64,000 nt of DNA from Bacteroidota bacterium (GTDB lineage: Bacteria > Bacteroidota > Bacteroidia > AKYH767-A > OLB10). The notes under the pieces were generated by a model, which saw only the letters and a program-made list of their open reading frames with translations, ran no database searches and was not told where the DNA came from. How positions within the stretch are numbered: position 1 is the stretch's first letter; the number at the start of each line of letters is the position of its first letter. Of this stretch, positions 1-64,000 are shown one piece after another. Both the position numbers and the translations under genes were made by a program. Location of the stretch: NCBI GenBank assembly GCA_024643795.1, contig JAHEMF010000008.1, positions 1 through 64,000 of the forward strand. The letters are read 5' to 3'.

Positions 1-222
1 TTATTTATCCGTCGCCTCATATCCGTCCCAACTTGACCTAAACGCTCTAGCCTCCCGATAGCTATCGGGATGAGCTAATCCCCCATTCATTTCTGGCGCT
101 ATTTATTTATCCGTCGCCTCATATCCATCCCAACTGGACCCAAACGCTCTAGCCTCCCGATAGCTATCGGGATGAGCTAATCCCCCATTCATTTCTGGCA
201 CTATTTATTTATCCGTCGCCTC
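1..222 (-). repeat. 102-bp tandem repeat with tRNA-like half
   Basis: Two full 102-bp units (1-102 and 103-204) are followed by the first 18 bases of a third (205-222). The array probably continues beyond the left edge. Each full unit contains the perfect 18-bp palindrome TCCCGATAGCTATCGGGA (53-70 and 155-172). Read on the minus strand, each unit also holds a tRNA-like 5' half, described separately. All three copies end, in one minus-strand frame, with the same residues EATDK and a stop, so the repeat may once have been a gene 3' end. No long ORF passes through it. The two full units differ at only a few bases, which implies recent duplication or homogenisation. Confidence 0.85.
43..84 (-). 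other. tRNA-like 5' half split by palindrome (copy 1)
   Basis: On the minus strand, GGGGGATTAGCTCA (84-71) has the layout of a tRNA 5' end: seven acceptor bases, TA at positions 8-9, then the D-stem GCTC and A14. After the palindrome comes GGCTAGAGCG (52-43), which fits the end of a D-loop followed by the D-stem partner GAGC and base 26. The 18-bp palindrome therefore sits where the D-loop middle would be. No anticodon arm, T arm or acceptor 3' strand follows. A second copy lies at 145-186. I read this as a tRNA-derived fragment, not a working tRNA. Confidence 0.55.
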
Positions 223-272
223 GTGACGTTCCAAATAGCTTTTACAATATTCCGGTCTCTTCAACAGGGCTG

Positions 273-280
273 CAAATATA
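273..280 (-). promoter_or_regulatory. -7 box reading into the tRNA-like repeat
   Basis: TATATTTG on the minus strand matches the Bacteroidota -7 consensus TAnnTTTG and points toward the repeat array. No clear TTG lies 17-23 bases upstream; a CTG sits near the expected spacing. It suggests that the array, and whatever lies left of the window, is transcribed leftward. Confidence 0.4.
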
Positions 281-343
281 GGGGCTTTATTACAATTTTA
301 ACAGCCCGTCATCTATTTCAGGAATTATTCTCAAATTTCGGAA

Positions 344-1489
344 ATGTACCAGCCATCTTATTGGGATAAAATCACATTTTTCGATAACCTGGATGTCATT
401 GTTATTGGCAGTGGAATTGTTGGACTCACAGCTGCCATACAACTATCATCACTCCACCCTTCCTTAAAAATACTGGTGTTAGAACAAGGACCGTTACCCT
501 ATGGTGCCAGCAACCGTAATGCTGGATTCGCTTGTTTTGGAAGCATCTCTGAGATCATGGACGACCTTAGCAAAGAATCGCCCGACTCAGTTTATAAGCG
601 AATTGAAAAACGATTTCGCGGAATAGAGGAACTGCGCAAATTATTGGGTGATGAAGCTATAGGCTATCAACGATCCGGAGGATGGGAGCTATTTACAACT
701 GATGATGTAGAATCGTATGAATCATGCCTGAATCGTATGGATGGTTTGAATAAAGATCTTTCTGAAATATTTGGAGGAGATGCATTCAAACCTGATGACA
801 AAAAAATTGTTGAGTTTGGTTTTGGTAATACAGCTCACATGATATATAATCCGTTCGAAGGTCAAGTAGATACTTCACGGATGATGCAGTCACTGGAATC
901 CATGGCCCGGTCGAAAGGGATTATGTTACTGAATGGTATAACTGTAAAAAATGTTGACAGGAAAAGTGAATACACCCTTTTGGAAACATCGCAAGGCTGG
1001 ACGTTCAGTTGCAAGGCATGCCTCATAGCTGTCAACGGATTTGCAAAAAATCTGATATCAACATCTGAGGTCCAACCCGCACGTTCACAAGTGCTGGTTA
1101 CCAATCCTATCACCGAGCTGAAAGTTCGTGGTACGTTCCATTACAATAAAGGGTATACCTATTTCAGAAATATCGGTGATCGCATTTTAGTGGGTGGTGG
1201 AAGAAACCTTGCAATGGAAGAGGAAAATACCAATGCATTCGGTACCACCGATATTATACAACAACATCTCGAAAATATGTTGCAGCAAGTTATCATACCT
1301 TCTAAGTCGTACACCATTCATTCACGCTGGAGCGGGATAATGGGGCTGGGCACTTCAAAAAATCCTGAAGTTAAAAAGTTGCAACAAGGTGTCTTCTGTG
1401 CTGTAGGCCTTGGCGGGATGGGTGTTGCTATTGGAACAGACACAGGATACCAGGCTGCAGAATTAGTGAGCAATGAATTATATAAATAA
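344..1489 (+). CDS. FAD-dependent oxidoreductase (D-amino-acid oxidase family)
   Basis: A 381-residue flavoprotein of the DAAO/DadA type (Pfam DAO). It begins with an ADP-binding beta-alpha-beta unit, VIVIGSGIVGLTAA (GxGxxG at about residues 22-27), followed by an acidic strand end (LEQG). Near the C-terminus a glycine-rich FAD segment (GLGGMGVAIGTDTG) is typical of the family. Such enzymes oxidise secondary or primary amines of amino acids, passing electrons to FAD and then to oxygen or a quinone; the substrate cannot be read from the sequence. There is no signal peptide, so it is probably cytosolic. It stands alone on the plus strand, 38 bases before the next gene. The family is clear and the exact reaction is not. 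Confidence 0.85.
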   Translation: MYQPSYWDKITFFDNLDVIVIGSGIVGLTAAIQLSSLHPSLKILVLEQGPLPYGASNRNAGFACFGSISEIMDDLSKESPDSVYKRIEKRFRGIEELRKLLGDEAIGYQRSGGWELFTTDDVESYESCLNRMDGLNKDLSEIFGGDAFKPDDKKIVEFGFGNTAHMIYNPFEGQVDTSRMMQSLESMARSKGIMLLNGITVKNVDRKSEYTLLETSQGWTFSCKACLIAVNGFAKNLISTSEVQPARSQVLVTNPITELKVRGTFHYNKGYTYFRNIGDRILVGGGRNLAMEEENTNAFGTTDIIQQHLENMLQQVIIPSKSYTIHSRWSGIMGLGTSKNPEVKKLQQGVFCAVGLGGMGVAIGTDTGYQAAELVSNELYK

Positions 1490-1527
1490 AATACTAATTT
1501 AACGGCTTCAACCTAAAACCTACCACT

Positions 1528-2043
1528 ATGAGTAACACTGTTAAATACGGATTATTTTACGGGATACTTCCTGCAGTTTTGATGTTGATAATTTACGCAC
1601 TAGGCATGAATCGCGAAATGAGTGTGCAAAATTATACCCAATGGATCTCACTTGCCATTTACTGTGCGGTGTTATTCCTGGGAATAAGAGCTGAACGCGA
1701 TGACGTACTGGGTGGTTATATTAAATTCGGTAAAGCTTTTGGAACAGGATTTAAAATAGTGCTTATAGGAACTGTGATAGGAACACTCATGAGCCTGCTG
1801 TATTTTATAGTGATCGATCCGGGATATCGCGATCACCTGATCTTATTGCAGGAACAAAAAATGATAGATTCTGGTACTCCACCTGAACAAATAGAAGCCT
1901 CAATGCCATATGTAGAGAAATTCATGACCCTTCCTATGATGATGGTGTTCAGCGTAGTCGGCAGCCTGCTCATTGGCTCGGTGATAACCTTAATTTCTTC
2001 TGCAATTCTTAAAAAGGAAGACCCGAATGAAATGGTTGGGTGA
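1528..2043 (+). CDS. DUF4199-type membrane protein
   Basis: A 171-residue protein with four predicted membrane segments, at about residues 7-25, 36-52, 74-95 and 135-160. Between the second and third is the polar stretch YIKFGKAFGTGFK. A longer loop between the third and fourth carries charged and proline-rich sequence (GTPPEQIEASMPYVEKF). This layout, with basic residues before helix 3, matches DUF4199, an uncharacterised inner-membrane family common in Bacteroidota. Function is unknown. It lies 38 bases after the oxidoreductase and could share its transcript. Confidence 0.75.
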   Translation: MSNTVKYGLFYGILPAVLMLIIYALGMNREMSVQNYTQWISLAIYCAVLFLGIRAERDDVLGGYIKFGKAFGTGFKIVLIGTVIGTLMSLLYFIVIDPGYRDHLILLQEQKMIDSGTPPEQIEASMPYVEKFMTLPMMMVFSVVGSLLIGSVITLISSAILKKEDPNEMVG

Positions 2044-2061
2044 GGAAGTGGGGATTTTGAA

Positions 2062-2190
2062 GTGCGAAGGACGAGGTTAAAAGTACGAGGGGCGAGGGAT
2101 GAGGTGAGAAGTTAGATGTACGAGGTGAGAAATACGAGGGGCGAAGTACGAGGGGCGAAGTGAGAAGTTAGATGTACGAGGTGCAAAGTT
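2062..2190 (+). repeat. Degenerate purine-rich GTACGAGGGGCGAAG-type repeat
   Basis: Short variants of GTACGAGG(T/G)G(C/A)GAA(G/A) run one after another between the DUF4199 gene and the four-helix-bundle gene. A 24-base segment beginning GTGAGAAGTTAGATGTACGA is present twice exactly, at 2104-2127 and 2160-2183. A related block in the opposite orientation lies on the other side of the four-helix-bundle gene (2819-2852). Confidence 0.75.
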
Positions 2191-2295
2191 ATTACCAAAG
2201 AATAGGTTGCATTGAATATAAGGGATATAAGGTATTAGGTTTTTTACGGATTACTTTAATTAATATCCGGTTCATTTTCAGAATCGCTTTTAAGT

Positions 2296-2679
2296 ATGCA
2301 ATATAAATTTCAAATGGAGGAACGATTGATCACTTATTCAGTGTCAATAATCAATCTCACCACACATATCAAAAAAAACAAAGCAGGAATTCATTTGTCA
2401 GATCAACTTGTTCGTTCTGGCACATCCGTGGCACTGAACTATGCGGAATCCATTGATGCTGAGTCTCGCAGAGATTACTTGCATAAAACCAAGATTAGCT
2501 TGAAGGAACTCAGAGAGACATATACTTGCTTGAAAATAATCCAAAAAGCGGATTTGATTTATAACCCAGATGCAATAACTAAAATATTATCAGAAACAGA
2601 TGAATTGGTTTCGATCTTTGTCAGTAAAGTGAAAAAACTAAAGCAAAATCCAGAACAAGGCAACTCTCAAAACTTGTGA
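2296..2679 (+). CDS. Four-helix bundle protein (23S rRNA IVS type)
   Basis: A 127-residue small helical protein of the S23/IVS family (TIGR02436-like). Diagnostic stretches are LTTHIKKNKAGIHLSDQLVRSGTS, with the QLVRSGTSVALNYAES core at about 36-52, and DAESRRDYLHKTKISLKELRE at about 54-75, followed by a helical tail. In some bacteria relatives are encoded inside intervening sequences of 23S rRNA. The diversity-generating-retroelement accessory protein Avd has the same fold. In Bacteroidota they also occur as isolated chromosomal genes of unknown role, as here. No rRNA or reverse transcriptase is nearby. It is flanked by purine-rich repeats in opposite orientation, which suggests that it arrived as a unit. 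The family is well supported and the function is unknown. Confidence 0.85.
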   Translation: MQYKFQMEERLITYSVSIINLTTHIKKNKAGIHLSDQLVRSGTSVALNYAESIDAESRRDYLHKTKISLKELRETYTCLKIIQKADLIYNPDAITKILSETDELVSIFVSKVKKLKQNPEQGNSQNL

Positions 2680-2818
2680 CTATAATAGACTAAAGCTTAA
2701 TCTATCATATTATATAGCTTTACAAAAAAAAAGCCTTCATTTACCAATTATCCTTCATGTCTGTAATAAACAGTGCTGGATAGTTTTATTTTTTATCACG
2801 AATCTGTTACAATTAGAG

Positions 2819-2852
2819 AACCTCGAACATCTCACCTCGTACTTCGCACCTC
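2819..2852 (-). repeat. Purine-rich repeat, inverted copy
   Basis: On the minus strand this reads GGAGGTGCGAAGTACGAGGT and continues with GAGATGTTCGAGG. It is clearly the same repeat family as 2062-2190 but in the opposite orientation. It ends directly against the stop codon of rocD (2853). Confidence 0.65.
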
Positions 2853-4088
2853 CTATTTCTGTATCTCCTCAATTGATCGCTTAATAATCGCAACACACTC
2901 CATCATCTGTTCTTCAGTAATCACAAGTGGTGGTGCAAAACGAATAATATCACCGTGTGTTGGCTTTGCGAGTAAACCATGCTCTGCCATTTTTAAACAC
3001 ACATCCCAGGCATCTTTCCCGTTTACAGGTTTTATAACAATGGCATTCAAAAGGCCTTTACCTCTTACAACGGTGATCATGTCAGATCCAATATTCCTTA
3101 ATTCACGGCGAAGTATCTCTCCTAATCTGGCAGCATTATCGGCCAAGCTTTCATCTTTTAAAATCTTCAACGATTCCATGGCGACAGCACAAGCCAAGGG
3201 ATTACCACCATAAGTTGATCCATGTTCACCGGGCTTGATACACAACATGATCTCATCATCAGCCAAAACAGCACTCACAGGCAGCACCCCACCCGACAGA
3301 GCTTTTCCTAAAAGCAGAATGTCAGGCCTCACACCTTCATGATCGCATGCCAGCATCATTCCTGTACGTGCAAGCCCTGTCTGTATCTCGTCAGCTATGA
3401 ACAACACATTGGCATCCTTACACAAGTGTGCAGCAGCTTTCAGAAAACCTTCATCAGGCACCACTACTCCTGCTTCACCCTGAATAGGCTCTACCATGAA
3501 GCCAGCTACATTAGAATCACTCAGTGCTTTACGCAGGCTTTCGATATCATTATAAGGTATTACTTCAAACCCCGGCAGATAAGGCCCGAAGTTGGTCCGC
3601 GAATCCGGATCAGTAGATGCGGATATAGCACCAAAAGTGCGACCGTGGAAATTACCCGTACAAACAATGATCCTTGCTTTGTTTGACTCAATTCCTTTTA
3701 CCTCATACGCCCACTTACGGCACAACTTAAGTCCCGTTTCAACAGCCTCCACACCCGAGTTCATTGGCAGCACCTTGTCGTATCTAAAATAACCTGTAAC
3801 ATACTCTGCATATTCACCTAAAAGGTTGTTGTGGAAGGCTCTTGATGTTAAAGTAAGCTTTGATGCCTGGTCTACAAGTGCCTTTATGATGCGTGGATGA
3901 CAATGTCCTTGATTGACTGCTGAATAGGCAGAAAGAAAATCATAATATCTTTTACCCTCTACATCCCATACAAATACACCTTCACCTTTTGATAAAACAA
4001 CGGGTAACGGATGGTAGTTGTGCGCTCCAAACTTATGTTCCAACTCCATGGCCTGACTACTGGACAAAACATCGATCATATTGTTCAT
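2853..4088 (-). CDS. rocD: Ornithine--oxo-acid aminotransferase
   Basis: A 411-residue class III PLP aminotransferase. It transfers the delta-amino group of ornithine to 2-oxoglutarate, giving glutamate 5-semialdehyde for proline and glutamate metabolism. Visible landmarks are the N-terminal [10 protein letters not shown] segment, the cofactor region CTGNFHGRT (about 143-151), the PLP aspartate in [11 protein letters not shown] (D233), the Schiff-base lysine in LLGKALSGG (K262), and [15 protein letters not shown]. Length and motifs fit ornithine aminotransferase better than acetylornithine aminotransferase, though the two are related. A -7 box, TATATTTG (4096-4103), ends seven bases before the ATG, so the leader must be very short. 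Confidence 0.9.
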
Positions 4089-4095
4089 TTTTTTA

Positions 4096-4103
4096 CAAAT
4101 ATA
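4096..4103 (-). promoter_or_regulatory. -7 box of rocD
   Basis: TATATTTG on the minus strand, seven bases upstream of the rocD ATG. No clear TTG lies at -33. Confidence 0.55.
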
Positions 4104-4127
4104 GAAAGTATTGCGGTGTGGTAAAAG

Positions 4128-6485
4128 CTAGCGGATCACATGTATAAAACCTCGCGCAAACTCAGGTTTACCAGTATTATAGCCTTGGTATTCGATCCTG
4201 AAAACATAAACCCCTTCCGGAACTTTAGTGCCATTGAAAGTACCATCCCACCAGTTATAGATACTACCATTGAATATTTCCTGCCCCCACCTGTTATAAA
4301 CAGCAACTGACCCATCCTTTACATAGTTGGATGATATGGTCCAGTAGTCGTTTATACCGTCTCCGTTAGGAGTAAATGCATTAGGTGCATAAATAAATGG
4401 TACCTGCTCCAGAACAATTTCATTAGAACGGCTTTGAGCATCAAAACCTCCTGCACCTTCAAAAGCAATAATACGATAACCAAATTGCCCAAACAAAGGC
4501 TCGGGAAGCTCATGGTAATATTCGTAAGGAATGGACGTGATGGAATTTAAAGGTTCCCAGATCCCGGCATTTCCGTTACTGACCTCTAACTCATACCTGT
4601 CAGTGCCGCCCAGCCAGTTATTGTATGTATTCCATTCGGTAAAGTTCACCAATGGTTTAGCTTCACCTTGTATATGAATGGTGCATGCTTCATTGCTAAC
4701 CGGACTTTCATTACCACACCAGTCAGCATTTTGAAGGTAATAACAGTATGATGATGACCCGGTGTTAACTCCTGATATCATAATAGAATCAAATCCGGGG
4801 TATTGAATTGTATTCACAAGTGAGTAAGAAGATGATATATTATTTTGTTTCTGATAAAGGTAAAATGTAGAATAAGGTCCATCCGGAAAATGCTCCCACT
4901 TAAGTTTTATGGTGTTAGGAGAAGTTACTGTTACATATTCAATGTAATTCTGTTTAGAGTTGATCTGAGAAACTGAACAAATGGTATCGGATGCAGGTCC
5001 TTTTACTCCGCAATCATTAACTCCTTTGATATAATAGCAATAATCATTTGTGGTATTGGCAAAAGCAGAATTATCTGTATAACTGCGGACCGTATCATTA
5101 CTTATGTTAGCAATAACACTATATGGCCCTCCATTGGTTGAGCGGTACACTTCATATCTGTCAAAATATCTGGGAATGATTGACGAGTCGCTCCAAACTA
5201 CTTTCAATTGATCATTTGTAATCAGTCGGCTGCATAAAATATTTGCCGGACCAAATACCGGCATCGGATTCACCATAATTGCTATGGAATCTTTGGTTGT
5301 AAATGGTAACGGACAACCATTATCCACTACCGTGTACACCAGATAATACGGATCATCATCGGCCTGACCACACTGTGTTATCCAGCAAAAATCACTTTCC
5401 ACCAGGCTACTACCTGTGTCAACTGTTGCAGTTGCGTAGGGAGGAGTTGTACCTCCGCCACCAAGTACATTACCTGAAACCGACAATATCATACTGTCTG
5501 CATCCAGGTCTTCATAATAAAACTTACGGCATAAGGTGTCGGTTTCGTATATATTAAAAGTGAGAGGAGTGTTATATGGTGTAAGGTTAGGTGGTTGGTT
5601 CAGACAAATAATGCTGCTTATCTCTATCTCACGGCGTATCAATCCTATCTGCACACCGTTACGATACTCTCTCACCTCCACAGCTACAGCATACAATCCA
5701 CTCAAGTCTATCACTGCATTCAGAAAACCTGTTGTGGGATCCACTGCCAGCGGCGTGTTACTGCCGAACATGTTGCCAAGGTTATAGCCAGGATTCCAAT
5801 CTACTGTAGGGTATGGTCCCGGCACCTGGTATGTAAGTGTAGGACTCGGACTACCCGTTAAAGGATATCCCAAAGTTCCTGCTAAGGGAGCGGCAGCAGA
5901 ATAAACCAACACATCCCCGTCAGGGTCAGTTGCTGAATAGTCGAATGTGAAAGGTTGTTCTTCACAAACGTAAGGAAGTGGTTCAAAGTCGAAGGTAGGA
6001 CTTGAATTAATGATGGCCGGATCCGGGATCTCCATATAAAAAACGATTCCGGTATTCAATCCATTCTTTATATTAACGATACCTCCATTTCTGCAACAAC
6101 GCTGCCATGTAATGTAATATCCGTTTGGGTTGGATGGCAATGACAGGGTATCAATATACACACCCACTTCTGCACACACATCAGGTGGCGGTGCGCAAAC
6201 AGTACCGGGCATCGTGAGTGGTGCCAGATATACAGAGTCAATAAGCGTAACTGTAGAATCAATAATGGCATTGGTACCTTGTTCAAAAATTCCAATATTT
6301 ATCTGAGTGTCAAATGGAGCCATTGCCGCACAATCGCGATACAACTTCAGGGTGATCTCAAAATTATTTCCCGAAAGCCTTTTATAAGTGAAGTCACCTC
6401 CTACTATATGCGAAGCAAGTGCCCCTGTAATGCTGAACAGGAACACACTCATAAAAAATAATATTTTGCATATTCGCAATGACAT
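4128..6485 (-). CDS. T9SS type B sorting domain surface protein
   Basis: A 785-residue secreted protein. A Sec signal peptide (about 1-25) ends before ASHIVGGDFTYK. The next ~300 residues contain conserved cysteine motifs (LKLYRDC, WQRCCRN) and are shared with the 2440-residue protein at 32284. The middle resembles fibronectin III-like strands (DRYEVYRSTNGGPYS and similar). The last ~90 residues form the gliding-motility-associated C-terminal domain (CHU_C, T9SS type B signal): YAPNAFTPNGDGINDYW, VYNRWGQEIF, WDGTFNG, VPEGVYVFRI. It should pass the outer membrane through T9SS and stay on or near the surface. Its promoter diverges from that of rlmD. The ligand is unknown. Confidence 0.85.
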   Translation of the reverse strand: MSLRICKILFFMSVFLFSITGALASHIVGGDFTYKRLSGNNFEITLKLYRDCAAMAPFDTQINIGIFEQGTNAIIDSTVTLIDSVYLAPLTMPGTVCAPPPDVCAEVGVYIDTLSLPSNPNGYYITWQRCCRNGGIVNIKNGLNTGIVFYMEIPDPAIINSSPTFDFEPLPYVCEEQPFTFDYSATDPDGDVLVYSAAAPLAGTLGYPLTGSPSPTLTYQVPGPYPTVDWNPGYNLGNMFGSNTPLAVDPTTGFLNAVIDLSGLYAVAVEVREYRNGVQIGLIRREIEISSIICLNQPPNLTPYNTPLTFNIYETDTLCRKFYYEDLDADSMILSVSGNVLGGGGTTPPYATATVDTGSSLVESDFCWITQCGQADDDPYYLVYTVVDNGCPLPFTTKDSIAIMVNPMPVFGPANILCSRLITNDQLKVVWSDSSIIPRYFDRYEVYRSTNGGPYSVIANISNDTVRSYTDNSAFANTTNDYCYYIKGVNDCGVKGPASDTICSVSQINSKQNYIEYVTVTSPNTIKLKWEHFPDGPYSTFYLYQKQNNISSSYSLVNTIQYPGFDSIMISGVNTGSSSYCYYLQNADWCGNESPVSNEACTIHIQGEAKPLVNFTEWNTYNNWLGGTDRYELEVSNGNAGIWEPLNSITSIPYEYYHELPEPLFGQFGYRIIAFEGAGGFDAQSRSNEIVLEQVPFIYAPNAFTPNGDGINDYWTISSNYVKDGSVAVYNRWGQEIFNGSIYNWWDGTFNGTKVPEGVYVFRIEYQGYNTGKPEFARGFIHVIR

Positions 6486-6531
6486 ACCTTTGGGGGTGGC
6501 TGTAATTCGCTTTTCAATTAGCGATACCTAA

Positions 6532-6548
6532 CAAATATAATATTTTTG
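6532..6548. promoter_or_regulatory. Divergent -7 boxes (surface protein gene / rlmD)
   Basis: TATATTTG on the minus strand (6532-6539) serves the 785-residue protein gene, and TATTTTTG on the plus strand (6541-6548) serves rlmD. The two -7 boxes are separated by one base, so the two start sites compete for the same short region. The rlmD ATG follows its box after only eight bases. Confidence 0.55.
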
Positions 6549-6556
6549 CACCTCAT

Positions 6557-7972
6557 ATGAAAGGCAAAGTCATTGAAAATATAGCAGTTATAGATATTGC
6601 AGACAAAGGACAGTCTGTAGGAAGGGTAAATGATTTGGTGGTTTTTATGGACGGTGGCGCAGTACCGGGTGATGTTGTGGACGTTAGGATCGTAAAAAAA
6701 CGCAAGGGATACCTTCAGGGAAAAATTACACAATTCCGACAATATTCATCCATGCGAACCACACCCTCATGCGAACATTTTGGGGTTTGTGGTGGATGTA
6801 AATGGCAGAACCTTTCCTATGAAAACCAACTTCAATACAAAGAAAAGTCGGTGAAGGATGCAGTTGAAAAAATTGGCGGTTTTAACCCTGCTTTGGTAAA
6901 AGAGATCATTGGATCTGAAGATATCTTTGAATATAGGAACAAGCTTGATTATTCGTTTACACACAAACGTTACCTGCTTGAATCAGAGATGTCAGAGTTT
7001 GAACGCAACGATCTTCAGGGAGTTGGATTTCATGTTCCGGGTAAGTTCAATAAAGTTGTTGACATCAATAAATGCTGGCTTCAGGATGACCTCTCTAATC
7101 GCATAAGGCTATTTGTAAAGGACAAAGCACTTGAATTAAGTGTACCATTCTACGACGCCAAAGCGCAGTCGGGGGTTATGCGATCGCTCATCATCAGAAA
7201 CACTACACTCAATGAGTGGATGGTTGTTGTGGTTTTCAGAGAAGATCATGATAATGTTATTCAACATATCATGAGCAGTATCAAAGATACTTTTCCCGAG
7301 ATCACCTCATTGTTCTACATGGTGAATCCAAAACTCAATGACACTATCTACGACATCGATCCAGTTTTATTTAATGGTAAAGATCATATTACTGAAAAGA
7401 TAGGTGACTTGAAATTCCGGATCGGTGTGAAATCATTTTTCCAGACCAACTCACGGCAAGCACAGTTGCTCTATAATATCGCGCGTGATTTTGCCGATTT
7501 AAAAGGCGATGAAATTGTATATGACCTTTATACCGGCACAGGCACCATTGCAGCTTTTGTTTCACAAAAGGTTAAACATGTTTATGGAATTGAATCGGTA
7601 CCTGAAGCCATTGAAGATGCAAAGATCAACTCTGATATCAACGGGATAACCAACACAACATTCTTTGCGGGCGATATGGTTAAGATCCTAACTCCCGAGT
7701 TCATTCACTCACACGGTTATCCGGATGTTATCATTACCGACCCGCCACGCCCGGGTATGCATGAAAAGGTATGTGAAACCATTATGCAGGCAGGCGCATC
7801 TACTATTGTATATGTGAGTTGCAACGCGGCAACAATGGCAAGAGATATTAAGATCATGTCTGATAAATATGATCTTATAAAAGTGCAACCGGTTGATATG
7901 TTCCCACACACTTCACATGTGGAATGTGTGGCCTTGTTAACTTTAAAAAAACAACATGAAACCACTGGATAA
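6557..7972 (+). CDS. rlmD: 23S rRNA (uracil-C5)-methyltransferase
   Basis: A 471-residue enzyme of the TrmA/RlmD family that places a 5-methyl group on a uridine of 23S rRNA using S-adenosylmethionine. It starts with a TRAM RNA-binding domain (about 1-60, with GAVPGDVVDVRIVKKRKGYLQG). An iron-sulfur cluster site follows: CEHFGVCGGCKW (C72, C78, C81), with C173 as likely fourth ligand. The C-terminal Rossmann domain has DLYTGTGTI, DPPRPG and the catalytic cysteine in VYVSCNAATMARD (C422). The family is certain. Which uridine (1939, 747 or both) cannot be told, so the symbol follows common annotation. It overlaps the next gene by 17 bases. Confidence 0.88.
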   Translation: MKGKVIENIAVIDIADKGQSVGRVNDLVVFMDGGAVPGDVVDVRIVKKRKGYLQGKITQFRQYSSMRTTPSCEHFGVCGGCKWQNLSYENQLQYKEKSVKDAVEKIGGFNPALVKEIIGSEDIFEYRNKLDYSFTHKRYLLESEMSEFERNDLQGVGFHVPGKFNKVVDINKCWLQDDLSNRIRLFVKDKALELSVPFYDAKAQSGVMRSLIIRNTTLNEWMVVVVFREDHDNVIQHIMSSIKDTFPEITSLFYMVNPKLNDTIYDIDPVLFNGKDHITEKIGDLKFRIGVKSFFQTNSRQAQLLYNIARDFADLKGDEIVYDLYTGTGTIAAFVSQKVKHVYGIESVPEAIEDAKINSDINGITNTTFFAGDMVKILTPEFIHSHGYPDVIITDPPRPGMHEKVCETIMQAGASTIVYVSCNAATMARDIKIMSDKYDLIKVQPVDMFPHTSHVECVALLTLKKQHETTG

Positions 7973-8537
7973 AAAATATTGGGAAAGCAGATATGAAGAT
8001 CAACTCACGGGTTGGGATACAGGTGAAATCACTACACCGTTAAAGACTTTTATAGATTCATTAAAGGACAAAAACATAAACATCCTCATACCCGGTGCCG
8101 GTAATGCCTACGAAGCGGAATACCTCTTCAATAATGGATTTAAAAATGTAACAGTGGTTGACCTGGCCGAACAGCCATTAAAAAATCTTAAAGAGCGTTG
8201 CCCCGGTATGGATGATTCACGTTTGATCCAGACCGACTTTTTTGTACATGACTCGCAATATGATCTTATTCTTGAGCAAACTTTTTTTTGCGCCCTCGAC
8301 CCTTCATACCGCAGCAAATATGCCTTTAAAATGCACCAGCTCCTAAAACCGGGTGGCTTGCTGGCAGGACTACTTTTTGACTGCCCGTTCGATGGTGGAC
8401 CTCCTTTTGGAGGCAGTGCGGACGAATACAGGAAGTATTTTGAACCGTACTTCAACCTGAAGGTCTTTGAAACCTGCCGTAACTCCATAAAACCAAGGGA
8501 AAACAGGGAGATTTTTATGATACTGGTAAAAAAATGA
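7956..8537 (+). CDS. TPMT-family SAM-dependent methyltransferase
   Basis: A 193-residue methyltransferase with the thiopurine S-methyltransferase-like fold. The opening WESRYEDQLTGWDTGE is typical of the family. The SAM-binding motif I is ILIPGAGNAYEAEYL (about 43-57), motif II is VTVVDLAEQPL, and LKPGGLLAGLLFDCPFDGGPPFGGS (about 126-150) forms the later active-site region. Relatives methylate thiol, halide or small anionic acceptors; the acceptor here is unknown. It is translationally coupled to rlmD by a 17-base overlap. Confidence 0.8.
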   Translation: MKPLDKKYWESRYEDQLTGWDTGEITTPLKTFIDSLKDKNINILIPGAGNAYEAEYLFNNGFKNVTVVDLAEQPLKNLKERCPGMDDSRLIQTDFFVHDSQYDLILEQTFFCALDPSYRSKYAFKMHQLLKPGGLLAGLLFDCPFDGGPPFGGSADEYRKYFEPYFNLKVFETCRNSIKPRENREIFMILVKK

Positions 8538-8600
8538 CCCTGTGTTAATAATTTGAAGCTCTATTACGTTTTAAAAGTGCTCTCAAACAAGGCTATTGAC

Positions 8601-8608
8601 TAATTTTG
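8601..8608 (+). promoter_or_regulatory. -7 box of the NlpC/P60 gene
   Basis: TAATTTTG lies 20 bases before the ATG at 8629. It overlaps the longer in-frame start at 8596, and this is the reason for choosing the shorter start. Confidence 0.5.
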
Positions 8609-8628
8609 CGGGCTGTATTACACTAAAT

Positions 8629-9168
8629 ATGCGTACAATAAAGATCATATTTATACTGTTATGCCTTTCGGCGATGAAGTCCCAGGCCCAACCACAAGCC
8701 AACCCTGTGGGTTGTGAAGAAGACATCATTGTATCGAACTTGAAAGGGTATTACAGTCAGGTGATAGGAGTCAGTTCAGAATATATCATGAACACCGATC
8801 TGTATGTAGCTGTCGAGAACTTGTTGGGCACACCTTACAAATATGCTGGCACAACAGCAAAAGGTATCGATTGTTCGGCATTTGTTAAAAGGGTATACGA
8901 GAAAGCATACTGCCTGTTACTCTCAGGAAATTCATATTCACTGTATAAGGAATCAAAGCCTGTAAACAAAAATAACCTTCATGAAGGTGACCTGGTTTTT
9001 TTCAAGACTAACCGCAATAAAACCATTTCGCATGTTGGTGTTTACCTGGGCAATGATAAATTTGCGCATGCCAGCAGGTCAAATGGAGTTATCATCAGCG
9101 ACCTGCAAAGTCCATACTACAATAAGTCGTTTGTAAGAGGTGGCAGGCTCGACATCAACGTTGACTGA
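8629..9168 (+). CDS. NlpC/P60 family (C40) cell-wall peptidase
   Basis: A secreted peptidase of 179 residues from the chosen start; an upstream ATG at 8596 would add 11 residues but overlaps a -7 box. A signal peptide (MRTIKIIFILLCLSAMKSQAQ) is followed by the NlpC/P60 domain: the catalytic cysteine in GIDCSAFVKRVY, the first histidine in ISHVGVYLGN, and a polar third residue in the FAHAS segment. Such enzymes cleave D-Glu-mDAP peptide links in peptidoglycan stems in the periplasm. The gene lies three bases before the phosphoribosyltransferase gene. Confidence 0.87.
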   Translation: MRTIKIIFILLCLSAMKSQAQPQANPVGCEEDIIVSNLKGYYSQVIGVSSEYIMNTDLYVAVENLLGTPYKYAGTTAKGIDCSAFVKRVYEKAYCLLLSGNSYSLYKESKPVNKNNLHEGDLVFFKTNRNKTISHVGVYLGNDKFAHASRSNGVIISDLQSPYYNKSFVRGGRLDINVD

Positions 9169-9171
9169 ACA

Positions 9172-9675
9172 ATGGAGAAAGGAAGTAACCTGATACTTAA
9201 TGCGCATCAGATCTCACAACGGATCAACAGGATAGCCTATCAGATCTATGAAGACAATTTTAACGAAAAAGAGATCATCATCATTGGTATCAGGTCCAAC
9301 GGCTATGTATTGGCACAAAAGATCGCCGAGTCGCTGGGGAAGATTTGTAAGATAAAGATCACGCTGGCTGAACTTATCATCGATAAAACTAATCACATGA
9401 AAGAAGAAGCCAGCATATCCATTGACACCGCTGATGTGAAAGGTAAGTCTGTTGTCTTGATAGATGATGTCCTTAATTCAGGGAAAACACTTATCTATTC
9501 CATGAAGACCCTACTAGATATTGATATTAAAAAGCTGCGTACTGCACTCATGGTCGACCGTGACCACAAAAGATATCCGGTTAATGCCAACTTTGTAGGA
9601 ATGACCCTATCCACTACTATGCAGGAACATGTAACTGTGGAATTCGGTAAACAAGCCAGAGTGTATCTTAGCTGA
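9172..9675 (+). CDS. Phosphoribosyltransferase (PRTase type I)
   Basis: A 167-residue type I PRTase. The PRPP-binding loop is VVLIDDVLNSGKTLIYSM (about 98-115), two acidic residues followed by DVLNSGKT as in PyrR and hypoxanthine PRTases. An earlier strand, IIIIGIRSNGYVLAQKI, forms the pyrophosphate loop region. Together with AELIIDKTNH it most resembles PyrR-like or hypoxanthine-type enzymes. A second, clearer PyrR is encoded at 19799, so this copy may have a separate salvage role. The substrate base is not identifiable. Confidence 0.75.
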   Translation: MEKGSNLILNAHQISQRINRIAYQIYEDNFNEKEIIIIGIRSNGYVLAQKIAESLGKICKIKITLAELIIDKTNHMKEEASISIDTADVKGKSVVLIDDVLNSGKTLIYSMKTLLDIDIKKLRTALMVDRDHKRYPVNANFVGMTLSTTMQEHVTVEFGKQARVYLS

Positions 9676-9685
9676 TCACAGACAA

Positions 9686-10189
9686 CTAGGAAATTATCTT
9701 TTCTGCCAGTCCTGCAATATTCAGACTCTCCCCTTTTACAATATGTTTAGCTTTCAGGTAAACAGGCTCACGTGTTTCAAGAGTTTCTATAATGTATTCC
9801 ATAAGCGCCGCATCTGTTTTACCGCTTATAAGCGGACGATCAGCTTTTGATCGGGCAAGCCGATAGTATATAGAACCGGGATGCATCTCAAGATAAACCG
9901 TAACTCCATTGGCATTCATAAAATCCATATTCTGGAAAAAGCAAGGTGTACCACCTCCTGTAGCTATTACCGCATTATTGGTTGATGCAACAACCTTTTT
10001 GAGAGTTGCATGCTCAATTTCACGGAAAGCATTCTCACCACGGGCATTAAAAAGTTCATGTATTGTGGTGTTAGTCTCTAACTCCATAATGCTATCAAGA
10101 TCTATGAATTGCATTTTCAACTTTGTGGCAAGTTTTTTACCTGCCGTTGATTTACCAGACCCCATGAATCCGATCAAAAAAATATTCAT
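9686..10189 (-). CDS. aroK: Shikimate kinase
   Basis: A 167-residue P-loop kinase that phosphorylates shikimate at the 3-OH in aromatic amino-acid synthesis. The Walker A is GFMGSGKST (about 7-15). The shikimate-binding residues are seen in FIDLDSIMELE, in the ENAFREIE segment (Arg) and in the GGGTP loop. The lid arginines are in YRLARSKADRPL. It is the last gene of a minus-strand operon ruvX-def-aroK, 14 bases after def. It converges with the phosphoribosyltransferase gene. Confidence 0.92.
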   Translation of the reverse strand: MNIFLIGFMGSGKSTAGKKLATKLKMQFIDLDSIMELETNTTIHELFNARGENAFREIEHATLKKVVASTNNAVIATGGGTPCFFQNMDFMNANGVTVYLEMHPGSIYYRLARSKADRPLISGKTDAALMEYIIETLETREPVYLKAKHIVKGESLNIAGLAEKIIS

Positions 10190-10203
10190 GACCCGGTCAT
10201 CTT

Positions 10204-10764
10204 TTATCGTAGGTTCGGAAACTTCATGCGGTAATCCACATCCACCTTACCCCTTGAAATGTCATTAAGCTTTCCTTTCAACAACTGCCTTTTAAGTGCA
10301 CTCAAACGATCGGTGAATAAAACCCCTTCAAGGTGGTCATACTCATGCTGTATAACGCGTGCTGCAAGCCCTGTGAAAGTTTCTTGTATTTCATTGAATT
10401 CCTGATCCAGATAATTCATCACTACTACCGGATTACGAGATACATCCTCTCTTATACCGGGGATGCTCAAACAACCTTCATTGAAGTTCCACTTTTCACC
10501 TGTTTCTTCAACTATCTTTGGGTTGATAAAAACCTTCTTAAAACCATCCAATGAAGGTTCTTCATCTTTGAATGGTGTAGCATCAATGACAAACAACCTG
10601 ATAGGCTTACTGATCTGTGGTGCTGCCAATCCAACTCCTGCACTTTCGTACATTGTTTCAAACATGTCTGCTATCAACTGTTTTAATCCTGGATGATCAG
10701 GTTGTATTTCGGCAGCTCTTTTTTTAAGCACCGCACTACCGTATGCGGCTATTGGATAAATCAT
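10204..10764 (-). CDS. def: Peptide deformylase
   Basis: A 186-residue metalloenzyme that removes the N-formyl group from nascent proteins. All three family motifs are present: GVGLAAPQ (motif 1, about 43-50), EGCLSIPG (motif 2, metal ligand C98) and QHEYDHLEG (motif 3, ligands H140 and H144 with catalytic E141). It overlaps the ruvX 3' end by four bases, so translation is coupled. Confidence 0.95.
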   Translation of the reverse strand: MIYPIAAYGSAVLKKRAAEIQPDHPGLKQLIADMFETMYESAGVGLAAPQISKPIRLFVIDATPFKDEEPSLDGFKKVFINPKIVEETGEKWNFNEGCLSIPGIREDVSRNPVVVMNYLDQEFNEIQETFTGLAARVIQHEYDHLEGVLFTDRLSALKRQLLKGKLNDISRGKVDVDYRMKFPNLR

Positions 10765-11192
10765 GTGTTTTTACTCTTTATATCGTTAGCTTCTATCCAC
10801 GACTGTAAAATTATTACGGCCGATGTAGTATCAACCAACTCTTTATTCATTCTTTCAGTTTTTTTTACCCCACTCTCCCTGATGGCCACTTTAGCCATGC
10901 CGGAAGTAAACCGTTCATCAACTCTTACCACAGGTATCTGCTTATAACGCTTTTCAAGGCTTTGCACGAACTGTTCAACATATTTAGTTGAATGGGTTGG
11001 CCCTGCATCCATTCTCCTGGGCTCTCCAACTACAAACAGATCCACACTGTTTTCTTTCAGATAGCCATCCAGAAACTGCATCAACTTATGAGTTGCCTCA
11101 GTTCGTAAAGGAAATGCGATCAGCTTTCCCTCATCAGTCACGGCCATACCGGTCCGCTTTGTGCCATAATCAAAAGCCAGTACCCTTCCCAT
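10761..11192 (-). CDS. ruvX: Putative pre-16S rRNA nuclease / Holliday junction resolvase YqgF
   Basis: A protein of about 143 residues with the RNase H-like fold of YqgF/RuvX. Motifs are LAFDYGTKRTGMAVTDE with the first catalytic aspartate, FVVGEPRRMDAGPTHST, and VVRVDERFTS. The family matures 16S rRNA ends, and a resolvase role has also been proposed. The longer frame from 11204 would start with TTG inside the -7 box, so I use the ATG at 11192. It is the first gene of the operon with def and aroK. Confidence 0.9.
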   Translation of the reverse strand: MGRVLAFDYGTKRTGMAVTDEGKLIAFPLRTEATHKLMQFLDGYLKENSVDLFVVGEPRRMDAGPTHSTKYVEQFVQSLEKRYKQIPVVRVDERFTSGMAKVAIRESGVKKTERMNKELVDTTSAVIILQSWIEANDIKSKNT

Positions 11193-11201
11193 TTCAGCCT
11201 G

Positions 11202-11209
11202 CAAATTTA
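11202..11209 (-). promoter_or_regulatory. -7 box of ruvX-def-aroK
   Basis: TAAATTTG on the minus strand ends nine bases before the ruvX ATG. No TTG at the usual -33 distance is evident. Confidence 0.5.
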
Positions 11210-11262
11210 CGAATATTAGCCCGGTCGTAAAGATGCCAATGGGTCGTTATGGCCTTAAATTG

Positions 11263-11270
11263 TACTTTTG
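11263..11270 (+). promoter_or_regulatory. -7 box of dapD
   Basis: TACTTTTG ends 16 bases before the dapD ATG. It faces away from the ruvX promoter, so the 95-base gap is a divergent promoter region. Confidence 0.5.
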
Positions 11271-11286
11271 AGCTAAATTTTTAGAT

Positions 11287-12096
11287 ATGCTGAAGGACAT
11301 TATTGAAGCAGCTTGGGATAACAGGACATTGCTAGAGAATAAAGAGACCCAAAATGCTGTTAAAGAGGTGGTGAAAAACCTGGATGCAGGAACAATAAGG
11401 GTGGCAGAACCCGGGAGCAACGGCTGGGTAGTTAATGATTGGGTAAAGAAAGCAGTGATCATGTTTTTCCCCCTTTCGGGGATGAAGACCATAGAGGTTG
11501 GACCCTTTGAATTTCATGATAAGATAGCTTTAAAAAAAGGTTATGAGAAACTGGGAGTAAGAGTGGTCCCTCATGCTATTGCCCGCTATGGTAGCTTTCT
11601 GGCACCGGGAGTGATAATGATGCCTTCGTATGTGAACATAGGTGCATATGTTGATTCAGGAACCATGGTTGATACTTGGGCAACAGTTGGTTCATGTGCC
11701 CAGATTGGAAAGAATGTACATCTCAGCGGTGGGGTAGGCATTGGAGGTGTCCTGGAACCTGTTCAGGCAGCTCCGGTTATCATTGAAGACAATAGCTTCA
11801 TCGGTTCACGATGCATTGTGGTAGAAGGTGTTCGTGTTGAAAAAGAAGCAGTTTTAGGAGCCAATGTGGTGCTTACCATGTCTACACGGATCATTGATGT
11901 TACCGGTGATCAACCTGTTGAATATAAAGGCCGCGTGCCAGCACGTTCTGTTGTGATACCCGGTACCATAGAGAAAAAATTCAAGGCAGGTACATACGGC
12001 GTTCCCTGTGCACTTATCATAGGCACACGCAAAGAATCAACCGATAAAAAAACATCGCTCAATGATGCACTGCGCGATCATAATGTAGCCGTATAA
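11287..12096 (+). CDS. dapD: Tetrahydrodipicolinate N-succinyltransferase
   Basis: A 269-residue left-handed beta-helix acyltransferase that succinylates tetrahydrodipicolinate on the way to diaminopimelate and lysine. The hexapeptide-repeat region runs from about residue 95 to 210 (MPSYVNIGAYVDSGTMVDTW, GVGIGGVLEPVQAAPVIIED, GSRCIVVEGVRVEKEAVLGA), which is diagnostic of DapD. The N-terminal helical part contains the DWVKKAVIMFFPLSGM segment. With dapF at 57432 it indicates the succinylase variant of the pathway. It heads a tight plus-strand cluster. Confidence 0.95.
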   Translation: MLKDIIEAAWDNRTLLENKETQNAVKEVVKNLDAGTIRVAEPGSNGWVVNDWVKKAVIMFFPLSGMKTIEVGPFEFHDKIALKKGYEKLGVRVVPHAIARYGSFLAPGVIMMPSYVNIGAYVDSGTMVDTWATVGSCAQIGKNVHLSGGVGIGGVLEPVQAAPVIIEDNSFIGSRCIVVEGVRVEKEAVLGANVVLTMSTRIIDVTGDQPVEYKGRVPARSVVIPGTIEKKFKAGTYGVPCALIIGTRKESTDKKTSLNDALRDHNVAV

Positions 12097-12099
12097 CAA

Positions 12100-13086
12100 G
12101 TGAGCCGATCATTTCTGATCATACAAACAGCCTTTTTAGGTGATGCAGTACTTGCAACTGCTCTTGCAGAATCTTTGCATAACTCTAATAACAATCATCA
12201 GATCAGTATTCTGGTGAGAAAAGGAAATGAAAACCTGTTTGACGCACATCCCTTCATCAAAGAGGTTCTTGTGTGGGATAAAACTCAAAACAAAACAAGT
12301 AACCTTTTTAAAACGTTAGCCAAAGTACGAGTGAAGAAGTTTGATACAGTTCTCAACCTGCAACGCTTCTTTTCAACCGGACTTATCACAACCTTGTCGG
12401 GTGCAGCATCAAAGATTGGATTTAACAAGAACCCATTCAGCATGTTCTTCACCAAAAGTGTGAAACATGAGATCGGAACGGGAATCCATGAAACCGAACG
12501 CAATTTTCAACTCATTGCCGGCATTCCTGGTGTTGTGTATGCAAGACCCCGCCTTTACCCTTCCGAAAAGAGTGTATTGGCAGCCAGATCAATTACCCAA
12601 GACAATAAATATGTGGTAATGACTCCAGCTTCCGTATGGCAGACCAAACAACTCCCGTTCAACAAGTGGGTTGAGCTTGGTAAACTATGTGCATCAAAAT
12701 ATAAAGTGGTATTGGCAGGAGCTCCGACTGATAGTGATCTCTGTAAAAGAATTGCAGATGAAATAGGAAAAGAACATTGTATCATTTCTGCCGGATCACT
12801 GAATCTCTCCGGATCGGCGGCACTCATGAAAAATGCAGTGATGAATTATGTGAACGATTCAGGTCCATTACATATAGCCTCTGCCGTTAATTCCCCAGTG
12901 AAAGCTTTTTTCTGTAGTACCATTCCTGCATTTGGTTTTGGACCGCTTTCTGATGATGCACAAATCATTGAATCACAAGAGCTGCTCAGTTGCAGACCTT
13001 GCGGCTTACATGGTAAAAAAGAATGCCCGATCAACCATTTCAATTGTGGTAACACTATAACGATTGACAATAATCTGGTACCATGA
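12100..13086 (+). CDS. Glycosyltransferase family 9 (heptosyltransferase-like)
   Basis: A 328-residue GT-B glycosyltransferase related to the LPS heptosyltransferases WaaC/WaaF. The start is a GTG three bases after the dapD stop. The opening LIIQTAFLGDAVLATALAE is the GT9 N-terminal motif. The donor-binding domain includes VVMTPASVWQTKQLPFNKW and the signature YVNDSGPLHIASAVNSPVKAFF, and a C-terminal cysteine cluster follows (LLSCRPCGLHGKKECP). It probably adds a heptose or similar sugar to LPS core at the inner face of the membrane; the sugar is not determinable. It overlaps tsaC by four bases. Confidence 0.85.
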   Translation: MSRSFLIIQTAFLGDAVLATALAESLHNSNNNHQISILVRKGNENLFDAHPFIKEVLVWDKTQNKTSNLFKTLAKVRVKKFDTVLNLQRFFSTGLITTLSGAASKIGFNKNPFSMFFTKSVKHEIGTGIHETERNFQLIAGIPGVVYARPRLYPSEKSVLAARSITQDNKYVVMTPASVWQTKQLPFNKWVELGKLCASKYKVVLAGAPTDSDLCKRIADEIGKEHCIISAGSLNLSGSAALMKNAVMNYVNDSGPLHIASAVNSPVKAFFCSTIPAFGFGPLSDDAQIIESQELLSCRPCGLHGKKECPINHFNCGNTITIDNNLVP

Positions 13087-13667
13087 GCCGCGGAAAGGAA
13101 AAGATAAACTCTGAAATTGAGAAATGCATTGAAGTGCTCAAACAAGGCGGCACTATACTCTACCCTACTGACACAATCTGGGGATTAGGTTGTGATGCCA
13201 CCAATGATGAAGCAGTAAAGAAGATCTTTGAGATCAAACAGCGGGAAACATCCAAATCACTGATAACCTTACTGGACAATGAGACCAAACTGGGTAAATA
13301 TGTGAAGAATGTTCCTGTAGCGGCATGGGACCTGATAGAGTTTTCTACCAAACCACTTACCATTGTATATCCGGGAGTGGTAAATCTATCTAAATTAGTG
13401 ATAGCAGAAGATGGCACTGCAGCCATACGTATAACGCGTGATGAGTTTTGCAAACAGCTGATATACAAATTCCAAAAACCTGTCGTAAGCACCAGTGCTA
13501 ATATAAGTGGAGACCCATCCCCGCAAGGGTTTCACGATATATCAGACAACGTTTTGAACGCGGTAGACTATATAGTAAATTTGCCGGGTGAAGGATCTGC
13601 CGCAGGCAAACCTTCCACAATTGTAAAACTGGGAATAGATGGCACTTTTGAATTTATAAGAAAGTGA
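13083..13667 (+). CDS. L-threonylcarbamoyladenylate synthase (Sua5/YciO/YrdC)
   Basis: A 194-residue YrdC-domain enzyme. It makes threonylcarbamoyl-AMP from threonine, bicarbonate and ATP for the t6A37 modification of tRNAs that read ANN codons. Motifs are GGTILYPTDTIWGLGCDA (about 21-38), the KxR-like KQRETSKSL, and the STSANISGDPSP loop. It is a single-domain TsaC form without the Sua5 C-terminal domain. It is coupled by four-base overlaps to the glycosyltransferase before it and the cca gene after it. Confidence 0.9.
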   Translation: MSRGKEKINSEIEKCIEVLKQGGTILYPTDTIWGLGCDATNDEAVKKIFEIKQRETSKSLITLLDNETKLGKYVKNVPVAAWDLIEFSTKPLTIVYPGVVNLSKLVIAEDGTAAIRITRDEFCKQLIYKFQKPVVSTSANISGDPSPQGFHDISDNVLNAVDYIVNLPGEGSAAGKPSTIVKLGIDGTFEFIRK

Positions 13668-15115
13668 ATGAGTTGCCGGAACAAGAGAACGATCATCAAA
13701 TAATGTTCAACGAGGAATTAAGTCAGGATTTTCTACAAACCATCACAAGTGTGTGTGATAAAGAGAACGTGCAATGTTTTCTCATAGGCGGTTATGTCAG
13801 AGATCTTATGCTTAAAAATCCATGTAAGGATATTGATGTAGTTGTGCTGGGGTCGGGGCCCGATATTGCCCGCAAGGTCGCTTCCGGATTAGGTAAGGAT
13901 ATTCATGTTTCTATCTTTAAGAATTTCGGTACAGCTATGTTCAAATACAAAGGCTGGGATATTGAATTTGTTGGGGCACGTAAAGAGTCATATGCCGAAA
14001 CATCGCGCAAGCCTCATGTAGAGCCAGGCACACTTGAAGATGACCAAAAACGAAGAGACTTTACCATAAATGCTTTGGCAATTTCACTTAACGCAAAAGA
14101 CCGGGGCGCACTCACCGACCCGTTTGGTGGAATACAAGACCTTAACAAGGGTATTTTACGCACACCGCTTGATCCGGAGATAACCTATTCTGATGATCCA
14201 TTACGCATGATGAGAGCCATAAGGTTTGCTTCCCAATTGAATTTCACAATCGAAGAGCAATCACTAAAAGCCATCCATAAAAATAAACAACGCATAAGTA
14301 TTGTTTCCATGGAACGTGTAAGCGATGAGCTTAACAAGATCATGATGACTGAAAAGCCGTCTGTTGGATTTAAACTTTTGTTCGACACCGGATTGCTGCA
14401 CATCATATTTCCACAACTGGTAGCACTGCATGGTGTGGAGTATGTTGGAAAGAAAGGTCATAAAGACAATTTTTATCACACACTCGAAGTACTTGACAAC
14501 ATCTGCAAAAACACCGATAATCTTTGGCTCCGGTGGGCAGCACTGTTACATGATATTGCCAAACCTGCTACTAAACGTTTTGAACCCGAAGTGGGATGGA
14601 CCTTTCACGGGCACGAGGATAAAGGTGCACGAATGGTACCAAAGATCTTCAATCATCTTAAATTACCACTTAATGAAAAGATGAAGTATGTTCAAAAACT
14701 TGTGCTGCTTCACTTACGCCCTATTGTACTTTCTCAATCACATGTCACCGATTCTGCAGTACGCAGATTGTTATTTGAAGCCGGTGATGATATTGATGAT
14801 CTAATGACATTATGTGAAGCAGATATCACTTCTAAAAATGAATCGAAAGTAGCCAAATACCTTAAAAATTTTGAAGTGGTACGCCAAAAGCTGAAGGAAG
14901 TAGAAGAAAAAGATCATATGAGGAACTGGCAACCTCCCGTTACAGGGGAAATGATCATGCAGGCCTTTGACCTGAAACCGGGTCGGGAAGTAGGTATCAT
15001 AAAAAATGCGATCCGGGAAGCCATCCTGGATGGCGAAATAGGCAGCAATAAGGATGAAGCATGGCAATTCATGCTTAAAAAAGGTGCAGAACTTGGATTA
15101 AAACCCATTAACTAA
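13664..15115 (+). CDS. cca: CCA-adding tRNA nucleotidyltransferase with HD domain
   Basis: A 483-residue class II nucleotidyltransferase fused to an HD domain. It adds or repairs the 3' CCA of tRNAs. The catalytic head has GGYVRDLMLKNPCKDIDVVV (the G-G-R and DxD residues, about 42-61), followed by DDQKRRDFTINALA and the RMMRAIRFASQL motif. The HD phosphohydrolase motif is LLHDIAKP (about 294-301). The reading frame opens with GTG overlapping the tsaC stop. An in-frame ATG 39 bases later (13703) is the alternative start and would still keep the whole domain. Confidence 0.92.
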   Translation: MNELPEQENDHQIMFNEELSQDFLQTITSVCDKENVQCFLIGGYVRDLMLKNPCKDIDVVVLGSGPDIARKVASGLGKDIHVSIFKNFGTAMFKYKGWDIEFVGARKESYAETSRKPHVEPGTLEDDQKRRDFTINALAISLNAKDRGALTDPFGGIQDLNKGILRTPLDPEITYSDDPLRMMRAIRFASQLNFTIEEQSLKAIHKNKQRISIVSMERVSDELNKIMMTEKPSVGFKLLFDTGLLHIIFPQLVALHGVEYVGKKGHKDNFYHTLEVLDNICKNTDNLWLRWAALLHDIAKPATKRFEPEVGWTFHGHEDKGARMVPKIFNHLKLPLNEKMKYVQKLVLLHLRPIVLSQSHVTDSAVRRLLFEAGDDIDDLMTLCEADITSKNESKVAKYLKNFEVVRQKLKEVEEKDHMRNWQPPVTGEMIMQAFDLKPGREVGIIKNAIREAILDGEIGSNKDEAWQFMLKKGAELGLKPIN

Positions 15116-15158
15116 GAAAGTCACAGCCTCCCAACCCCGATAAATTCATCCTAATTTT

Positions 15159-15166
15159 TATTTTTG
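15159..15166 (+). promoter_or_regulatory. -7 box before the pRiA4b ORF-3-like gene
   Basis: TATTTTTG, 26 bases before the ATG at 15193. Confidence 0.45.
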
Positions 15167-15192
15167 TCACATATTAAACAGAATTACTGAAT

Positions 15193-15816
15193 ATGGTAGC
15201 ATACAGGTTTCGGATCACCTTTGAAGATCATGATGAGGTTTTTAGAGAAATTGAGATAAGGTCAAATCAAACTTTCGCCGATTTTCACTCCGCCATTCAG
15301 GCATCCATTAAATTTGATAATGTCAAAAGGGCATCTTATTTCATGAGTAATGACCTCTGGAAAAAAGGTGACGAAATAACGAACAGGCCATTATCTGAAA
15401 ATGATAATGCCGTGGCTTTAGCTGATGCACGACTCAGCGATTACATTCTTGATCCACACCAAAAAATATATCACACGTATGATGGTAGTTGGTTATTCTA
15501 TATTGAATTGATCAAGATAATTGCAGAGAATCCTGCAACATCATATCCTACATGTGTCAGAATTCAGGGCGATGCTCCAAAACAGTATGCAGTAATTGAA
15601 CCACCCAAAGGCACCCGCAGTGCTGATGAACTTTTGGAAGAAGATTTTTTACTGGATGGTGAGGAACCTACCGTGGAAGATGTGGAAGACAGTGGAAACT
15701 ATGAGTCAGAGGATGAAAGTGACGATACCGAAACTTATGGTGAGGCAGTTGACGAAGAAGAGTATGATAACATTGAAGATACTCCCGGCGAGAACTTTGA
15801 TGATGAGTCACGTTAG
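15193..15816 (+). CDS. Plasmid pRiA4b ORF-3-like protein with acidic tail
   Basis: A 207-residue protein. The first ~130 residues match the pRiA4b ORF-3-like fold, seen in plasmid and transposon passengers and also in ordinary chromosomal loci: YRFRITFEDHDEVFREIEI, FADFHSAIQASIKFDN, YFMSNDLWKKGDEI, and the later HTYDGSWLFYIELIK. The remaining ~65 residues are almost purely acidic (LEEDFLLDGEEP to DDESR). Function is unknown. It sits five bases before miaA with no transposase nearby, so here it looks like a resident housekeeping neighbour. Confidence 0.75.
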   Translation: MVAYRFRITFEDHDEVFREIEIRSNQTFADFHSAIQASIKFDNVKRASYFMSNDLWKKGDEITNRPLSENDNAVALADARLSDYILDPHQKIYHTYDGSWLFYIELIKIIAENPATSYPTCVRIQGDAPKQYAVIEPPKGTRSADELLEEDFLLDGEEPTVEDVEDSGNYESEDESDDTETYGEAVDEEEYDNIEDTPGENFDDESR

Positions 15817-15821
15817 GCATT

Positions 15822-16760
15822 ATGTCTGACCCGAAATTTCAAAAACCATTTCATAAACTTTTAGTGATATTAGCCGGTCCAACCGCATCCGGCAAAACTG
15901 AAGCAAGCATTCGCATTGCATCTGAATTTAATTGCCCGGTAATTTCAGCCGACAGCCGACAATTTTACCGTGAGATGTCTATTGGCACCGCCAAACCTAC
16001 CTCAGATGAAATGGGTGATGTGGAACACCACTTTATTAATTCCCACAGCATTGTTACCGACTATAACGCAGGTGCGTTTGCCAACGAGGCAAGAACACTT
16101 ATTGATCAGCTATTCAAAAAACACGATGTGGTTATTGTTACCGGTGGCTCAGGAATGTATATAGATGCACTCCTGTTTGGCATTGATGACCTTCCGGAAG
16201 CTGATAAAATGATCAGGTCAGAACTGAACAAACTTTACGAAGAACATGGAATTGAAGGTCTTCAGACAAGACTACAGAAGCTGGACCCGGAGTATTACGG
16301 AGTTGTTGACCTCGACAACCCGCGCCGACTCATGCGTGCACTGGAAGTGTGTATGACCACAGGCAGCACATACACTCAATTGAGAAAAAATCAACATCGC
16401 GAAAGCCCGTGGCCCTATTTGCTTACAGGCATAAATTTACCGCGTGAGGTTTTGTACGATCGCATCAATAAGAGAGTAATAAAAATGGTAGAAGATGGCC
16501 TGATAGAAGAAGTAACGGGGTTAGAAGAGCATCGTGATAAAAATGCAATGCAAACAGTAGGCTACAGGGAAGTGATAAGCTACCTTGACGGTAAATGTTC
16601 AAAAGAAGAGATGATAAGTCTTATACAACAAAACACCAGGAACTATGCTAAAAGACAGATCACATGGTTGCGACGGTATCCTGATCTGATATGGCTGGAA
16701 AAAGACATCGCAGCTAGTATCTCAAAAATGATCACTGAACTGATGTCCCCACTTTCCTGA
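15822..16760 (+). CDS. miaA: tRNA dimethylallyltransferase
   Basis: A 312-residue enzyme that prenylates A37 of tRNAs reading UNN codons. The P-loop is LAGPTASGKTEASI (G19-T26). The next motifs, ISADSRQFYREMSIGTAKPT and VIVTGGSGMYIDALLFGIDDLP, are MiaA signatures. DLDNPRRLMRALEV and the C-terminal RNYAKRQITWLRR complete the family. Its 3' end overlaps the 3' end of rnz on the opposite strand by 29 bases. Confidence 0.95.
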   Translation: MSDPKFQKPFHKLLVILAGPTASGKTEASIRIASEFNCPVISADSRQFYREMSIGTAKPTSDEMGDVEHHFINSHSIVTDYNAGAFANEARTLIDQLFKKHDVVIVTGGSGMYIDALLFGIDDLPEADKMIRSELNKLYEEHGIEGLQTRLQKLDPEYYGVVDLDNPRRLMRALEVCMTTGSTYTQLRKNQHRESPWPYLLTGINLPREVLYDRINKRVIKMVEDGLIEEVTGLEEHRDKNAMQTVGYREVISYLDGKCSKEEMISLIQQNTRNYAKRQITWLRRYPDLIWLEKDIAASISKMITELMSPLS

Positions 16761-17673
16761 CCGGAATCTCAAACATTCTTCCTTCCAAGGCAAGTTCGGT
16801 ATTTTCAAATTCAGCTTTGGCTTCATCCAGCAATGGTTCCAGCTCACGATAACGGGCCGAAAAATGACCTATGATAAGCTTTTTGGCATTTGCAAGCTTA
16901 GCGATCCTGGCTGCCTGAAGAGCAGTGGAATGGTATGTTGCTTTAGCCCTATCAACCAGATCGTGCATAAAAGTGGCTTCATGGTATACAAGGTCAACAT
17001 CTCTTATCTCCTCAACCAACATTTCTTCATAACGTGTATCTGATAAAAACGCATAGGTCCTTGCCTCAGGTGATTCAAGGGTAAGGTCTTCATTAGGTAC
17101 AACCTTACCGCTTGCGCTGATATAATCTTTGCCTTTTTTAATCTCAGAAAGTGCACTAACCGGTATCTGATTCTGATGCACCCTATCCATAAGGATCTTT
17201 CTCGGCATCCTTTTCTCCTGAAAGATAAATCCATTACACGGGATCCTATGGTACAAAACCACACTCCGTACTATCACATCTTCATCTTCATGAATGATAT
17301 CACCTGAATAATGACTTAATGGATGAAACACCAGGCTATAACGTAAAACAGTTTGTGACAATCTCAGTTGCATTTCTATGGTATCCATAAGCTCTGGGTG
17401 ACCAAATATATGCAGCTCGGTGGTACGACCCTGGAGGTGCATGGTAGAAAGCAATCCCATCAATCCCAGGTAGTGATCGCCATGCAGATGTGAAATAAAT
17501 ATGTGCGAGATCCTGTGATAACGTATGCGATACCGGATCAGTTGCATCTGAGTCCCCTCACCACAGTCGACCAAAAAGTAGCGGTCTCTGATGTTAAGTA
17601 TCTGAGCTGTGGGGTGCCTGTTAAAGGTTGGGGTGGCAGAGCTGCTGCCAAGGATAGTTATCTCAAACTTCAT
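16732..17673 (-). CDS. rnz: Ribonuclease Z (tRNA 3' endonuclease)
   Basis: A 313-residue metallo-beta-lactamase-fold RNase that cuts tRNA precursors after the discriminator base. Metal ligands are in FISHLHGDHYLG (H62, H64, D66, H67). Further motifs are VDCGEGTQMQL, AFLSDTRYEE, YHEATF and AKKLIIGHFSARY. Substrates of its neighbours miaA and cca are also tRNAs. It begins directly after the stop codon of the T9SS cargo gene, so it is probably transcribed from the STAS promoter. Confidence 0.95.
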   Translation of the reverse strand: MKFEITILGSSSATPTFNRHPTAQILNIRDRYFLVDCGEGTQMQLIRYRIRYHRISHIFISHLHGDHYLGLMGLLSTMHLQGRTTELHIFGHPELMDTIEMQLRLSQTVLRYSLVFHPLSHYSGDIIHEDEDVIVRSVVLYHRIPCNGFIFQEKRMPRKILMDRVHQNQIPVSALSEIKKGKDYISASGKVVPNEDLTLESPEARTYAFLSDTRYEEMLVEEIRDVDLVYHEATFMHDLVDRAKATYHSTALQAARIAKLANAKKLIIGHFSARYRELEPLLDEAKAEFENTELALEGRMFEIPVRKVGTSVQ

Positions 17674-18420
17674 TTACTTTCCGGAAACCACCATCTTACG
17701 GGTGATAACTTCGCGGCCGTTATCAAGTAACATCAGATAAACACCGGCTGACATTTCGGATGTATTTACTCTGTTTGTATTCAAGCCCCGCTTAGCCCTA
17801 ACGTCTTGTGCATACACTTCACGACCCAGAATATTATAGATTGAGAATTTAAAATCCCCACCTACCGGGGTAGTGAATGAAACTTCTGTATACTCATTTG
17901 CAGGATTCGGGTAATTGGGCAAAAGTTTAAAAACAGGTTCTGATGATAAAGTTGTTAACCCGGTACTTTGATTCACCAATATAGAGTATCCATTCAAAAC
18001 AGCAGGTTGAGAAGGGAGCGGAATACCAAAAGTGGTACCATTCACATCCAGATTCACCTGAATAGGATAGTTACCGGTAGTAGTTGGTGTACCTGTAAGC
18101 AGAATGCATCCGTTACCACCGCCGGGGAAAACACAGTTTGAGGGCACACACTGGTAGGTGATACCGGGGGGTAAACCTGAAACCGATGTAATAGTGATGT
18201 TGGTTATAAGCACAGGCAATCCATTGAAAGTAGTGTCGGTGAAAACCACTACCTGAATAACCTGATTGTATGGAGTTCCAACTGTACCTGCCGGCAAACC
18301 TGTGATTGTATCAGGGTACAATCCGGGGATGGATATAGATGTATCCGGTGTACATTGTGCAGAAGCTGTTAAAGAAATACCGAAGATAATTCCAGCCAAT
18401 AAAAGTATACGTTGGATCAT
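17674..18420 (-). CDS. T9SS type A sorting domain protein
   Basis: A 248-residue secreted protein. A signal peptide (about 1-21, ending AQ) is followed by Ig-like or cadherin-like strands with a cysteine-containing loop (ITYQCVPSNCVFPGGGNGC). A C-terminal ~75-residue type A T9SS signal completes it: LLPNYPNPANEYTEVSF, FSIYNILGREVY, MSAGVYLMLLDNG, TRKMVVSGK. It lies between the STAS gene (24 bases upstream) and rnz (no gap), an odd place for an exported protein. The function of the mature part is unknown. Confidence 0.82.
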   Translation of the reverse strand: MIQRILLLAGIIFGISLTASAQCTPDTSISIPGLYPDTITGLPAGTVGTPYNQVIQVVVFTDTTFNGLPVLITNITITSVSGLPPGITYQCVPSNCVFPGGGNGCILLTGTPTTTGNYPIQVNLDVNGTTFGIPLPSQPAVLNGYSILVNQSTGLTTLSSEPVFKLLPNYPNPANEYTEVSFTTPVGGDFKFSIYNILGREVYAQDVRAKRGLNTNRVNTSEMSAGVYLMLLDNGREVITRKMVVSGK

Positions 18421-18444
18421 GTGTTTAATGATTTTAATGAAAGA

Positions 18445-18810
18445 TCAGTTGGCTGACTTCTCTACATCATCACTGAAGATCAATTCTACTGCGTCTTTAA
18501 GAGTTGGTGTTATAGTGAGCACCTGTTCAAGTTGAGATATTGTGATTAGTTTTTTGATCGGGTCACTTAATCCAGTAAGTACAAACGAACCATTTGCATT
18601 ACGACAAACACGATTACCGACCAACACAGCACTCAAACCGGAGGAGTCGCAATATTGCGTATCTGAAAGGTCAAGGATGATATTAACCAGGCCAAGACCG
18701 TTTATGATGAGCAGTTCAGACTTAAGTTCGGCGGAAATAAGAGTGTTGAGTTTTTGCTCGTGGAGTTTAACCACGGCATACTTGTCATTTTTGTCTATTG
18801 TAAAGTGCAT
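18445..18810 (-). CDS. STAS-domain protein (anti-sigma factor antagonist-like)
   Basis: A 121-residue single-domain STAS protein of the SpoIIAA/RsbV type. The key segment is ILDLSDTQYCDSSGLSAVL, with the serine of DSSGL (about 57-61) as the usual phosphorylation site. The C-terminus resembles the common helix 'ISQLEQVLTITPTLKDAVEL'. No partner anti-sigma kinase is visible in the window, so its regulatory target is unknown. It has a complete promoter and is the first gene of the unit STAS - T9SS cargo - rnz. Confidence 0.85.
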   Translation of the reverse strand: MHFTIDKNDKYAVVKLHEQKLNTLISAELKSELLIINGLGLVNIILDLSDTQYCDSSGLSAVLVGNRVCRNANGSFVLTGLSDPIKKLITISQLEQVLTITPTLKDAVELIFSDDVEKSAN

Positions 18811-18827
18811 ATTGCTTTAGGGTTGAA

Positions 18828-18859
18828 CAAATTTAAACAATTGACATCCGAAATGCCAA
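18828..18859 (-). promoter_or_regulatory. Promoter of the STAS gene (TTG-N21-TAAATTTG)
   Basis: On the minus strand TTG (18859-18857), 21 bases, then TAAATTTG (18835-18828). This is a full match to the Bacteroidota housekeeping promoter. The ATG follows 17 bases after the box. Confidence 0.7.
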
Positions 18860-18872
18860 GAACTATCAAATC

Positions 18873-19802
18873 TTAATTGATCCTTCCGGCGAGGAGGTAC
18901 ATTACTGCCATACGCACAGCTACTCCATTTTCTACCTGTTGTAAAATTATGGAATGACCTGAATCTGCAGCATCACTACTCAATTCCACGCCCCTGTTGA
19001 TGGGCCCGGGATGCATAAGAATGATCTTTTTCTTCAGTTTATCCAATATTCGCTTATTGATACCATACATCATCACATATTCTCTTAAAGACGGGAAATA
19101 TCTGATATCCTGTCTTTCAAGCTGTATTCTGAGCACATTGGCCACATCACACCAATTTAGAGCTTTTGAAAGGTCGTTCTCAACTTTTACTCCCAGTTCG
19201 CTGATATATTTGGGTATAAGGGTCACCGGTCCGCAAACCATAACCTCTGCTCCCATCTTTTTCAGGCAGAATATATTGGAAAGAGCTACTCTAGAGTGCA
19301 TTATATCACCTATTATCACCACTTTAACACCTTTTAACGTGCCGGTTCTCTCTCTTATGGAGAAAGCATCCAGTAGGGCTTGCGTAGGATGCTCGTGAGT
19401 TCCATCGCCTGCATTGATGATCTTACAATCAACATGCTTCGACAAAAAGATAGCAGCACCGGGTTTAGGGTGTCGCATCACAACCATATCCACCTTCATA
19501 GCCAGTATGTTATTCACTGTGTCAATAAGTGTCTCGCCTTTGCTAACTGACGATGAAGAGGCTGAAAAGTTGATGATATCGGCTGAAAGTCGTTTTTCTG
19601 CCAGCTCAAAAGATAAACGTGTTCGTGTTGAATTTTCGAAGAAAAGGTTCGCAATGGTAATATCTCTGAGTGAAGGAACTTTCTTGATCGGGCGGTTGAT
19701 GACATCTTTAAAATTGGAAGCCGTGTCGAATATCAGTTGGATATCGCTCACTGTAAGGTCCTTTATCCCAAGGAGGTGTTTTACACTCAGTTGTTCTTTC
19801 AT
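18873..19802 (-). CDS. pyrB: Aspartate carbamoyltransferase catalytic subunit
   Basis: About 309 residues. It condenses carbamoyl phosphate and aspartate, the first committed step of pyrimidine synthesis. The carbamoyl-phosphate loop is FFENSTRTRLSFELAEKRL, followed by SSSVSKGETLIDTVN, the HPTQALLDAFSIRE motif and MHPGPINRGVE. I use the ATG at 19802, which overlaps the pyrR stop as ATGA. An in-frame ATG at 19829 would add nine residues inside pyrR. No pyrI is adjacent. Confidence 0.93.
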   Translation of the reverse strand: MKEQLSVKHLLGIKDLTVSDIQLIFDTASNFKDVINRPIKKVPSLRDITIANLFFENSTRTRLSFELAEKRLSADIINFSASSSSVSKGETLIDTVNNILAMKVDMVVMRHPKPGAAIFLSKHVDCKIINAGDGTHEHPTQALLDAFSIRERTGTLKGVKVVIIGDIMHSRVALSNIFCLKKMGAEVMVCGPVTLIPKYISELGVKVENDLSKALNWCDVANVLRIQLERQDIRYFPSLREYVMMYGINKRILDKLKKKIILMHPGPINRGVELSSDAADSGHSIILQQVENGVAVRMAVMYLLAGRIN

Positions 19803-20350
19803 TCCTCGTTTTCTCGTGATACCAGCCATATACCATCTTTACCATCCGATTCTTTCCACTTAACATTGACCCGGTCTGACATGATGGTGTCTATTGCCTT
19901 TCCGGTATAATTGGGTTCAATAGGCACATGCCTACTGAATTTTCGATCTATAAGTACGAGCAGCTCAACTTTTGCCGGTCGGCCAAAGGCCTGCAAAGCA
20001 TCCAGTGCTGCACGAATGGTTCGTCCGGTATACAGCACATCATCCACCAGCACTACATTTCTGCGTTCTACTAAAAAGTTGATATCTGTAGTACTAGGTA
20101 CAATGACAGACTCCCTCCTTCGGAAATCATCTCTGAAAAAGGTGATATCCAGGTTGCCCGACTTTATTTCCTTGCCGGGGAGCATACTTTCAAGTTTATG
20201 TTTGATGCGGTCGGCCAGATAAATTCCTCTGGGCTGGAGACCTATTATTGCGGATTCTGAAAAGTCGTCGTGGTTTTCGATTAATTCAAAACAAAGCCTG
20301 TTGATGGTTATCTCAAAAGTGGTTTCGTTAAGAATCAGGCGTGATGACAT
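19799..20350 (-). CDS. pyrR: PyrR-type phosphoribosyltransferase / pyrimidine regulator
   Basis: A 183-residue PRTase with strong PyrR features: ILNETTFEITINRLCFELIENH, IIGLQPRGIYLADRI, the PRPP loop NVVLVDDVLYTGRTIRAALDAL (about 93-114), and VELLVLIDRKFSRHVPIEPNYTGK near the C-terminus. In Bacillus PyrR is an RNA-binding attenuation protein with weak uracil PRTase activity. Direct coupling to pyrB agrees with a pyrimidine role. I see no typical attenuator in the short leader, so the mode of regulation here is open. Confidence 0.88.
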   Translation of the reverse strand: MSSRLILNETTFEITINRLCFELIENHDDFSESAIIGLQPRGIYLADRIKHKLESMLPGKEIKSGNLDITFFRDDFRRRESVIVPSTTDINFLVERRNVVLVDDVLYTGRTIRAALDALQAFGRPAKVELLVLIDRKFSRHVPIEPNYTGKAIDTIMSDRVNVKWKESDGKDGIWLVSRENEE

Positions 20351-20367
20351 AGGTTGCTGTCCGGCTA

Positions 20368-20375
20368 CAAAATTA
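20368..20375 (-). promoter_or_regulatory. -7 box of pyrR-pyrB
   Basis: TAATTTTG on the minus strand, 17 bases before the pyrR ATG. It lies just after the rpsA terminator, so the pyr operon has its own start. Confidence 0.5.
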
Positions 20376-20390
20376 ATACAATCATTCGGG

Positions 20391-20427
20391 TAAAAAAAAG
20401 TCCCGGCAAAACCGAGACTCTTTTTAT
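20391..20427 (-). terminator. Rho-independent terminator after rpsA
   Basis: The arms 20400-20406 and 20412-20418 form a 7-bp stem with one C-A mismatch around a short loop. A T run lies on both sides, so it can act in either direction. It lies 32 bases past the rpsA stop. Confidence 0.75.
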
Positions 20428-20449
20428 GATATAATTGCCATTCATGGGC

Positions 20450-22426
20450 TTATTCTTCTCCGCTTTCAGCACTAGAACTGTCATCTGAAGCTTCTTCATC
20501 CTTCTCAGCCTTTTTCTTTGTTGTTTTCTTGGCAACAGGCTTTTCGACCTCTTCAGCAGCGGCTTTGGCAGCAGCTTTCGACTTCTTCTCACTGCTTTCA
20601 AGCTCTGACTTCAGGTTAGAAAGTACGCTAAGGTCACCAAGTGTTGACTTTTCAACATTTTCCTTCACTTTCTTCATCGATTTAGCTTCATCCTTCACAT
20701 GTTCAGCTTTGGCAGCAGCTTTAGCTTCTTCGTAAGTAAGAGTGTGTGAAACCACGATACGACGATTCTCCTTTGAGAATTCAACCACCTTGAAAGGCAG
20801 CTTTTCGCCAGGCTTCGGAACTCCACCATCTTGTTTTGCCAAATAACGGAATGGTGCAAATGCCTCAATACCGTATTCCAACATAACAGCAGCACCTTTA
20901 TCGGTAACCTTACCTACTTCACCTTCATGAACAGAGTCAATTGTGAAGATTGTTTCATAGGTATCCCATGGATTATCTTCCAACTGCTTGTGACCTAAAC
21001 TCAGTCTGCGGTTCTCAATATCAAGTTCAAGAACAACCACTTCAATCTCATCACCGATCTTGGTGAATTCTGAAGGGTGCTTTATTTTCTTCGACCATGA
21101 AAGGTCAGATATGTGAATCAATCCGTCAATACCCTCTTCCAACTCAACGAACACTCCGAAGTTGGTGAAATTTCTCACTTTGGCTGTGTGCTTTGAATTA
21201 ACTGGATACTTCTCTGTGATCTGTCCCCATGGATCAGGCATAAGCTGCTTTAATCCAAGTGACATTTTTCTTTCTTCTCTGTCGAGACTCAATATTACTG
21301 CCTCAACTTCATCACCAACCTTCAGGAAGTCCTGAGGACTGCGTAAGTGTTGCGACCATGACATTTCTGATACGTGGATCAAACCTTCAACTCCGGGGAT
21401 CACTTCAACAAACGCACCATAGTCTGCAATAACAACAACTTTTCCTTTAACCTTATCTCCAACTTTAAGATCGGCATCCAGAGAATCCCATGGTTGCTTT
21501 GTAAGCTGTTTCAATCCAAGAGCGATACGCTTTTTCTCATCATCAAAGTCAAGAATAACAACATTGATCTTCTGATCAAGTTGTAATACTTCTTCAGGAT
21601 GATTGATACGTCCCCATGAAATATCGGTTATATGTAACAGACCATCTACTCCGCCAAGATCCATGAACACACCATAAGAAGTAATGTTCTTAACAGTACC
21701 TTCAAGTACCTGACCTTTTTCAAGTTTAGAGATGATCTCTGCTTTTTGTGATTCAAGTTCTTCTTCGATCAGAACTTTGTGTGATACAACAACGTTCTTG
21801 AATTCATTGTTGATCTTAACAACTTTGAATTCCATTGTTTTACCAACAAACACATCGTAGTCGCGTATAGGCTTTACATCGATCTGCGATCCAGGAAGGA
21901 ACGCCTCAATACCAAACACGTCAACAATAAGTCCGCCTTTTGTACGGCACTTGATGTATCCCTGAATAACTTCATCTTTTTCAAGTGAAGCGTTAACACG
22001 CTCCCATGATTTAAGTGCGCGTGCTTTTTTATGTGACAGGATCAACTGACCATTTTTGTCTTCCTGTGTTTCCACATAAACTTCTACTTCATCACCATTT
22101 TTCAGATCAGGCATGTGACGGAATTCTGAAAGCGGGATCAATCCATCAGATTTAAATCCGATGTTTACCACAGCTTCCTTATCAGTCAGGCCAATGATAG
22201 TACCTGTAAGAACTTCATGTTCGGTAACAGAGTTCAGGGTCTTGTCATACATGCCCTCCATCTGCTCACGATCGTTAGCTTTATAGGTGTCTGAATTTTT
22301 ACCAACATTATCCCAATCAAATTCATTGGCTGCTGGTTCTGCACGCCTGATGCTGGCGTGTGAGGTTGTAACCTCGTTTGTTAATGTATTTTCGGTTTCT
22401 GTCATCATCTGGTTAAGGATACTCAT
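20450..22426 (-). CDS. rpsA: 30S ribosomal protein S1
   Basis: About 658 residues with six S1 RNA-binding domains, seen as repeated beta-barrel motifs: GTIIGLTDKEAVVNIG, GYIKCRTKGGLIVDVFG, GTVKNITSYGVFMDLGG, GKVVVIADYGAFVEVIPG, AKVRNFTNFGVFVELEEG, GEVGKVTDKGAAVMLEYG. A lysine- and acid-rich tail of ~70 residues ends the protein. S1 binds mRNA on the small subunit, which matters in a phylum with few Shine-Dalgarno sequences. The longer frame from 22459 overlaps the -7 box, so I place the start at the ATG 22424-22426 (MSILNQ...); ATGs a few codons later are also possible. A perfect palindrome lies directly upstream of the start. Confidence 0.93.
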   Translation of the reverse strand: MSILNQMMTETENTLTNEVTTSHASIRRAEPAANEFDWDNVGKNSDTYKANDREQMEGMYDKTLNSVTEHEVLTGTIIGLTDKEAVVNIGFKSDGLIPLSEFRHMPDLKNGDEVEVYVETQEDKNGQLILSHKKARALKSWERVNASLEKDEVIQGYIKCRTKGGLIVDVFGIEAFLPGSQIDVKPIRDYDVFVGKTMEFKVVKINNEFKNVVVSHKVLIEEELESQKAEIISKLEKGQVLEGTVKNITSYGVFMDLGGVDGLLHITDISWGRINHPEEVLQLDQKINVVILDFDDEKKRIALGLKQLTKQPWDSLDADLKVGDKVKGKVVVIADYGAFVEVIPGVEGLIHVSEMSWSQHLRSPQDFLKVGDEVEAVILSLDREERKMSLGLKQLMPDPWGQITEKYPVNSKHTAKVRNFTNFGVFVELEEGIDGLIHISDLSWSKKIKHPSEFTKIGDEIEVVVLELDIENRRLSLGHKQLEDNPWDTYETIFTIDSVHEGEVGKVTDKGAAVMLEYGIEAFAPFRYLAKQDGGVPKPGEKLPFKVVEFSKENRRIVVSHTLTYEEAKAAAKAEHVKDEAKSMKKVKENVEKSTLGDLSVLSNLKSELESSEKKSKAAAKAAAEEVEKPVAKKTTKKKAEKDEEASDDSSSAESGEE

Positions 22427-22431
22427 AAGTC

Positions 22432-22449
22432 TTTCCGCACGTGCGGAAA
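22432..22449 (-). promoter_or_regulatory. 18-bp palindrome in the rpsA leader
   Basis: TTTCCGCACGTGCGGAAA is a perfect palindrome that fills most of the space between the -7 box (22457-22464) and the ATG (22426). In RNA it could form a 7-bp hairpin with a 4-base loop, five bases before the start codon. In DNA it could be an operator for a dimeric protein. A role in control of S1 synthesis is inferred only from position. Confidence 0.55.
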
Positions 22450-22456
22450 AGGAGCG

Positions 22457-22488
22457 CAAATGTACCGAAAATTCTTTTACAAAAACAA
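22457..22488 (-). promoter_or_regulatory. Promoter of rpsA (TTG-N21-TACATTTG)
   Basis: Minus strand: TTG (22488-22486), 21 bases, TACATTTG (22464-22457). A full consensus match, placing transcription start a few bases before the palindrome. Confidence 0.75.
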
Positions 22489-22519
22489 TGATTTACTGGA
22501 ATTTAACCCACACCAAGGG

Positions 22520-23419
22520 TTATCCCAAAGCCGGTGAAGAAGCGCCCAGAATGGCCAATTTGGTAGCCACATCTTCCATTAGCCACATAGGAGTTGATGT
22601 TGCACCGCAAACTCCCACAGTATCAGCACCTTGTAACCAGGCCGCATCTATTTCATCCGTATCAGAAATAAAATATGTGTTGGGGTTGACACTCTGGCAC
22701 ACTCCAAAGAGTGCTTTTCCGTTGGAACTCTTCTTTCCACTCACAAAAAGGATCACATCATGTTCGGCTGAAAACTTCCTTAACTGAGGCTCTCTGTTTG
22801 ATACCTGCCTGCATATTGTGTCATTATAATTCATCATCCCCTCAAGTGACCCATTATTGGCTTCCTTAATGCGGTTTTCAATGAGAATCCTCATCTCCTG
22901 AAACCCTTTACTACTCTTGGTTGTCTGGCTAAATAGATATATAGGTCTGGAATAATCCAGTTTATCCAGATCCTGTTCTCCGGTAATGATAACTGCTTTT
23001 CCTCCGGTTTGACCTACCAGCCCATTCACTTCCGCATGCCCTATTTCACCGTAGATCACTACCTGGCCTTCGCTTTCAGTGATTGAGTCAAAACTGGTAC
23101 GAACCCGATTTTGAAGCTTCAGCACTACAGGACAAGAGGCATCAATAAGTTCAATGTTATTCTTGATGGCCATCTCATACGTCTCCGGTGGTTCTCCATG
23201 AGCCCTGATAAGCACCTTACAATCATGTAACTCCTTCAGCTGATCATGATCTATGATCTTAAGACCCTTACGGGTAAGCCTTTCAACTTCCATGTTATTG
23301 TGAACGATATCACCCAAGCAAAAAAGCTCATTACCTGCATTCAATTCACTTTCAGCCATTTGAATGGCAAAAACCACCCCAAAGCAAAATCCTGAATCCG
23401 AATCGATCGTAACTTTCAT
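22520..23419 (-). CDS. ispH: 4-hydroxy-3-methylbut-2-enyl diphosphate reductase
   Basis: A 299-residue iron-sulfur enzyme, last step of the MEP isoprenoid pathway, giving IPP and DMAPP. The three cluster cysteines are visible: C12 in SGFCFGV, C96 in DASCPVV and C203 in DTICRQVSNRE. The substrate-binding histidine is in RAHGEPP, and the C-terminus has VGVCGATSTPMWLMEDV. A -7 box ends only four bases before the ATG, suggesting a nearly leaderless mRNA. Confidence 0.93.
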   Translation of the reverse strand: MKVTIDSDSGFCFGVVFAIQMAESELNAGNELFCLGDIVHNNMEVERLTRKGLKIIDHDQLKELHDCKVLIRAHGEPPETYEMAIKNNIELIDASCPVVLKLQNRVRTSFDSITESEGQVVIYGEIGHAEVNGLVGQTGGKAVIITGEQDLDKLDYSRPIYLFSQTTKSSKGFQEMRILIENRIKEANNGSLEGMMNYNDTICRQVSNREPQLRKFSAEHDVILFVSGKKSSNGKALFGVCQSVNPNTYFISDTDEIDAAWLQGADTVGVCGATSTPMWLMEDVATKLAILGASSPALG

Positions 23420-23423
23420 GATG

Positions 23424-23431
23424 CAAAATTA
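23424..23431 (-). promoter_or_regulatory. -7 box of ispH
   Basis: TAATTTTG on the minus strand, four bases from the ATG. TTA rather than TTG lies near the -33 position. Confidence 0.5.
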
Positions 23432-23469
23432 ACTAATAATCACTGTAACAGAACGATGAGTGGTATGGT

Positions 23470-24174
23470 TTAGTCTGAGAGGCCTTTGTGTTGCAACGAC
23501 TTTACAATGAAATCAAGTTGCTGTTCACGGTTGAGGTGAGTGTTGTCAAGAACAACTGCACCATCAGCCATACGCAGGGGACTGGCCTCACGATTTGTAT
23601 CATCATGATCACGCATCCTAAGATTTTCAACAACTTCTTCCATCGTAGCTTTTATACCTTTTCTCTGAAGTTCATCAAACCTTCGCTGTGCGCGGATGTT
23701 GATATCAGCAGTCATAAAGATCTTAAGGTCTGCATCCGGAAATACTGTAGTTCCGATATCTCTTCCATCCATTACTATGCCTTTATGCCTGTCGAGGTGC
23801 TGCTGCATCCACACCATCTTCTCACGGATTTCTTTGATTGAACTCACCCTGCTTACCGCTTGTGAAACCTCCATGCTGCGAATCTCCTCGTTCACATTTT
23901 GTCCGTTAAGGTATACTTCAGCCAATCCGGTTTTTAGGTTGTCATGAAACTCAATGTTTATCTTCTCTAACACCGGCCTGTAGTCAGGATTATCTTTTCC
24001 GTCTACTGCAGGCAACGGAATGTTGTTCTGCATAAAATAAACTGTTACTGCGCGGTACATAGCACCTGAGTCAATGTATCTTATGCCAAGCCTGTCTGCT
24101 ATAGCACGTGCAACCGTACTTTTTCCACACGACGAATGTCCGTCAATTGCTATTACCACTCCGTTGGATCTCAT
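23470..24174 (-). CDS. cmk: Cytidylate kinase
   Basis: A 234-residue (d)CMP kinase. The P-loop is IAIDGHSSCGKSTVARAIA (about 8-26), followed by IRYIDSGAMYRAVT. The CMP-binding region includes VSRVSSIKEIREKMVWMQ and MDGRDIGTTVFPDADLKIFM, with RAQRRFDEL in the lid. It lies between ispH and porQ on the same strand and has its own -7 box, TACATTTG (24188-24195). Confidence 0.93.
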   Translation of the reverse strand: MRSNGVVIAIDGHSSCGKSTVARAIADRLGIRYIDSGAMYRAVTVYFMQNNIPLPAVDGKDNPDYRPVLEKINIEFHDNLKTGLAEVYLNGQNVNEEIRSMEVSQAVSRVSSIKEIREKMVWMQQHLDRHKGIVMDGRDIGTTVFPDADLKIFMTADINIRAQRRFDELQRKGIKATMEEVVENLRMRDHDDTNREASPLRMADGAVVLDNTHLNREQQLDFIVKSLQHKGLSD

Positions 24175-24187
24175 AGTTCAGAAGTCA

Positions 24188-24195
24188 CAAATGTA
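24188..24195 (-). promoter_or_regulatory. -7 box of cmk
   Basis: TACATTTG on the minus strand, 13 bases before the cmk ATG. Confidence 0.5.
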
Positions 24196-24231
24196 AACAT
24201 CCTGAACAGGTGGACACACTGATACATCAGC

Positions 24232-25281
24232 TTATTTTCTACCAAATAATTCACCCAGATTGGTTGTAACCGAAAAGTGATTGGAAGCTCCGGCAAGGTG
24301 GTAGGTAGCTCTTCCGTAACTCAGATGGAACCGGGATATACGGAATCCGAAACCCCAGCTGAGACCTACAGTAGACATTTTGGTATCCAGTCCCAGCTCT
24401 TTTCTTCGTTGAAAATTATATGAAGCCCGAACATGAAAACTTTTAGAGATCAACAATTCGGTTCCAAATATCACGTGCCGTAAAACCTTGTCACCAAATG
24501 TGATCTTATCATCAAGCGGTTCACCGGTTATAGGGTCTACCTCATCTTTTTTGGCGGGATCTTCATATGTGAGATCGAACTTTTCCAGATGGTGTAAAAC
24601 CAATGAGAACCTGAAAGGTGCTTTAGGGAGCCTATGCGAGATCCCCATCTGGATCTCGAAAGGCAACGGCTCATTATTATCCGGACGATAATAAGTGATC
24701 TGCCGACCTACATTTTTAACAACTAATGAAAGGTTGGTCACATTATTTTTAAAAAGATAATTGGCTCCAATATCTGCAGCCAGCCCGAATGATTTATACT
24801 CTTCCAGTGCCGAGTATATGGTTTTTAATGTAGCACCTACAGATAAGGAGCTATCGAGTAACGGTCGCGAATATGTTAAGTTCAAAGAATACTCTCTCGC
24901 TGTGAACTGACCCAGTATTTGTCCGGTAACATCAGTTTCATCAAAGTCGCCGTAATCAACATAATGCATGGCTGCAGAAAAATTTCCCACCCTTTCATAA
25001 TGTTGTGCATATGCTGCATATCCATACTTAATTCCGGCGAAGTAATTAACACCGCTGAATGTAAGGTGCTTGCTCATTGAATCAGACAGTAATGCCGGAT
25101 TTGTAAAAACTAGGTTAAGGTCGTTATCGGCTACGGGCACCAACTTTCCTCCCATTGCGGCTATCCTTGCTGAAGATGACAGGTTTAGAAACTCATAGGT
25201 GTTATCACCTCCGATCTGGGCAAACATATGACCATGAGAGATCATCAGGAAGGCAGCGACCAAGAGGGGTTTGAGTTTCAT
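24232..25281 (-). CDS. porQ: Type IX secretion system protein PorQ
   Basis: A 349-residue outer-membrane beta-barrel protein. A signal peptide (about 1-21) is followed by the PorQ signature QIGGDNTYEFLNLSSSARIAAMGG and NDLNLVFTNPALLSD. Regular beta-strand sequence with alternating aromatic residues follows, then a C-terminus ending TTNLGELFGRK. PorQ works with PorU, PorV and PorZ in the T9SS attachment complex that cleaves sorting domains of cargo. Its presence agrees with five T9SS cargo genes in this window. The porQ-cmk adjacency is, as I recall, common in Bacteroidota. Confidence 0.85.
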   Translation of the reverse strand: MKLKPLLVAAFLMISHGHMFAQIGGDNTYEFLNLSSSARIAAMGGKLVPVADNDLNLVFTNPALLSDSMSKHLTFSGVNYFAGIKYGYAAYAQHYERVGNFSAAMHYVDYGDFDETDVTGQILGQFTAREYSLNLTYSRPLLDSSLSVGATLKTIYSALEEYKSFGLAADIGANYLFKNNVTNLSLVVKNVGRQITYYRPDNNEPLPFEIQMGISHRLPKAPFRFSLVLHHLEKFDLTYEDPAKKDEVDPITGEPLDDKITFGDKVLRHVIFGTELLISKSFHVRASYNFQRRKELGLDTKMSTVGLSWGFGFRISRFHLSYGRATYHLAGASNHFSVTTNLGELFGRK

Positions 25282-25330
25282 TTTCAGGTTGATGGCTTTT
25301 AAACGAGGTGTTGGGTGATTTATTTCATGA

Positions 25331-26629
25331 TCAATACAATGGATATTCCTTCACCATTTCATGCACTTTACTCTTCACTGACCGGAGCACCTTTTTGTCT
25401 TCGAAAGAACATATCACCTCATCAATAAGGTCTACTATCCTAATCATATCCGCTTCTTTCATACCTCTTGATGTAACTGCTGAGGTACCAATTCGCATGC
25501 CTGATGTAACGAAAGGTGATTTATCATCAAAGGGTACCATGTTCTTATTTACTGTGATCTCAGCAGCAACCAAAGCATTCTCGGCCTGCTTGCCTGTAAT
25601 ATTCTTATTTCTGAGATCTATCAGCATCATATGGTTATCGGTACCTCCTGAAATAACCTTATACCCTCTTTTCATGAATTCGGCGGCCATGGTCTTTGCA
25701 TTCTTCACAACCTGCACACAATAGTTAAAGTATTCATCGGTCAATGCCTCATAAAATGCTACTGCCTTGGCAGCTATCACATGTTCGAGCGGCCCACCCT
25801 GAGTACCGGGAAATACTGCTGAGTCAAATATAGCCGACATCATTCTTGGTTCTCCTTTAGGTGTTTTTAGTCCCCAGGGGTTTGGAAAGTCTTTACCCAT
25901 CATGATCATTCCACCTCGCGGACCTCGCAAAGTTTTATGCGTGGTGGTAGTAACAACATGGCAGTGTGGTAGTGGGTCTGATAGCAATCCCCGCGCAATT
26001 AATCCTGATGGGTGTGAAATGTCTGCAAGCAAAATTGCACCAACCGAATCTGCGATCTTTCTTAACCTTTCATAATCCCAGTCGCGCGAATATGCAGATG
26101 CACCGCAAATGATAAGTTTGGGTGATTCAGCTTTAGCTTTCTGTTCAACTTTATCATAATCTATAGTTCCCGTTGCTTCTTCAACTCCATAGAATGTTGG
26201 CTGGTATAACTTACCTGAAAAGTTTACCGGAGAACCATGAGTAAGGTGTCCGCCATGTGAAAGGTCAAATCCCATGATCTTGTCGCCGGGCTTTAATAAA
26301 GCCAACATAACAGCAGCATTGGCCTGCGCACCCGAGTGGGGCTGCACATTAACCCACTCAGCATTGAACAGCTCTGCTGCCCTTGCTATGGCAAGATCTT
26401 CCACATCATCTACAACTTCACAACCCCCATAATACCGTTTCCCGGGCAACCCTTCCGCATATTTATTAGTAAGGCAGGACCCCATTGCATCCATAACCTG
26501 TTTTGAAACAAAATTCTCTGATGCAATTAATTCTAAACCGGTCCTTTGCCTTTTTAACTCCTTGCGTATAAGTGAAAAGATCACTTTATCTTTTTCAAGA
26601 TCAAGTGTTGAATTTTTAGATGATGCCAT
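25331..26629 (-). CDS. glyA: Serine hydroxymethyltransferase
   Basis: A 432-residue PLP enzyme that converts serine and tetrahydrofolate to glycine and methylene-tetrahydrofolate. Key segments are [58 protein letters not shown], and the Schiff-base lysine in [16 protein letters not shown] (K232). It lies 33 bases after the nucleotidyltransferase gene and 49 before porQ. Confidence 0.95.
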
Positions 26630-26662
26630 AAACTTTATTTATTTTAAATAATTCAAAATTGT

Positions 26663-27655
26663 TCAACTGAAATCTATCTCCGTTGAATCTCCAATATTAA
26701 GACTTTGACTCATACCTTTCAGAAAGGAATCGCTTCCCACTACCGACCTGTGTAAGACTGCGGTCTCAAGATGTGAGTATGAGCCAATGATGGAATCTGC
26801 AATAATGGATGATCTGATTATTGTGTGGTCACCAATCGATACATTAGGCCCGATGATAGAATCTTTAATATCACAATCGGGTGCAATACTCACAGGCTGA
26901 ATAATAATGGTGTTGGGAAAATTCATCACATGCTTTTCATTAGCTACACGCTTCAACAGGATGGCATTTGTTTCCAGAAGGTTTTCCTTACCTCCACAAT
27001 CGTACCAATTGCCAACATCAAAGTATCTGACCTTTTCACCCTTATCTATCATTTTCATAATAGCATCTGTCAGGTTATACTCATCGTTAACCTTTTGCTT
27101 GCCTTTGATGATCTCATCCAAAACAGTAAGCAGGTTTCCGGCCTTCTTAAAGAAATATACTCCTACCAGTGCAAGATTTGAAACAGGAATCTTAGGCTTT
27201 TCAATCAACCGTGATATAAATCCATCAGCACCGGGCTCAACCACACCAAAATTTCTGGGGTCTTCCACACGCTTGACACCCAGCATGGAGTGTTCCTGCT
27301 GAATAATTGTTTTAAGGTCGAATTCAATAATCGTATCTCCCAAAACAATTAGCATAGATTCATCGGGATCCAAAAGATCTTTGGCAAGCCACACAGCCTC
27401 ACCGGTTCCTTCACGTGGTTCCTGTACCACAAATGAGGCGTTGATATTTGGGTATTTATCGCTGACAAAAGCTTCTATCTTATCTCCCAGATAACCAATA
27501 ATAAATACAAAATCATTGAACCCATTGACTATCAGATAATCAATAATATGTGAAAGTATAGGCTTACCTGCTACCGGAACCAAAGCCTTTGGCTGAGTAT
27601 GAGTATGAGGTCTTAGCTTACTGCCTATCCCGGCAACCGGTATTATTATTTTCAT
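26663..27655 (-). CDS. Sugar-phosphate nucleotidyltransferase with beta-helix tail
   Basis: A 330-residue NTP transferase. The N-terminal domain has the pyrophosphorylase signature MKIIIPVAGIGSKLRPHTHTQPKALVPVAGKPIL, a Mg-binding LIVLGDTIIEFDL strand and NDEYNLTDAIMKM. The C-terminal ~85 residues are left-handed beta-helix repeats (PVSIAPDCDIKDSIIGPNVSIG and following), as in glucose-1-phosphate thymidylyltransferase-like and mannose-1-phosphate guanylyltransferase-like enzymes. The sugar and nucleotide cannot be assigned. Likely role: activated sugars for surface glycans. Confidence 0.8.
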   Translation of the reverse strand: MKIIIPVAGIGSKLRPHTHTQPKALVPVAGKPILSHIIDYLIVNGFNDFVFIIGYLGDKIEAFVSDKYPNINASFVVQEPREGTGEAVWLAKDLLDPDESMLIVLGDTIIEFDLKTIIQQEHSMLGVKRVEDPRNFGVVEPGADGFISRLIEKPKIPVSNLALVGVYFFKKAGNLLTVLDEIIKGKQKVNDEYNLTDAIMKMIDKGEKVRYFDVGNWYDCGGKENLLETNAILLKRVANEKHVMNFPNTIIIQPVSIAPDCDIKDSIIGPNVSIGDHTIIRSSIIADSIIGSYSHLETAVLHRSVVGSDSFLKGMSQSLNIGDSTEIDFS

Positions 27656-27705
27656 GGATACAAGATGTTAAGGCATTATAAAAGAGCCGGAACAGATTGA
27701 TCAGA

Positions 27706-27713
27706 CAAAAGTA
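27706..27713 (-). promoter_or_regulatory. -7 box of the nucleotidyltransferase gene
   Basis: TACTTTTG on the minus strand, 50 bases before the ATG. Confidence 0.45.
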
Positions 27714-27816
27714 ATGGTTAATAATGAGTTAGTACATTGCAGGCCAATTGTGATCTGATATTTTATCAGATAATAGCCGTTGAACAACCTTTACGGGCAG
27801 AATTTGTTACAATCCA

Positions 27817-28434
27817 ATGATACGATTGATTTTCAAAATCATAAAAGGAATTTTTCTTACCATTTTTACCCTGGTAGTGTTGGTACTTTTAAATCACTTC
27901 CTTATCGGGATAATTGGGGAGGTCAGCATTAAGAATCAGCCCTGGGATTCCTCAAAAGGTCGAAATATTTTGGTTCTGGGTGCAGGAAGTAGCGAACCCG
28001 GACTCTGGGTTAACCATTCATTTGATAATCGGATGCAGGCTGTCAAAAGATTGATAAATGAAGGAGTGGAAGGTGATATAGTAATGAGTGGTATGTATAA
28101 GCCCCCCTATTATGATGAACCCGATGATATGAAAAGGGTGCTTACGCAGATGGGTATCTCAGAAAACAGATTGATCGCCGATTATGAAGGTGTGCGTACA
28201 TGGTCGTCAATAGAAAGTTATTCTATGAAGTTTGAGGACACGCCGGTAACAATTGTTGCACAGCGCGCACAACTGCAACGGGCATTGTTCATATCTCACT
28301 TTGTTGGAGCACCCGCAATTGGATTTAAGGCCCAGGAACCCCCTTATAAACATTGGTACTGGTTATTACGAGAAATACTTGCCCGTGGAAAATGTTCAAT
28401 GGATTGTCTTGCTTACCTGATCAAAAAACTATAA
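27817..28434 (+). CDS. SanA/YdcF-like (DUF218) membrane-anchored protein
   Basis: A 205-residue protein with an N-terminal membrane segment (about 8-32) and a DUF218 domain: NILVLGAGSSEPGLWVNHSFDNRMQAVKRLI, VMSGMYKPPYYDEPDDMKRVL and ADYEGVRTWSSIESYSM. The last motif corresponds to the conserved D-x-x-x-R-T-x-x-S/T segment. SanA of enteric bacteria affects envelope permeability and vancomycin resistance at high temperature, and the biochemical activity is unknown. It precedes the nitronate monooxygenase-like gene by 10 bases and may be co-transcribed. Confidence 0.82.
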   Translation: MIRLIFKIIKGIFLTIFTLVVLVLLNHFLIGIIGEVSIKNQPWDSSKGRNILVLGAGSSEPGLWVNHSFDNRMQAVKRLINEGVEGDIVMSGMYKPPYYDEPDDMKRVLTQMGISENRLIADYEGVRTWSSIESYSMKFEDTPVTIVAQRAQLQRALFISHFVGAPAIGFKAQEPPYKHWYWLLREILARGKCSMDCLAYLIKKL

Positions 28435-28444
28435 CATCGCCTCA

Positions 28445-29401
28445 ATGAAAAATAACAGGATCTGCGAATTACTGGGGATCAAATACCCCATTATTCAGGC
28501 CGGGATGATCTGGTGCAGCGGATGGCAACTGGCGTCTGCCGTATCAAATGTGGGTGGACTGGGGGTCATAGGATCGGGATCAATGTATCCTCATATCCTT
28601 GACGAACAGCTCACCAAATGCAAGGCTGCCACTAAAAATCCGTTTGCTGTGAATGTTCCTTTGTTATATCCTGACATTGATAAACTCATTGATATAATCA
28701 TTCAGCATGACGTAAAAGTTGTCTTCACCTCTGCTGGCAATCCAAATACCTGGACAAGTAAATTAAAATCGCACGACATTAAAGTGGTTCATGTTGTATC
28801 AAACTCAAAATTCGCACTTAAAGCACAGGCTGCAGGCGTTGATGCTGTAGTAGCTGAGGGATTTGAAGCAGGTGGTCATAACGGCCGTGAGGAAACAACA
28901 ACCATGTGTTTGATTCCTATTATTAAAGGTGCCGTGGACATACCCGTGATAGCTGCCGGAGGTATAGGGTCAGGAAGAACCATGATGGCGGCATTTGCAT
29001 TAGGTGCCGAAGCAGTACAGATAGGATCACGGTTTGTGGTATCAGAGGAATCATCGGCACACCCAAATTTTAAACAAAAGCTCCTCGAAACTAAAGAGGG
29101 TGATACAACCTTAACTTTAAAAAGCATCACACCTGTAAGGCTTATAAAAAATGCATTCTATGAACAGGTACGTGAAGCCCAGGAAAGAGGTGCAGACAAC
29201 AATGAACTGATCAGAATACTTGGAAGAGCACGAGCCAAAAAAGGCATGTTTGAAGGCGATATGGAGCAAGGAGAACTGGAGATAGGACAAGTTTCGGCAT
29301 CGTTCAAAAAAATACAACCCGCAGCAGATATTGTTGTAGAAATATGGCAGGAATTCATCGAAACAAAAAAACAATTAGCAGAACTTGATACTGATATATG
29401 A
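28445..29401 (+). CDS. Nitronate monooxygenase / FabK-like flavoprotein
   Basis: A 318-residue TIM-barrel FMN enzyme of the 2-nitropropane dioxygenase family. It opens with ICELLGIKYPIIQAGMIWCSGWQLASAVSNVGGLGVIGSG, the FMN-binding start of the barrel. VVAEGFEAGGHNGREE supplies the family histidine, and IPVIAAGGIGSGRTMMAAFALGAEAVQIGSRFV binds the FMN phosphate. Relatives oxidise alkyl nitronates or reduce enoyl-ACP (FabK); these two uses cannot be separated here. It overlaps the M16 peptidase gene by four bases (ATGA). Confidence 0.82.
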   Translation: MKNNRICELLGIKYPIIQAGMIWCSGWQLASAVSNVGGLGVIGSGSMYPHILDEQLTKCKAATKNPFAVNVPLLYPDIDKLIDIIIQHDVKVVFTSAGNPNTWTSKLKSHDIKVVHVVSNSKFALKAQAAGVDAVVAEGFEAGGHNGREETTTMCLIPIIKGAVDIPVIAAGGIGSGRTMMAAFALGAEAVQIGSRFVVSEESSAHPNFKQKLLETKEGDTTLTLKSITPVRLIKNAFYEQVREAQERGADNNELIRILGRARAKKGMFEGDMEQGELEIGQVSASFKKIQPAADIVVEIWQEFIETKKQLAELDTDI

Positions 29402-30639
29402 TCCATTTTGAACAATTCACCCTATCTAACGGGTTACGTGTATTTGTAAACAACGACCGCACTACTCCACTTGTAGCTATGAATGTACTTTACATGGTTG
29501 GCGCCCGTGATGAAGACCCCTCACAAACAGGATTTGCACACTTATTTGAACATCTTATGTTCGGCGGATCGGTGAACATTCCCAGTTATGATGAACCTCT
29601 GCAACGTGCGGGAGGCGAGAATAACGCATTCACCAATAACGACTTTACAAACTACTATCTCACTTTACCAGCACAGAATATTGAAACCGCCTTTTGGCTC
29701 GAATCAGATCGCATGCTTAATCTGGCATTCTCTGAAAGAAGTCTTGAAGTACAACGTAATGTGGTGGTTGAAGAGTTCCGTCAACGATATCTGAACCAAC
29801 CTTACGGCGATGTTTGGCTACACCTCAGGCCTCTGGCCTACAAAGTGCATCCATACAAGTGGCCTACCATTGGCAAAGAAATAGCACATATTGAAGACGC
29901 GGTATTGGATGATGTGAAACAATTTTTCAAAAGATTTTACCATCCTACCAATGCTATTCTCAGCCTTTCAGGAAACATTGATGTAGATACTGCACGTAAA
30001 CTTTGTGAAAAATGGTTTGAACCTATTGCAGCAGGCGAAAAAGTTTTACATGAACTTCCTCAGGAACCAATTCAAACAGAACGAAGAGAACTTACCCTTC
30101 ACAAGGATGTGCCTTATGACTCCATCTACAAAGTGTGGCATTGTGGAGCGCGCTCTGATAAAAATTTCTATGCTACTGACTTGCTTACCGATATTCTTTC
30201 ATCAGGAAAATCGTCCCGACTATTCAACGAACTCATTCGCAAACAAAAACTATTCACTTCTGTTTCAGCCTATCTTTTGGGCGACCTTGATAAAAGTGTT
30301 GTGGTTGCTGAAGGAAGAGTGGTGAAAGGTATTGATATCAAACTTGCTGAAGCTGCACTGGATGCTGAAATACGTAAGATCAGCTCAGAAAAAGTGACAG
30401 CCCGTGAACTGACCAAAGTAAAACAAAAAGTGGAATCGGGTTTGGCCTTTGGTGATATGAACATTGCCAATAAGGCTCTGAATCTTTGCTATTATGAAAT
30501 GCTGGGTGATGCTAATTTACTGAACCAGCAAAAAGATCTTTATTCAAAAGTTGATGCCGGTGAGATACTTTCCACTGCATCAGATATTTTCAAAGATCAG
30601 AACTCATCGGTAATGTATTACCTGTCTAATTTAAATTGA
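29398..30639 (+). CDS. M16 family zinc peptidase (active subunit)
   Basis: A 413-residue peptidase of the pitrilysin/insulinase family. The inverted zinc motif HxxEH is present in FAHLFEHLMFGG (H48, E51, H52), and the distant glutamate ligand is in NVVVEEFRQR (E125/E126). The second domain carries the usual degenerate C-terminal half. There is no signal peptide. It overlaps the gene before and the next M16 gene by four bases each, so the pair is made together, as in two-subunit M16B peptidases. Confidence 0.88.
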   Translation: MIHFEQFTLSNGLRVFVNNDRTTPLVAMNVLYMVGARDEDPSQTGFAHLFEHLMFGGSVNIPSYDEPLQRAGGENNAFTNNDFTNYYLTLPAQNIETAFWLESDRMLNLAFSERSLEVQRNVVVEEFRQRYLNQPYGDVWLHLRPLAYKVHPYKWPTIGKEIAHIEDAVLDDVKQFFKRFYHPTNAILSLSGNIDVDTARKLCEKWFEPIAAGEKVLHELPQEPIQTERRELTLHKDVPYDSIYKVWHCGARSDKNFYATDLLTDILSSGKSSRLFNELIRKQKLFTSVSAYLLGDLDKSVVVAEGRVVKGIDIKLAEAALDAEIRKISSEKVTARELTKVKQKVESGLAFGDMNIANKALNLCYYEMLGDANLLNQQKDLYSKVDAGEILSTASDIFKDQNSSVMYYLSNLN

Positions 30640-31916
30640 TCATGCTCAACAGAACCATTGAACCCGGCATATCTATTCCGGAGTCCATTAACATCATCAA
30701 ACCCGCTACACAAACACTTGAGAACGGTATTGAGTTAAACGTCATCAATGCGGGAGAAGAAGAAGTGTTGAAGCTGGAATTGATCTTCCCAACCAGGGTA
30801 AGTGACCCCGGCTCTTACATAGTTGCATCGGCCACCCACTCACTCATTGATGCTGGTATACCCGGCAAGGATGCGCATACTATTGCTGAATCGTTCGACT
30901 ATTTTGGAGCCCATCTCCAAACCGAAATAACTCCTGATCATAAACATATAATCTTGTATTGCATCAGCAAATATCTTCCTGATACCTTGCCTTTACTTTT
31001 GCAAATAATTAAGGAAGCCGACTATCCTCAGACTGAGATTGATAATTATATCACCCGAATGAAACAAACACTTGTCGTAAATCGCGAAAAAGTAAGCTGG
31101 TTGGCAAGAGTGAATTTCAATTCAAGTATCTACGGAAACAAGTCTCCCTATGGTTACATTCCTGATGAATCATTTTATAAACTAATAGAACGGGATTCGT
31201 TGCTGCAGAACCGTGAAGAATCCTATAGCTGGAGTAATTGTATTGTGATCTTATCTGGACGTATGCCCGATAACGTTATATCATTTGTTAAAGACAACCT
31301 TGCGGCGATCAATATTAGTAATACCATTGGCAGTAACGTTAAACCTGATGTTGAAGAAACACCCGGAAAGGCAAAGTTCAGAATCGAAAAGAAAGACGCT
31401 GTCCAATGCGGGATCCGTGTTGGAAGGAAGCTATTCAACAAACACCATCATGATTTTCAGGGACTCACAGTTGTAAATACTATTCTGGGTGGGTACTTTG
31501 GCTCCAGACTGATGTCTAACATCAGAGAAGATAAAGGTTATACATACGGGATAGGTTCTGCAATAATTCCAAACAAGGACTCCGGTGCTTTTTTCATTAC
31601 TTCTGAAGTAGGAGCACAGGTTGTTGAACCAGCGCTCAAGGAAATTTACTTTGAACTTCAACGGCTTTGCGATGAGCAGGTTCCTGAAGAAGAATTGAAC
31701 CTTGTAAAGAATTACATGACAGGAGTATTTCAACGAAGTATTGACGGACCGTTTGCACTTGCCGACCGGTACAAAGGGTTAAGGCTATGGGAATTGGAAT
31801 ATGATTATCTGGACCGTTACTTAAATCTTATTAGGGAAATAGACCCCGGAACCATTCAAAAGTTAGCAGCAACATATTTGCACCCTGATATGATGAATGA
31901 GGTCGTAGCAGGATAA
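30636..31916 (+). CDS. M16 family peptidase-like partner without zinc motif
   Basis: A 426-residue M16 homologue. At the position of the zinc motif it reads ATHSLIDAGIPGKD, with no HxxEH, so it should be catalytically inactive. The C-terminal family motif GGYFGSRLMSNIREDKGYTYGIGS is intact; the R and Y of this motif help bind substrate carbonyls in M16B enzymes. Such non-catalytic partners complete the clam-shell chamber with the active subunit upstream. Coupled by a four-base overlap. Confidence 0.87.
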   Translation: MIMLNRTIEPGISIPESINIIKPATQTLENGIELNVINAGEEEVLKLELIFPTRVSDPGSYIVASATHSLIDAGIPGKDAHTIAESFDYFGAHLQTEITPDHKHIILYCISKYLPDTLPLLLQIIKEADYPQTEIDNYITRMKQTLVVNREKVSWLARVNFNSSIYGNKSPYGYIPDESFYKLIERDSLLQNREESYSWSNCIVILSGRMPDNVISFVKDNLAAINISNTIGSNVKPDVEETPGKAKFRIEKKDAVQCGIRVGRKLFNKHHHDFQGLTVVNTILGGYFGSRLMSNIREDKGYTYGIGSAIIPNKDSGAFFITSEVGAQVVEPALKEIYFELQRLCDEQVPEEELNLVKNYMTGVFQRSIDGPFALADRYKGLRLWELEYDYLDRYLNLIREIDPGTIQKLAATYLHPDMMNEVVAG

Positions 31917-32212
31917 ATATATGGTATCTAATTTAAAATCAATCACTTAAGTAGTTTGAATAATAGATTGAGGAATAAAATAAACCATCTTTTGTTCTTA
32001 TGTCATTGATTTATAGCCATATACATAAACCTAACTTTTTATAATCTTGTCCATCATCATGTCATATGGACTATTTTCAAAGTCAAATTCAAGAACAGTG
32101 TACCCTTCATTCAGTTATTGGCTGATAATTAGGCCGTAATACTTCAAAATCTAAGATCTGAATGCAACTTCAAGACTATGTAACTGCGTCTTGCCAGTAA
32201 GTAATTTAGGTA
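31917..32212 (+). other. Intergenic region without recognised gene
   Basis: About 300 AT-rich bases between the M16 pair and the promoter of the large surface-protein gene. I see no ORF with coding character, no tRNA, no strong hairpin with a T-run and no repeat. The leader between the promoter (ending 32244) and the TTG start at 32284 is 39 bases. Confidence 0.6.
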
Positions 32213-32244
32213 TTGACCTGTACCTTCCTTATTTCGTATATTTG
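32213..32244 (+). promoter_or_regulatory. Promoter of the 2440-residue protein gene
   Basis: TTG (32213-32215), 21 bases, TATATTTG (32237-32244): a complete Bacteroidota promoter match. Confidence 0.72.
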
Positions 32245-32283
32245 AAAGTTAAAGTCTAACCCAATCAGAAACCCTGTAAGCAA

Positions 32284-35200
32284 TTGAAAAAGAGCCTTCT
32301 ACTCCTAATCTTCATTTTCCTGTCCGGTACTACCAGCCTTTGGGCTTCTCACGGAATGGGAGGTGAAATTACCTGGAAATGCCTTCCAAACGGTCAATTT
32401 CAATTTACGATGAAGTTTTATCGTGACTGTAATGGAATAAGCGGTCCAGCCTCGGTTACATTGCAGACCAATCACCCGGTGGGTAACATTCCTTGTAACA
32501 AGATAGCACAGAATGACATCTCACCTGACGGTATTCTGTATAATGGAACCGGAACTTGCGCAACATGCGCACAAGGCGGAACACCAGCCATTCCCGGATT
32601 AGTAGAAGAATTCATCTACCAGTCAGCACCTATTACGCTTGCCGGAGTTCCTCCTGCAGCAGGATGGTATTTTCAATGGGGAACATGTTGCAGAAGTGCA
32701 TCTGTAACCAACCTTATCAATCCTGGTTCTGAAGGATTTCTTTTGAGAGCACTTATGTTCCCATATAACGGCCAAAATACAAGCCCATGTTTTGACTCAT
32801 CTCCATTCTTTGCTGAAAGACCAAGTACGATTATTTGTACCGGTTACCCATATACGTACAACCACAATGCTATTGACCCTGAACAAGATTCACTGGTTTA
32901 TTCATGGGGCCAACCATTGGATGATAATGGTACAGCATTACCTTTTGCAGGTGGCTATAGTGTAAACAGCCAGTTACCTGGCCCTATCCAAAACCCAAGC
33001 AACCAGGCAATAACCTTGGACCCACACACCGGTGAACTGAATTATCTTTCATACACCGGAGGTTACTTTGCTACTGTATTGAAAGTTACTGCCTATAAAT
33101 GTGGAATTAAAGTAGCAGAGATATTCAGGGAGATAAATGTGGTACTTAATTCAAACTGTCCTCCTACCATGGCAGGTGTCCAGAATTTACCTCCTAATGT
33201 AAATGCTCCTTTCTACGATCCGGTTACAGGTTTGCAAACCTCATATCAGGATACAGTTTATGCAGGCGATACTGTGAACTTCTTCCTTAATGCAACAGAT
33301 TTTGACTTTTTCCAAAACGGAACCAATCAAACCATTACTATCGAGGCCTCAGGTAATCAGTTCGGAACCAGTTTTACAAATCCAAACGCCGGGTGCCTGC
33401 TACCACCTTGTGCAACGCTGACGCAAACAGTGCCATTCTCATTTCCTATAGCCGGAGGGGTAGGGTTTAACTGGGTTACTACATGTGACCACGTTGCAGG
33501 TATAAACAGTGTATGTTTCAAAGCATCAAATACGTATACATTCGTTATAAAGGCGACCGACAATTATTGTCCGGCCAACGCTTCTAAATACAGTACGATT
33601 TCTATCACAGTGCTTCCACCACCAGTGCTGGCAGCACCTAAATTGCGCTGTGCATCTGTTAACAATGACGGTAGTGTCTCGCTAAGTTGGACCAAATCCA
33701 CACCAATCGATACTCAGGCAACATTCCATTCTTATGATGTTTATGCATCACTGGCAGCAGCTGGTCCATGGACATTAGTTGATAGTGTTAAAACAGGATT
33801 TAATACTCAGACCTACACTCATAGTGCTGCAAGCATGAATACCTTCTTCGGAACCAATGCACAGCAACAATCTATTTATTATCATATCAAAACCAGATCA
33901 GGTTGTACTAAGGATTCTGTTTCACTGCAAGGAAATGTATTGCGCACTATTAAACTCAATACCGCTACCAATGCAAACATTGAAGCCGTACTTACATGGA
34001 ATGCATTAAGTACACCACCGTTGTCAAGTCATAATTCAAGGTATCTCATTTACAAATCCTATCCATTAGGCTCGCCATGGGTATTACTGGATTCGGCAGC
34101 AGCTTTAACATACACCGATACCACAACCAAACAGATCTGCGATGATTATGTTGCTTATCGTGTTGATCTTCGTGATAGTACGGGATGCGTAAGTAAGTCG
34201 TCAATTGACACTTTACATGTTATCAACAATACACCATCGGTAGCGATCAATCCCGTGAACCCTGCTTTCTGTCAGGGAGGGAATGTGGTTCTTTCGGCAA
34301 GTCCAAGTGCAACATATCAATGGAACACAGGTGCCACCACACAATCGATCACAGTGGCCAGCACAGGAACCTATACCGTATCAGTAACTCAAGCAGGAGG
34401 TTGTACTGCTACCAACTCCACCACGGTTACGGTAAACCCCAACCCTATTCCAAATATAACAGGAATCAATGTGATCTGTCAGGGGCAAAGTACCACCTTC
34501 AATGCAGGTGCATACTCTTCTTTCAGCTGGAGTACAGGAGCCACTACTCAAAATATTATACCTCTTATTGCCGGTACATATACAGTTACCGTTACAGACT
34601 CAAAAGGATGTACCGGAACAGATACACATACACTTACTATTAACAGCAACCCTGTTCCTGTTATTGCAGGTAACTTTACAATATGTTCTGGCCAGAATAC
34701 TACATTGAATGCAGGGGGTTATCCCGGAGTCCAATGGAGCACAGGAGCAACTACGCAAACCATAAGTGTTGGTACTGCAGGTCCGTTCACTGTTACAGTT
34801 ACCAATGGCAATGGTTGTACCGGAACAGCAACTCAGGGTGTAACGGTGAACCCATTACCAACACCTACCATTACAGGTACAACCTCAATTTGTCAGGGCA
34901 CCAATACCACTCTTGATGCCGGCGCAGGATATTCAGCTTACCAATGGAGTACCGGTGCAGCCGCGCAAACCATAAATGTTAGTACAACCACTACGGTAAC
35001 TGTTACAGTTACTGATGCAAAAGGTTGTAAGAACAGTGACACAGAAAGTGTGGTTGTGAATCAGAATCCTACTCCTAACATTACGGGTATAAATGCCATT
35101 TGCCAGGGACAGAACACAACTTTTAATGCTGGTGCCTATTCTTCTTATAACTGGAGTACAGGTGCTACTACTCAAACAGTTAGTTTAAACACTGCAGGTA

Positions 35201-38200
35201 ACTATACGGTAACTGTTACTGATGCGAATGGATGTACAGGAACCGATAATTACACTCTAACAGTTTACAATAATCCTGTACCGGTTATTGCTGGTAATTT
35301 CACAATATGTTCAGGCCAGAATACAACTTTGAATGCAGGTGGATATCCTGGATTCCAATGGAGCACCGGAGCTACTACGCAAACCATAAGTGTTGGCACT
35401 GCCGGACCTTTCACCGTTACTGTTACTAATGCTAACGGATGTTCAGGTTCGACTTCACAGGCAGTTACAGTGAATGCATTACCTACCCCAACCATAACAG
35501 GAGTTACTTCTATTTGTCAGGGCACTAATACAACACTTGATGCCGGCGCAGGATATTCAGCATATCAATGGAGTACCGGTGCCGTGGCACAAACGATCAA
35601 TGTTAATACATCAACAACTGTTACCGTAACAGTTACTGATGGTAACGGTTGTAAAAACAGTGACACGGAAAGTGTGGTTGTGAATCAAAATCCAACACCT
35701 AACATCACAGGAATAAATACAATTTGTCAGGGACAAAACACAACATTCAATGCCGGTGCTTACTCATCTTATAACTGGAGTACTGGAGCTACTACACAAA
35801 CGGTTAGTTTAAACACTGCAGGAAACTATACTGTTACTGTTACTGACGCAAATGGATGTACCGGCACCGATAACTACTCACTTATTGTGTATAGTAATCC
35901 TGTACCGGTGATTTCAGGGAACTTCACAATCTGTTCAGGTGACAACACTACATTAAATGCAGGAGGTTACACAGGCTACCAGTGGAATACAGGTGCAACA
36001 ACACAAACGATAAGTGTGGGGACAGCAGGGCCATTTACAGTTACCGTCACCAATGGAAATGGTTGTACCGGCACCACATCACAAGCCGTAATAGTGAACC
36101 CACTACCTACTCCAAACATTACCGGAGTTGCTTCTATCTGTCAGGGCCAAAGCACTACACTTGACGCAGGGGCGGGATATTCAAATTACCAATGGAGTAC
36201 TGGAGCTGTTGCTCAAACAATTAATGTAAACACAACCACAACGGTTACTGTTACTGTTACTGATGCTAATGGATGTATAAATTCAGATAGTCAGAATGTT
36301 GTGGTCAATGCTAATCCAATACCAAGTATTACCGGCAACACTGTGGTATGCCAAGGCATCAACACAACGTTGAATGCAGGCGCAGGGTACTCTGGATATT
36401 TGTGGAGCACAGGAGCTACTTCCCAAACATTGAATACCGGCACAGCCGGCCCTGTTACAGTTACTGTTACTGATGGCAACGGATGTACCGGAACGGCTGT
36501 AACGAGCATTACTGTTAATGCAGTACCAACTGCTTCAATTAGTGGTATCGACACTATTTGTGACGGACAAGCTTCAAGCTTCAATATCAACTTTGCAGGT
36601 GCACCCGGGCCATACACTTATTCTTACAGTGCCGGTGGCTCTACCGTTGGACCATTAACAACAGGAGCTGCACTTGTTAATACACCGGTTAGCCCAAATA
36701 CTACAACAAACTATAACCTGATTAGCATTTCCAACAATAACTGTACTGGAACAATAAGTGGTACAGCACAGGTTGCAGTCATACCATTACCTACTGCCAC
36801 CTTATCTGGAACTGCTGCTATTTGTAGCGGTGGATCTACCAATCTGGGTATCGCCTTCACAGGAAATGCTCCCTACACTTATACCTATACAGCAGGTGGA
36901 GTGCCGGTAGGACCATTCACTACTAACAATAGCTCCGTAACTATTCCGGTAACACCAGGTGCAACTACAACATACGGACTTACTCCTGTTGTGTCCGGAA
37001 TGGGTTGTGCAGGCTCAACGTCCGGCAACGCTGTAGTTACAGTGAATGCATTACCTTCAGCAACTATTGCAGGCAATAACACTATATGTGCCGGAAATAC
37101 CACTGATCTTACATTGAATTTTGTTGGAACAGGACCTTACACTTACTCTTACTCGAATGGCAGTGTAACTTACGGGCCGTTCACCACATCCAATAATCCT
37201 GAAACAGTAACAGTGAGCCCGGGCACTTCAGTTATTTACAATCTGCTTACCGTATCTGATGCAAACTGTCCTGGTAGTGTTGCCGGTAGTGCCAACATAA
37301 CTGTCAACCCATTACCTACAGCAGCTCTGTCAGGAACAACTTTCATTTGTGATGGCGCTTCAACCAATTTGCAGGTACTGTTCACAGGAACCGGACCATT
37401 CAACTATTCATATAGCGATGGAACCAATACATTCGGACCATTTACTACAAACCAGAATCCATTACAAATTCCGGTTTCACCTAATACAACTACAACATAT
37501 TCATTGCTGAATGTAAATGATGCTAATTGCGTAGGATCGGTATCAGGAGTTGCAGATATTAATGTTATTCCATTACCTACATCAACTTTATCAGGATCAA
37601 CTTCAATATGTAATGGAAGTAGCACAAACATGTCACTCACATTCACAGGCACTCCTCCATTTGAATACTTCTACACTGATGGAAGCAATTCTTATGGCCC
37701 TTTCCTTACAAACAACTTTAATACTACTATCCCCGTCAACCCAACAGTGAGCACATCTTACTCAATCACGTCGGTTACCGGATCAGGATGCGCAGGAACA
37801 CCGGCAGGTGTAGTTGATATTATTGTAAATGATCTGCCTGCTGCAACGGCTACATTAACCGGTAATGGTGTGATATGTGAAGGTGAATCTTCGCAAGTGA
37901 CTGTAGACTTTACCGGAACATCACCATTCACCTATGAATACACTGATGGATCTAATGTTTATGGACCATTTACTACCAATAACAATTCAGAAGTACTTCC
38001 GGTGAGCCCAGTTACCACTACCACTTATTCACTTGTAAGCGTAACAGATGTTAACTGTCCTGGATCTGTATCAGGAACCGCACAAGTAATTGTTAATCCA
38101 TTACCTACAGCTGCTGCTTCTGCCAGTATTGCAATATGTGATGGGTCATCAACTTCATTCAATATCAATTTTACAGGGACAGGCCCATTCACTTACACAT

Positions 38201-39606
38201 ACAGTGATGGTAGCACAACGCTGGGACCATTCACTACCTCAAATAATCCGGAAGTGATAAATGTTACTCCTACTGTTACTACTTCATATTCTATGCTTTA
38301 CATCTCAGATGCTAATTGTGTAGGAACTGCAAGTGGTGTTGTAGATGTTACAGTGAATCAAATTCCAACAGGAGTTATAGCTGGAAATTCAACGATTTGC
38401 GAAGGTGAAAACACAGCATTTAATTTGAACTTCACCGGAGTAGCACCATTCAACTATAGTTATAGCGATGGCAACACAACATATGGTCCATTCACCACCA
38501 ACAATGCCAGCAACTCCATAACTGTTTCGCCATCTGTTACCACGAATTTCACACTTGTAAATCTGAATGACCTGAATTGTCCGGGTATCATTAGCGGTAA
38601 TGTACAGGTAACAGTTAATCCTTTACCTGAACCTGTAATAACAGGTGACCTGGCCATCTGTGACGGAGAAACCACAGAGCTGAATGCAACCACAGGATTC
38701 ATTACCTACGACTGGTCTAATGGAGCAAACCAAGCATCTATCCTTACCGGAACCGGCGGTATTTATACCGTTACAGTTACCGATCAAAATGGATGTAGCG
38801 GCACCTCACCGGCAGTTAACCTGGTGGTTAATGCTGTTCCGGTAGTTAGCTTCACAAACGACACTACCTTAGATTGCTCTATTCCAAGTGTTACTTTCAC
38901 AAACACTTCCACTTATGATCCGGGTTCTGTTTTTGAGTGGGACTTTGGCGATGGCTTCACATCAGGTCAAGCTAACCCATCTCATGTATATGATAATCCA
39001 GGTCTTTATCAGGTATCTCTTATAATAACAACTCCGGCCGGATGTACCAATCAGCTCTCTCAGCCAGTTGATGTTGTTTTCTACCCGTTGGCCGATGCTG
39101 ATTTTATAGCTGATCCCAACATCACTAATGTATTCAATGCAAGAATCCAATACACCGATCTTTCTAAATACGCCGTAAGTTGGTTATGGGAATTTGGAGA
39201 TGGAAGTACATCCACTGAACAGAATCCGATCCATTACTTCAATGATGTTGGTGATTACAAGACCCGCTTGACCGTTTATAACATTGCCGGTTGCCCGGAT
39301 GTGAGAGAACTTCCGATAGTAATCAATCCATTCTATGTACCAAATGCCTTCACACCAAACACCGATGGCATTAACGACTACTTCTTTGATGCAGGTTATG
39401 TACTTGATGTTGCGGATTTCAGAATGCTGATCTTCAACCGTTGGGGACAAGAGGTATATGAAGCAGATAACTACAACAAGTTCTGGAACGGTGAAGATAA
39501 TGACGGAAATGAGGCACCACAGGGCGTTTATGTGTATCGGATCGATGTTAAAACAAAAGGTGGAAAATCACACACATTTAACGGTACCGTAACGTTGTTA
39601 AGGTAA
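32284..39606 (+). CDS. Giant Ig-repeat surface protein with T9SS type B signal
   Basis: A 2440-residue exported adhesin-like protein starting with TTG; the signal peptide MKKSLLLLIFIFLSG follows at once and no ATG precedes it. Residues ~22-300 form the ASHGMGGEITWK/FYRDC/CCR domain shared with the protein at 4128. Then come FN3-like segments (about 440-640), 11 Ig-like modules of 69-70 residues (xWSTGATTQT type), eight modules of 86-89 residues (ICxG...FNINFTGTGPFTY type), one more of the first type, and two PKD domains (VFEWDFGDG, WLWEFGDGS). The CHU_C type B sorting domain ends it (YVPNAFTPNTDGINDYF, IFNRWGQEVYEA). A role in adhesion or gliding is inferred from architecture. Confidence 0.88.
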   Translation: MKKSLLLLIFIFLSGTTSLWASHGMGGEITWKCLPNGQFQFTMKFYRDCNGISGPASVTLQTNHPVGNIPCNKIAQNDISPDGILYNGTGTCATCAQGGTPAIPGLVEEFIYQSAPITLAGVPPAAGWYFQWGTCCRSASVTNLINPGSEGFLLRALMFPYNGQNTSPCFDSSPFFAERPSTIICTGYPYTYNHNAIDPEQDSLVYSWGQPLDDNGTALPFAGGYSVNSQLPGPIQNPSNQAITLDPHTGELNYLSYTGGYFATVLKVTAYKCGIKVAEIFREINVVLNSNCPPTMAGVQNLPPNVNAPFYDPVTGLQTSYQDTVYAGDTVNFFLNATDFDFFQNGTNQTITIEASGNQFGTSFTNPNAGCLLPPCATLTQTVPFSFPIAGGVGFNWVTTCDHVAGINSVCFKASNTYTFVIKATDNYCPANASKYSTISITVLPPPVLAAPKLRCASVNNDGSVSLSWTKSTPIDTQATFHSYDVYASLAAAGPWTLVDSVKTGFNTQTYTHSAASMNTFFGTNAQQQSIYYHIKTRSGCTKDSVSLQGNVLRTIKLNTATNANIEAVLTWNALSTPPLSSHNSRYLIYKSYPLGSPWVLLDSAAALTYTDTTTKQICDDYVAYRVDLRDSTGCVSKSSIDTLHVINNTPSVAINPVNPAFCQGGNVVLSASPSATYQWNTGATTQSITVASTGTYTVSVTQAGGCTATNSTTVTVNPNPIPNITGINVICQGQSTTFNAGAYSSFSWSTGATTQNIIPLIAGTYTVTVTDSKGCTGTDTHTLTINSNPVPVIAGNFTICSGQNTTLNAGGYPGVQWSTGATTQTISVGTAGPFTVTVTNGNGCTGTATQGVTVNPLPTPTITGTTSICQGTNTTLDAGAGYSAYQWSTGAAAQTINVSTTTTVTVTVTDAKGCKNSDTESVVVNQNPTPNITGINAICQGQNTTFNAGAYSSYNWSTGATTQTVSLNTAGNYTVTVTDANGCTGTDNYTLTVYNNPVPVIAGNFTICSGQNTTLNAGGYPGFQWSTGATTQTISVGTAGPFTVTVTNANGCSGSTSQAVTVNALPTPTITGVTSICQGTNTTLDAGAGYSAYQWSTGAVAQTINVNTSTTVTVTVTDGNGCKNSDTESVVVNQNPTPNITGINTICQGQNTTFNAGAYSSYNWSTGATTQTVSLNTAGNYTVTVTDANGCTGTDNYSLIVYSNPVPVISGNFTICSGDNTTLNAGGYTGYQWNTGATTQTISVGTAGPFTVTVTNGNGCTGTTSQAVIVNPLPTPNITGVASICQGQSTTLDAGAGYSNYQWSTGAVAQTINVNTTTTVTVTVTDANGCINSDSQNVVVNANPIPSITGNTVVCQGINTTLNAGAGYSGYLWSTGATSQTLNTGTAGPVTVTVTDGNGCTGTAVTSITVNAVPTASISGIDTICDGQASSFNINFAGAPGPYTYSYSAGGSTVGPLTTGAALVNTPVSPNTTTNYNLISISNNNCTGTISGTAQVAVIPLPTATLSGTAAICSGGSTNLGIAFTGNAPYTYTYTAGGVPVGPFTTNNSSVTIPVTPGATTTYGLTPVVSGMGCAGSTSGNAVVTVNALPSATIAGNNTICAGNTTDLTLNFVGTGPYTYSYSNGSVTYGPFTTSNNPETVTVSPGTSVIYNLLTVSDANCPGSVAGSANITVNPLPTAALSGTTFICDGASTNLQVLFTGTGPFNYSYSDGTNTFGPFTTNQNPLQIPVSPNTTTTYSLLNVNDANCVGSVSGVADINVIPLPTSTLSGSTSICNGSSTNMSLTFTGTPPFEYFYTDGSNSYGPFLTNNFNTTIPVNPTVSTSYSITSVTGSGCAGTPAGVVDIIVNDLPAATATLTGNGVICEGESSQVTVDFTGTSPFTYEYTDGSNVYGPFTTNNNSEVLPVSPVTTTTYSLVSVTDVNCPGSVSGTAQVIVNPLPTAAASASIAICDGSSTSFNINFTGTGPFTYTYSDGSTTLGPFTTSNNPEVINVTPTVTTSYSMLYISDANCVGTASGVVDVTVNQIPTGVIAGNSTICEGENTAFNLNFTGVAPFNYSYSDGNTTYGPFTTNNASNSITVSPSVTTNFTLVNLNDLNCPGIISGNVQVTVNPLPEPVITGDLAICDGETTELNATTGFITYDWSNGANQASILTGTGGIYTVTVTDQNGCSGTSPAVNLVVNAVPVVSFTNDTTLDCSIPSVTFTNTSTYDPGSVFEWDFGDGFTSGQANPSHVYDNPGLYQVSLIITTPAGCTNQLSQPVDVVFYPLADADFIADPNITNVFNARIQYTDLSKYAVSWLWEFGDGSTSTEQNPIHYFNDVGDYKTRLTVYNIAGCPDVRELPIVINPFYVPNAFTPNTDGINDYFFDAGYVLDVADFRMLIFNRWGQEVYEADNYNKFWNGEDNDGNEAPQGVYVYRIDVKTKGGKSHTFNGTVTLLR
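34453..36324 (+). repeat. Three copies of a 624-bp coding super-repeat
   Basis: Units begin at 34453, 35077 and 35701, and the next module starts at exactly 36325, so the period is exactly 624 bp (208 codons) three times. Each unit holds three Ig-like modules of 69, 69 and 70 residues, starting NITGIN, VIAGN/VISGN and TITG/NITGV. All share CxGxNTTxNAG, a WSTGA core and TVTVTD/N...GC. Confidence 0.9.
36535..38634 (+). repeat. Eight second-type Ig-like repeats (258-267 bp)
   Basis: Unit starts are 36535, 36799, 37063, 37324, 37585, 37852, 38116 and 38374. Each codes for 86-89 residues with ICxGxxT, FxGTGPFxYxYxDG, YGPFTTxNN, VSPxTTTxYxL and NCxGxxSG, joined by short proline linkers (NPLPTA). 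Confidence 0.88.
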
Positions 39607-39626
39607 TTACTTGAAAATAAGCATAT

Positions 39627-39652
39627 AAAGGGGGCCAATTGGTCCCCTTTTG
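39627..39652 (+). terminator. Terminator after the giant surface-protein gene
   Basis: Arms AAAGGGGGCC (39627-39636) and GGTCCCCTTT (39641-39650) pair over 10 bp with one G-U around the loop AATT. Four T's run from the second arm. Confidence 0.75.
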
Positions 39653-39677
39653 CCTTTAAGGGATGGCCATAATTCCC

Positions 39678-39685
39678 TAAATTTG
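39678..39685 (+). promoter_or_regulatory. -7 box of the 687-residue protein gene
   Basis: TAAATTTG, 37 bases before the ATG at 39723. The nearest TTG is 25 bases upstream, slightly too far. With the terminator before it, this gene appears to be a separate unit from the giant gene. Confidence 0.5.
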
Positions 39686-39722
39686 CATTTATCAGGAAAC
39701 CAGATTCTCAGCATAGTACAAA

Positions 39723-41786
39723 ATGGCAGATATACGGTACAAAGTGATACAGTTTTTTACAGGCAGGGTTTTGATACTCTCGCTTGTTCTTGTATCATTA
39801 TTTTCTTCGGGGTCTGCAGCATTATCTCCTCCTTCACTTCGTTGCATCTCTGTGTTACCGAACGGAAATATCAACCTGGATTGGGTAGTTAACTCCGACA
39901 CAGGTTCAGTATTCGGGGGGTATCATATTTATTTCAGCAACAACATAAGCGGCCCGTTTGCTATCATTGATTCAATTTTCGCATACGCAACAACTTCATA
40001 TATTCATACCGGTGTTAATGCAAATAATTCATCATACTATTATTACATAAAAACAAGGGATGGATGTTGCTCAAATTATTCTCTTTCTTCAGACACTTTA
40101 AAGTCAATTCGCCTGATCCTGACACCACAATCAAACGAAGTGGTTCGTATCAATTGGAACAGGATCCATACTCCCCCACTTCCAACCACTGTGTCAGGCA
40201 TGAAGGTTCAGAAAGATATACCCGGACCTGCATTCGCAAATTTTATAACCAGTATTGATACTACCATTCAGGATACTAATTATTTCTGTAATCAATTCAT
40301 TAACTATCGTGTAGTAATAGATGACGCAAGCGGGTGCCAATCGATTTCATCAATTGATGGCGAGTTATTCAGGGATACCAAAGGACCTTCGAAGCCAATT
40401 TTAGATACCGTGAGTGTTGACATTGGCAGCGGCGAAGGGATAATAACCTGGCTTCCGGATTCAAGCCCGGATACGCAGGGTTATGTTATATATGAATTTA
40501 ATGGGGTTTCGTATGATTCCATCGGAGCTGTATTCGGTATCAACAACTTGTTCTTTCAATATGCTTTGTCTGATGCTTCAAATTTAAGTGAAGTTTTCAG
40601 CGTAGCAGCTTTTGACAGTTGTAAAAACCTGAGCTCGCTGGCCGATAACCATAACACAATATTTTTGGAAGGCCAGTTCTCTAAATGTGATGCTGCCGCT
40701 GAACTGTCGTGGAACGAGTATGTAAATATGGCGGGGTTAAATCGGTATGAGATATGGTATAGAGTGAACAGTGGTTCATGGGTAAGAGATGGATTTGTTC
40801 CTCCAAATGTTCTTAACTACACATTGAACCTTACTCAACCAGGTGGCCTATACGAGATCTTAATAAGAGCTAAAGGGGCAATCGGCACATCTTCATCTTC
40901 CAATATCATTTCACTTACTGCCGACCTGTTTAACTATCCAGATTATCTGTATATCAGATCTGCCAGTGTCTCGGGAAACAATGTGAATGTATTGGTCTTC
41001 GCCGATCCTGCCGCTGATGTAAAAAAGTATAGGTTGTACAGGTCCGAAAACGGAATTTCCGGCTTCACCCTCATTGCCGAACAACCTTATTCACCTGTTT
41101 CTACCATCACCTTTACAGATGTATCTGCTGATCCTGATATAAGAAGTTACTATTATAAAGTTACCGCGACCGATAGCTGTGGGGTTGAAACATTTTCAGA
41201 TAATATTGCCCGTACAGTACACTTGTCTGTTTCAAGTGATGGTGGACCTATCAACTTCCTTGAATGGAATGACTACGGAGGCTGGCCAGGACCAACCGGC
41301 TATTTTAATATTTACAGAGTAGTGAATGGTGCTATCCAAACACCACAATTTGCAAATGTTATAAATGGAGTACTCACATTTACCGACGATGTTTCGTCAT
41401 TAGGAGGCGTATTGGATGAGTATTGTTATGTAGTGGAAGCACTTGAGGAACAGATTAACACATATGGATTTATTGATAGTGCTTTTTCAAACATAGCTTG
41501 CGTAGTACAAGAGCCATTTGTTTTCATACCAAATGCATTTACCCCCGGAGGTAAGAATCCGGTATTTAAACCTGTAGTTGTATTTGGCGACCCAACAACC
41601 TATGATCTGGTGGTCTTCAACAGATGGGGACAGCGTGTATTTGAATCTTCTAACCCTTCATACGGCTGGGATGGAAGCTATGAAGGTGAAGCTTGTCCGA
41701 CCGGGATCTATATATACCAGGTGATATTTAAAGGTTTTAACCAGAAAGAGATCAATCGCACCGGCACACTTATGCTGCTAAAATGA
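39723..41786 (+). CDS. T9SS type B sorting domain protein with FN3-like repeats
   Basis: A 687-residue secreted protein. Basic N-terminus and signal segment (about 1-33, LILSLVLVSLFSSGSAA). The mature part is made of fibronectin III-like units, e.g. LDWVVNSDTGSVFGGYHIYF and VKKYRLYRSENGISGFTLI. The C-terminus is a CHU_C type B domain (FIPNAFTPGGKNPVF, VFNRWGQRVFE, PTGIYIYQVIFKG). It resembles the FN3-like middle of the giant protein upstream but lacks the ASH/YRDC N-terminal domain and the Ig arrays. Function unknown; probably surface exposed. Confidence 0.85.
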   Translation: MADIRYKVIQFFTGRVLILSLVLVSLFSSGSAALSPPSLRCISVLPNGNINLDWVVNSDTGSVFGGYHIYFSNNISGPFAIIDSIFAYATTSYIHTGVNANNSSYYYYIKTRDGCCSNYSLSSDTLKSIRLILTPQSNEVVRINWNRIHTPPLPTTVSGMKVQKDIPGPAFANFITSIDTTIQDTNYFCNQFINYRVVIDDASGCQSISSIDGELFRDTKGPSKPILDTVSVDIGSGEGIITWLPDSSPDTQGYVIYEFNGVSYDSIGAVFGINNLFFQYALSDASNLSEVFSVAAFDSCKNLSSLADNHNTIFLEGQFSKCDAAAELSWNEYVNMAGLNRYEIWYRVNSGSWVRDGFVPPNVLNYTLNLTQPGGLYEILIRAKGAIGTSSSSNIISLTADLFNYPDYLYIRSASVSGNNVNVLVFADPAADVKKYRLYRSENGISGFTLIAEQPYSPVSTITFTDVSADPDIRSYYYKVTATDSCGVETFSDNIARTVHLSVSSDGGPINFLEWNDYGGWPGPTGYFNIYRVVNGAIQTPQFANVINGVLTFTDDVSSLGGVLDEYCYVVEALEEQINTYGFIDSAFSNIACVVQEPFVFIPNAFTPGGKNPVFKPVVVFGDPTTYDLVVFNRWGQRVFESSNPSYGWDGSYEGEACPTGIYIYQVIFKGFNQKEINRTGTLMLLK

Positions 41787-41790
41787 TCTT

Positions 41791-43339
<1,549 letters not shown>

Positions 43340-43399
43340 ATTCACAATTGTCTGATAAATTGCGCCGCTGAAAAAGAGTCAGCACGACCTTTTTTTGCT

Positions 43400-43407
43400 T
43401 AAATTTG
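43400..43407 (+). promoter_or_regulatory. -7 box of the parvulin cluster
   Basis: TAAATTTG, 42 bases before the ATG at 43450. Confidence 0.45.
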
Positions 43408-43449
43408 CTACCCTTAATATTAAATCAAATATATAATAATCAATTAGTT

Positions 43450-45399
43450 ATGAATAAGTTCTTTTTTATCCTTACGGCTTTTATCTGCTCCGGTTTGATT
43501 TCACTGGCCCAAACTGCTGACCCGGTGATCATGACCATTGAAACAGACTCCATCACAAAGTCGGAATTTGAAAAAGTTTATCGCAAGAACAACGTCAAAG
43601 ATGGTGCCTATGATATGGATGATCTGAAGGAATACGTTGAGCTTTACATTAATTATAAATTAAAAGTCAAAGAAGCTGAGTCCTTAAAGCTGGATACTAA
43701 CCCTGCATTTATATCAGAACTTCGTGGCTATAGAAAGCAACTTGCCCAGCCATACATGACCGACAAGGAAGTGACAGATGCACTGGTTAAAGAGGCATAC
43801 GACAGATTACAAAAAGACGTAAGAGCCAGCCACATACTTATAAGCTGTGCCGACGATGCACTTCCAATTGACACACTGGCTGCATACAACAGAGCATCAA
43901 AGATCAGGCAATCTATTTTGAACGGAGCTGATTTTGCTAAGATGGCACGAGATTCATCAGCAGATCCAAGTGCTAAGGAAAATGGAGGTGACCTTGGATT
44001 CTTCACTGCTTTACAAATGGTGTATCCTTTTGAGTGCGCAGCATATAACACAAAGCGTGGTGACATCTCAATGCCAGTAAGAACAAGATTTGGATATCAT
44101 ATCATTAAAGTACATGAGACTCGTCCTGCAAAAGGAACCATAAAGGTAGCCCATATAATGGTGAAACTGGCACCTGATGCGCCTGACAGCGTTTCAATAG
44201 CATCAAGAACGAAGATCTACGAGATCTATGATAAGATCAAGGCTGGTGAAAGTTTTGAAGAGTATGCCGCTAAATATTCTGATGATAAAGCTTCCGGTCG
44301 TAATGGCGGAGAGCTGCCTCCTTTTGGAACAGGACGTATGGTACCAGAATTTGAAAGGGTATCTTTTTCACTGCAGAATGATGGTGATTTCTCAGAACCG
44401 GTGAGAACAACTTATGGTTGGCATATTATCAAAAGACTTGAACTGATCCCTGTTCCAACATTTGAAGTAAAACAAAATGAACTCAAGAATCAAGTAAGCA
44501 GAGATAGCAGAGCTAATTTAAGCAGGGACTCTAAAATAGCTCAGATAAAATCAGACTACAAATTCAAAGAATACAAGAAGAACCTGGACCTGTTCTGTAA
44601 TAAACTTGACTCTACACTTACAGAAGGCACCTGGGATGGCGAACAAGTAAAAGGTATGAACAAGCCTTTGTTTTCACTTGCTGACAAAACCTACACTCAG
44701 GAAGATTTTGCAAAATATATCAACAGTCACCAATCAAAGCGCACAAATAACACCCCTAAACAAGTGGCCTACCTACTCTATGCACAGTTTGTTGATGAAT
44801 CATGCTACTCATTTGAAGAAGATAACCTTGAAAACAAATACCCTGAATTTGCCAGTTTAATGCAAGAATATCGTGACGGCATTCTTCTCTTCGACCTGAC
44901 AGACAAAAAAGTATGGTCAAAGGCTGTGCAGGATACGGTAGGACTGAAGGAATATTATGAAAATAATAAGAACAACTACATGTGGGGACAACGTGTAGAT
45001 GCAGTTGTTTATTCATGCAAAACTCCTGAAATAGCAACTAAGGTTCGAAAATATATAAAGAAGAAAAAAACTACATCTGAAATTCTCCAGTTGGTTAATG
45101 CTGACTCACAATTAAACTTATCTGTTAAAGCAGGTAAGTTCCAAAAAGGAGATAATGAGATCATTGACATGATACCCTGGATGAATGGCGTAAGTGAAAA
45201 TATAGTTAAAGATGAAGTGACTTCATTTGTTGACATTAAAGAAGTTATAGATCCTACTCCTAAGGAACTGAATGAAGCCAAAGGTGTTATTACAGCCGAT
45301 TACCAAAATTATCTCGAAAAGCAATGGATCGCTGAATTGAGAGCTAAATACAAGGTAGAGGTCAATAAAGATGTGGTTTCAAGTTTTGGATCCAAGTGA
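43450..45399 (+). CDS. Periplasmic peptidylprolyl isomerase with two parvulin domains
   Basis: About 649 residues. Signal peptide MNKFFFILTAFICSGLISLAQ, then a SurA-like N-terminal helical region (KSEFEKVYRKNNVKDGAYDMDDLKEYVELYINYKL). Two PpiC/rotamase domains follow: RASHILISCADD...NGGDLGFF...RTRFGYHIIKVHE and KVAHIMVKLAPD...RNGGELPPFGTG...RTTYGWHIIKR. A long C-terminal part has no recognised domain. It should help fold outer-membrane or secreted proteins in the periplasm. It is the first of three related genes in a row. An in-frame start 45 bases earlier is less likely because it would precede the signal peptide. Confidence 0.87.
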   Translation: MNKFFFILTAFICSGLISLAQTADPVIMTIETDSITKSEFEKVYRKNNVKDGAYDMDDLKEYVELYINYKLKVKEAESLKLDTNPAFISELRGYRKQLAQPYMTDKEVTDALVKEAYDRLQKDVRASHILISCADDALPIDTLAAYNRASKIRQSILNGADFAKMARDSSADPSAKENGGDLGFFTALQMVYPFECAAYNTKRGDISMPVRTRFGYHIIKVHETRPAKGTIKVAHIMVKLAPDAPDSVSIASRTKIYEIYDKIKAGESFEEYAAKYSDDKASGRNGGELPPFGTGRMVPEFERVSFSLQNDGDFSEPVRTTYGWHIIKRLELIPVPTFEVKQNELKNQVSRDSRANLSRDSKIAQIKSDYKFKEYKKNLDLFCNKLDSTLTEGTWDGEQVKGMNKPLFSLADKTYTQEDFAKYINSHQSKRTNNTPKQVAYLLYAQFVDESCYSFEEDNLENKYPEFASLMQEYRDGILLFDLTDKKVWSKAVQDTVGLKEYYENNKNNYMWGQRVDAVVYSCKTPEIATKVRKYIKKKKTTSEILQLVNADSQLNLSVKAGKFQKGDNEIIDMIPWMNGVSENIVKDEVTSFVDIKEVIDPTPKELNEAKGVITADYQNYLEKQWIAELRAKYKVEVNKDVVSSFGSK

Positions 45400-45437
45400 T
45401 CATAATATTTTAAGTAATATGTTCAGGGAGGGCAGGT

Positions 45438-46316
45438 ATGATCTTGAGGAATGAATTATACTGGAATCTGATTTCAGTTATGTTATTCCTGTTCGTAGGT
45501 TGCGACCTTACTAAGTTGGGAAATGATGATGAAGGTTTAGGTGTACCGGTTGCCAGGGTGTATGACAAATACCTTTATGACAAAGATCTTAGCCAGATAG
45601 TTACACCTGGAACCACTCCCACTGACAGTGCAGTATTAGTAAAAAGTTACATTGATAACTGGATCAAAAAAAATGTGATCCTGTACAAAGCGGAGAAAAA
45701 CTTAAGTGCTGTTCAAAAAGAAGTGGAGCAACAGTTGCAAGAGTACCGGAATAGCCTGATTACTTTCATGTATGAAAAGGAATTGATCAACCAGCAGCTT
45801 GACACGGTGGTAAGTGAAGCAGAAATTGAACAATATTATAAGGAGAATGAACGAAACTTCGAACTCAAGGATAATATTGTTAAGGTGATCTATCTAAAAA
45901 CAAAAAGTGAAGCTCCTAAACTGGATAATGTAAAAGGGTGGCTTAGGTCAGATAAAACAAAAGATCGCCTCAAACTGGAAGAGTATTGCTATCAATTTGC
46001 ATCAGATTTCTATTTGGATGAAGATACATGGCTGCCATTTGATGAGCTGCTCAAAAAGGTTCCACTCAATATTTATGATAAGGAATCGTTCCTGAGGAAT
46101 AACAGATATGTTGAAGTAAAAGATTCTACCGATATTTATCTTGTTAATATTAAAGACCGAAAAATAAGGGAAAGCTTATCCCCATTGAGTTTCGTATCAG
46201 AGGACATAAGGAATCTGATAATAAATAAACGTAAGCTGCAACTAATTAGTGAAATGGAACGGTCTGCCTATGATGAGGCCCTTCGCAATAATGATTTTGA
46301 AATATATAGTGAGTAA
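45438..46316 (+). CDS. Putative lipoprotein, SurA-like chaperone part without clear PPIase domain
   Basis: A 292-residue protein with a lipoprotein signal ending LFLFVGC (about residues 17-23), so it is probably lipid-anchored. The region DNWIKKNVILYKAEKNLSAVQKEVEQQLQEYRNSLITFMYEKELI resembles the helical chaperone part of SurA/PpiC proteins. The later sequence lacks the histidine and GGxLG motifs of a parvulin domain. By position between two parvulin genes it is likely a partner or chaperone-only paralogue. Its stop overlaps the start region of the next gene. Confidence 0.65.
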   Translation: MILRNELYWNLISVMLFLFVGCDLTKLGNDDEGLGVPVARVYDKYLYDKDLSQIVTPGTTPTDSAVLVKSYIDNWIKKNVILYKAEKNLSAVQKEVEQQLQEYRNSLITFMYEKELINQQLDTVVSEAEIEQYYKENERNFELKDNIVKVIYLKTKSEAPKLDNVKGWLRSDKTKDRLKLEEYCYQFASDFYLDEDTWLPFDELLKKVPLNIYDKESFLRNNRYVEVKDSTDIYLVNIKDRKIRESLSPLSFVSEDIRNLIINKRKLQLISEMERSAYDEALRNNDFEIYSE

Positions 46317-47655
46317 ACTTAGATTTTTCGCCACCCTGCTGGTCTTCAGCACCCCCATGTTCTCATTGTCACAACCTGCTCAGGTCATTGACAAAGTAGC
46401 AGCAGTAATTGGCGCAGAGATACTTTTGAAATCTGAGATAGAAAATCAGTACCAACAGGTACTCACACAAGGGAATTATGCTTCTGTTGATCTGAAATGC
46501 CGTGTCATAGACAAACTACTTTCTAATAAACTGCTACTGAATCAGGCGAAGATCGACAGCGTTGATGTTGCAGAAACGCAGGTTAACAATGAACTTGACA
46601 GGAGGGTTGCCTATATGGTGAATCAGGTGGGCTCAGAACAAAAACTTGAAGCATACTATAATAAAACCATTCCGGAAATTCGCGATGAATTTAAACCTCT
46701 TATCAGAGATCAGATGATGATCCAGTCCAAACAGTCTGACGTGGTCAGTACAGTTTCAGTTTCACCTGCAGATGTCAGGTCTTTTTATAATAGCATTCCA
46801 CCTGATAGCCTCCCTTTCATTGATTCAGAGATCGAATATGCCCAGATAGTGATCAATGTACCCATAAGTAAAGAGGAAAAGCAACGAATAAAGGATCTTT
46901 TAAATGGCTACCGGAAACGTGTTGAAGATGGTGAAGAATTCTCTACACTTGCTGTCTTATATTCTCAGGATGGATCAGCAAGAAATGGTGGTGAATTAGG
47001 ATTTGTTACCCGGGGCGACCTGGTTCCAGAATTTGAAACTGCAGCATTTAAACTTCGTAAAGGCGAAGTCTCTGAAGTTGTAGAAACACAATTTGGATTT
47101 CATATCATTCAATTGATCGAACGACGAGGTGAGCAGATCAATGCAAGGCATATACTTATCAAACCATCTTTTCAAAAATCGGATATAGATATCGCCTTTG
47201 CTAAGGCAGATAGTATATATAAAGCTATCAAAAGTGATTCTATAACTTTTTCAAACGCTGCTCAGATATTTTCTGAAGATAAAAATAGCCGGTATAATGG
47301 AGGAAATGTTGTGAATATGGCCACCGGAACCACCAGGTTTGATGCTGATGAAGTTGATCCGGCGGTGTTCTTCCAGATTGAGAAATTAGAAGTGGATCAG
47401 ATCAGCGAACCGATCCAGTCGCTCTCTGCAGAAGGCAATACTGCATTTAAAATACTCCACCTGAAGTCGAGGTCAGAACCTCACAAAGCAAATCTGGAAA
47501 CTGATTACCAAAGGATCCAGGAGGCAGCTAAAGTGGACAAAGAAAACCGGGTACTGGAAGACTGGATCGATAAAAAGATCAATGCTACATCTCTACAAAT
47601 AGATGAAGAGTATAGCACTTGCCCAAACCTTAACCGTTGGTATAACAAAAAGTAA
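46291..47655 (+). CDS. SurA-like periplasmic peptidylprolyl isomerase
   Basis: About 454 residues. After a signal peptide (LRFFATLLVFSTPMFSLSQ) the mature start AQVIDKVAAVIGAEILLKSEIENQY is typical of SurA. Two parvulin domains follow: IEYAQIVINVPI...RNGGELGFVTRGDLVPEFE...QFGFHIIQLIERRG, and NARHILIKPSF with ...YNGGNVVNMATGTT. It should chaperone outer-membrane proteins. The start is either the ATG at 46291 or the GTG at 46309 that overlaps the previous stop. The longer frame from 46249 is unlikely because it adds non-signal sequence. Confidence 0.88.
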   Translation: MILKYIVSKLRFFATLLVFSTPMFSLSQPAQVIDKVAAVIGAEILLKSEIENQYQQVLTQGNYASVDLKCRVIDKLLSNKLLLNQAKIDSVDVAETQVNNELDRRVAYMVNQVGSEQKLEAYYNKTIPEIRDEFKPLIRDQMMIQSKQSDVVSTVSVSPADVRSFYNSIPPDSLPFIDSEIEYAQIVINVPISKEEKQRIKDLLNGYRKRVEDGEEFSTLAVLYSQDGSARNGGELGFVTRGDLVPEFETAAFKLRKGEVSEVVETQFGFHIIQLIERRGEQINARHILIKPSFQKSDIDIAFAKADSIYKAIKSDSITFSNAAQIFSEDKNSRYNGGNVVNMATGTTRFDADEVDPAVFFQIEKLEVDQISEPIQSLSAEGNTAFKILHLKSRSEPHKANLETDYQRIQEAAKVDKENRVLEDWIDKKINATSLQIDEEYSTCPNLNRWYNKK

Positions 47656-47673
47656 ATCCTGAAACTAATTAAT

Positions 47674-48642
47674 ATGAGCACAAATAATTCTGATGTTGAA
47701 GCTATCAATGAGTTGGTAAGGACATACGACTCTTTGAGAAAAGAAATTGGTAAAGTTATTATCGGACAGGATGAGGTGGTTAGAGATGTTTTAATATCGA
47801 TCTTTAGCCAAGGCCACTGTTTGCTGGTTGGTGTTCCCGGACTGGCTAAAACACTTCTGGTAAATACCATTTCCAATGTACTCGGACTTACATACAACCG
47901 GATCCAGTTCACTCCTGATCTGATGCCATCAGATATTATTGGAACCGAGATCCTTGACGAGTCGAGACACTTCAAATTCATCAAAGGACCGTTGTTTGCA
48001 AATATCATTTTAGCAGATGAGATCAACCGCACACCACCAAAAACTCAATCCGCTTTGCTTGAGGCCATGCAGGAAAGAGCTGTAACGGCTGCCGGTAAAC
48101 GATACGAACTTGATCAGCCATTCTTTGTGTTGGCAACTCAAAACCCAATAGAACAGGAAGGTACATACCCCTTACCGGAAGCACAGCTCGACAGATTCAT
48201 GTTCAATGTGCTGCTCGATTACCCTTCACATGAAGAAGAAATACAAGTTGTAAAGAATACCACATCGGGACAAACCACTTCGTTAAACGAAATAATCGGT
48301 GCCAAGGAGATCATTGCAAACCAGGAACTCGTAAGACGCATACCTGTTACCGATAATTTACTGAATTATTGTGTGGGCCTATCAGCCTCTACCCGACCGG
48401 CCGATATCAAAGCTCATTCAATTGTAAAAGAATATATTTCTTGGGGTGCCGGTCCAAGAGCATCACAATTCCTTGTCCTTGGTGCTAAAACACACGCAGC
48501 TTTTCAAGGTAAATATTCACCAGATATTGAAGATGTTAAAGCTGTAGCTCCTGCTATATTGAGACACAGGATAGTAAAAAATTATAAGGCTGAGGCCGAA
48601 GGGATCAGCATGGAAGATATAATACTTGAATTACTGAAGTAG
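47674..48642 (+). CDS. MoxR-family AAA+ ATPase
   Basis: A 322-residue AAA+ protein. Walker A GVPGLAKT (53-60), Walker B ILADEINRTPPKTQSALLEAMQE (D115, E116), sensor 1 FFVLATQNPIEQEGTYPLPEAQLDRF and a C-terminal lid domain. MoxR ATPases act as chaperones that assemble or activate other complexes, often with von Willebrand A-domain proteins encoded next to them. None is present here; the neighbours are periplasmic chaperone genes 18 bases upstream and a terminator downstream. Confidence 0.9.
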   Translation: MSTNNSDVEAINELVRTYDSLRKEIGKVIIGQDEVVRDVLISIFSQGHCLLVGVPGLAKTLLVNTISNVLGLTYNRIQFTPDLMPSDIIGTEILDESRHFKFIKGPLFANIILADEINRTPPKTQSALLEAMQERAVTAAGKRYELDQPFFVLATQNPIEQEGTYPLPEAQLDRFMFNVLLDYPSHEEEIQVVKNTTSGQTTSLNEIIGAKEIIANQELVRRIPVTDNLLNYCVGLSASTRPADIKAHSIVKEYISWGAGPRASQFLVLGAKTHAAFQGKYSPDIEDVKAVAPAILRHRIVKNYKAEAEGISMEDIILELLK

Positions 48643-48649
48643 TTAAGTT

Positions 48650-48684
48650 AAAAAAAAGGGTGGTTAATTAACCACCCTTTTTTA
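48650..48684. terminator. Bidirectional terminator between MoxR gene and 1429-residue protein gene
   Basis: GGGTGGTTAATTAACCACCC (48658-48677) is a perfect 20-bp palindrome with an A run before it and a T run after it. It can end transcripts from both converging genes. Confidence 0.88.
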
Positions 48685-48692
48685 TCTATTGA

Positions 48693-51600
48693 TCAGGATT
48701 TAACAAATCTTCTGGTTACAATACTGCCTTTTTCAGTAACTCTTATTAAATACACCCCATTGGGCAAGGCTTTGATATCAATTCGTTTATTGTTGATATC
48801 AGTTAACACGGTTTCACCAAGCATATTAACGATCTCACACTGGAAATCTGATTGACTACTGAAGCTCAGGTTTATAAATTCATCTGCCGGATTAGGGGAA
48901 ACAACAAGATCTGAAAGACTTACCAATTCATTTTGTGATGCTAATCTGCAATTGAAGGAAACATTTAGGTCTTTGTAAGAACTAGACCCGCATGAATTAT
49001 TAGCCCTCACACTCAAAGTACCTGATTTGTTTCCGAAATTCACAAACACAATATTTGAAGAAGTAGTAATATTTTGATTCTTTGAATTATTTACCCCATC
49101 ACTGATCTTTGATTTAGGAGGAGCACTCCATGAATATGTATCTGTGCCAAAAACTGGGTTTACCGAATATTGAATCCCTTGTTGACCTGAACAGACAGTT
49201 GGTGGACCTATGATCATGGTAGGCTGTGAAGGTACCGCATTGATACCATGTCCGTAAGTACCACTGTTGCCACAGTTGTTTGATGCAGTTACATTAATTA
49301 TATCATTTGCGAAACCGGAAAGGAAATCAACTGTAACAACAGAAGAACCCTGGCCTGATGCAATGACAACATTTGAGCCGGTATAGAATGACCATGTGTA
49401 AGTGATTCCACTCACTGATGATACTGAATACTGTATACCAGCTTTGTTGCAGACTCCGGCAAATTCTCCAACAATTGCGTTTGGCATTACAGGTTCGTTT
49501 CTTGAAACATTATAAGTTCTTGGAGTGCTGTTTCCACAAGCGTTAACAGATTGAACAGCCAATGATCCTGCTGCTGTAAATCCTGAATTGTATGTGATAT
49601 TCATAACTGTGGTTCCCTGACCTGAAGTTATCACACCACCAGCAGGTGGTACCCATAAATAAGATGTGGCTCCTGCAACTGGTACAATTGAATAGGTTCT
49701 TGAATCACCCGGACAAACAGCAGGGTATCCGCTTGAAGTAATGGCTCCAGGCTGAGAGGGTGGTGAAGTACACCCTGTAACAGAAGTTTGTAATGTATAA
49801 CTTCCACTACATCCATTTGCATCCGTATAATCATATGTAATATTGTATGGACCACCAACTCCCGCTATTAAAGGTGTAAACTGGTTACCTGAAATTCCCG
49901 GACCGGAGAAAACACCTCCTGCCGGACTTCCGGTAAGCGTGGCAGCAGGGTCAAAACTATCATAGGTAGATGCTAGCCCTGCAAAAGTTACAACAGGATT
50001 AGGGTTTTCAGTAACCACCACCTGATTTGATGTTCCTGTACAACCGCTGGTGTTTGTGGCCACAACGGTATAGGTGCCAGATGAGGTAGCTAAATATGTA
50101 CTACTCGTTTCTCCGGCTAGCGGAGTACCATCAGCATACCATTGAAGAAGATTACCTGTTCCGGAATATACATACAACCCAACACTCCCGCCATCACAGA
50201 AAGTTGTTGGTCCGGAAGCAGAGATGGATGAGCTGGGATAATTTGTACTTATCGTTTGTGAAATACAACTAGAAATCCCACATGATGACTCGATTCTGAC
50301 CCTGTATGTGGTATAATTATTATTAATCACTGTGATTGAATCACCAATACCTATATTACCACTGCCACAGCCATTTGTATACCAGACGAAATTTCCTCCG
50401 GGTGGTAATGCACCACCTATCACACTTAAAGTTGTTTGTGCGCCAACACACAACGAAGTTCCTGCACTTGAATTTATTCCCGTTGGTAAATTATAACATG
50501 GCGTAAAGGAGAGCTTATTCGAGTTATCACTGAAACTATTAAGACCGCTACAAAAGTTTCTTACATATACATCATAAGCTGTGCCTGTTACTAATCCACT
50601 CAAAGTGTATGGAAATGATACTCCCTGAATAACTGTTCCTCCAGCGCCCGGAACACTATCTGTACCAGGCGTGAATCCGGCAGGGCCATATTCAAGATAA
50701 CTTGTCCCGGTACAACCGGCACAAGACCCATCGATAACAGCATAGTCAACTCCAGTGCTCACACCTGATAAATTTGTGGCAGTGCAAACATTGGGGCAAT
50801 CCAGTCTGAAAAAATATTTATACCAGACACCTGATACTGTGGGCTGATAACCATCGGCCATTATATAATAAGTTTCTCCTGCTGTAAGTGTACCAAGTGA
50901 AATAGTGGTAGGCTGAAAATTTGCATTGTAGTAATTTAATGAACCAACGCAACTCCATCCGGTTTCATTACAACCCTGAGATGCATTTTTGAAATATATA
51001 TTACTTCGCACGTTACCTGAAATGTACTGCGTTTGCATGTTATAGAAATATAGGCTGTAAACTCCACTTTGCGAAGGAGTGATTTGCCAGATAACTTCTT
51101 TTGATTGAGTTATATTATTTCCACAAGCACTACTGTTCCATGCACCTGCCGACTGATAATTGTACAAATATGTTACCTGATAATTGACAAGATCATTGCA
51201 ACTAAGCACAGGTGATGCTGAACAGTCACCTGATGTTTTGATACGGATCTTAGCAGTGTTCAATGACCATGATCCTCCGCAATTGGTTCTCAGATAAATA
51301 TCATAATCTGTAAATGGGGTTAATCCTGAAATGGTATATGGTGGACTCGCATTGGCAATCAGCGTACCATTTGCGCCAGCTGTTGCACCTGTTCCGGGAG
51401 TGAAATTTGCCGGTCCATACTCAAGGTATGGCAAAGACTGACAAGGAGCAACAAACTGTGCATTACAATCCCAGTTCACATCTATGGAGTTAGGACCAAT
51501 GTTAGATGTACCAATTTCTGTAGGTCTTGGACATGTGATTGTAATTCCCAGATTCATAAAACTTATGTACGGACCCTGAGGATTCACGTACGACACATCG

Positions 51601-52982
51601 AACAGGTAACTATATTCTATGCCGGCTTGCAACGGCCCAATTACATAAGTCATATCACTGTTATATTGGTTCCAATAAGGATTAGGAGTAATACATTGTG
51701 CTGAATAAAGATCACAATTAGTTAGTTCCTTGATAGTATATACTTCTCCGTTTGAATAAAGTGAATTGTTAACATTCATTTCAAAATATCCTGAAGAAGG
51801 GGCTGTGAATTTCAGTATTTGTTCTTCACCCTGCATATCACACGAGCCTGAATTATAATTACCTGAACCACCAGCAAAACTCAGATAATAAGGGTATGTC
51901 GGGGTTCCCTGGTAAGGCCAGCTTAAAGGGCAACCAGGTGTTGAAAAAGTAAAACGGTCACTGTTTGGACTATAACCGATATTAGGATAGTAGCATTGCT
52001 GCCTTACATAAACATCATAATCAGCATTAGGAACTAAACCTGTGAGATATTGTCCTGACCAAAAGCTAAGATCTAAAATTCCTCCACCTGCAGTATTTCC
52101 TGTACCCGGAGTAAATCCAGCCGGCCCATACTCAAGAACCACATTGTTAGCACCAGAAAAATTAATTTGTACTGCAGTGGGTGTGATGTTTGAAGCATTA
52201 ACTGATGTAGGTTCAGGGCAATTAGGAGCTTCGATCCGGAATGAAGTGTTCCCACAGTTTGTACTTTCAGGATCTAACCTTATCCAATAAGCAACTCCGG
52301 CAGTTAGCGGACCAAAGGTAAATTGGTCGGCTAAATAACCATTATGACCATAATTTGATCCAATGCAATTCCAATCAACATCATCACAATTACCCCCAAC
52401 CTTGTAACTTAGTTGCACACCACATGAATTTGTAGGAATAAAAACCTTATGCACGCCTGATATAGTTGGAGTGAATTTGAATATTCTTTCAACTCCAGAT
52501 CCAGCTCCGGCATTCTGACCTGCCTGGCTGCAAACATAATTGTACCATGCACCCAATCCCAGGGGATGACTGGTATTGATAAGTGAATCATAACCTATAA
52601 CCGGTAAATTATTGCAATCAAGAGCTGTAGTAAATTTGTACACATTACTGTTCGAGCTCCAGACACCACCTCCGCAATCATGTCGGCTGTATACATCATA
52701 AGTAGTATTGGGTGTCAGGCCGGTTACAGTTACAAGTTGAAAGGATGTGGTGAATGTAATGATGGATCCTCCAGTCCCGGGGCTTGCACCGGTTCCCGGA
52801 GTAAAACCTTCTAAACCGTATTCCACATAGTATGTGCCACCTGTTACCCAATTTTGTAATCCTAGTTTTGCGGAGTTTTGCGTGATTGATTGTGACTTGG
52901 GATTGTAAGTAACACATTGAGCTAATAATTCTATTGATCCAACTAAAATGATTAGTAAAATTGATAGGAGTGACTTTTTCAT
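48693..52982 (-). CDS. Large FN3/PPC/PKD surface protein with T9SS type A signal
   Basis: A 1429-residue exported protein. Signal peptide about 1-22. Three fibronectin III plus PPC-like tandem modules and a fourth FN3 domain follow; each FN3 carries the signature EYGxxxFTPGTx and a later YDVYxRxxC, and the PPC-like parts have C..W.C.G patterns. Two or three Ig-like segments (TTFCDGGSVGLYVYSGTG, ...) and three PKD-like domains follow (AVCPGDSRTYSIVPV, NKAGIQYSVSSVSGITYTWSF, CSGQQGIQYSVNPVFG). The final ~75 residues are a type A sorting domain (VVSPNPADEFINLSF, LPNGVYLIRV, TRRFVKS). Likely surface anchored or released by T9SS; target unknown. Confidence 0.85.
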   Translation of the reverse strand: MKKSLLSILLIILVGSIELLAQCVTYNPKSQSITQNSAKLGLQNWVTGGTYYVEYGLEGFTPGTGASPGTGGSIITFTTSFQLVTVTGLTPNTTYDVYSRHDCGGGVWSSNSNVYKFTTALDCNNLPVIGYDSLINTSHPLGLGAWYNYVCSQAGQNAGAGSGVERIFKFTPTISGVHKVFIPTNSCGVQLSYKVGGNCDDVDWNCIGSNYGHNGYLADQFTFGPLTAGVAYWIRLDPESTNCGNTSFRIEAPNCPEPTSVNASNITPTAVQINFSGANNVVLEYGPAGFTPGTGNTAGGGILDLSFWSGQYLTGLVPNADYDVYVRQQCYYPNIGYSPNSDRFTFSTPGCPLSWPYQGTPTYPYYLSFAGGSGNYNSGSCDMQGEEQILKFTAPSSGYFEMNVNNSLYSNGEVYTIKELTNCDLYSAQCITPNPYWNQYNSDMTYVIGPLQAGIEYSYLFDVSYVNPQGPYISFMNLGITITCPRPTEIGTSNIGPNSIDVNWDCNAQFVAPCQSLPYLEYGPANFTPGTGATAGANGTLIANASPPYTISGLTPFTDYDIYLRTNCGGSWSLNTAKIRIKTSGDCSASPVLSCNDLVNYQVTYLYNYQSAGAWNSSACGNNITQSKEVIWQITPSQSGVYSLYFYNMQTQYISGNVRSNIYFKNASQGCNETGWSCVGSLNYYNANFQPTTISLGTLTAGETYYIMADGYQPTVSGVWYKYFFRLDCPNVCTATNLSGVSTGVDYAVIDGSCAGCTGTSYLEYGPAGFTPGTDSVPGAGGTVIQGVSFPYTLSGLVTGTAYDVYVRNFCSGLNSFSDNSNKLSFTPCYNLPTGINSSAGTSLCVGAQTTLSVIGGALPPGGNFVWYTNGCGSGNIGIGDSITVINNNYTTYRVRIESSCGISSCISQTISTNYPSSSISASGPTTFCDGGSVGLYVYSGTGNLLQWYADGTPLAGETSSTYLATSSGTYTVVATNTSGCTGTSNQVVVTENPNPVVTFAGLASTYDSFDPAATLTGSPAGGVFSGPGISGNQFTPLIAGVGGPYNITYDYTDANGCSGSYTLQTSVTGCTSPPSQPGAITSSGYPAVCPGDSRTYSIVPVAGATSYLWVPPAGGVITSGQGTTVMNITYNSGFTAAGSLAVQSVNACGNSTPRTYNVSRNEPVMPNAIVGEFAGVCNKAGIQYSVSSVSGITYTWSFYTGSNVVIASGQGSSVVTVDFLSGFANDIINVTASNNCGNSGTYGHGINAVPSQPTMIIGPPTVCSGQQGIQYSVNPVFGTDTYSWSAPPKSKISDGVNNSKNQNITTSSNIVFVNFGNKSGTLSVRANNSCGSSSYKDLNVSFNCRLASQNELVSLSDLVVSPNPADEFINLSFSSQSDFQCEIVNMLGETVLTDINNKRIDIKALPNGVYLIRVTEKGSIVTRRFVKS

Positions 52983-53149
52983 ATTCTGACAGGTTTGGGG
53001 TGTCAGATGAAAGTACTAATTAACTAAATACGATTTCAGGAATTTGGTGAACTTATAGACTCGGCAGGCGAATGCAGGTTTTTCATTGATAATACCCGAA
53101 AAATCATACTCAACACAAACGAAACCCACATTTTTCAGATCACCGGAAA

Positions 53150-53178
53150 TAAAAAACCCCGATCGAATGATCGGGGCG
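53150..53178 (-). terminator. Terminator after the GAPDH gene
   Basis: CCCCGATC (53157-53164) pairs with GATCGGGG (53169-53176) around GAAT. On the minus strand a T run follows the stem, 27 bases after the GAPDH stop. Confidence 0.85.
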
Positions 53179-53203
53179 GTTGATTGTCAGAGGATTTAAT
53201 TTA

Positions 53204-54679
53204 TTAATAATATGTAAGCCTTATAACATTAGCAAGATATTTCGCAAAGCGAACCACTTGCCTGCTGTAACCATATTCGTTATCATACCATACATACAAT
53301 ACTACATTCTTTTTGTCTTTAGAAACTATAGTTGCCGGACTATCTACTATACTGGCACATGGATTACCAACCAGATCTGATGATACTGTTTCATTTGAGG
53401 TGAGATATTGAATTTGCTCAATGAGTTCGCCATTGAGTGCGGCATCGCGCAGAAACTCGTTGACCTGATCTTTTTCAGTGGCTTTATTTAGGGTAAGATT
53501 CAGTATAGCAAGTGATACATTTGGAGTAGGAACTCGTACTGCATTTCCTGAAATTTTTCCGGCTAACTGAGGTAATGCCTTCGATACTGCCTTATCCGCT
53601 CCTGTTTCAGTTATCACCATATTCAACGCTGCAGAGCGGCCCCTGCGATATTTCTTATGATAATTGTCCAGAAGGTTTTGATCGTTTGTGTAAGAGTGAA
53701 TGGTTTCAATATGACCTCTTTCAATACCCAGTTTGTTATCAATTACAGACAACACAGGAACAATGGCATTGGTAGTGCATGAGGCTGCTGAAAATACAGT
53801 CTCAGATGGGTCATGATTCTTCTGGTTAATACCATATACTACATTAGGTATATCTCCTTTGCCGGGAGCTGTGAGCAATACTTTAGAAGCGCCCTTGGCC
53901 GTCAAATGCCTGCTCAACGCTTCCCTGTCGCGAAACACGCCGGTGTTATCAATGATAAGGGCATCATTGATGCCGTATTTTGTGTAATCAATATCTTCAG
54001 GTTGCTTGGCAGATATCATATGTACAATATGACCATTGATGACCAGTGCCTTGTTTGCAAGGTCAACCACAACTGTTCCCGGAAACGGGCCATGTATGGA
54101 ATCTGATCTTAGAAGGTCAGCTCTTTTGATGATATCCTCATCAGATTTATCACGGGTGACTATTGCTCTTAACCTTAACTGCTCACCCTTTCCTGCCTGC
54201 ACTACCAATTCCCTTGCTAATATTCTTCCAATCCTGCCAAAGCCATATAAAACCACATCCTTAGGTACCATAACCCTCCTGTCGCGGCCAATAAAACCTT
54301 TGAGTTTACCGCCTACAAACTCGTTAAGTGTTAACCCATTATTTTCTTTCTCAGTTATCCATTCAGAAGTCAGTTTTCCAAGATCGATCCGGGCTGGAGC
54401 CAGATCAAGTTTGTTTACCTCTTCAGCCACAGCCAGTGTTTCGTAAACTGTGATATTTTTCTTTACAAATTCCCTTGAGTACTGATGTAATGCAAGTATC
54501 TGGCTGGCACTTCTGTCAACCAATTGATTTCTGAACATGATCAACTCTACTGATCTGTCGTACCACAAGGTTCCAATTATATGAATTAATTGTATGGCTG
54601 CCTTTTCCAGTTTCACCCACTCGCCCAATCCTTCTTCGTACGAATTTTTGGTAGCATCTTTAATTGTTTCTGTAGACAT
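53204..54679 (-). CDS. Glyceraldehyde-3-phosphate dehydrogenase, long form
   Basis: A 491-residue GAPDH. The usual ~340-residue enzyme starts near residue 140 with the NAD site VVLYGFGRIGRILARELV and has the catalytic cysteine in FSAASCTTNAIVPVL (C301). KYRRGRSAALNMV and GNAVRVPTPNVSLAIL follow, and WYDNEYGYSRQVVRFAKYL ends it. The first ~140 residues are an extra, mostly helical domain with no motif I recognise. As I recall, long GAPDHs of this kind occur in some Bacteroidota; the role of the extension is unknown. It acts in glycolysis or gluconeogenesis. Confidence 0.9.
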   Translation of the reverse strand: MSTETIKDATKNSYEEGLGEWVKLEKAAIQLIHIIGTLWYDRSVELIMFRNQLVDRSASQILALHQYSREFVKKNITVYETLAVAEEVNKLDLAPARIDLGKLTSEWITEKENNGLTLNEFVGGKLKGFIGRDRRVMVPKDVVLYGFGRIGRILARELVVQAGKGEQLRLRAIVTRDKSDEDIIKRADLLRSDSIHGPFPGTVVVDLANKALVINGHIVHMISAKQPEDIDYTKYGINDALIIDNTGVFRDREALSRHLTAKGASKVLLTAPGKGDIPNVVYGINQKNHDPSETVFSAASCTTNAIVPVLSVIDNKLGIERGHIETIHSYTNDQNLLDNYHKKYRRGRSAALNMVITETGADKAVSKALPQLAGKISGNAVRVPTPNVSLAILNLTLNKATEKDQVNEFLRDAALNGELIEQIQYLTSNETVSSDLVGNPCASIVDSPATIVSKDKKNVVLYVWYDNEYGYSRQVVRFAKYLANVIRLTYY

Positions 54680-54760
54680 GATTTAATTGAATTTTAATAA
54701 AATTGAATTCATGAACACGGCAAATGAAATGCCGCAAATCAATTTCTCGGATTATAATGA

Positions 54761-55624
54761 CTATCCAAGATACGCTTTTAGCAGATTGCTTCTGGATTTA
54801 TGCCTGAGGCGGCGAATTGCTTTTTCTTTGATCTGCCTGACACGCTCTCTGGTAAGATCGAATTTAGCACCAATTTCCTCAAGAGTCAAACCATGGTTCA
54901 TTCCAATACCAAAGAATAGTTTGATCACCTCACGTTCCCGTTCGGTCAAAGTACTTAACGACCTGTCTATTTCTTGTTGTAATGATTCAGTAATCAATAA
55001 GTTATCAGCTCTGGGACTATCGCTATTCTCGAGAACATCTAATAAGCTGTTATCCTCACCGTTGGCAAAAGGTGCATCCATTGACACATGTTTACCGGAA
55101 ACCTTCATGGTATCGGTAACCTTATCGGTTGAAACCTCTAAAACCGTTGCCAATTCATCAGCAGAAGGCTCACGTTCAAATTCCTGCTCGAGCTTTGAAA
55201 ATGCCTTGCTTATCTTATTTAGAGACCCTACCTGGTTCAAAGGTAGCCTCACTATCCGCGATTGCTCAGCAAGTGCCTGCAATATAGACTGGCGAATCCA
55301 CCAAACAGCGTAAGAAATGAACTTGAACCCTCTGGTCTCATCAAATCTCTTGGCGGCCTTTATAAGCCCCAGGTTACCTTCATTTATCAGATCCGGCAAG
55401 CTAAGTCCCTGATTTTGGTATTGTTTGGCAACCGAGACCACGAATCGCAGGTTTGCCTTTGTAAGCCTGTCCAGTGCTACCTGGTCGCCATCTTTGATAA
55501 GACGGGCCAGTCTGACTTCTTCTTCAGCAGTGATCAAGTCTTCACGACCGATTTCCTGGAGGTATTTTTCTAAAGATTGGCTTTCACGATTAGTGATCGA
55601 TTTGGTGATCTTTAGTTGCCTCAT
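54761..55624 (-). CDS. rpoD: Primary RNA polymerase sigma factor (RpoD/SigA)
   Basis: About 287 residues, short because the long N-terminal acidic region of proteobacterial sigma-70 is absent. Region 1.2 begins [22 protein letters not shown], region 2 has [57 protein letters not shown], region 3 follows, and region 4 ends with [30 protein letters not shown] for -33 recognition. The longer frame from 55741 spans the promoter, so the start is the ATG at 55624. Its promoter is one of the best matches in the window to the consensus expected for this sigma factor. Confidence 0.95.
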
Positions 55625-55676
55625 ATTGTGTTTGGGGTTAAATGACGGTTTTAGGGATAAAAAAAATTTGAAGCCG

Positions 55677-55707
55677 CAAAAGTATGACGAAAATGCAATT
55701 TTGTCAA
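55677..55707 (-). promoter_or_regulatory. Promoter of rpoD (TTGACA-N17-TACTTTTG)
   Basis: Minus strand: TTGACA (55707-55702), then 17 bases (20 after TTG), TACTTTTG (55684-55677). The leader to the ATG is 52 bases. Confidence 0.75.
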
Positions 55708-55722
55708 GGTCTGCCCCATCAC

Positions 55723-55756
55723 AAAAAAAGGAGGCCTGCACCCATGCAAGCCTCCG
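55723..55756 (-). terminator. Terminator after the HtrA-like protease gene
   Basis: GGAGGC (55730-55735) pairs with GCCTCC (55750-55755), extended by an inner TGCA/TGCA stem with one mismatch. The minus strand continues with a T run. It separates the protease gene from the rpoD promoter. Confidence 0.8.
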
Positions 55757-55784
55757 AACCTAACACATTAACACACTATATAAA

Positions 55785-57233
55785 TCACAAACCAAATCCG
55801 TAATAAGCCCTCATCCCATTAGGATAGATGCCTTCAATAAGCACACCACCCTTTTTGTTAGCCAAAGCCAGTTTTATATCTTCTGTTGTTGAAACCTTTT
55901 TCTTGTCAATACTCTGAATAATAAATCCTTCCCTTATTCCAGCGCTTCTTAATTTGCCACCGTTGAGTTCAGAAACTTTTACTCCATGTTCTATACCCAA
56001 GGAACCTAACTCATCATTGCTCACCGTTTCAAATCTTGCGCCCAGAATAGAAACCACATCATCTTTTACAATGTCAGTGTTTCCATTCTTATTTCTCAAT
56101 GTAACGGCAAGCGATTTTTCGGTTCCGTCACGCAACAATGTTACTTTGATCTTATCGCCCGGACGGTATCTGCTGACCTGCTCCTGCAATTCAGGTGATG
56201 AAGTAACTCTTACTTCACCCACTCTAGTGATCACATCGCCTTCCCTGATACCGGCATCATAAGCTGCACCCCCTTCTGTTAATCCGGCAACGTAAACCCC
56301 CTTCATGGTTTTAATACCTTTTTCCTCAGCAAATTTTGAGTCAATATCTCTTATGTTCACACCAATAAATCCACGTTGAACACTGCCATACTCCATTAAG
56401 TCATCAACAACTTTTTTCACAATACTTACTGGTATAGCGAAAGAATATCCCGTATATGCACCGGTATTGGAGGCTATAGCAGTATTGATACCTACCAAAC
56501 CACCTGCGGTATTTACCAGAGCACCTCCACTATTACCAGGATTCACTGCCGCATCAGTCTGTATGAATGATTCAATTGGAAATTGTTGGTCAGGAAGTAT
56601 ATGAATACTTCTGCCTTTTGCACTTACAATTCCGGCAGTAACCGTACTGGTAAGATTAAAAGGATTACCTACTGCAAGCACCCATTCACCAACCTTCAAG
56701 TCATCAGAGTTACCATAAGGAATAAATGGAAGATCTTTTTCATCGATCTTTATCAATGCAAGATCTGTTGATGGGTCAGCACCTATTACTGTCGCAGTAT
56801 ATGACTTTTTATTATCTAAAGTTATTTCAACTGTGGAGGCATTTTCAACAACATGATTATTGGTAACAATATAACCGTCGTCTGAAATTATAACTCCTGA
56901 ACCAGCCCCTGATGCAGGTTGCCTTGGACTCAATCCCCTGTCGCCCCAAAAGAAGTCTCGGAACGGATTATATTGTTGAGATGAATAAGACTGGTCCATT
57001 CCGTATGTAGTTTTTACGTGTACTACAGATGGTACCGTGACCTCCGCAGCAGTGGTAAAATCAGTTAATGATTCGGCTGCCACCCGAGGCATGTTCACTA
57101 ATGTTGCCGGTTGATTAACAATAGGTTCATCAGTATAAAGATTACCATCAGAACTGTTAAGTTTATCAAAAGCAAAGGATCCGGCAAATCCGGCGATTAA
57201 GGCTATGAAAGCTACGCCCAGTATGTTTTTCAT
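55785..57233 (-). CDS. Do/HtrA family periplasmic serine protease
   Basis: About 482 residues. The N-terminal hydrophobic segment (MKNILGVAFIALIAGFAGSFAFD) is a signal or membrane anchor. The trypsin-like domain has the complete triad: H in TNNHVVENAS (H131 of the frame from 57245), D in DPSTDLALIKI (D161) and S in NPGNSGGALVN (S239). Two PDZ domains follow (about 285-380 and 390-486). It degrades or refolds damaged envelope proteins, fitting with the SurA-like genes upstream. An ATG four codons earlier (57245) is equally usable. Confidence 0.92.
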   Translation of the reverse strand: MKNILGVAFIALIAGFAGSFAFDKLNSSDGNLYTDEPIVNQPATLVNMPRVAAESLTDFTTAAEVTVPSVVHVKTTYGMDQSYSSQQYNPFRDFFWGDRGLSPRQPASGAGSGVIISDDGYIVTNNHVVENASTVEITLDNKKSYTATVIGADPSTDLALIKIDEKDLPFIPYGNSDDLKVGEWVLAVGNPFNLTSTVTAGIVSAKGRSIHILPDQQFPIESFIQTDAAVNPGNSGGALVNTAGGLVGINTAIASNTGAYTGYSFAIPVSIVKKVVDDLMEYGSVQRGFIGVNIRDIDSKFAEEKGIKTMKGVYVAGLTEGGAAYDAGIREGDVITRVGEVRVTSSPELQEQVSRYRPGDKIKVTLLRDGTEKSLAVTLRNKNGNTDIVKDDVVSILGARFETVSNDELGSLGIEHGVKVSELNGGKLRSAGIREGFIIQSIDKKKVSTTEDIKLALANKKGGVLIEGIYPNGMRAYYGFGL

Positions 57234-57310
57234 TTTTGTCACCATTTTTTATGAGATTTTGTTAAATGGGTAGAATCAGTTCATTCCTGAGGTTACTTTT
57301 GTTATACATG

Positions 57311-57318
57311 CAAATTTA
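57311..57318 (-). promoter_or_regulatory. -7 box of the HtrA-like gene
   Basis: TAAATTTG on the minus strand, about 65 bases before the start codon. No TTG at the usual spacing. Confidence 0.45.
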
Positions 57319-57431
57319 TTATCACCAAGATGAAAAGATTATGAAGTGAAACTGGCCTGAAATTCATGCAATTGGTTAAATTTAACCCTCCACAGATGCT
57401 CTGAATTTCATCTTATATTGACAATCTCCTT

Positions 57432-58244
57432 GTGAAAAAGTTTAAACACTCTCAAATAGCCTTTTCAAAATTCCATGGAACAGGGAATGACTTTATATTA
57501 ATAGATAACCGGGAACAGCAAGTTAAATTGCATCAACATGGAATTTCCGAAATGTGTGACAGAAGATTTGGTATTGGTGCCGATGGGTTAATACTTCTGG
57601 AAAATGATATCGATTTTGATTTCCGGATGATCTATTTTAATGCCGATGGTAAAGAAGGTTCAATGTGTGGTAACGGAGGAAGATGTGTAGTTGCTTTCGC
57701 TGATCAATTAGGGATCGTTTCAAAACAAACTACATTTACTGCCATCGATGGTATGCATGAGGCATCCTTGACGCGATCAAATAACAATGAATGGAATGTC
57801 AAATTAAAAATGTCAGATGTCAATGCTATATCAAATGCTCTTAAAAGTGATCATTATACGGATACCGGATCACCGCATATAGTACGACAACTCTCGAGTT
57901 TGGACGATCTTGACGTGGTCAATGAAGGCAGAGAAATACGAAATAGCGAATCATATTATAAAGAAGGTGTCAATGTTAACTTCATTGCTATAATCAATGA
58001 TGTTATTATGATAAGAACCTATGAGCGAGGAGTTGAAAATGAAACTTACTCTTGTGGTACTGGAAGCGTTGCAGCAGCCCTGGTGGCAGGAAAAGATAAA
58101 CCAGACGGCGAACATATATCAACGCTCAGAAGTCTGGGAGGAGATCTAAAAGTGTACTTCACAAAAGTTAATGGATCATATACCAATATATTCCTTGAAG
58201 GTTCAGCAAAATATGTTTTTGAAGGAACCATAAACTTAGATTAA
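57432..58244 (+). CDS. dapF: Diaminopimelate epimerase
   Basis: A 270-residue PLP-independent epimerase that converts LL- to meso-diaminopimelate for peptidoglycan and lysine. Both catalytic cysteines are present: C79 in GSMCGNGGRCVVAFA and C208 in YSCGTGSVAAALVA. The opening FSKFHGTGNDFILIDNR and FGIGADGLILL are family signatures. The start is a GTG; no better ATG precedes the conserved opening. It ends two bases before the GNAT gene. Confidence 0.94.
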   Translation: MKKFKHSQIAFSKFHGTGNDFILIDNREQQVKLHQHGISEMCDRRFGIGADGLILLENDIDFDFRMIYFNADGKEGSMCGNGGRCVVAFADQLGIVSKQTTFTAIDGMHEASLTRSNNNEWNVKLKMSDVNAISNALKSDHYTDTGSPHIVRQLSSLDDLDVVNEGREIRNSESYYKEGVNVNFIAIINDVIMIRTYERGVENETYSCGTGSVAAALVAGKDKPDGEHISTLRSLGGDLKVYFTKVNGSYTNIFLEGSAKYVFEGTINLD

Positions 58245-58246
58245 AC

Positions 58247-58777
58247 ATGATTAGAGGAACCCGGATAAGATTGCGAGCTATCGAACCAAACGATATCGAT
58301 CTGATGTATCACTGGGAGAACAATGTTGACATTTGGCCCCTTAGCGGAACAACACAACCCTTTTCCAAAAAAACTATGATAGACTTTGTTGAAAATTCTC
58401 ACAATGATATTTACATCAACAAACAACTTAGGCTTGCCATTGAAAAAATGAATAGTGATTCACAAAACGGACAAACCATTGGCTACATAGATCTTTTTGA
58501 CTTTGATCCTACAAACAGGAGAGCAGGGGTTGGTATATTAATCGCCGACACAGATAGTCGCCGGCAAGGGTTTGGATTGGAAGCAATTGAACTGCTTTGC
58601 AAATACGGTGCTGATATAATACATCTGCATCAACTTTTTTGCAATGTTCATGAAAACAACCAGGCCAGCATTAACCTGTTCAAAGCAGCAGGGTTCTCTA
58701 AATGTGGACAGTTGTCCGATTGGTCTTTGCAGAATGGTAATTGGGTGAACGCCATTGTTATGCAGCGGATTTTTTAA
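58247..58777 (+). CDS. GNAT-family N-acetyltransferase
   Basis: A 176-residue acetyltransferase of the RimJ/RimL-like type. It opens with IRGTRIRLRAIEPNDIDLMYHWENN. The acetyl-CoA motif is in IADTDSRRQGFGLEAIELLC (about 99-118; R-R-x-G-x-G). The ending NVHENNQASINLFKAAGFSKCG is typical. The substrate is unknown. It may be co-transcribed with dapF. Confidence 0.85.
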   Translation: MIRGTRIRLRAIEPNDIDLMYHWENNVDIWPLSGTTQPFSKKTMIDFVENSHNDIYINKQLRLAIEKMNSDSQNGQTIGYIDLFDFDPTNRRAGVGILIADTDSRRQGFGLEAIELLCKYGADIIHLHQLFCNVHENNQASINLFKAAGFSKCGQLSDWSLQNGNWVNAIVMQRIF

Positions 58778-58805
58778 TAGCAGAAAAATAACATAAGACC
58801 AGTAA

Positions 58806-60821
58806 TTGCAACATAACAATAGAACATATCACAAAACTACAGCTGTTTTTATACTTCTGGCTATTATCACTTCATTAAACTGGTTTTGTTCTACATCAAC
58901 TACGGATATTCAAAAACCTGCCTATTCCGGACTCAATGATACTGTGAAATATGTAGGGATAAACACTTGCAAAGAGTGTCACAGAGATATTTATGATACA
59001 TATATCCATACAGGTATGGGATCATCCTTCGATAAAGCATCAAAAGAAAAAAGTTCTGCTGATTTCGATCATCATCAGGCGGTTTACGATTCTATAAAAG
59101 ATTTCTATTATAGACCCTTTTGGGATGGAGACAGTTTATGTATTGCAGAATTCAGGTTATCAGGAACTGATACTATCTTCAAACGCATTGAGAATATCAC
59201 ATACATTGTTGGATCAGGGCAGCACACAAATTCTCACATCAGCAACAAAAATGGTTATCTGTTCCAGATACCGTTAACATACTACACACAAAAAGGGCAA
59301 TGGGATCTGCCACCGGGGTTTGAAAATGGAGGTAATACACGCTTTTCACGGATGATAGGACTGGAATGTATGACATGTCACAACTCATATCCGCAATTTG
59401 CGAAAGGGTCAGAAAATAAATATGAATTTGTAGACAATGGTATAAATTGCGAAAGATGTCACGGCCCCGGAGAGGTACACGTAAATAATATAAGGAATGG
59501 TAAAGTTGTAGATATCAGCACCCAGATTGACTACTCCATTGTTAATCCGGCAAAATTACCCATCGACCTTCAGTTCGACATTTGTCAACGATGTCATATT
59601 CAGGGCAATGCTGTTTTGAATGATGACAAAAGTTTTTTTGATTTTAAACCCGGAATGCACCTTTCTGATGTTATGAATGTGTTCATGCCGGTATTTAAAG
59701 GTCGCGAAAATGAACATATCATGGCTTCACATGCCGAACGACTCAAACTCAGTAAATGCTATATTGAAACCTCAAAGAGAGCAAACGAAGAGCACGCAAC
59801 ATTGTATCCATACAAAAATGCCCTGACCTGTGTTACGTGTCATGACCCCCATGTAAGTGTGAAGGTGACAGGTACACAAAGTTTCAACACCGCCTGTTCA
59901 AACTGCCATGTAAACTCCGGTCAGAAAGTATGTACAGAAGACAGAACTAAACTGAGTGCCGCTAACAATAATTGTGTTGGATGCCATATGCCTGGATCTG
60001 GCACTATTGATATTCCTCATGTAACTGTTCACGATCATTTTATCAGAAAACCTGTCCCGGCTGAGGAACTCAACAATATTCGTGAATTTATCGGCATAAA
60101 CTGTATCAATAATCCTCAGGCTAGCTCAAGATCACGGGGTCGTGCTTTCATTGCCTATTTTGAAAAGTTCAATTTCAATGAATATGTGCTTGATTCTGCT
60201 GAAAAGTATTTTTCTGATCACAGTGAAAAGGATGTTAAACTAAACTTTCATGAGCTTGTTCAAATTGCCTATTTAAGAAAAGATTACTCCAGAATAATCA
60301 CTTATTGCAACACTATAAAAGTACCAATCGAAATATTGAACAAACAGTCATTTGATAACAAGGATGCATGGACATCATACCGTATTGGAGAAGCATACGA
60401 TTTCAGCGGCAAAAATGAAATTTCACTCGACTATTTTAAACGAGCTTTTGAGCTCGCACCTTATTTTCCTCAGTTTGCCAATAAATATGGAAGTGCATTA
60501 ATAGCTGCGAATAGGATTGAAAAGGCCAAAATCGTTTTTAAAGATCTTACAACTCTCCATCCTGAATTTCCTCAGGGGTGGTCTAACCTGGGGTATACTC
60601 TATTATTGACTTCAGGCGATACAGAGGCCGCGGGGAATTGTTATGACAAGGCCCTATCCCTGGATCCTGATTACGTGCAGGCACTCATCAATAAAGCCGG
60701 ACTATTAGCCATGCAAGGGAAAACAAGTGAATCTCTTAATCTAGCAAAACAGGTACTTTTAATAGATCCGGATAATAATACGATCAAAAAACTTGTTAGA
60801 ACATTAACATCTGCAAATTGA
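58806..60821 (+). CDS. Multihaem cytochrome c with TPR domain
   Basis: A 671-residue protein starting with TTG; no ATG lies before the hydrophobic signal. The sequence SLNWFCS (C28) after the hydrophobic stretch resembles a lipobox, so it may be a lipoprotein exported to the periplasm or surface. Seven CXXCH haem motifs are visible: C55-H59, C188-H192, C215-H219, C260-H264, C342-H346, C364-H368 and C390-H394. The last ~150 residues are tetratricopeptide repeats (AYDFSGKNEISLDYFKRAFELAP and following). No other respiratory gene is near, so its electron partners are unknown. Its stop overlaps the mltG start by one base. Confidence 0.88.
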   Translation: MQHNNRTYHKTTAVFILLAIITSLNWFCSTSTTDIQKPAYSGLNDTVKYVGINTCKECHRDIYDTYIHTGMGSSFDKASKEKSSADFDHHQAVYDSIKDFYYRPFWDGDSLCIAEFRLSGTDTIFKRIENITYIVGSGQHTNSHISNKNGYLFQIPLTYYTQKGQWDLPPGFENGGNTRFSRMIGLECMTCHNSYPQFAKGSENKYEFVDNGINCERCHGPGEVHVNNIRNGKVVDISTQIDYSIVNPAKLPIDLQFDICQRCHIQGNAVLNDDKSFFDFKPGMHLSDVMNVFMPVFKGRENEHIMASHAERLKLSKCYIETSKRANEEHATLYPYKNALTCVTCHDPHVSVKVTGTQSFNTACSNCHVNSGQKVCTEDRTKLSAANNNCVGCHMPGSGTIDIPHVTVHDHFIRKPVPAEELNNIREFIGINCINNPQASSRSRGRAFIAYFEKFNFNEYVLDSAEKYFSDHSEKDVKLNFHELVQIAYLRKDYSRIITYCNTIKVPIEILNKQSFDNKDAWTSYRIGEAYDFSGKNEISLDYFKRAFELAPYFPQFANKYGSALIAANRIEKAKIVFKDLTTLHPEFPQGWSNLGYTLLLTSGDTEAAGNCYDKALSLDPDYVQALINKAGLLAMQGKTSESLNLAKQVLLIDPDNNTIKKLVRTLTSAN

Positions 60822-61888
60822 TGACCAGATCAAAAAAAAATAAAAGCTCAAACAAGGTAAAACGATTCTCAATACTGCTGGTAATTGTGTTAGCTTTATC
60901 TGGCTCTTCACTTTTCTATCATTATTATAAGCAGATCTTTTACCCCAACATAGCAACACTCTCAAAAGACGATCCATATTTATACATTCCAACAGATTCA
61001 GACTTTGAAGTGGTTATTCATTTATTACATCAAAAAGAACTTCTGAAGGATGAAGCATCTTTTCGTTGGGTAGCAGAGAAAATGAATTATCCTAAAAATG
61101 TGAAATCCGGCAGGTACAGGATTGATAAGGGCATGAACAACCGGGAACTGATAGCTCTACTAAGAAGCGGGAAACAAGAGCCACTCCTGGTGGTTTTCCA
61201 TAATATACGAACACGAAAACAACTGGCTTCTGTAGTTTCAAAACAGATTGAAGCAGACTCATCTGCTATTCTTGGTTTACTCGCAAATCAATCATTCCTC
61301 GAGGAGCTTGGATTCACCACAGAAAACGTAATGTCTATGTTCATACCCGAATCCTATGAATTTTATTGGAATACTTCTGCTAAAGGGTTTTTAAAAAGAA
61401 TGAAACAGGAATATGATTTGTTTTGGAATGAAAAGAAAAAAGAACAGGCGCGAAACATAGGGCTATCACCAATAGGCGTATCCGTCATGGCATCGATAGT
61501 TGAACAGGAAACACACAAGGATGATGAAAAACCTATGATCGCAGGAGTATATATGAACAGGTATAACAAAGGGTGGAAACTTGAAGCCGACCCTACACTG
61601 GTTTTTGCAGCAGGTGATTTCAGCATCCAAAGAGTCCTCAATAAACATAAAGAGATAGAAAGCCCATACAATACATACAAATACCCAGGACTACCTCCGG
61701 GTCCTATTTGCGCTCCTTCAAAATCCTCTATTAAAGCAGTATTGAATTACTCAAAGCACGATTATTTATTTTTCTGTGCCAAAGACGACTTTTCAGGGTA
61801 CCATTCATTTGCAAGGACATACAACCAGCATCTGGTGAATGCGAGGAAATTTCAACGTGAATTGAACAGGCGCAATATAAAGTCCTGA
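60821..61888 (+). CDS. mltG: Endolytic murein transglycosylase
   Basis: A 355-residue YceG/MltG protein. One membrane segment (about 18-35) holds a periplasmic domain. A LysM-like region (DSDFEVVIHLLHQKELL) is followed by the catalytic YceG domain: IVEQETHKDDEKPMIAGVYMNRYNKGWKLEADPTLVFA, with the catalytic glutamate in IVEQE, and YNTYKYPGLPPGPICAPS. It cleaves nascent glycan strands during elongation. The ATG overlaps the cytochrome stop as TGATG; a TTG one codon earlier is not needed. Confidence 0.92.
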   Translation: MTRSKKNKSSNKVKRFSILLVIVLALSGSSLFYHYYKQIFYPNIATLSKDDPYLYIPTDSDFEVVIHLLHQKELLKDEASFRWVAEKMNYPKNVKSGRYRIDKGMNNRELIALLRSGKQEPLLVVFHNIRTRKQLASVVSKQIEADSSAILGLLANQSFLEELGFTTENVMSMFIPESYEFYWNTSAKGFLKRMKQEYDLFWNEKKKEQARNIGLSPIGVSVMASIVEQETHKDDEKPMIAGVYMNRYNKGWKLEADPTLVFAAGDFSIQRVLNKHKEIESPYNTYKYPGLPPGPICAPSKSSIKAVLNYSKHDYLFFCAKDDFSGYHSFARTYNQHLVNARKFQRELNRRNIKS

Positions 61889-61908
61889 TAATCATAAGAA
61901 TCATTTAT

Positions 61909-61916
61909 TACTTTTG
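61909..61916 (+). promoter_or_regulatory. -7 box of the unrecognised exported protein gene
   Basis: TACTTTTG, 27 bases before the ATG at 61944. No TTG at the usual spacing. Confidence 0.45.
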
Positions 61917-61943
61917 CCATTGTAAACGAAGCCGGCCTTTGTA

Positions 61944-63050
61944 ATGAAACTTACCAGACTGATCACCTTTATTTGCACATCATTGATTTTGAGCACCTCT
62001 GCAATAGCTGAGGAGATTCCAGCCATGCTCATGGTTAGAAGCGCCGATCAATCCGCTTCACATGGTTGCAATTTTGTAGAACAGGTTGCCGAAATAGTTT
62101 ACAAATCCATTCTTTCAAAAAAAGTAAAACTTTGGGATTCACCAGAAAAAGAGATCCAAATAATGCCGGCAGCTCTCAAAGAAATAGAAAAAAATGCAGC
62201 AATCTCTTTTAAAGATATTGAGACCATATTCATTTATGAATTGTGGTCGAGCGAGAAAAAGGAGGTGAAAACCAAAACCGTAGGTATTGCCTTTTCCAAT
62301 AGAAGTGATGATCCTGAAAAAAACATATCATTCGGATATGTAGAATATTCTCAATTGAACGAAATTTTTCTAAAAAACAAGATAGGAACTAATGCGAATG
62401 GAAATTACAGTTCTACATTCAAAACATATTTCCTTAGCCATAATTATGCATTCAACTTGGTTCAATTTGCGGGCAAACCTGTTACGTCTCCTACTGCATC
62501 AGAAGAGATCTTGTCTTCTTACACTAAAGGATACCCATTCAACAAGTCGCTGCTTGGGTATTACCCTCCTGATAAATATGTAGCATATACAATAGATACT
62601 TTCACAGACGATAGTGACACAACAACAATGAACAGCAGAGGTGTGCTTAAAGCATTTGAGAAACATTTTACGGAAAATACTGAAGAGTTCTTTAATCTTG
62701 GCGGAGACAGGGTTTTTTCACATCTGGAAAAAAGCAAGATCAAAGTCAATCGGGTTGAGATTTCTGAAATGTGGCGAATAATTGGTGGCGAATTGAATTT
62801 TGACATTCAGGGGATCACTGTTTACGTGAATGATTCAATTATGGATGAGATATCCCTAAGACAATTACAAGCAATGGATATCAAATATAATGATTCAACA
62901 CTTGAAGAGCTGCTAAAAAACAGAGATTATAATTATATCATTACCAGGATCAATTCTCAGACAATAAAACCTCAGGACTCATACCTGTATCAAAAGGCTT
63001 TGTTATCAGGAAAGTGGGATTCTGTGATAGAACAAGTCTTAATCAACTAA
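61944..63050 (+). CDS. Exported protein of unknown function
   Basis: A 368-residue protein with a clear signal peptide (MKLTRLITFICTSLILSTSAIA). I do not recognise a domain. The mature part is soluble and mixed alpha/beta, with few cysteines. Repeating short motifs include KLWDSPEKEIQIMPAALKEIEKN, FIYELWSS, FGYVEYSQLNEIF and VEISEMWRIIGGEL. It lies 55 bases after mltG with its own -7 box, and 21 bases before a phosphohexomutase gene, so it may act in the envelope. No sorting domain is present at the C-terminus. Confidence 0.7.
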   Translation: MKLTRLITFICTSLILSTSAIAEEIPAMLMVRSADQSASHGCNFVEQVAEIVYKSILSKKVKLWDSPEKEIQIMPAALKEIEKNAAISFKDIETIFIYELWSSEKKEVKTKTVGIAFSNRSDDPEKNISFGYVEYSQLNEIFLKNKIGTNANGNYSSTFKTYFLSHNYAFNLVQFAGKPVTSPTASEEILSSYTKGYPFNKSLLGYYPPDKYVAYTIDTFTDDSDTTTMNSRGVLKAFEKHFTENTEEFFNLGGDRVFSHLEKSKIKVNRVEISEMWRIIGGELNFDIQGITVYVNDSIMDEISLRQLQAMDIKYNDSTLEELLKNRDYNYIITRINSQTIKPQDSYLYQKALLSGKWDSVIEQVLIN

Positions 63051-63071
63051 ATAAATATCATTTTATATTAT

Positions 63072-64000
63072 ATGTCAAAGATCAAGTTTGGAACTGACGG
63101 ATGGCGTGCAATTATTGCCAAAGATTACACAGTACATAATGTTGCCAGAGTAGCTGAAGCTACTGCTTTATGGTTGAATAAAAAGAAAAGCGGATCAATT
63201 GTTACAGTTGGTCATGATTGCAGGTTTGGCGGGAAATTATTCGCTGAGACCGTATGTAAAGTTCTTTGCAAACATGGAGTGAAAGTAATACTTGCAAGAG
63301 ATTTTGTATCCACTCCTATGGTTTCATTAGGGACAGTAAAATTGAACTGTGACCTTGGGGTAGTTATCACTGCATCTCATAATCCACCAGACTATAATGG
63401 CTTTAAACTGAAAGGTTCATATGGAGGACCTTTGATACCGTCACATGTTGAAGAAATAGAAAAATTGATTCCTGAAGTTTATCAGGGCGATCTGGATTCA
63501 ACAGACATTAACGACCTGATAGCATCCGGACAAATAGAAATAGTGGATCTTGAAGATATGTACATCAAACATGTTGAAGCTAATTTCGACCTTGATGCGA
63601 TCAAATCTTCGGGAATAACTCTTGCCTATGATGCTATGTATGGGGCGGGTCAAAATGTTCTCAGGAAGATCCTTCCTGATGCCACATTTCTTCATGCCGA
63701 TTACAACCCATCATTTATGGGACAGGCTCCCGAACCAATACATAAGAATCTGATCGAATTTTCTGAATTGATCAAAGCTTCAGATACAATCGATTGTGGC
63801 CTTGCTACAGATGGTGATGCAGACCGACTTGGATTTTATAACTCCAATGGTGAATTCATCGACTCGCATCATATCATGCTCTTACTTGTTCATTATCTGC
63901 ATAAATACAAAGGGATGAATGGCAAAGTGGTTGTAGCTTTTTCCGCCACCCCAAGAGTTGCAAAACTTTGCGAACATTATGGACTTGAGATCGAGACTGT
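63072..64000 (+). CDS. Phosphoglucomutase/phosphomannomutase family protein (partial)
   Basis: The first 309 codons of an alpha-D-phosphohexomutase; the gene runs off the right edge. It starts ATG at 63072 with MSKIKFGTDGWRAIIAKDYT. The phosphoserine loop is VVITASHNPPDYNGFKLKGS (S102), and the metal-binding loop is TDGDADRLGFY (D247, D249, D251). It interconverts hexose 1- and 6-phosphates; whether glucose, mannose or glucosamine is not clear from this part. It follows the exported protein gene by 21 bases. Confidence 0.9.
   Translation, partial: MSKIKFGTDGWRAIIAKDYTVHNVARVAEATALWLNKKKSGSIVTVGHDCRFGGKLFAETVCKVLCKHGVKVILARDFVSTPMVSLGTVKLNCDLGVVITASHNPPDYNGFKLKGSYGGPLIPSHVEEIEKLIPEVYQGDLDSTDINDLIASGQIEIVDLEDMYIKHVEANFDLDAIKSSGITLAYDAMYGAGQNVLRKILPDATFLHADYNPSFMGQAPEPIHKNLIEFSELIKASDTIDCGLATDGDADRLGFYNSNGEFIDSHHIMLLLVHYLHKYKGMNGKVVVAFSATPRVAKLCEHYGLEIET

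Follow-up and report, generated by a model that had tools for sequence, protein, structure and literature searches.

The window, by which we mean the whole 64,000-nt stretch of Bacteroidota DNA analysed here, carries an 809-nt cassette inserted between a DUF4199 gene and rocD, in which a single IVP (S23, four-helix-bundle) gene stands between inverted arrays of heptamer repeats. We take this cassette to be a single member of a widespread group of very small, non-autonomous mobile elements of the IVS type located outside rRNA, and put the probability of this reading at about 60%. Comparison across genomes shows the insertion, the architecture, the polarity of the arrays and the linkage of repeat unit to protein. 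The observation made in an earlier note on this DNA is confirmed and extends further than the note had it, to a cassette of the IVS type that lies outside rRNA and is bounded by heptamer arrays. Loci of the same build occur between operon genes across many phyla, which suggests a single, widespread type of mobile element described until now in separate pieces, and three sets of observations are tied together by it, namely rRNA intervening sequences with an S23 ORF, heptamer repeats, and proteins annotated as "four helix bundle protein".

The cassette in the window and its protein

The cassette fills the gap between the stop codons of its two convergent neighbours and is made up as follows.

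2044..2852, + strand: whole cassette, 809 nt, from the DUF4199 stop (TGA, 2041-2043) to the rocD stop (TAG, minus strand, 2853-2855)
2059..2190, + strand: left heptamer array, ~18 units, consensus GARGTRC with an N-A-G core
2104..2127, + strand: 24-base exact duplicate, copy 1 (copy 2 at 2160-2183)
2191..2295, + strand: AT-rich leader from the left array to the start codon
2296..2679, + strand: IVP / S23 / four-helix-bundle gene, 127 aa
2680..2818, + strand: AT-rich spacer from the gene to the right array
2819..2852, - strand: right array, heptamers in reverse complement to the left unit, ending directly at the TAG stop of rocD
1528..2043, + strand: left flanking gene DUF4199, outside the element, assigned by profile match
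2853..4088, - strand: right flanking gene rocD (ornithine transaminase), outside the element, assigned by profile match

The earlier note had described an IVS-type gene between mirror-image repeats, with a 24-base exact duplicate on the left and the right repeats ending directly at the rocD stop, and these observations hold. The gene is an intact ORF that scores 57.5 bits against PF05635 (cut-off 33.8) and 83.3 bits against TIGR02436 (cut-off 24 bits), the duplicate copies start at 2104 and 2160 and are thus spaced by 56 nt, or 8 x 7 nt, and the right array runs to 2852, immediately before the TAG. The repeats had been described as purine-rich; a heptamer low in C and with N-A-G at its core is the better description. 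The left array includes the heptamers GAAGTGC GAAGGAC GAGGTTA AAAGTAC, and the similarity of the right array continues to 2860, into rocD. The best pair of arms (2128-2169 and 2819-2860) covers 42 nt at 81% complementarity. The inverted match between the two flanks scores 20, compared to a maximum of 11 in 100 shuffles, and the same detector finds the left and right arrays to be the sole arrays of period 7, 8 or 14 in the 64-kb window. The IVP gene is the only ORF of at least 60 aa wholly inside the cassette, and no transposase is found there. The extreme start of the window (1-230) also contains repeats, which are direct (TTATTTATCCGTCGCCTCAT...) and include a palindrome-like CCCGATAGCTATCGGG.

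The AlphaFold2 monomer model of the window IVP has four helices and a pLDDT of 91.6. The nearest solved fold is 2rld (TM 0.78), followed by 2gsc, and both of these structures contain five chains. The model also matches 8ube_D, a chain of the reverse-transcriptase complex of a diversity-generating retroelement (DGR), with a probability of 0.98 but a weak E value of 0.33. Three IVP proteins queried against the PADLOC models gave no match, which assigns them to no known anti-phage defence family.

The window genome has just one other PF05635 match. This second IVP gene lies inside a CoA-transferase operon and is likewise framed by inverted arrays, with an 8-base unit, AATTATTY, that is unrelated to GARGTRC. 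Architecture, not sequence, is therefore what the two copies have in common, and the check proposed in the earlier note, whether the same repeats surround other four-helix-bundle genes, comes out positive for the arrangement and negative for the letters. The GARGTRC unit itself recurs in one other place in the window genome, as a solo array with no IVP gene (G000:C95:12532-12668, L063), between genes that we take to resemble tsf and lysA. The earlier note had held that repeats occurring without the gene would speak against a cassette; the unit does occur once in this way, and we read that array as a remnant or a non-autonomous copy.

Filled and empty junctions

The idea of an inserted cassette came with the suggestion to look for the DUF4199-rocD junction without it in relatives, and such junctions exist. 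We inspected rocD in 29 relatives, taken from 58 genomes with RocD. In 16 of the 29, all members of the same family as the window genome, DUF4199 directly neighbours rocD across a stop-to-stop gap of -8 to 142 nt with no cassette, and in the remaining 13 there is no DUF4199 downstream of rocD; against these 29 relatives, the 809-nt gap with the cassette is found in the window genome only. The empty junctions identify the window cassette as an insertion. Separately, the RocD matches in six genomes (G010, G012, G017, G018, G021 and G023) each contain one in-frame TAA, which may reflect a problem of sequencing or of frame, or real recoding.

The sufB/sufC junction, inspected in 30 of the 59 genomes with SufC, gives a similar picture. 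A cassette is present in 4 genomes, a gap of 17-95 nt in 24, and 2 were not resolved; among these latter 26, G035 and G040 have short heptamer arrays from which the gene is absent. The closest comparison comes from two genomes of the same genus with flanks ~95% identical, G016 with a filled junction and G011 with an empty one, which differ by 407 nt. G011 has no PF05635 match at all, and its empty junction consists of an overlapping stop and start, while the G016 cassette supplies a new stop and a new start inside array-like sequence. About 25-30 nt are replaced at the junction in this pair, and no target-site duplication is visible. A search for empty sites with the flanks of locus L060 returned only short repeat matches from other genomes. 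Taken with the absence of any recognisable recombinase in the cassette, which is the sense in which we call it non-autonomous, these comparisons support the suggestion of a mobile, non-autonomous unit.

Arrays, repeat units and genomic setting

PF05635 matches occur in 50 of the 61 genomes searched, among the matches listed. The 350 nt to the left and the 350 nt to the right of the ORF were compared at 92 IVP loci of relatives, which were chosen mostly by profile score order among the matches listed and are not independent where they come from one genome or from neighbouring species. The flanks match in inverted orientation above all 100 shuffles, made in two-base blocks rather than as exact dinucleotide shuffles, at 58 of the 92 IVP loci and at 0 of 30 Usp control loci. 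Significant short-period tandem repeats stand on the left of 69 loci, on the right of 65 and on both sides of 54, compared to 1, 3 and 0 for the 30 Usp controls from the same genome group, and the dominant period in the IVP flanks is 7 or 14. The architecture is not uniform, as 34 of the 92 loci fail the inverted-repeat test and 11 have strong direct matches between their flanks.

A second set of "named" loci was taken from a GTDB genome scan, as the best 80 tblastn matches to one alignment, of which 3 with short flanks were dropped to leave 77. The inverted test was passed by 33 of 59 loci from Bacteroidota and close phyla and by 12 of 18 from other phyla (including candidate phyla radiation, Fibrobacter, proteobacteria, acidobacteria and one Selenomonadales genome), and failed by 32 of the 77 overall. 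At one fixed threshold, an array is found on at least one side of 54/92 relatives' loci and 35/77 named loci, compared to 0/30 Usp, 0/29 RocD (one RocD "array" was a run of N and was discounted) and 1/27 GIY-YIG loci. GIY-YIG genes were also considered as carriers of this architecture and rejected: 8 of 27 loci pass the inverted test, none has tandem arrays on both sides and 14 have direct repeats, which suggests something of another kind. One GIY-YIG nuclease gene of the window genome (L154 700-2300, G000:C27) lies amid long direct repeat blocks (ATGTCACCCTGAGCTTGTCGAAGG...) together with AATTATTT-like octamers. IVP genes can also be clustered, as in G050:C2:45151-48915 (L041, L070), where three of them within 4 kb alternate with genes for products starting MLxKLAWRNIWRN. 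Plasmids carry IVP genes in 19 of 72,556 records, 18 of the 19 being cyanobacterial, and phage carriage was rejected, as one IVP query found no match in 50,697 phage records. Of the plasmid matches, 8 of 19 were tested; the inverted test was passed by 6 of these 8 cyanobacterial loci, and their arrays are very regular (AGGGAAC, AGGGTGT, ACAGGTG).

The repeat unit was characterized by aligning rotations, separately for 77 left arrays and 71 reverse-complemented right arrays. Both sides gave the same motif: N, A (0.74-0.81), G (0.82-0.89), T/A, two free positions and a pyrimidine, with a C content near 10%. Its information content is 2.69 and 2.76 bits for the two sides, compared to column-permuted maxima of 2.18 and 2.40. 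Polarity is constant, with the array sense upstream of the IVP gene and antisense downstream. Units are 7 nt long, sometimes 8 to 10 nt, and vary between loci around the common N-A-G theme. This variation follows the protein. Of 724 locus pairs whose proteins are at least 50% identical and whose junctions differ, 27 share an array, compared to a permutation mean of 4.5 and a maximum of 14 in 2000 permutations. Three loci of the Flavobacterium lineage (L189, L190 and L201) share their unit although each lies at a different site; their ORFs are 80-82% identical, and identity stops ~40-50 nt beyond the ORF. Sister IVP genes at sufB/sufC in G014 (L045) and G009 (L049) instead have different units, AAGTGRC and AGTTGAA, and their left arrays score 8 against each other while left and right score 25 and 20 within each locus, a case of concerted turnover. 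Since the unit tracks the protein at different sites and both arms agree within L045 and L049, the unit is part of the element and changes in concert at its two ends.

The setting is also recurrent. Neighbouring genes were assigned with a simple ORF rule, and at the 160 loci where both could be called, their orientation relative to the IVP gene is ++ at 133, +- at 17, -+ at 5 and -- at 5; in the relatives' set alone, ++ accounts for 66/92 loci compared to 12/30 for Usp. Classified by terminal motifs, 169 loci include fadB/fadA 22 times, fadA/acyl-CoA dehydrogenase 12, sufB/sufC 9, sdhA/sdhB 6 and pdhB/pdhC 2, and a carA/carB junction was found in one Chryseobacterium. The names fadB, fadA, sufB, sufC, sdhA, sdhB, carA, carB, scoA, scoB, pdh, tsf and lysA are those we presume from terminal motifs or protein sequence. 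The upstream gene ends in TAG at 60 of 147 loci, compared to 71 of 274 control ORFs (p = 0.002). AG dinucleotides fall in phase 0 with the stop in 113 of 296 cases after TAG and in 37 of 394 after other stops, and counted by locus, phase 0 ranks top in 25 of 56 and the next best phase in 7. The stop codon thus often reads as the first heptamer. In our reading, the simplest explanations of the sense bias are that the cassette has no promoter and depends on transcription of the upstream gene, or that the TAG stop serves as a target. All 9 sufBC IVP genes fall in one supported clade of the IVP tree, a quick version built on few columns with SH-aLRT as its only support. IVP clades that partly follow the junction also fit old vertical inheritance with many losses.

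Proposed mechanism, rival explanations and known systems

The element we propose would consist of a single gene for a pentamer-forming, nucleic-acid-binding protein of the four-helix-bundle IVP/S23/Avd fold, set between inverted repeat arrays. At the loci surveyed, the upstream array starts in sense at the stop of the gene before it and has its reverse complement downstream, and the cassette nearly always lies behind a co-directional gene, most often within an operon, where transcription from the upstream host gene may express the IVP. Judging from the modeled fold, the arrays are probably bound by a pentameric IVP, which may recognize about one N-A-G heptamer per subunit. TRAP, the trp RNA-binding attenuation protein, is a ring of 11 subunits that reads NAG triplets at ~5-nt spacing, and offers an analogy for this predicted reading of arrays, although its fold is unrelated to that of IVP. 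Each IVP protein thereby receives a predicted, testable binding site, and if IVP does read locus-specific heptamers, the loci form a natural series of matched protein-repeat pairs. The moving itself would fall to an enzyme of the host or one acting in trans, which is probably no reverse transcriptase. We counted against the mobile-cassette reading that there is no transposase and that arrays occur without the gene (G000 C95, G035, G040); the joint change of both arms could also come about through slippage and template switching with no protein needed.

It is also conceivable, if unlikely, that the element works at the RNA level, with the arrays pairing in the operon mRNA and the IVP ORF looped out as in an rRNA IVS, after which either RNase III would excise it, or IVP attached to the sense array in the manner of TRAP, with a NAG for each subunit, would compete with the stem and set the expression of itself and of the next gene. 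The strong sense orientation within operons agrees with this, as does the sense upstream array, which is weakly structured because it is C-poor, and in the part of PMC4990558 available the arms of the Coxiella rRNA IVS form an RNase III-processed stem. The arms themselves point the other way. Mismatches between left and right comprise 103 that are G.U-compatible and 149 that are A.C, opposite to the expectation for a paired RNA, and by locus the excess is again in the opposite direction (20 G.U, 42 A.C, 29 ties, p = 0.006). The sense RNA of the window cassette, at -174.6, is no more stable than its shuffles (-174.4, s.d. 4.9), Rfam has no match within window positions 1400-4200, and some arrays are in direct orientation. 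With mismatch asymmetry and folding energy both contrary, we rejected a stem in the sense mRNA as unlikely. Somewhat less probable still is neutral hitch-hiking, in which arrays would lengthen as the polymerase slips in operon gaps that tolerate this, and would be mirrored through template switching, with IVP genes accumulating in the same places. The fast, joint turnover of units on both sides at L045/L049 and the existence of solo arrays would follow naturally, but arrays are very rare beside Usp, RocD and GIY-YIG genes, share the N-A-G motif with constant polarity, and resemble each other in step with IVP similarity at unrelated junctions.

An ordinary host regulator of these operons, inherited vertically and with the repeats as its operator, would account for the recurring junctions (fadB/fadA, fadA/acyl-CoA dehydrogenase, sufB/sufC) and for the clustering of the sufBC genes on the tree. 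Patchy presence and the clean empty junctions in close relatives weaken this explanation, and different IVP clades with different units sit at one junction type (L189 vs L191/L196/L210), which leaves it very improbable. The least probable account makes the cassette part of a retroelement, moved by reverse transcription in trans. The earlier note had raised a link to diversity-generating retroelements, and for the protein fold this stands: the window model matches a chain of the DGR ribonucleoprotein, and homology of PF05635 to Avd is stated in the available part of PMC10053308. The link goes no further in the window genome, where no reverse transcriptase is detected (0 RVT_1 matches in G000 at the threshold used). 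RVT_1 was detected in just 18 of 61 genomes and not in the other 43, including G000, G035, G037, G038, G049, G053, G054 and G055, and most of these eight have 6 to 11 IVP genes among the matches listed. A reverse transcriptase acting in trans was rejected on this ground, as its absence from several of the most IVP-rich genomes makes it unlikely that reverse transcription is needed.

Returning to the mobile cassette, its nearest known counterpart is the 23S rRNA IVS with an S23/IVP ORF (Coxiella, Leptospira), which shares the protein family, terminal inverted repeats, a single ORF and a length of ~400-800 nt. The available part of PMC4990558 describes terminal inverted repeats in the Coxiella IVS, with tandem GACAGAT heptamers just 5′ of the S23 ORF whose copy number differs among strains. 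The window cassette differs in lying between DUF4199 and rocD rather than inside an rRNA gene and in having heptamer arrays as its inverted arms, and its excision as RNA is not favoured by the G.U-bias and RNA-stability tests. If the mobile-cassette reading is right, the classical 23S rRNA intervening sequences would be elements of this type that inserted into rRNA. The second counterpart is the heptameric simple sequence repeats of Xanthomonas, Nostoc and Beggiatoaceae, which like the cassette arrays are tandem intergenic 7-mers that often touch stop codons. As far as the accessible text goes, the GGGAATC heptamers of Xanthomonas follow stop codons on the coding strand or precede start codons on the other strand, the polarity seen in the cassette arrays, with 70 inverted heptamer pairs in Xanthomonas campestris and a related heptamer, GGGGA(C/T)T, in Nostoc (PMC4692102). 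TAACTGA arrays are likewise described upstream of start codons in Beggiatoaceae, cyanobacteria and Bacteroidetes (PMC4679880, available part), and the reverse complement of this unit can be rotated to CAGTTAT, which would fit the learned N-A-G motif. The available parts of these two papers link no IVP gene to arrays outside rRNA, and we found no earlier report of such a link in the open-licence PMC literature.

Other comparisons are looser. Avd of DGRs resembles IVP in its four-helix-bundle fold and probably in its pentameric assembly. The cassette is like an insertion sequence or transposon in being a clean insertion relative to empty sites, and unlike one in having no transposase. REP/RAYT systems and MITEs have short inverted ends around a small gene, together with gene-less copies. 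The cassette resembles them in both respects, but it has no transposase, and its ends are long, variable heptamer arrays rather than a fixed palindrome.

A broader proposal, which we offer tentatively and at less than even odds, is that IVP and the arrays form a two-part mobile system, a counterpart of RAYT and REPIN, with the pentamer reading one N-A-G heptamer per subunit. Full cassettes would then be the gene-bearing form, orphan arrays in Bacteroidota, cyanobacteria, Xanthomonas and Beggiatoaceae would be gene-less copies moved or maintained by IVP, and 23S rRNA intervening sequences would be copies that landed in rRNA. The reported association of IVP with CRISPR adaptation modules would reflect a cassette between cas6 and cas4. 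An IVP gene with heptamer arrays is found at exactly this position in the CRISPR operons of two plasmids, from Pseudanabaena (L329) and Anabaena sp. 90 (L330, annotated with the type I-D gene cas1d), and its occurrence there suggests insertion rather than a CRISPR function. Proximity of an IVP gene to CRISPR genes, or to the other genes of an operon, need not imply a common function. At the Pseudanabaena locus, the two longest arrays are direct, not inverted.

What the first reader, a model, noticed from the sequence alone, without database searches (positions are those of the whole stretch)
35131..35877. Repeat copies identical in protein but diverged at synonymous sites
Comparing 35131-35253 with 35755-35877 (41 codons, same place in copies 2 and 3), I count 15 codon changes, all synonymous, and no amino-acid change. 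Recent gene conversion would leave identical DNA. Instead the protein is held constant while codons drift, so either selection on the module is strong or codon diversity is favoured because it reduces recombination between repeats.
Basis: seen in the sequence. Interest (0 to 1): 0.6.

Follow-up and report, generated by a model that had tools for sequence, protein, structure and literature searches.

The report
Old tandem duplication, protein under purifying selection
Two repeat copies in a large bacterial surface protein have the same amino acids but different silent codons because they were duplicated long ago and selection kept only the protein unchanged; this is ordinary molecular evolution, with no sign that codon differences themselves are selected.

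Summary
They lie in modules A2 and A3 of an A-B-C-A-B-C-A-B-C array of about 69-aa Ig-like modules (Pfam Ig_7), inside a 2440-aa T9SS type-B-sorted protein of a Bacteroidota draft genome.

The cause is an old tandem duplication of a 624-bp unit (B1-C1-A2 to B2-C2-A3), followed by ordinary purifying selection: dS 1.09, dN 0.042, dN/dS 0.038 [0.020-0.062]. Orthologues in two sister species of another genus give the same constraint (0.034-0.053), and their synonymous rate is the same in the array as in the non-repetitive N-terminus (0.311 against 0.314).

Codon diversification to block recombination is not supported. The pair differs at fewer codons than a random codon draw (15 against 21.3). Older module pairs sit at or slightly below saturation, and 0 of 173 pairs in 19 arrays significantly exceed it. 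The longest identical DNA run, 26 nt, is what chance gives.

The 41 codons were the best stretch of a generally conserved unit (run-length P = 0.08). Ordinary; low interest.

The parts
32284..39606 (+). ORF of 2440 aa: N-terminal domain of about 650 aa, 11 modules of 69-70 aa, 8 modules of about 87 aa, one further C-terminal module, 2 PKD domains, CHU_C / T9SS type-B sorting domain
34237..34443 (+). module m01 (first 69-aa module, orthologous to m01 of G009/G014)
34444..34650 (+). module A1 (m02)
34651..34857 (+). module B1 (m03)
34858..35067 (+). module C1 (m04)
35068..35274 (+). module A2 (m05), holds the first stretch of the finding (35131-35253)
35275..35481 (+). module B2 (m06)
35482..35691 (+). 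module C2 (m07)
35692..35898 (+). module A3 (m08), holds the second stretch of the finding (35755-35877)
35899..36105 (+). module B3 (m09), orthologous in register to m09 of G009/G014
36106..36315 (+). module C3 (m10), orthologous in register to m10 of G009/G014
36316..36525 (+). module m11, outside the A-B-C super-repeat
34651..35274 (+). first copy of the youngest duplicated unit (B1-C1-A2), boundaries approximate
   Evidence: lowest amino-acid and synonymous divergence at lag 624 runs from about 34610 to about 35250; module trees
35275..35898 (+). second copy of the youngest duplicated unit (B2-C2-A3), boundaries approximate

Best explanation
The stretches are corresponding parts of two modules (A2 and A3) produced by an old tandem duplication of a 624-bp, three-module unit (B-C-A) in a large T9SS-exported surface protein. 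The likely history has two steps. An A-B-C triple duplicated once, giving A1 and B3-C3 as outer copies. Then the inner B-C-A unit duplicated again. Both steps followed the split from the genus of G009/G014. Since then no gene conversion has reset the pair, synonymous sites have drifted to about one substitution per site, and purifying selection on the folded module removed about 96% of amino-acid changes. Shown: the divergence values, the tree order, and the equal constraint on orthologues. Inferred: that the modules form a stalk or adhesive filament on the cell surface whose fold and module contacts are what selection preserves.
For: Exact observation. Unit B1C1A2|B2C2A3: 190/208 aa identical, dS 1.09, dN 0.042, dN/dS 0.038 [0.020-0.062]. 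Old pairs (A1|A2, B2C2|B3C3 and so on) are saturated or nearly so at synonymous sites with dN 0.08-0.18. The three module trees agree, (A1,(A2,A3)), (B3,(B1,B2)) and (C3,(C1,C2)), with the B and C clades sister to m09 and m10 of G009/G014. Orthologue dN/dS in the same array between the sister species G009 and G014 is 0.053, or 0.034 for m05-m11, so the paralogue value is the ordinary level of constraint. Array dS equals N-terminal dS, 0.311 and 0.314. Module pairs in related arrays span pS 0.11-0.82, as expected for duplications of all ages.
Against: A few signs are not a plain duplication clock. Synonymous divergence between G009 and G014 varies from module to module (pS 0.11-0.42). An L/V difference is swapped between m05 and m08 of the two species, which may be a short conversion. 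The 69-aa array has the same number of modules in both genera despite the G000-specific duplications, so losses or non-reciprocal replacement must be assumed. Support for the B pair is only 87/73.
Confidence: 0.93

Rival explanations
1. Codon diversity itself is selected: synonymous differences between copies are favoured because they stop homologous recombination that would delete or homogenise modules.
For: The copies are diverged at synonymous sites and the array has the same module number in two genera. Long exact matches are absent, the longest in the array being 26 nt.
Against: Codon mismatch is below random draw for this pair (15 against 21.3) and near or below it for old pairs (102 against 100.0; 87 against 98.0). 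0 of 173 pairs in 19 arrays have z above 1.64. Exact-run length matches chance, 26 against 25.4. Synonymous rate in the array equals that of the unique N-terminus in G009/G014. In G004/G031 and G003/G011 the array regions are not faster than the N-terminus. Recently duplicated, nearly codon-identical arrays persist (L137, pS 0.13).
Confidence: 0.03
2. The copies were homogenised by an old gene-conversion tract, not by a duplication, with later synonymous drift under the same purifying selection.
For: The 69-aa array has the same module number in G000 and G009/G014, although G000 modules resemble each other more than their positional orthologues; conversion would keep the number constant. In G009/G014 only module m05 resembles m08 (84% aa), not its neighbours.
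Against: Three adjacent modules B, C and A all show the same reduced divergence at the same 624-nt lag, in a phase that fits one unit duplication, and all three trees agree. A conversion tract would have to span the same 624 bp. The two cannot be fully separated without intermediate species; for the finding they have the same consequence, an old homogenising event followed by purifying selection.
Confidence: 0.15
3. Assembly or binning artefact: copies from different strains were joined into one array.
For: The window is from a 110-contig draft genome, and contigs of relatives can end inside such arrays.
Against: dS of about 1 or more between copies is far above strain-level difference; the array lies in one open frame with conserved synteny and nearly the same total protein length as in two independently assembled genomes.
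Confidence: 0.01

Closest known systems
PF19081 Ig_7, 'Ig-like domain CHU_C associated'
   Same: The module array matches with E 8.4e-10, six stretches, above the curated cut-off (39.3 against 27.3 bits); found together with a CHU_C sorting domain as here
   Different: Single 69-aa modules score below the cut-off on their own (15-20 bits); modules are shorter than the 84-position profile
Grappling hook protein A (GhpA) of Aureispira sp. CCB-QB1 (PDB 9flp, 9flu, 9flw, 9g8b and others)
   Same: Array residues 632-1433 match GhpA with E 1.8e-81, the module profile matches it repeatedly, and the predicted module matches GhpA fragments with TM up to 0.78. GhpA profile matches also recur every 249 residues, three modules
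   Different: GhpA is 5898 residues with modules of about 83 aa; the best match covers only the module array. No evidence that the window protein forms hooks
T9SS type-B (TIGR04131 / CHU_C) secreted surface proteins of Bacteroidota
   Same: C-terminal sorting domain, 44.7 bits against cut-off 35
   Different: No difference tested
Tandem-repeat surface proteins evolving by segmental duplication under purifying selection (general knowledge)
   Same: Low dN/dS between copies, range of copy ages, higher-order repeat units
   Different: Nothing clearly different

Membership tests
PF19081 Ig_7 module | Profile score above the curated cut-off for the protein | tested here: met
   39.3 bits against 27.3 for window 34447-36510; single modules fall below it
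PF19081 Ig_7 module | All-beta Ig/PKD-like sandwich | tested here: inconclusive
   AlphaFold model all-beta but mean pLDDT 69; top PDB matches are PKD domains and GhpA
T9SS type-B sorted protein | C-terminal TIGR04131/CHU_C domain above cut-off | tested here: met
T9SS type-B sorted protein | Secretion and surface attachment by the type IX system | not testable with these tools
   needs experiment
GhpA (grappling hook protein A) | Relatedness over the module array | tested here: met
   E 1.8e-81 over query 632-1433
GhpA (grappling hook protein A) | Full-length architecture including hook and base | tested here: inconclusive
   The best match covers only residues 632-1433 of 2440; the other six matched stretches were not examined
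Repeat array under codon-diversifying selection | Codon mismatch between copies above saturation, or synonymous rate above unique regions | tested here: not met

The most novel reading that the evidence does not exclude
Selection against recombination in long surface-protein arrays acts weakly on codons and only speeds the first phase of synonymous divergence after a duplication, so that the arrays that survive are those whose copies diverged quickly. Such an effect, not exceeding saturation, is not fully excluded by between-copy counts, although sister-species rates show no sign of it.
Probability: 0.03. Interest if true: 0.6.

Novelty: already known. Interest (0 to 1): 0.12.

Why it matters
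It matters little as a new phenomenon: low dN/dS between old repeat copies is standard. The useful result is a worked test showing that protein-identical, codon-different repeat copies need no selection on codons, plus a resolved duplication history for an Ig_7 array related to the modules of the solved grappling hook protein GhpA.

Tried and rejected
Codon-avoidance between copies: rejected by codon shuffles in this array and in 19 arrays. Avoidance of long identical DNA tracts: rejected, 26 nt against null 25.4. Faster synonymous evolution in the array: rejected against the N-terminus; flanking genes range from dS 0.13 to 0.37 and bracket it. Recent conversion at this pair: rejected, dS about 1.1. 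A first scan of genome contigs with the N-terminal domain found nothing; a scan with an alignment found 15 loci, apparently including the contigs of G009 and G014, but none closer to the window's genome than those. Loci L105-L107, one from a 1.3-Mb contig, have no internal repeats of the required similarity, so they could not serve as an assembly-bias control. Paper searches for precedents on codon choice against repeat recombination returned nothing on point by title and abstract; no paper was read in full.

Full report
WHAT IS THERE. The two stretches named in the finding are exactly as described: 41 codons each, the same peptide, 15 codon differences, all third-position and synonymous. They are 624 nt apart in one open reading frame, 32284-39606 on the + strand, 2440 aa. 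The protein has an N-terminal part of about 650 aa with no Pfam family above cut-off, an array of 11 modules of 69-70 aa (34237-36525), a series of about 87-aa modules that match Pfam's POM152 Ig-like profiles, two PKD domains and a C-terminal CHU_C / T9SS type-B sorting domain. The 69-aa modules match Pfam Ig_7 ('CHU_C associated') as an array. Modules m02 to m10 form the order A1 B1 C1 A2 B2 C2 A3 B3 C3. The finding compares A2 with A3.

HISTORY. At a lag of 208 codons, divergence is lowest from about 34610 to about 35250, in phase B-C-A, not A-B-C. This unit, B1C1A2 against B2C2A3, has 190 of 208 residues identical, dS 1.09, dN 0.042. All other pairs of like modules are older, at or near synonymous saturation. 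The module tree gives the same order for all three classes: (A1,(A2,A3)), (B3,(B1,B2)), (C3,(C1,C2)). The B and C clades of this genome are sisters of modules m09 and m10 of the syntenic orthologues in G009 and G014, two species of another genus of the same family. Both duplications therefore most likely followed the split of the two genera. The age of the pair in the finding, dS about 1.1, is some three and a half times the divergence between G009 and G014 (dS about 0.31).

CONSTRAINT. Over the duplicated unit dN/dS is 0.038, bootstrap 0.020-0.062. Between G009 and G014 the same array has 0.053 [0.033-0.080], or 0.034 for m05-m11, against 0.024 in the N-terminus and 0.013-0.052 in three neighbouring genes. 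So the paralogue value is the ordinary constraint on this protein. The 52-codon run without amino-acid change is the longest in the unit and is not unusual given 18 changes in 208 codons, P = 0.083.

CODON DIVERSITY AS A TARGET OF SELECTION. Four tests, all negative. (1) At shared residues the finding's pair differs at 15 of 40 codons, where shuffling synonymous codons gives 21.3; the copies still share codons by descent. The whole unit gives 77 against 111.2. Old pairs, pooled in two groupings, give 102 against 100.0 and 87 against 98.0: at saturation, or slightly below, not significantly above it. (2) Across 173 module pairs from 19 arrays of this and related genomes, none exceeds its null by z 1.64; 88 lie below -2. 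(3) The longest exact DNA identity between the unit copies is 26 nt; shuffling codon order gives 25.4. (4) If codon change were favoured, synonymous rates would be raised in the array. Between G009 and G014 they are 0.311 in the array and 0.314 in the N-terminus; in G004/G031 and G003/G011 the repeat regions are not faster than the N-terminus. These tests do not exclude a weak early acceleration right after duplication.

GENERALITY AND A CAVEAT. Module pairs with at least 82% amino-acid identity in related arrays range from pS 0.11 to 0.82, including a recent duplication in G011 (L028, L137). Most pairs are old. Part of this may be assembly bias: contigs of relatives (G061, G030) end inside arrays (see also coordinates), and DNA-identical arrays are the ones that short-read assembly would break or collapse. 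The frequency of recent duplicates in these draft genomes is therefore a lower bound (inference).

WHAT IT WORKS LIKE. The AlphaFold model of one module is all-beta, with moderate confidence, pLDDT 69; its best solved matches are PKD domains and fragments of the Aureispira grappling hook protein GhpA, which also matches the array by sequence, E 1.8e-81. The likely role is a long, T9SS-exported surface filament or adhesin (inference). GhpA's modules show a three-module recurrence of 249 residues in the profile matches, and arrays in several relatives repeat every 208-210 codons. Whether the three-module period is structural or a record of duplication was not tested.

VERDICT. Of the two readings offered, strong purifying selection is right and codon diversification is not supported. 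The case is ordinary.

Noticed in passing
L022, L024, L025, L026, L028, L031, L044; window 34444-36315: A higher-order period of three modules (208-210 codons, 224-225 in L044) recurs in arrays of different genera, and profile matches to the solved protein GhpA recur every 249 residues, also three modules.
   Followed up: partly
36526-38640: The 87-aa modules match Pfam's eukaryotic nucleoporin POM152 Ig-like family strongly (PF24312, 2.6e-45, eight stretches).
   Followed up: no
G061 C2 end, G030 C6 start and C10 end (L134-L136): Contigs of related draft genomes end inside such repeat arrays, so surveys of array age in draft genomes are biased towards codon-diverged copies.
   Followed up: partly
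L051 and L052, modules m05 and m08: An L/V difference at module position 34 is swapped between m05 and m08 in the two sister species, perhaps a short conversion.
   Followed up: no
34237-36525: The 69-aa array has the same number of modules in the window's genome and in G009/G014 although the modules were re-duplicated within the window's lineage.
   Followed up: partly
G000 C100 35424-40424 (L138): The same genome has a second large protein with related modules, 52-58% identical to this array, whose own modules show no close internal repeats.
   Followed up: no
1-222: Tandem repeat with a 102-bp unit, 2.2 copies, 96% matches.
   Followed up: no
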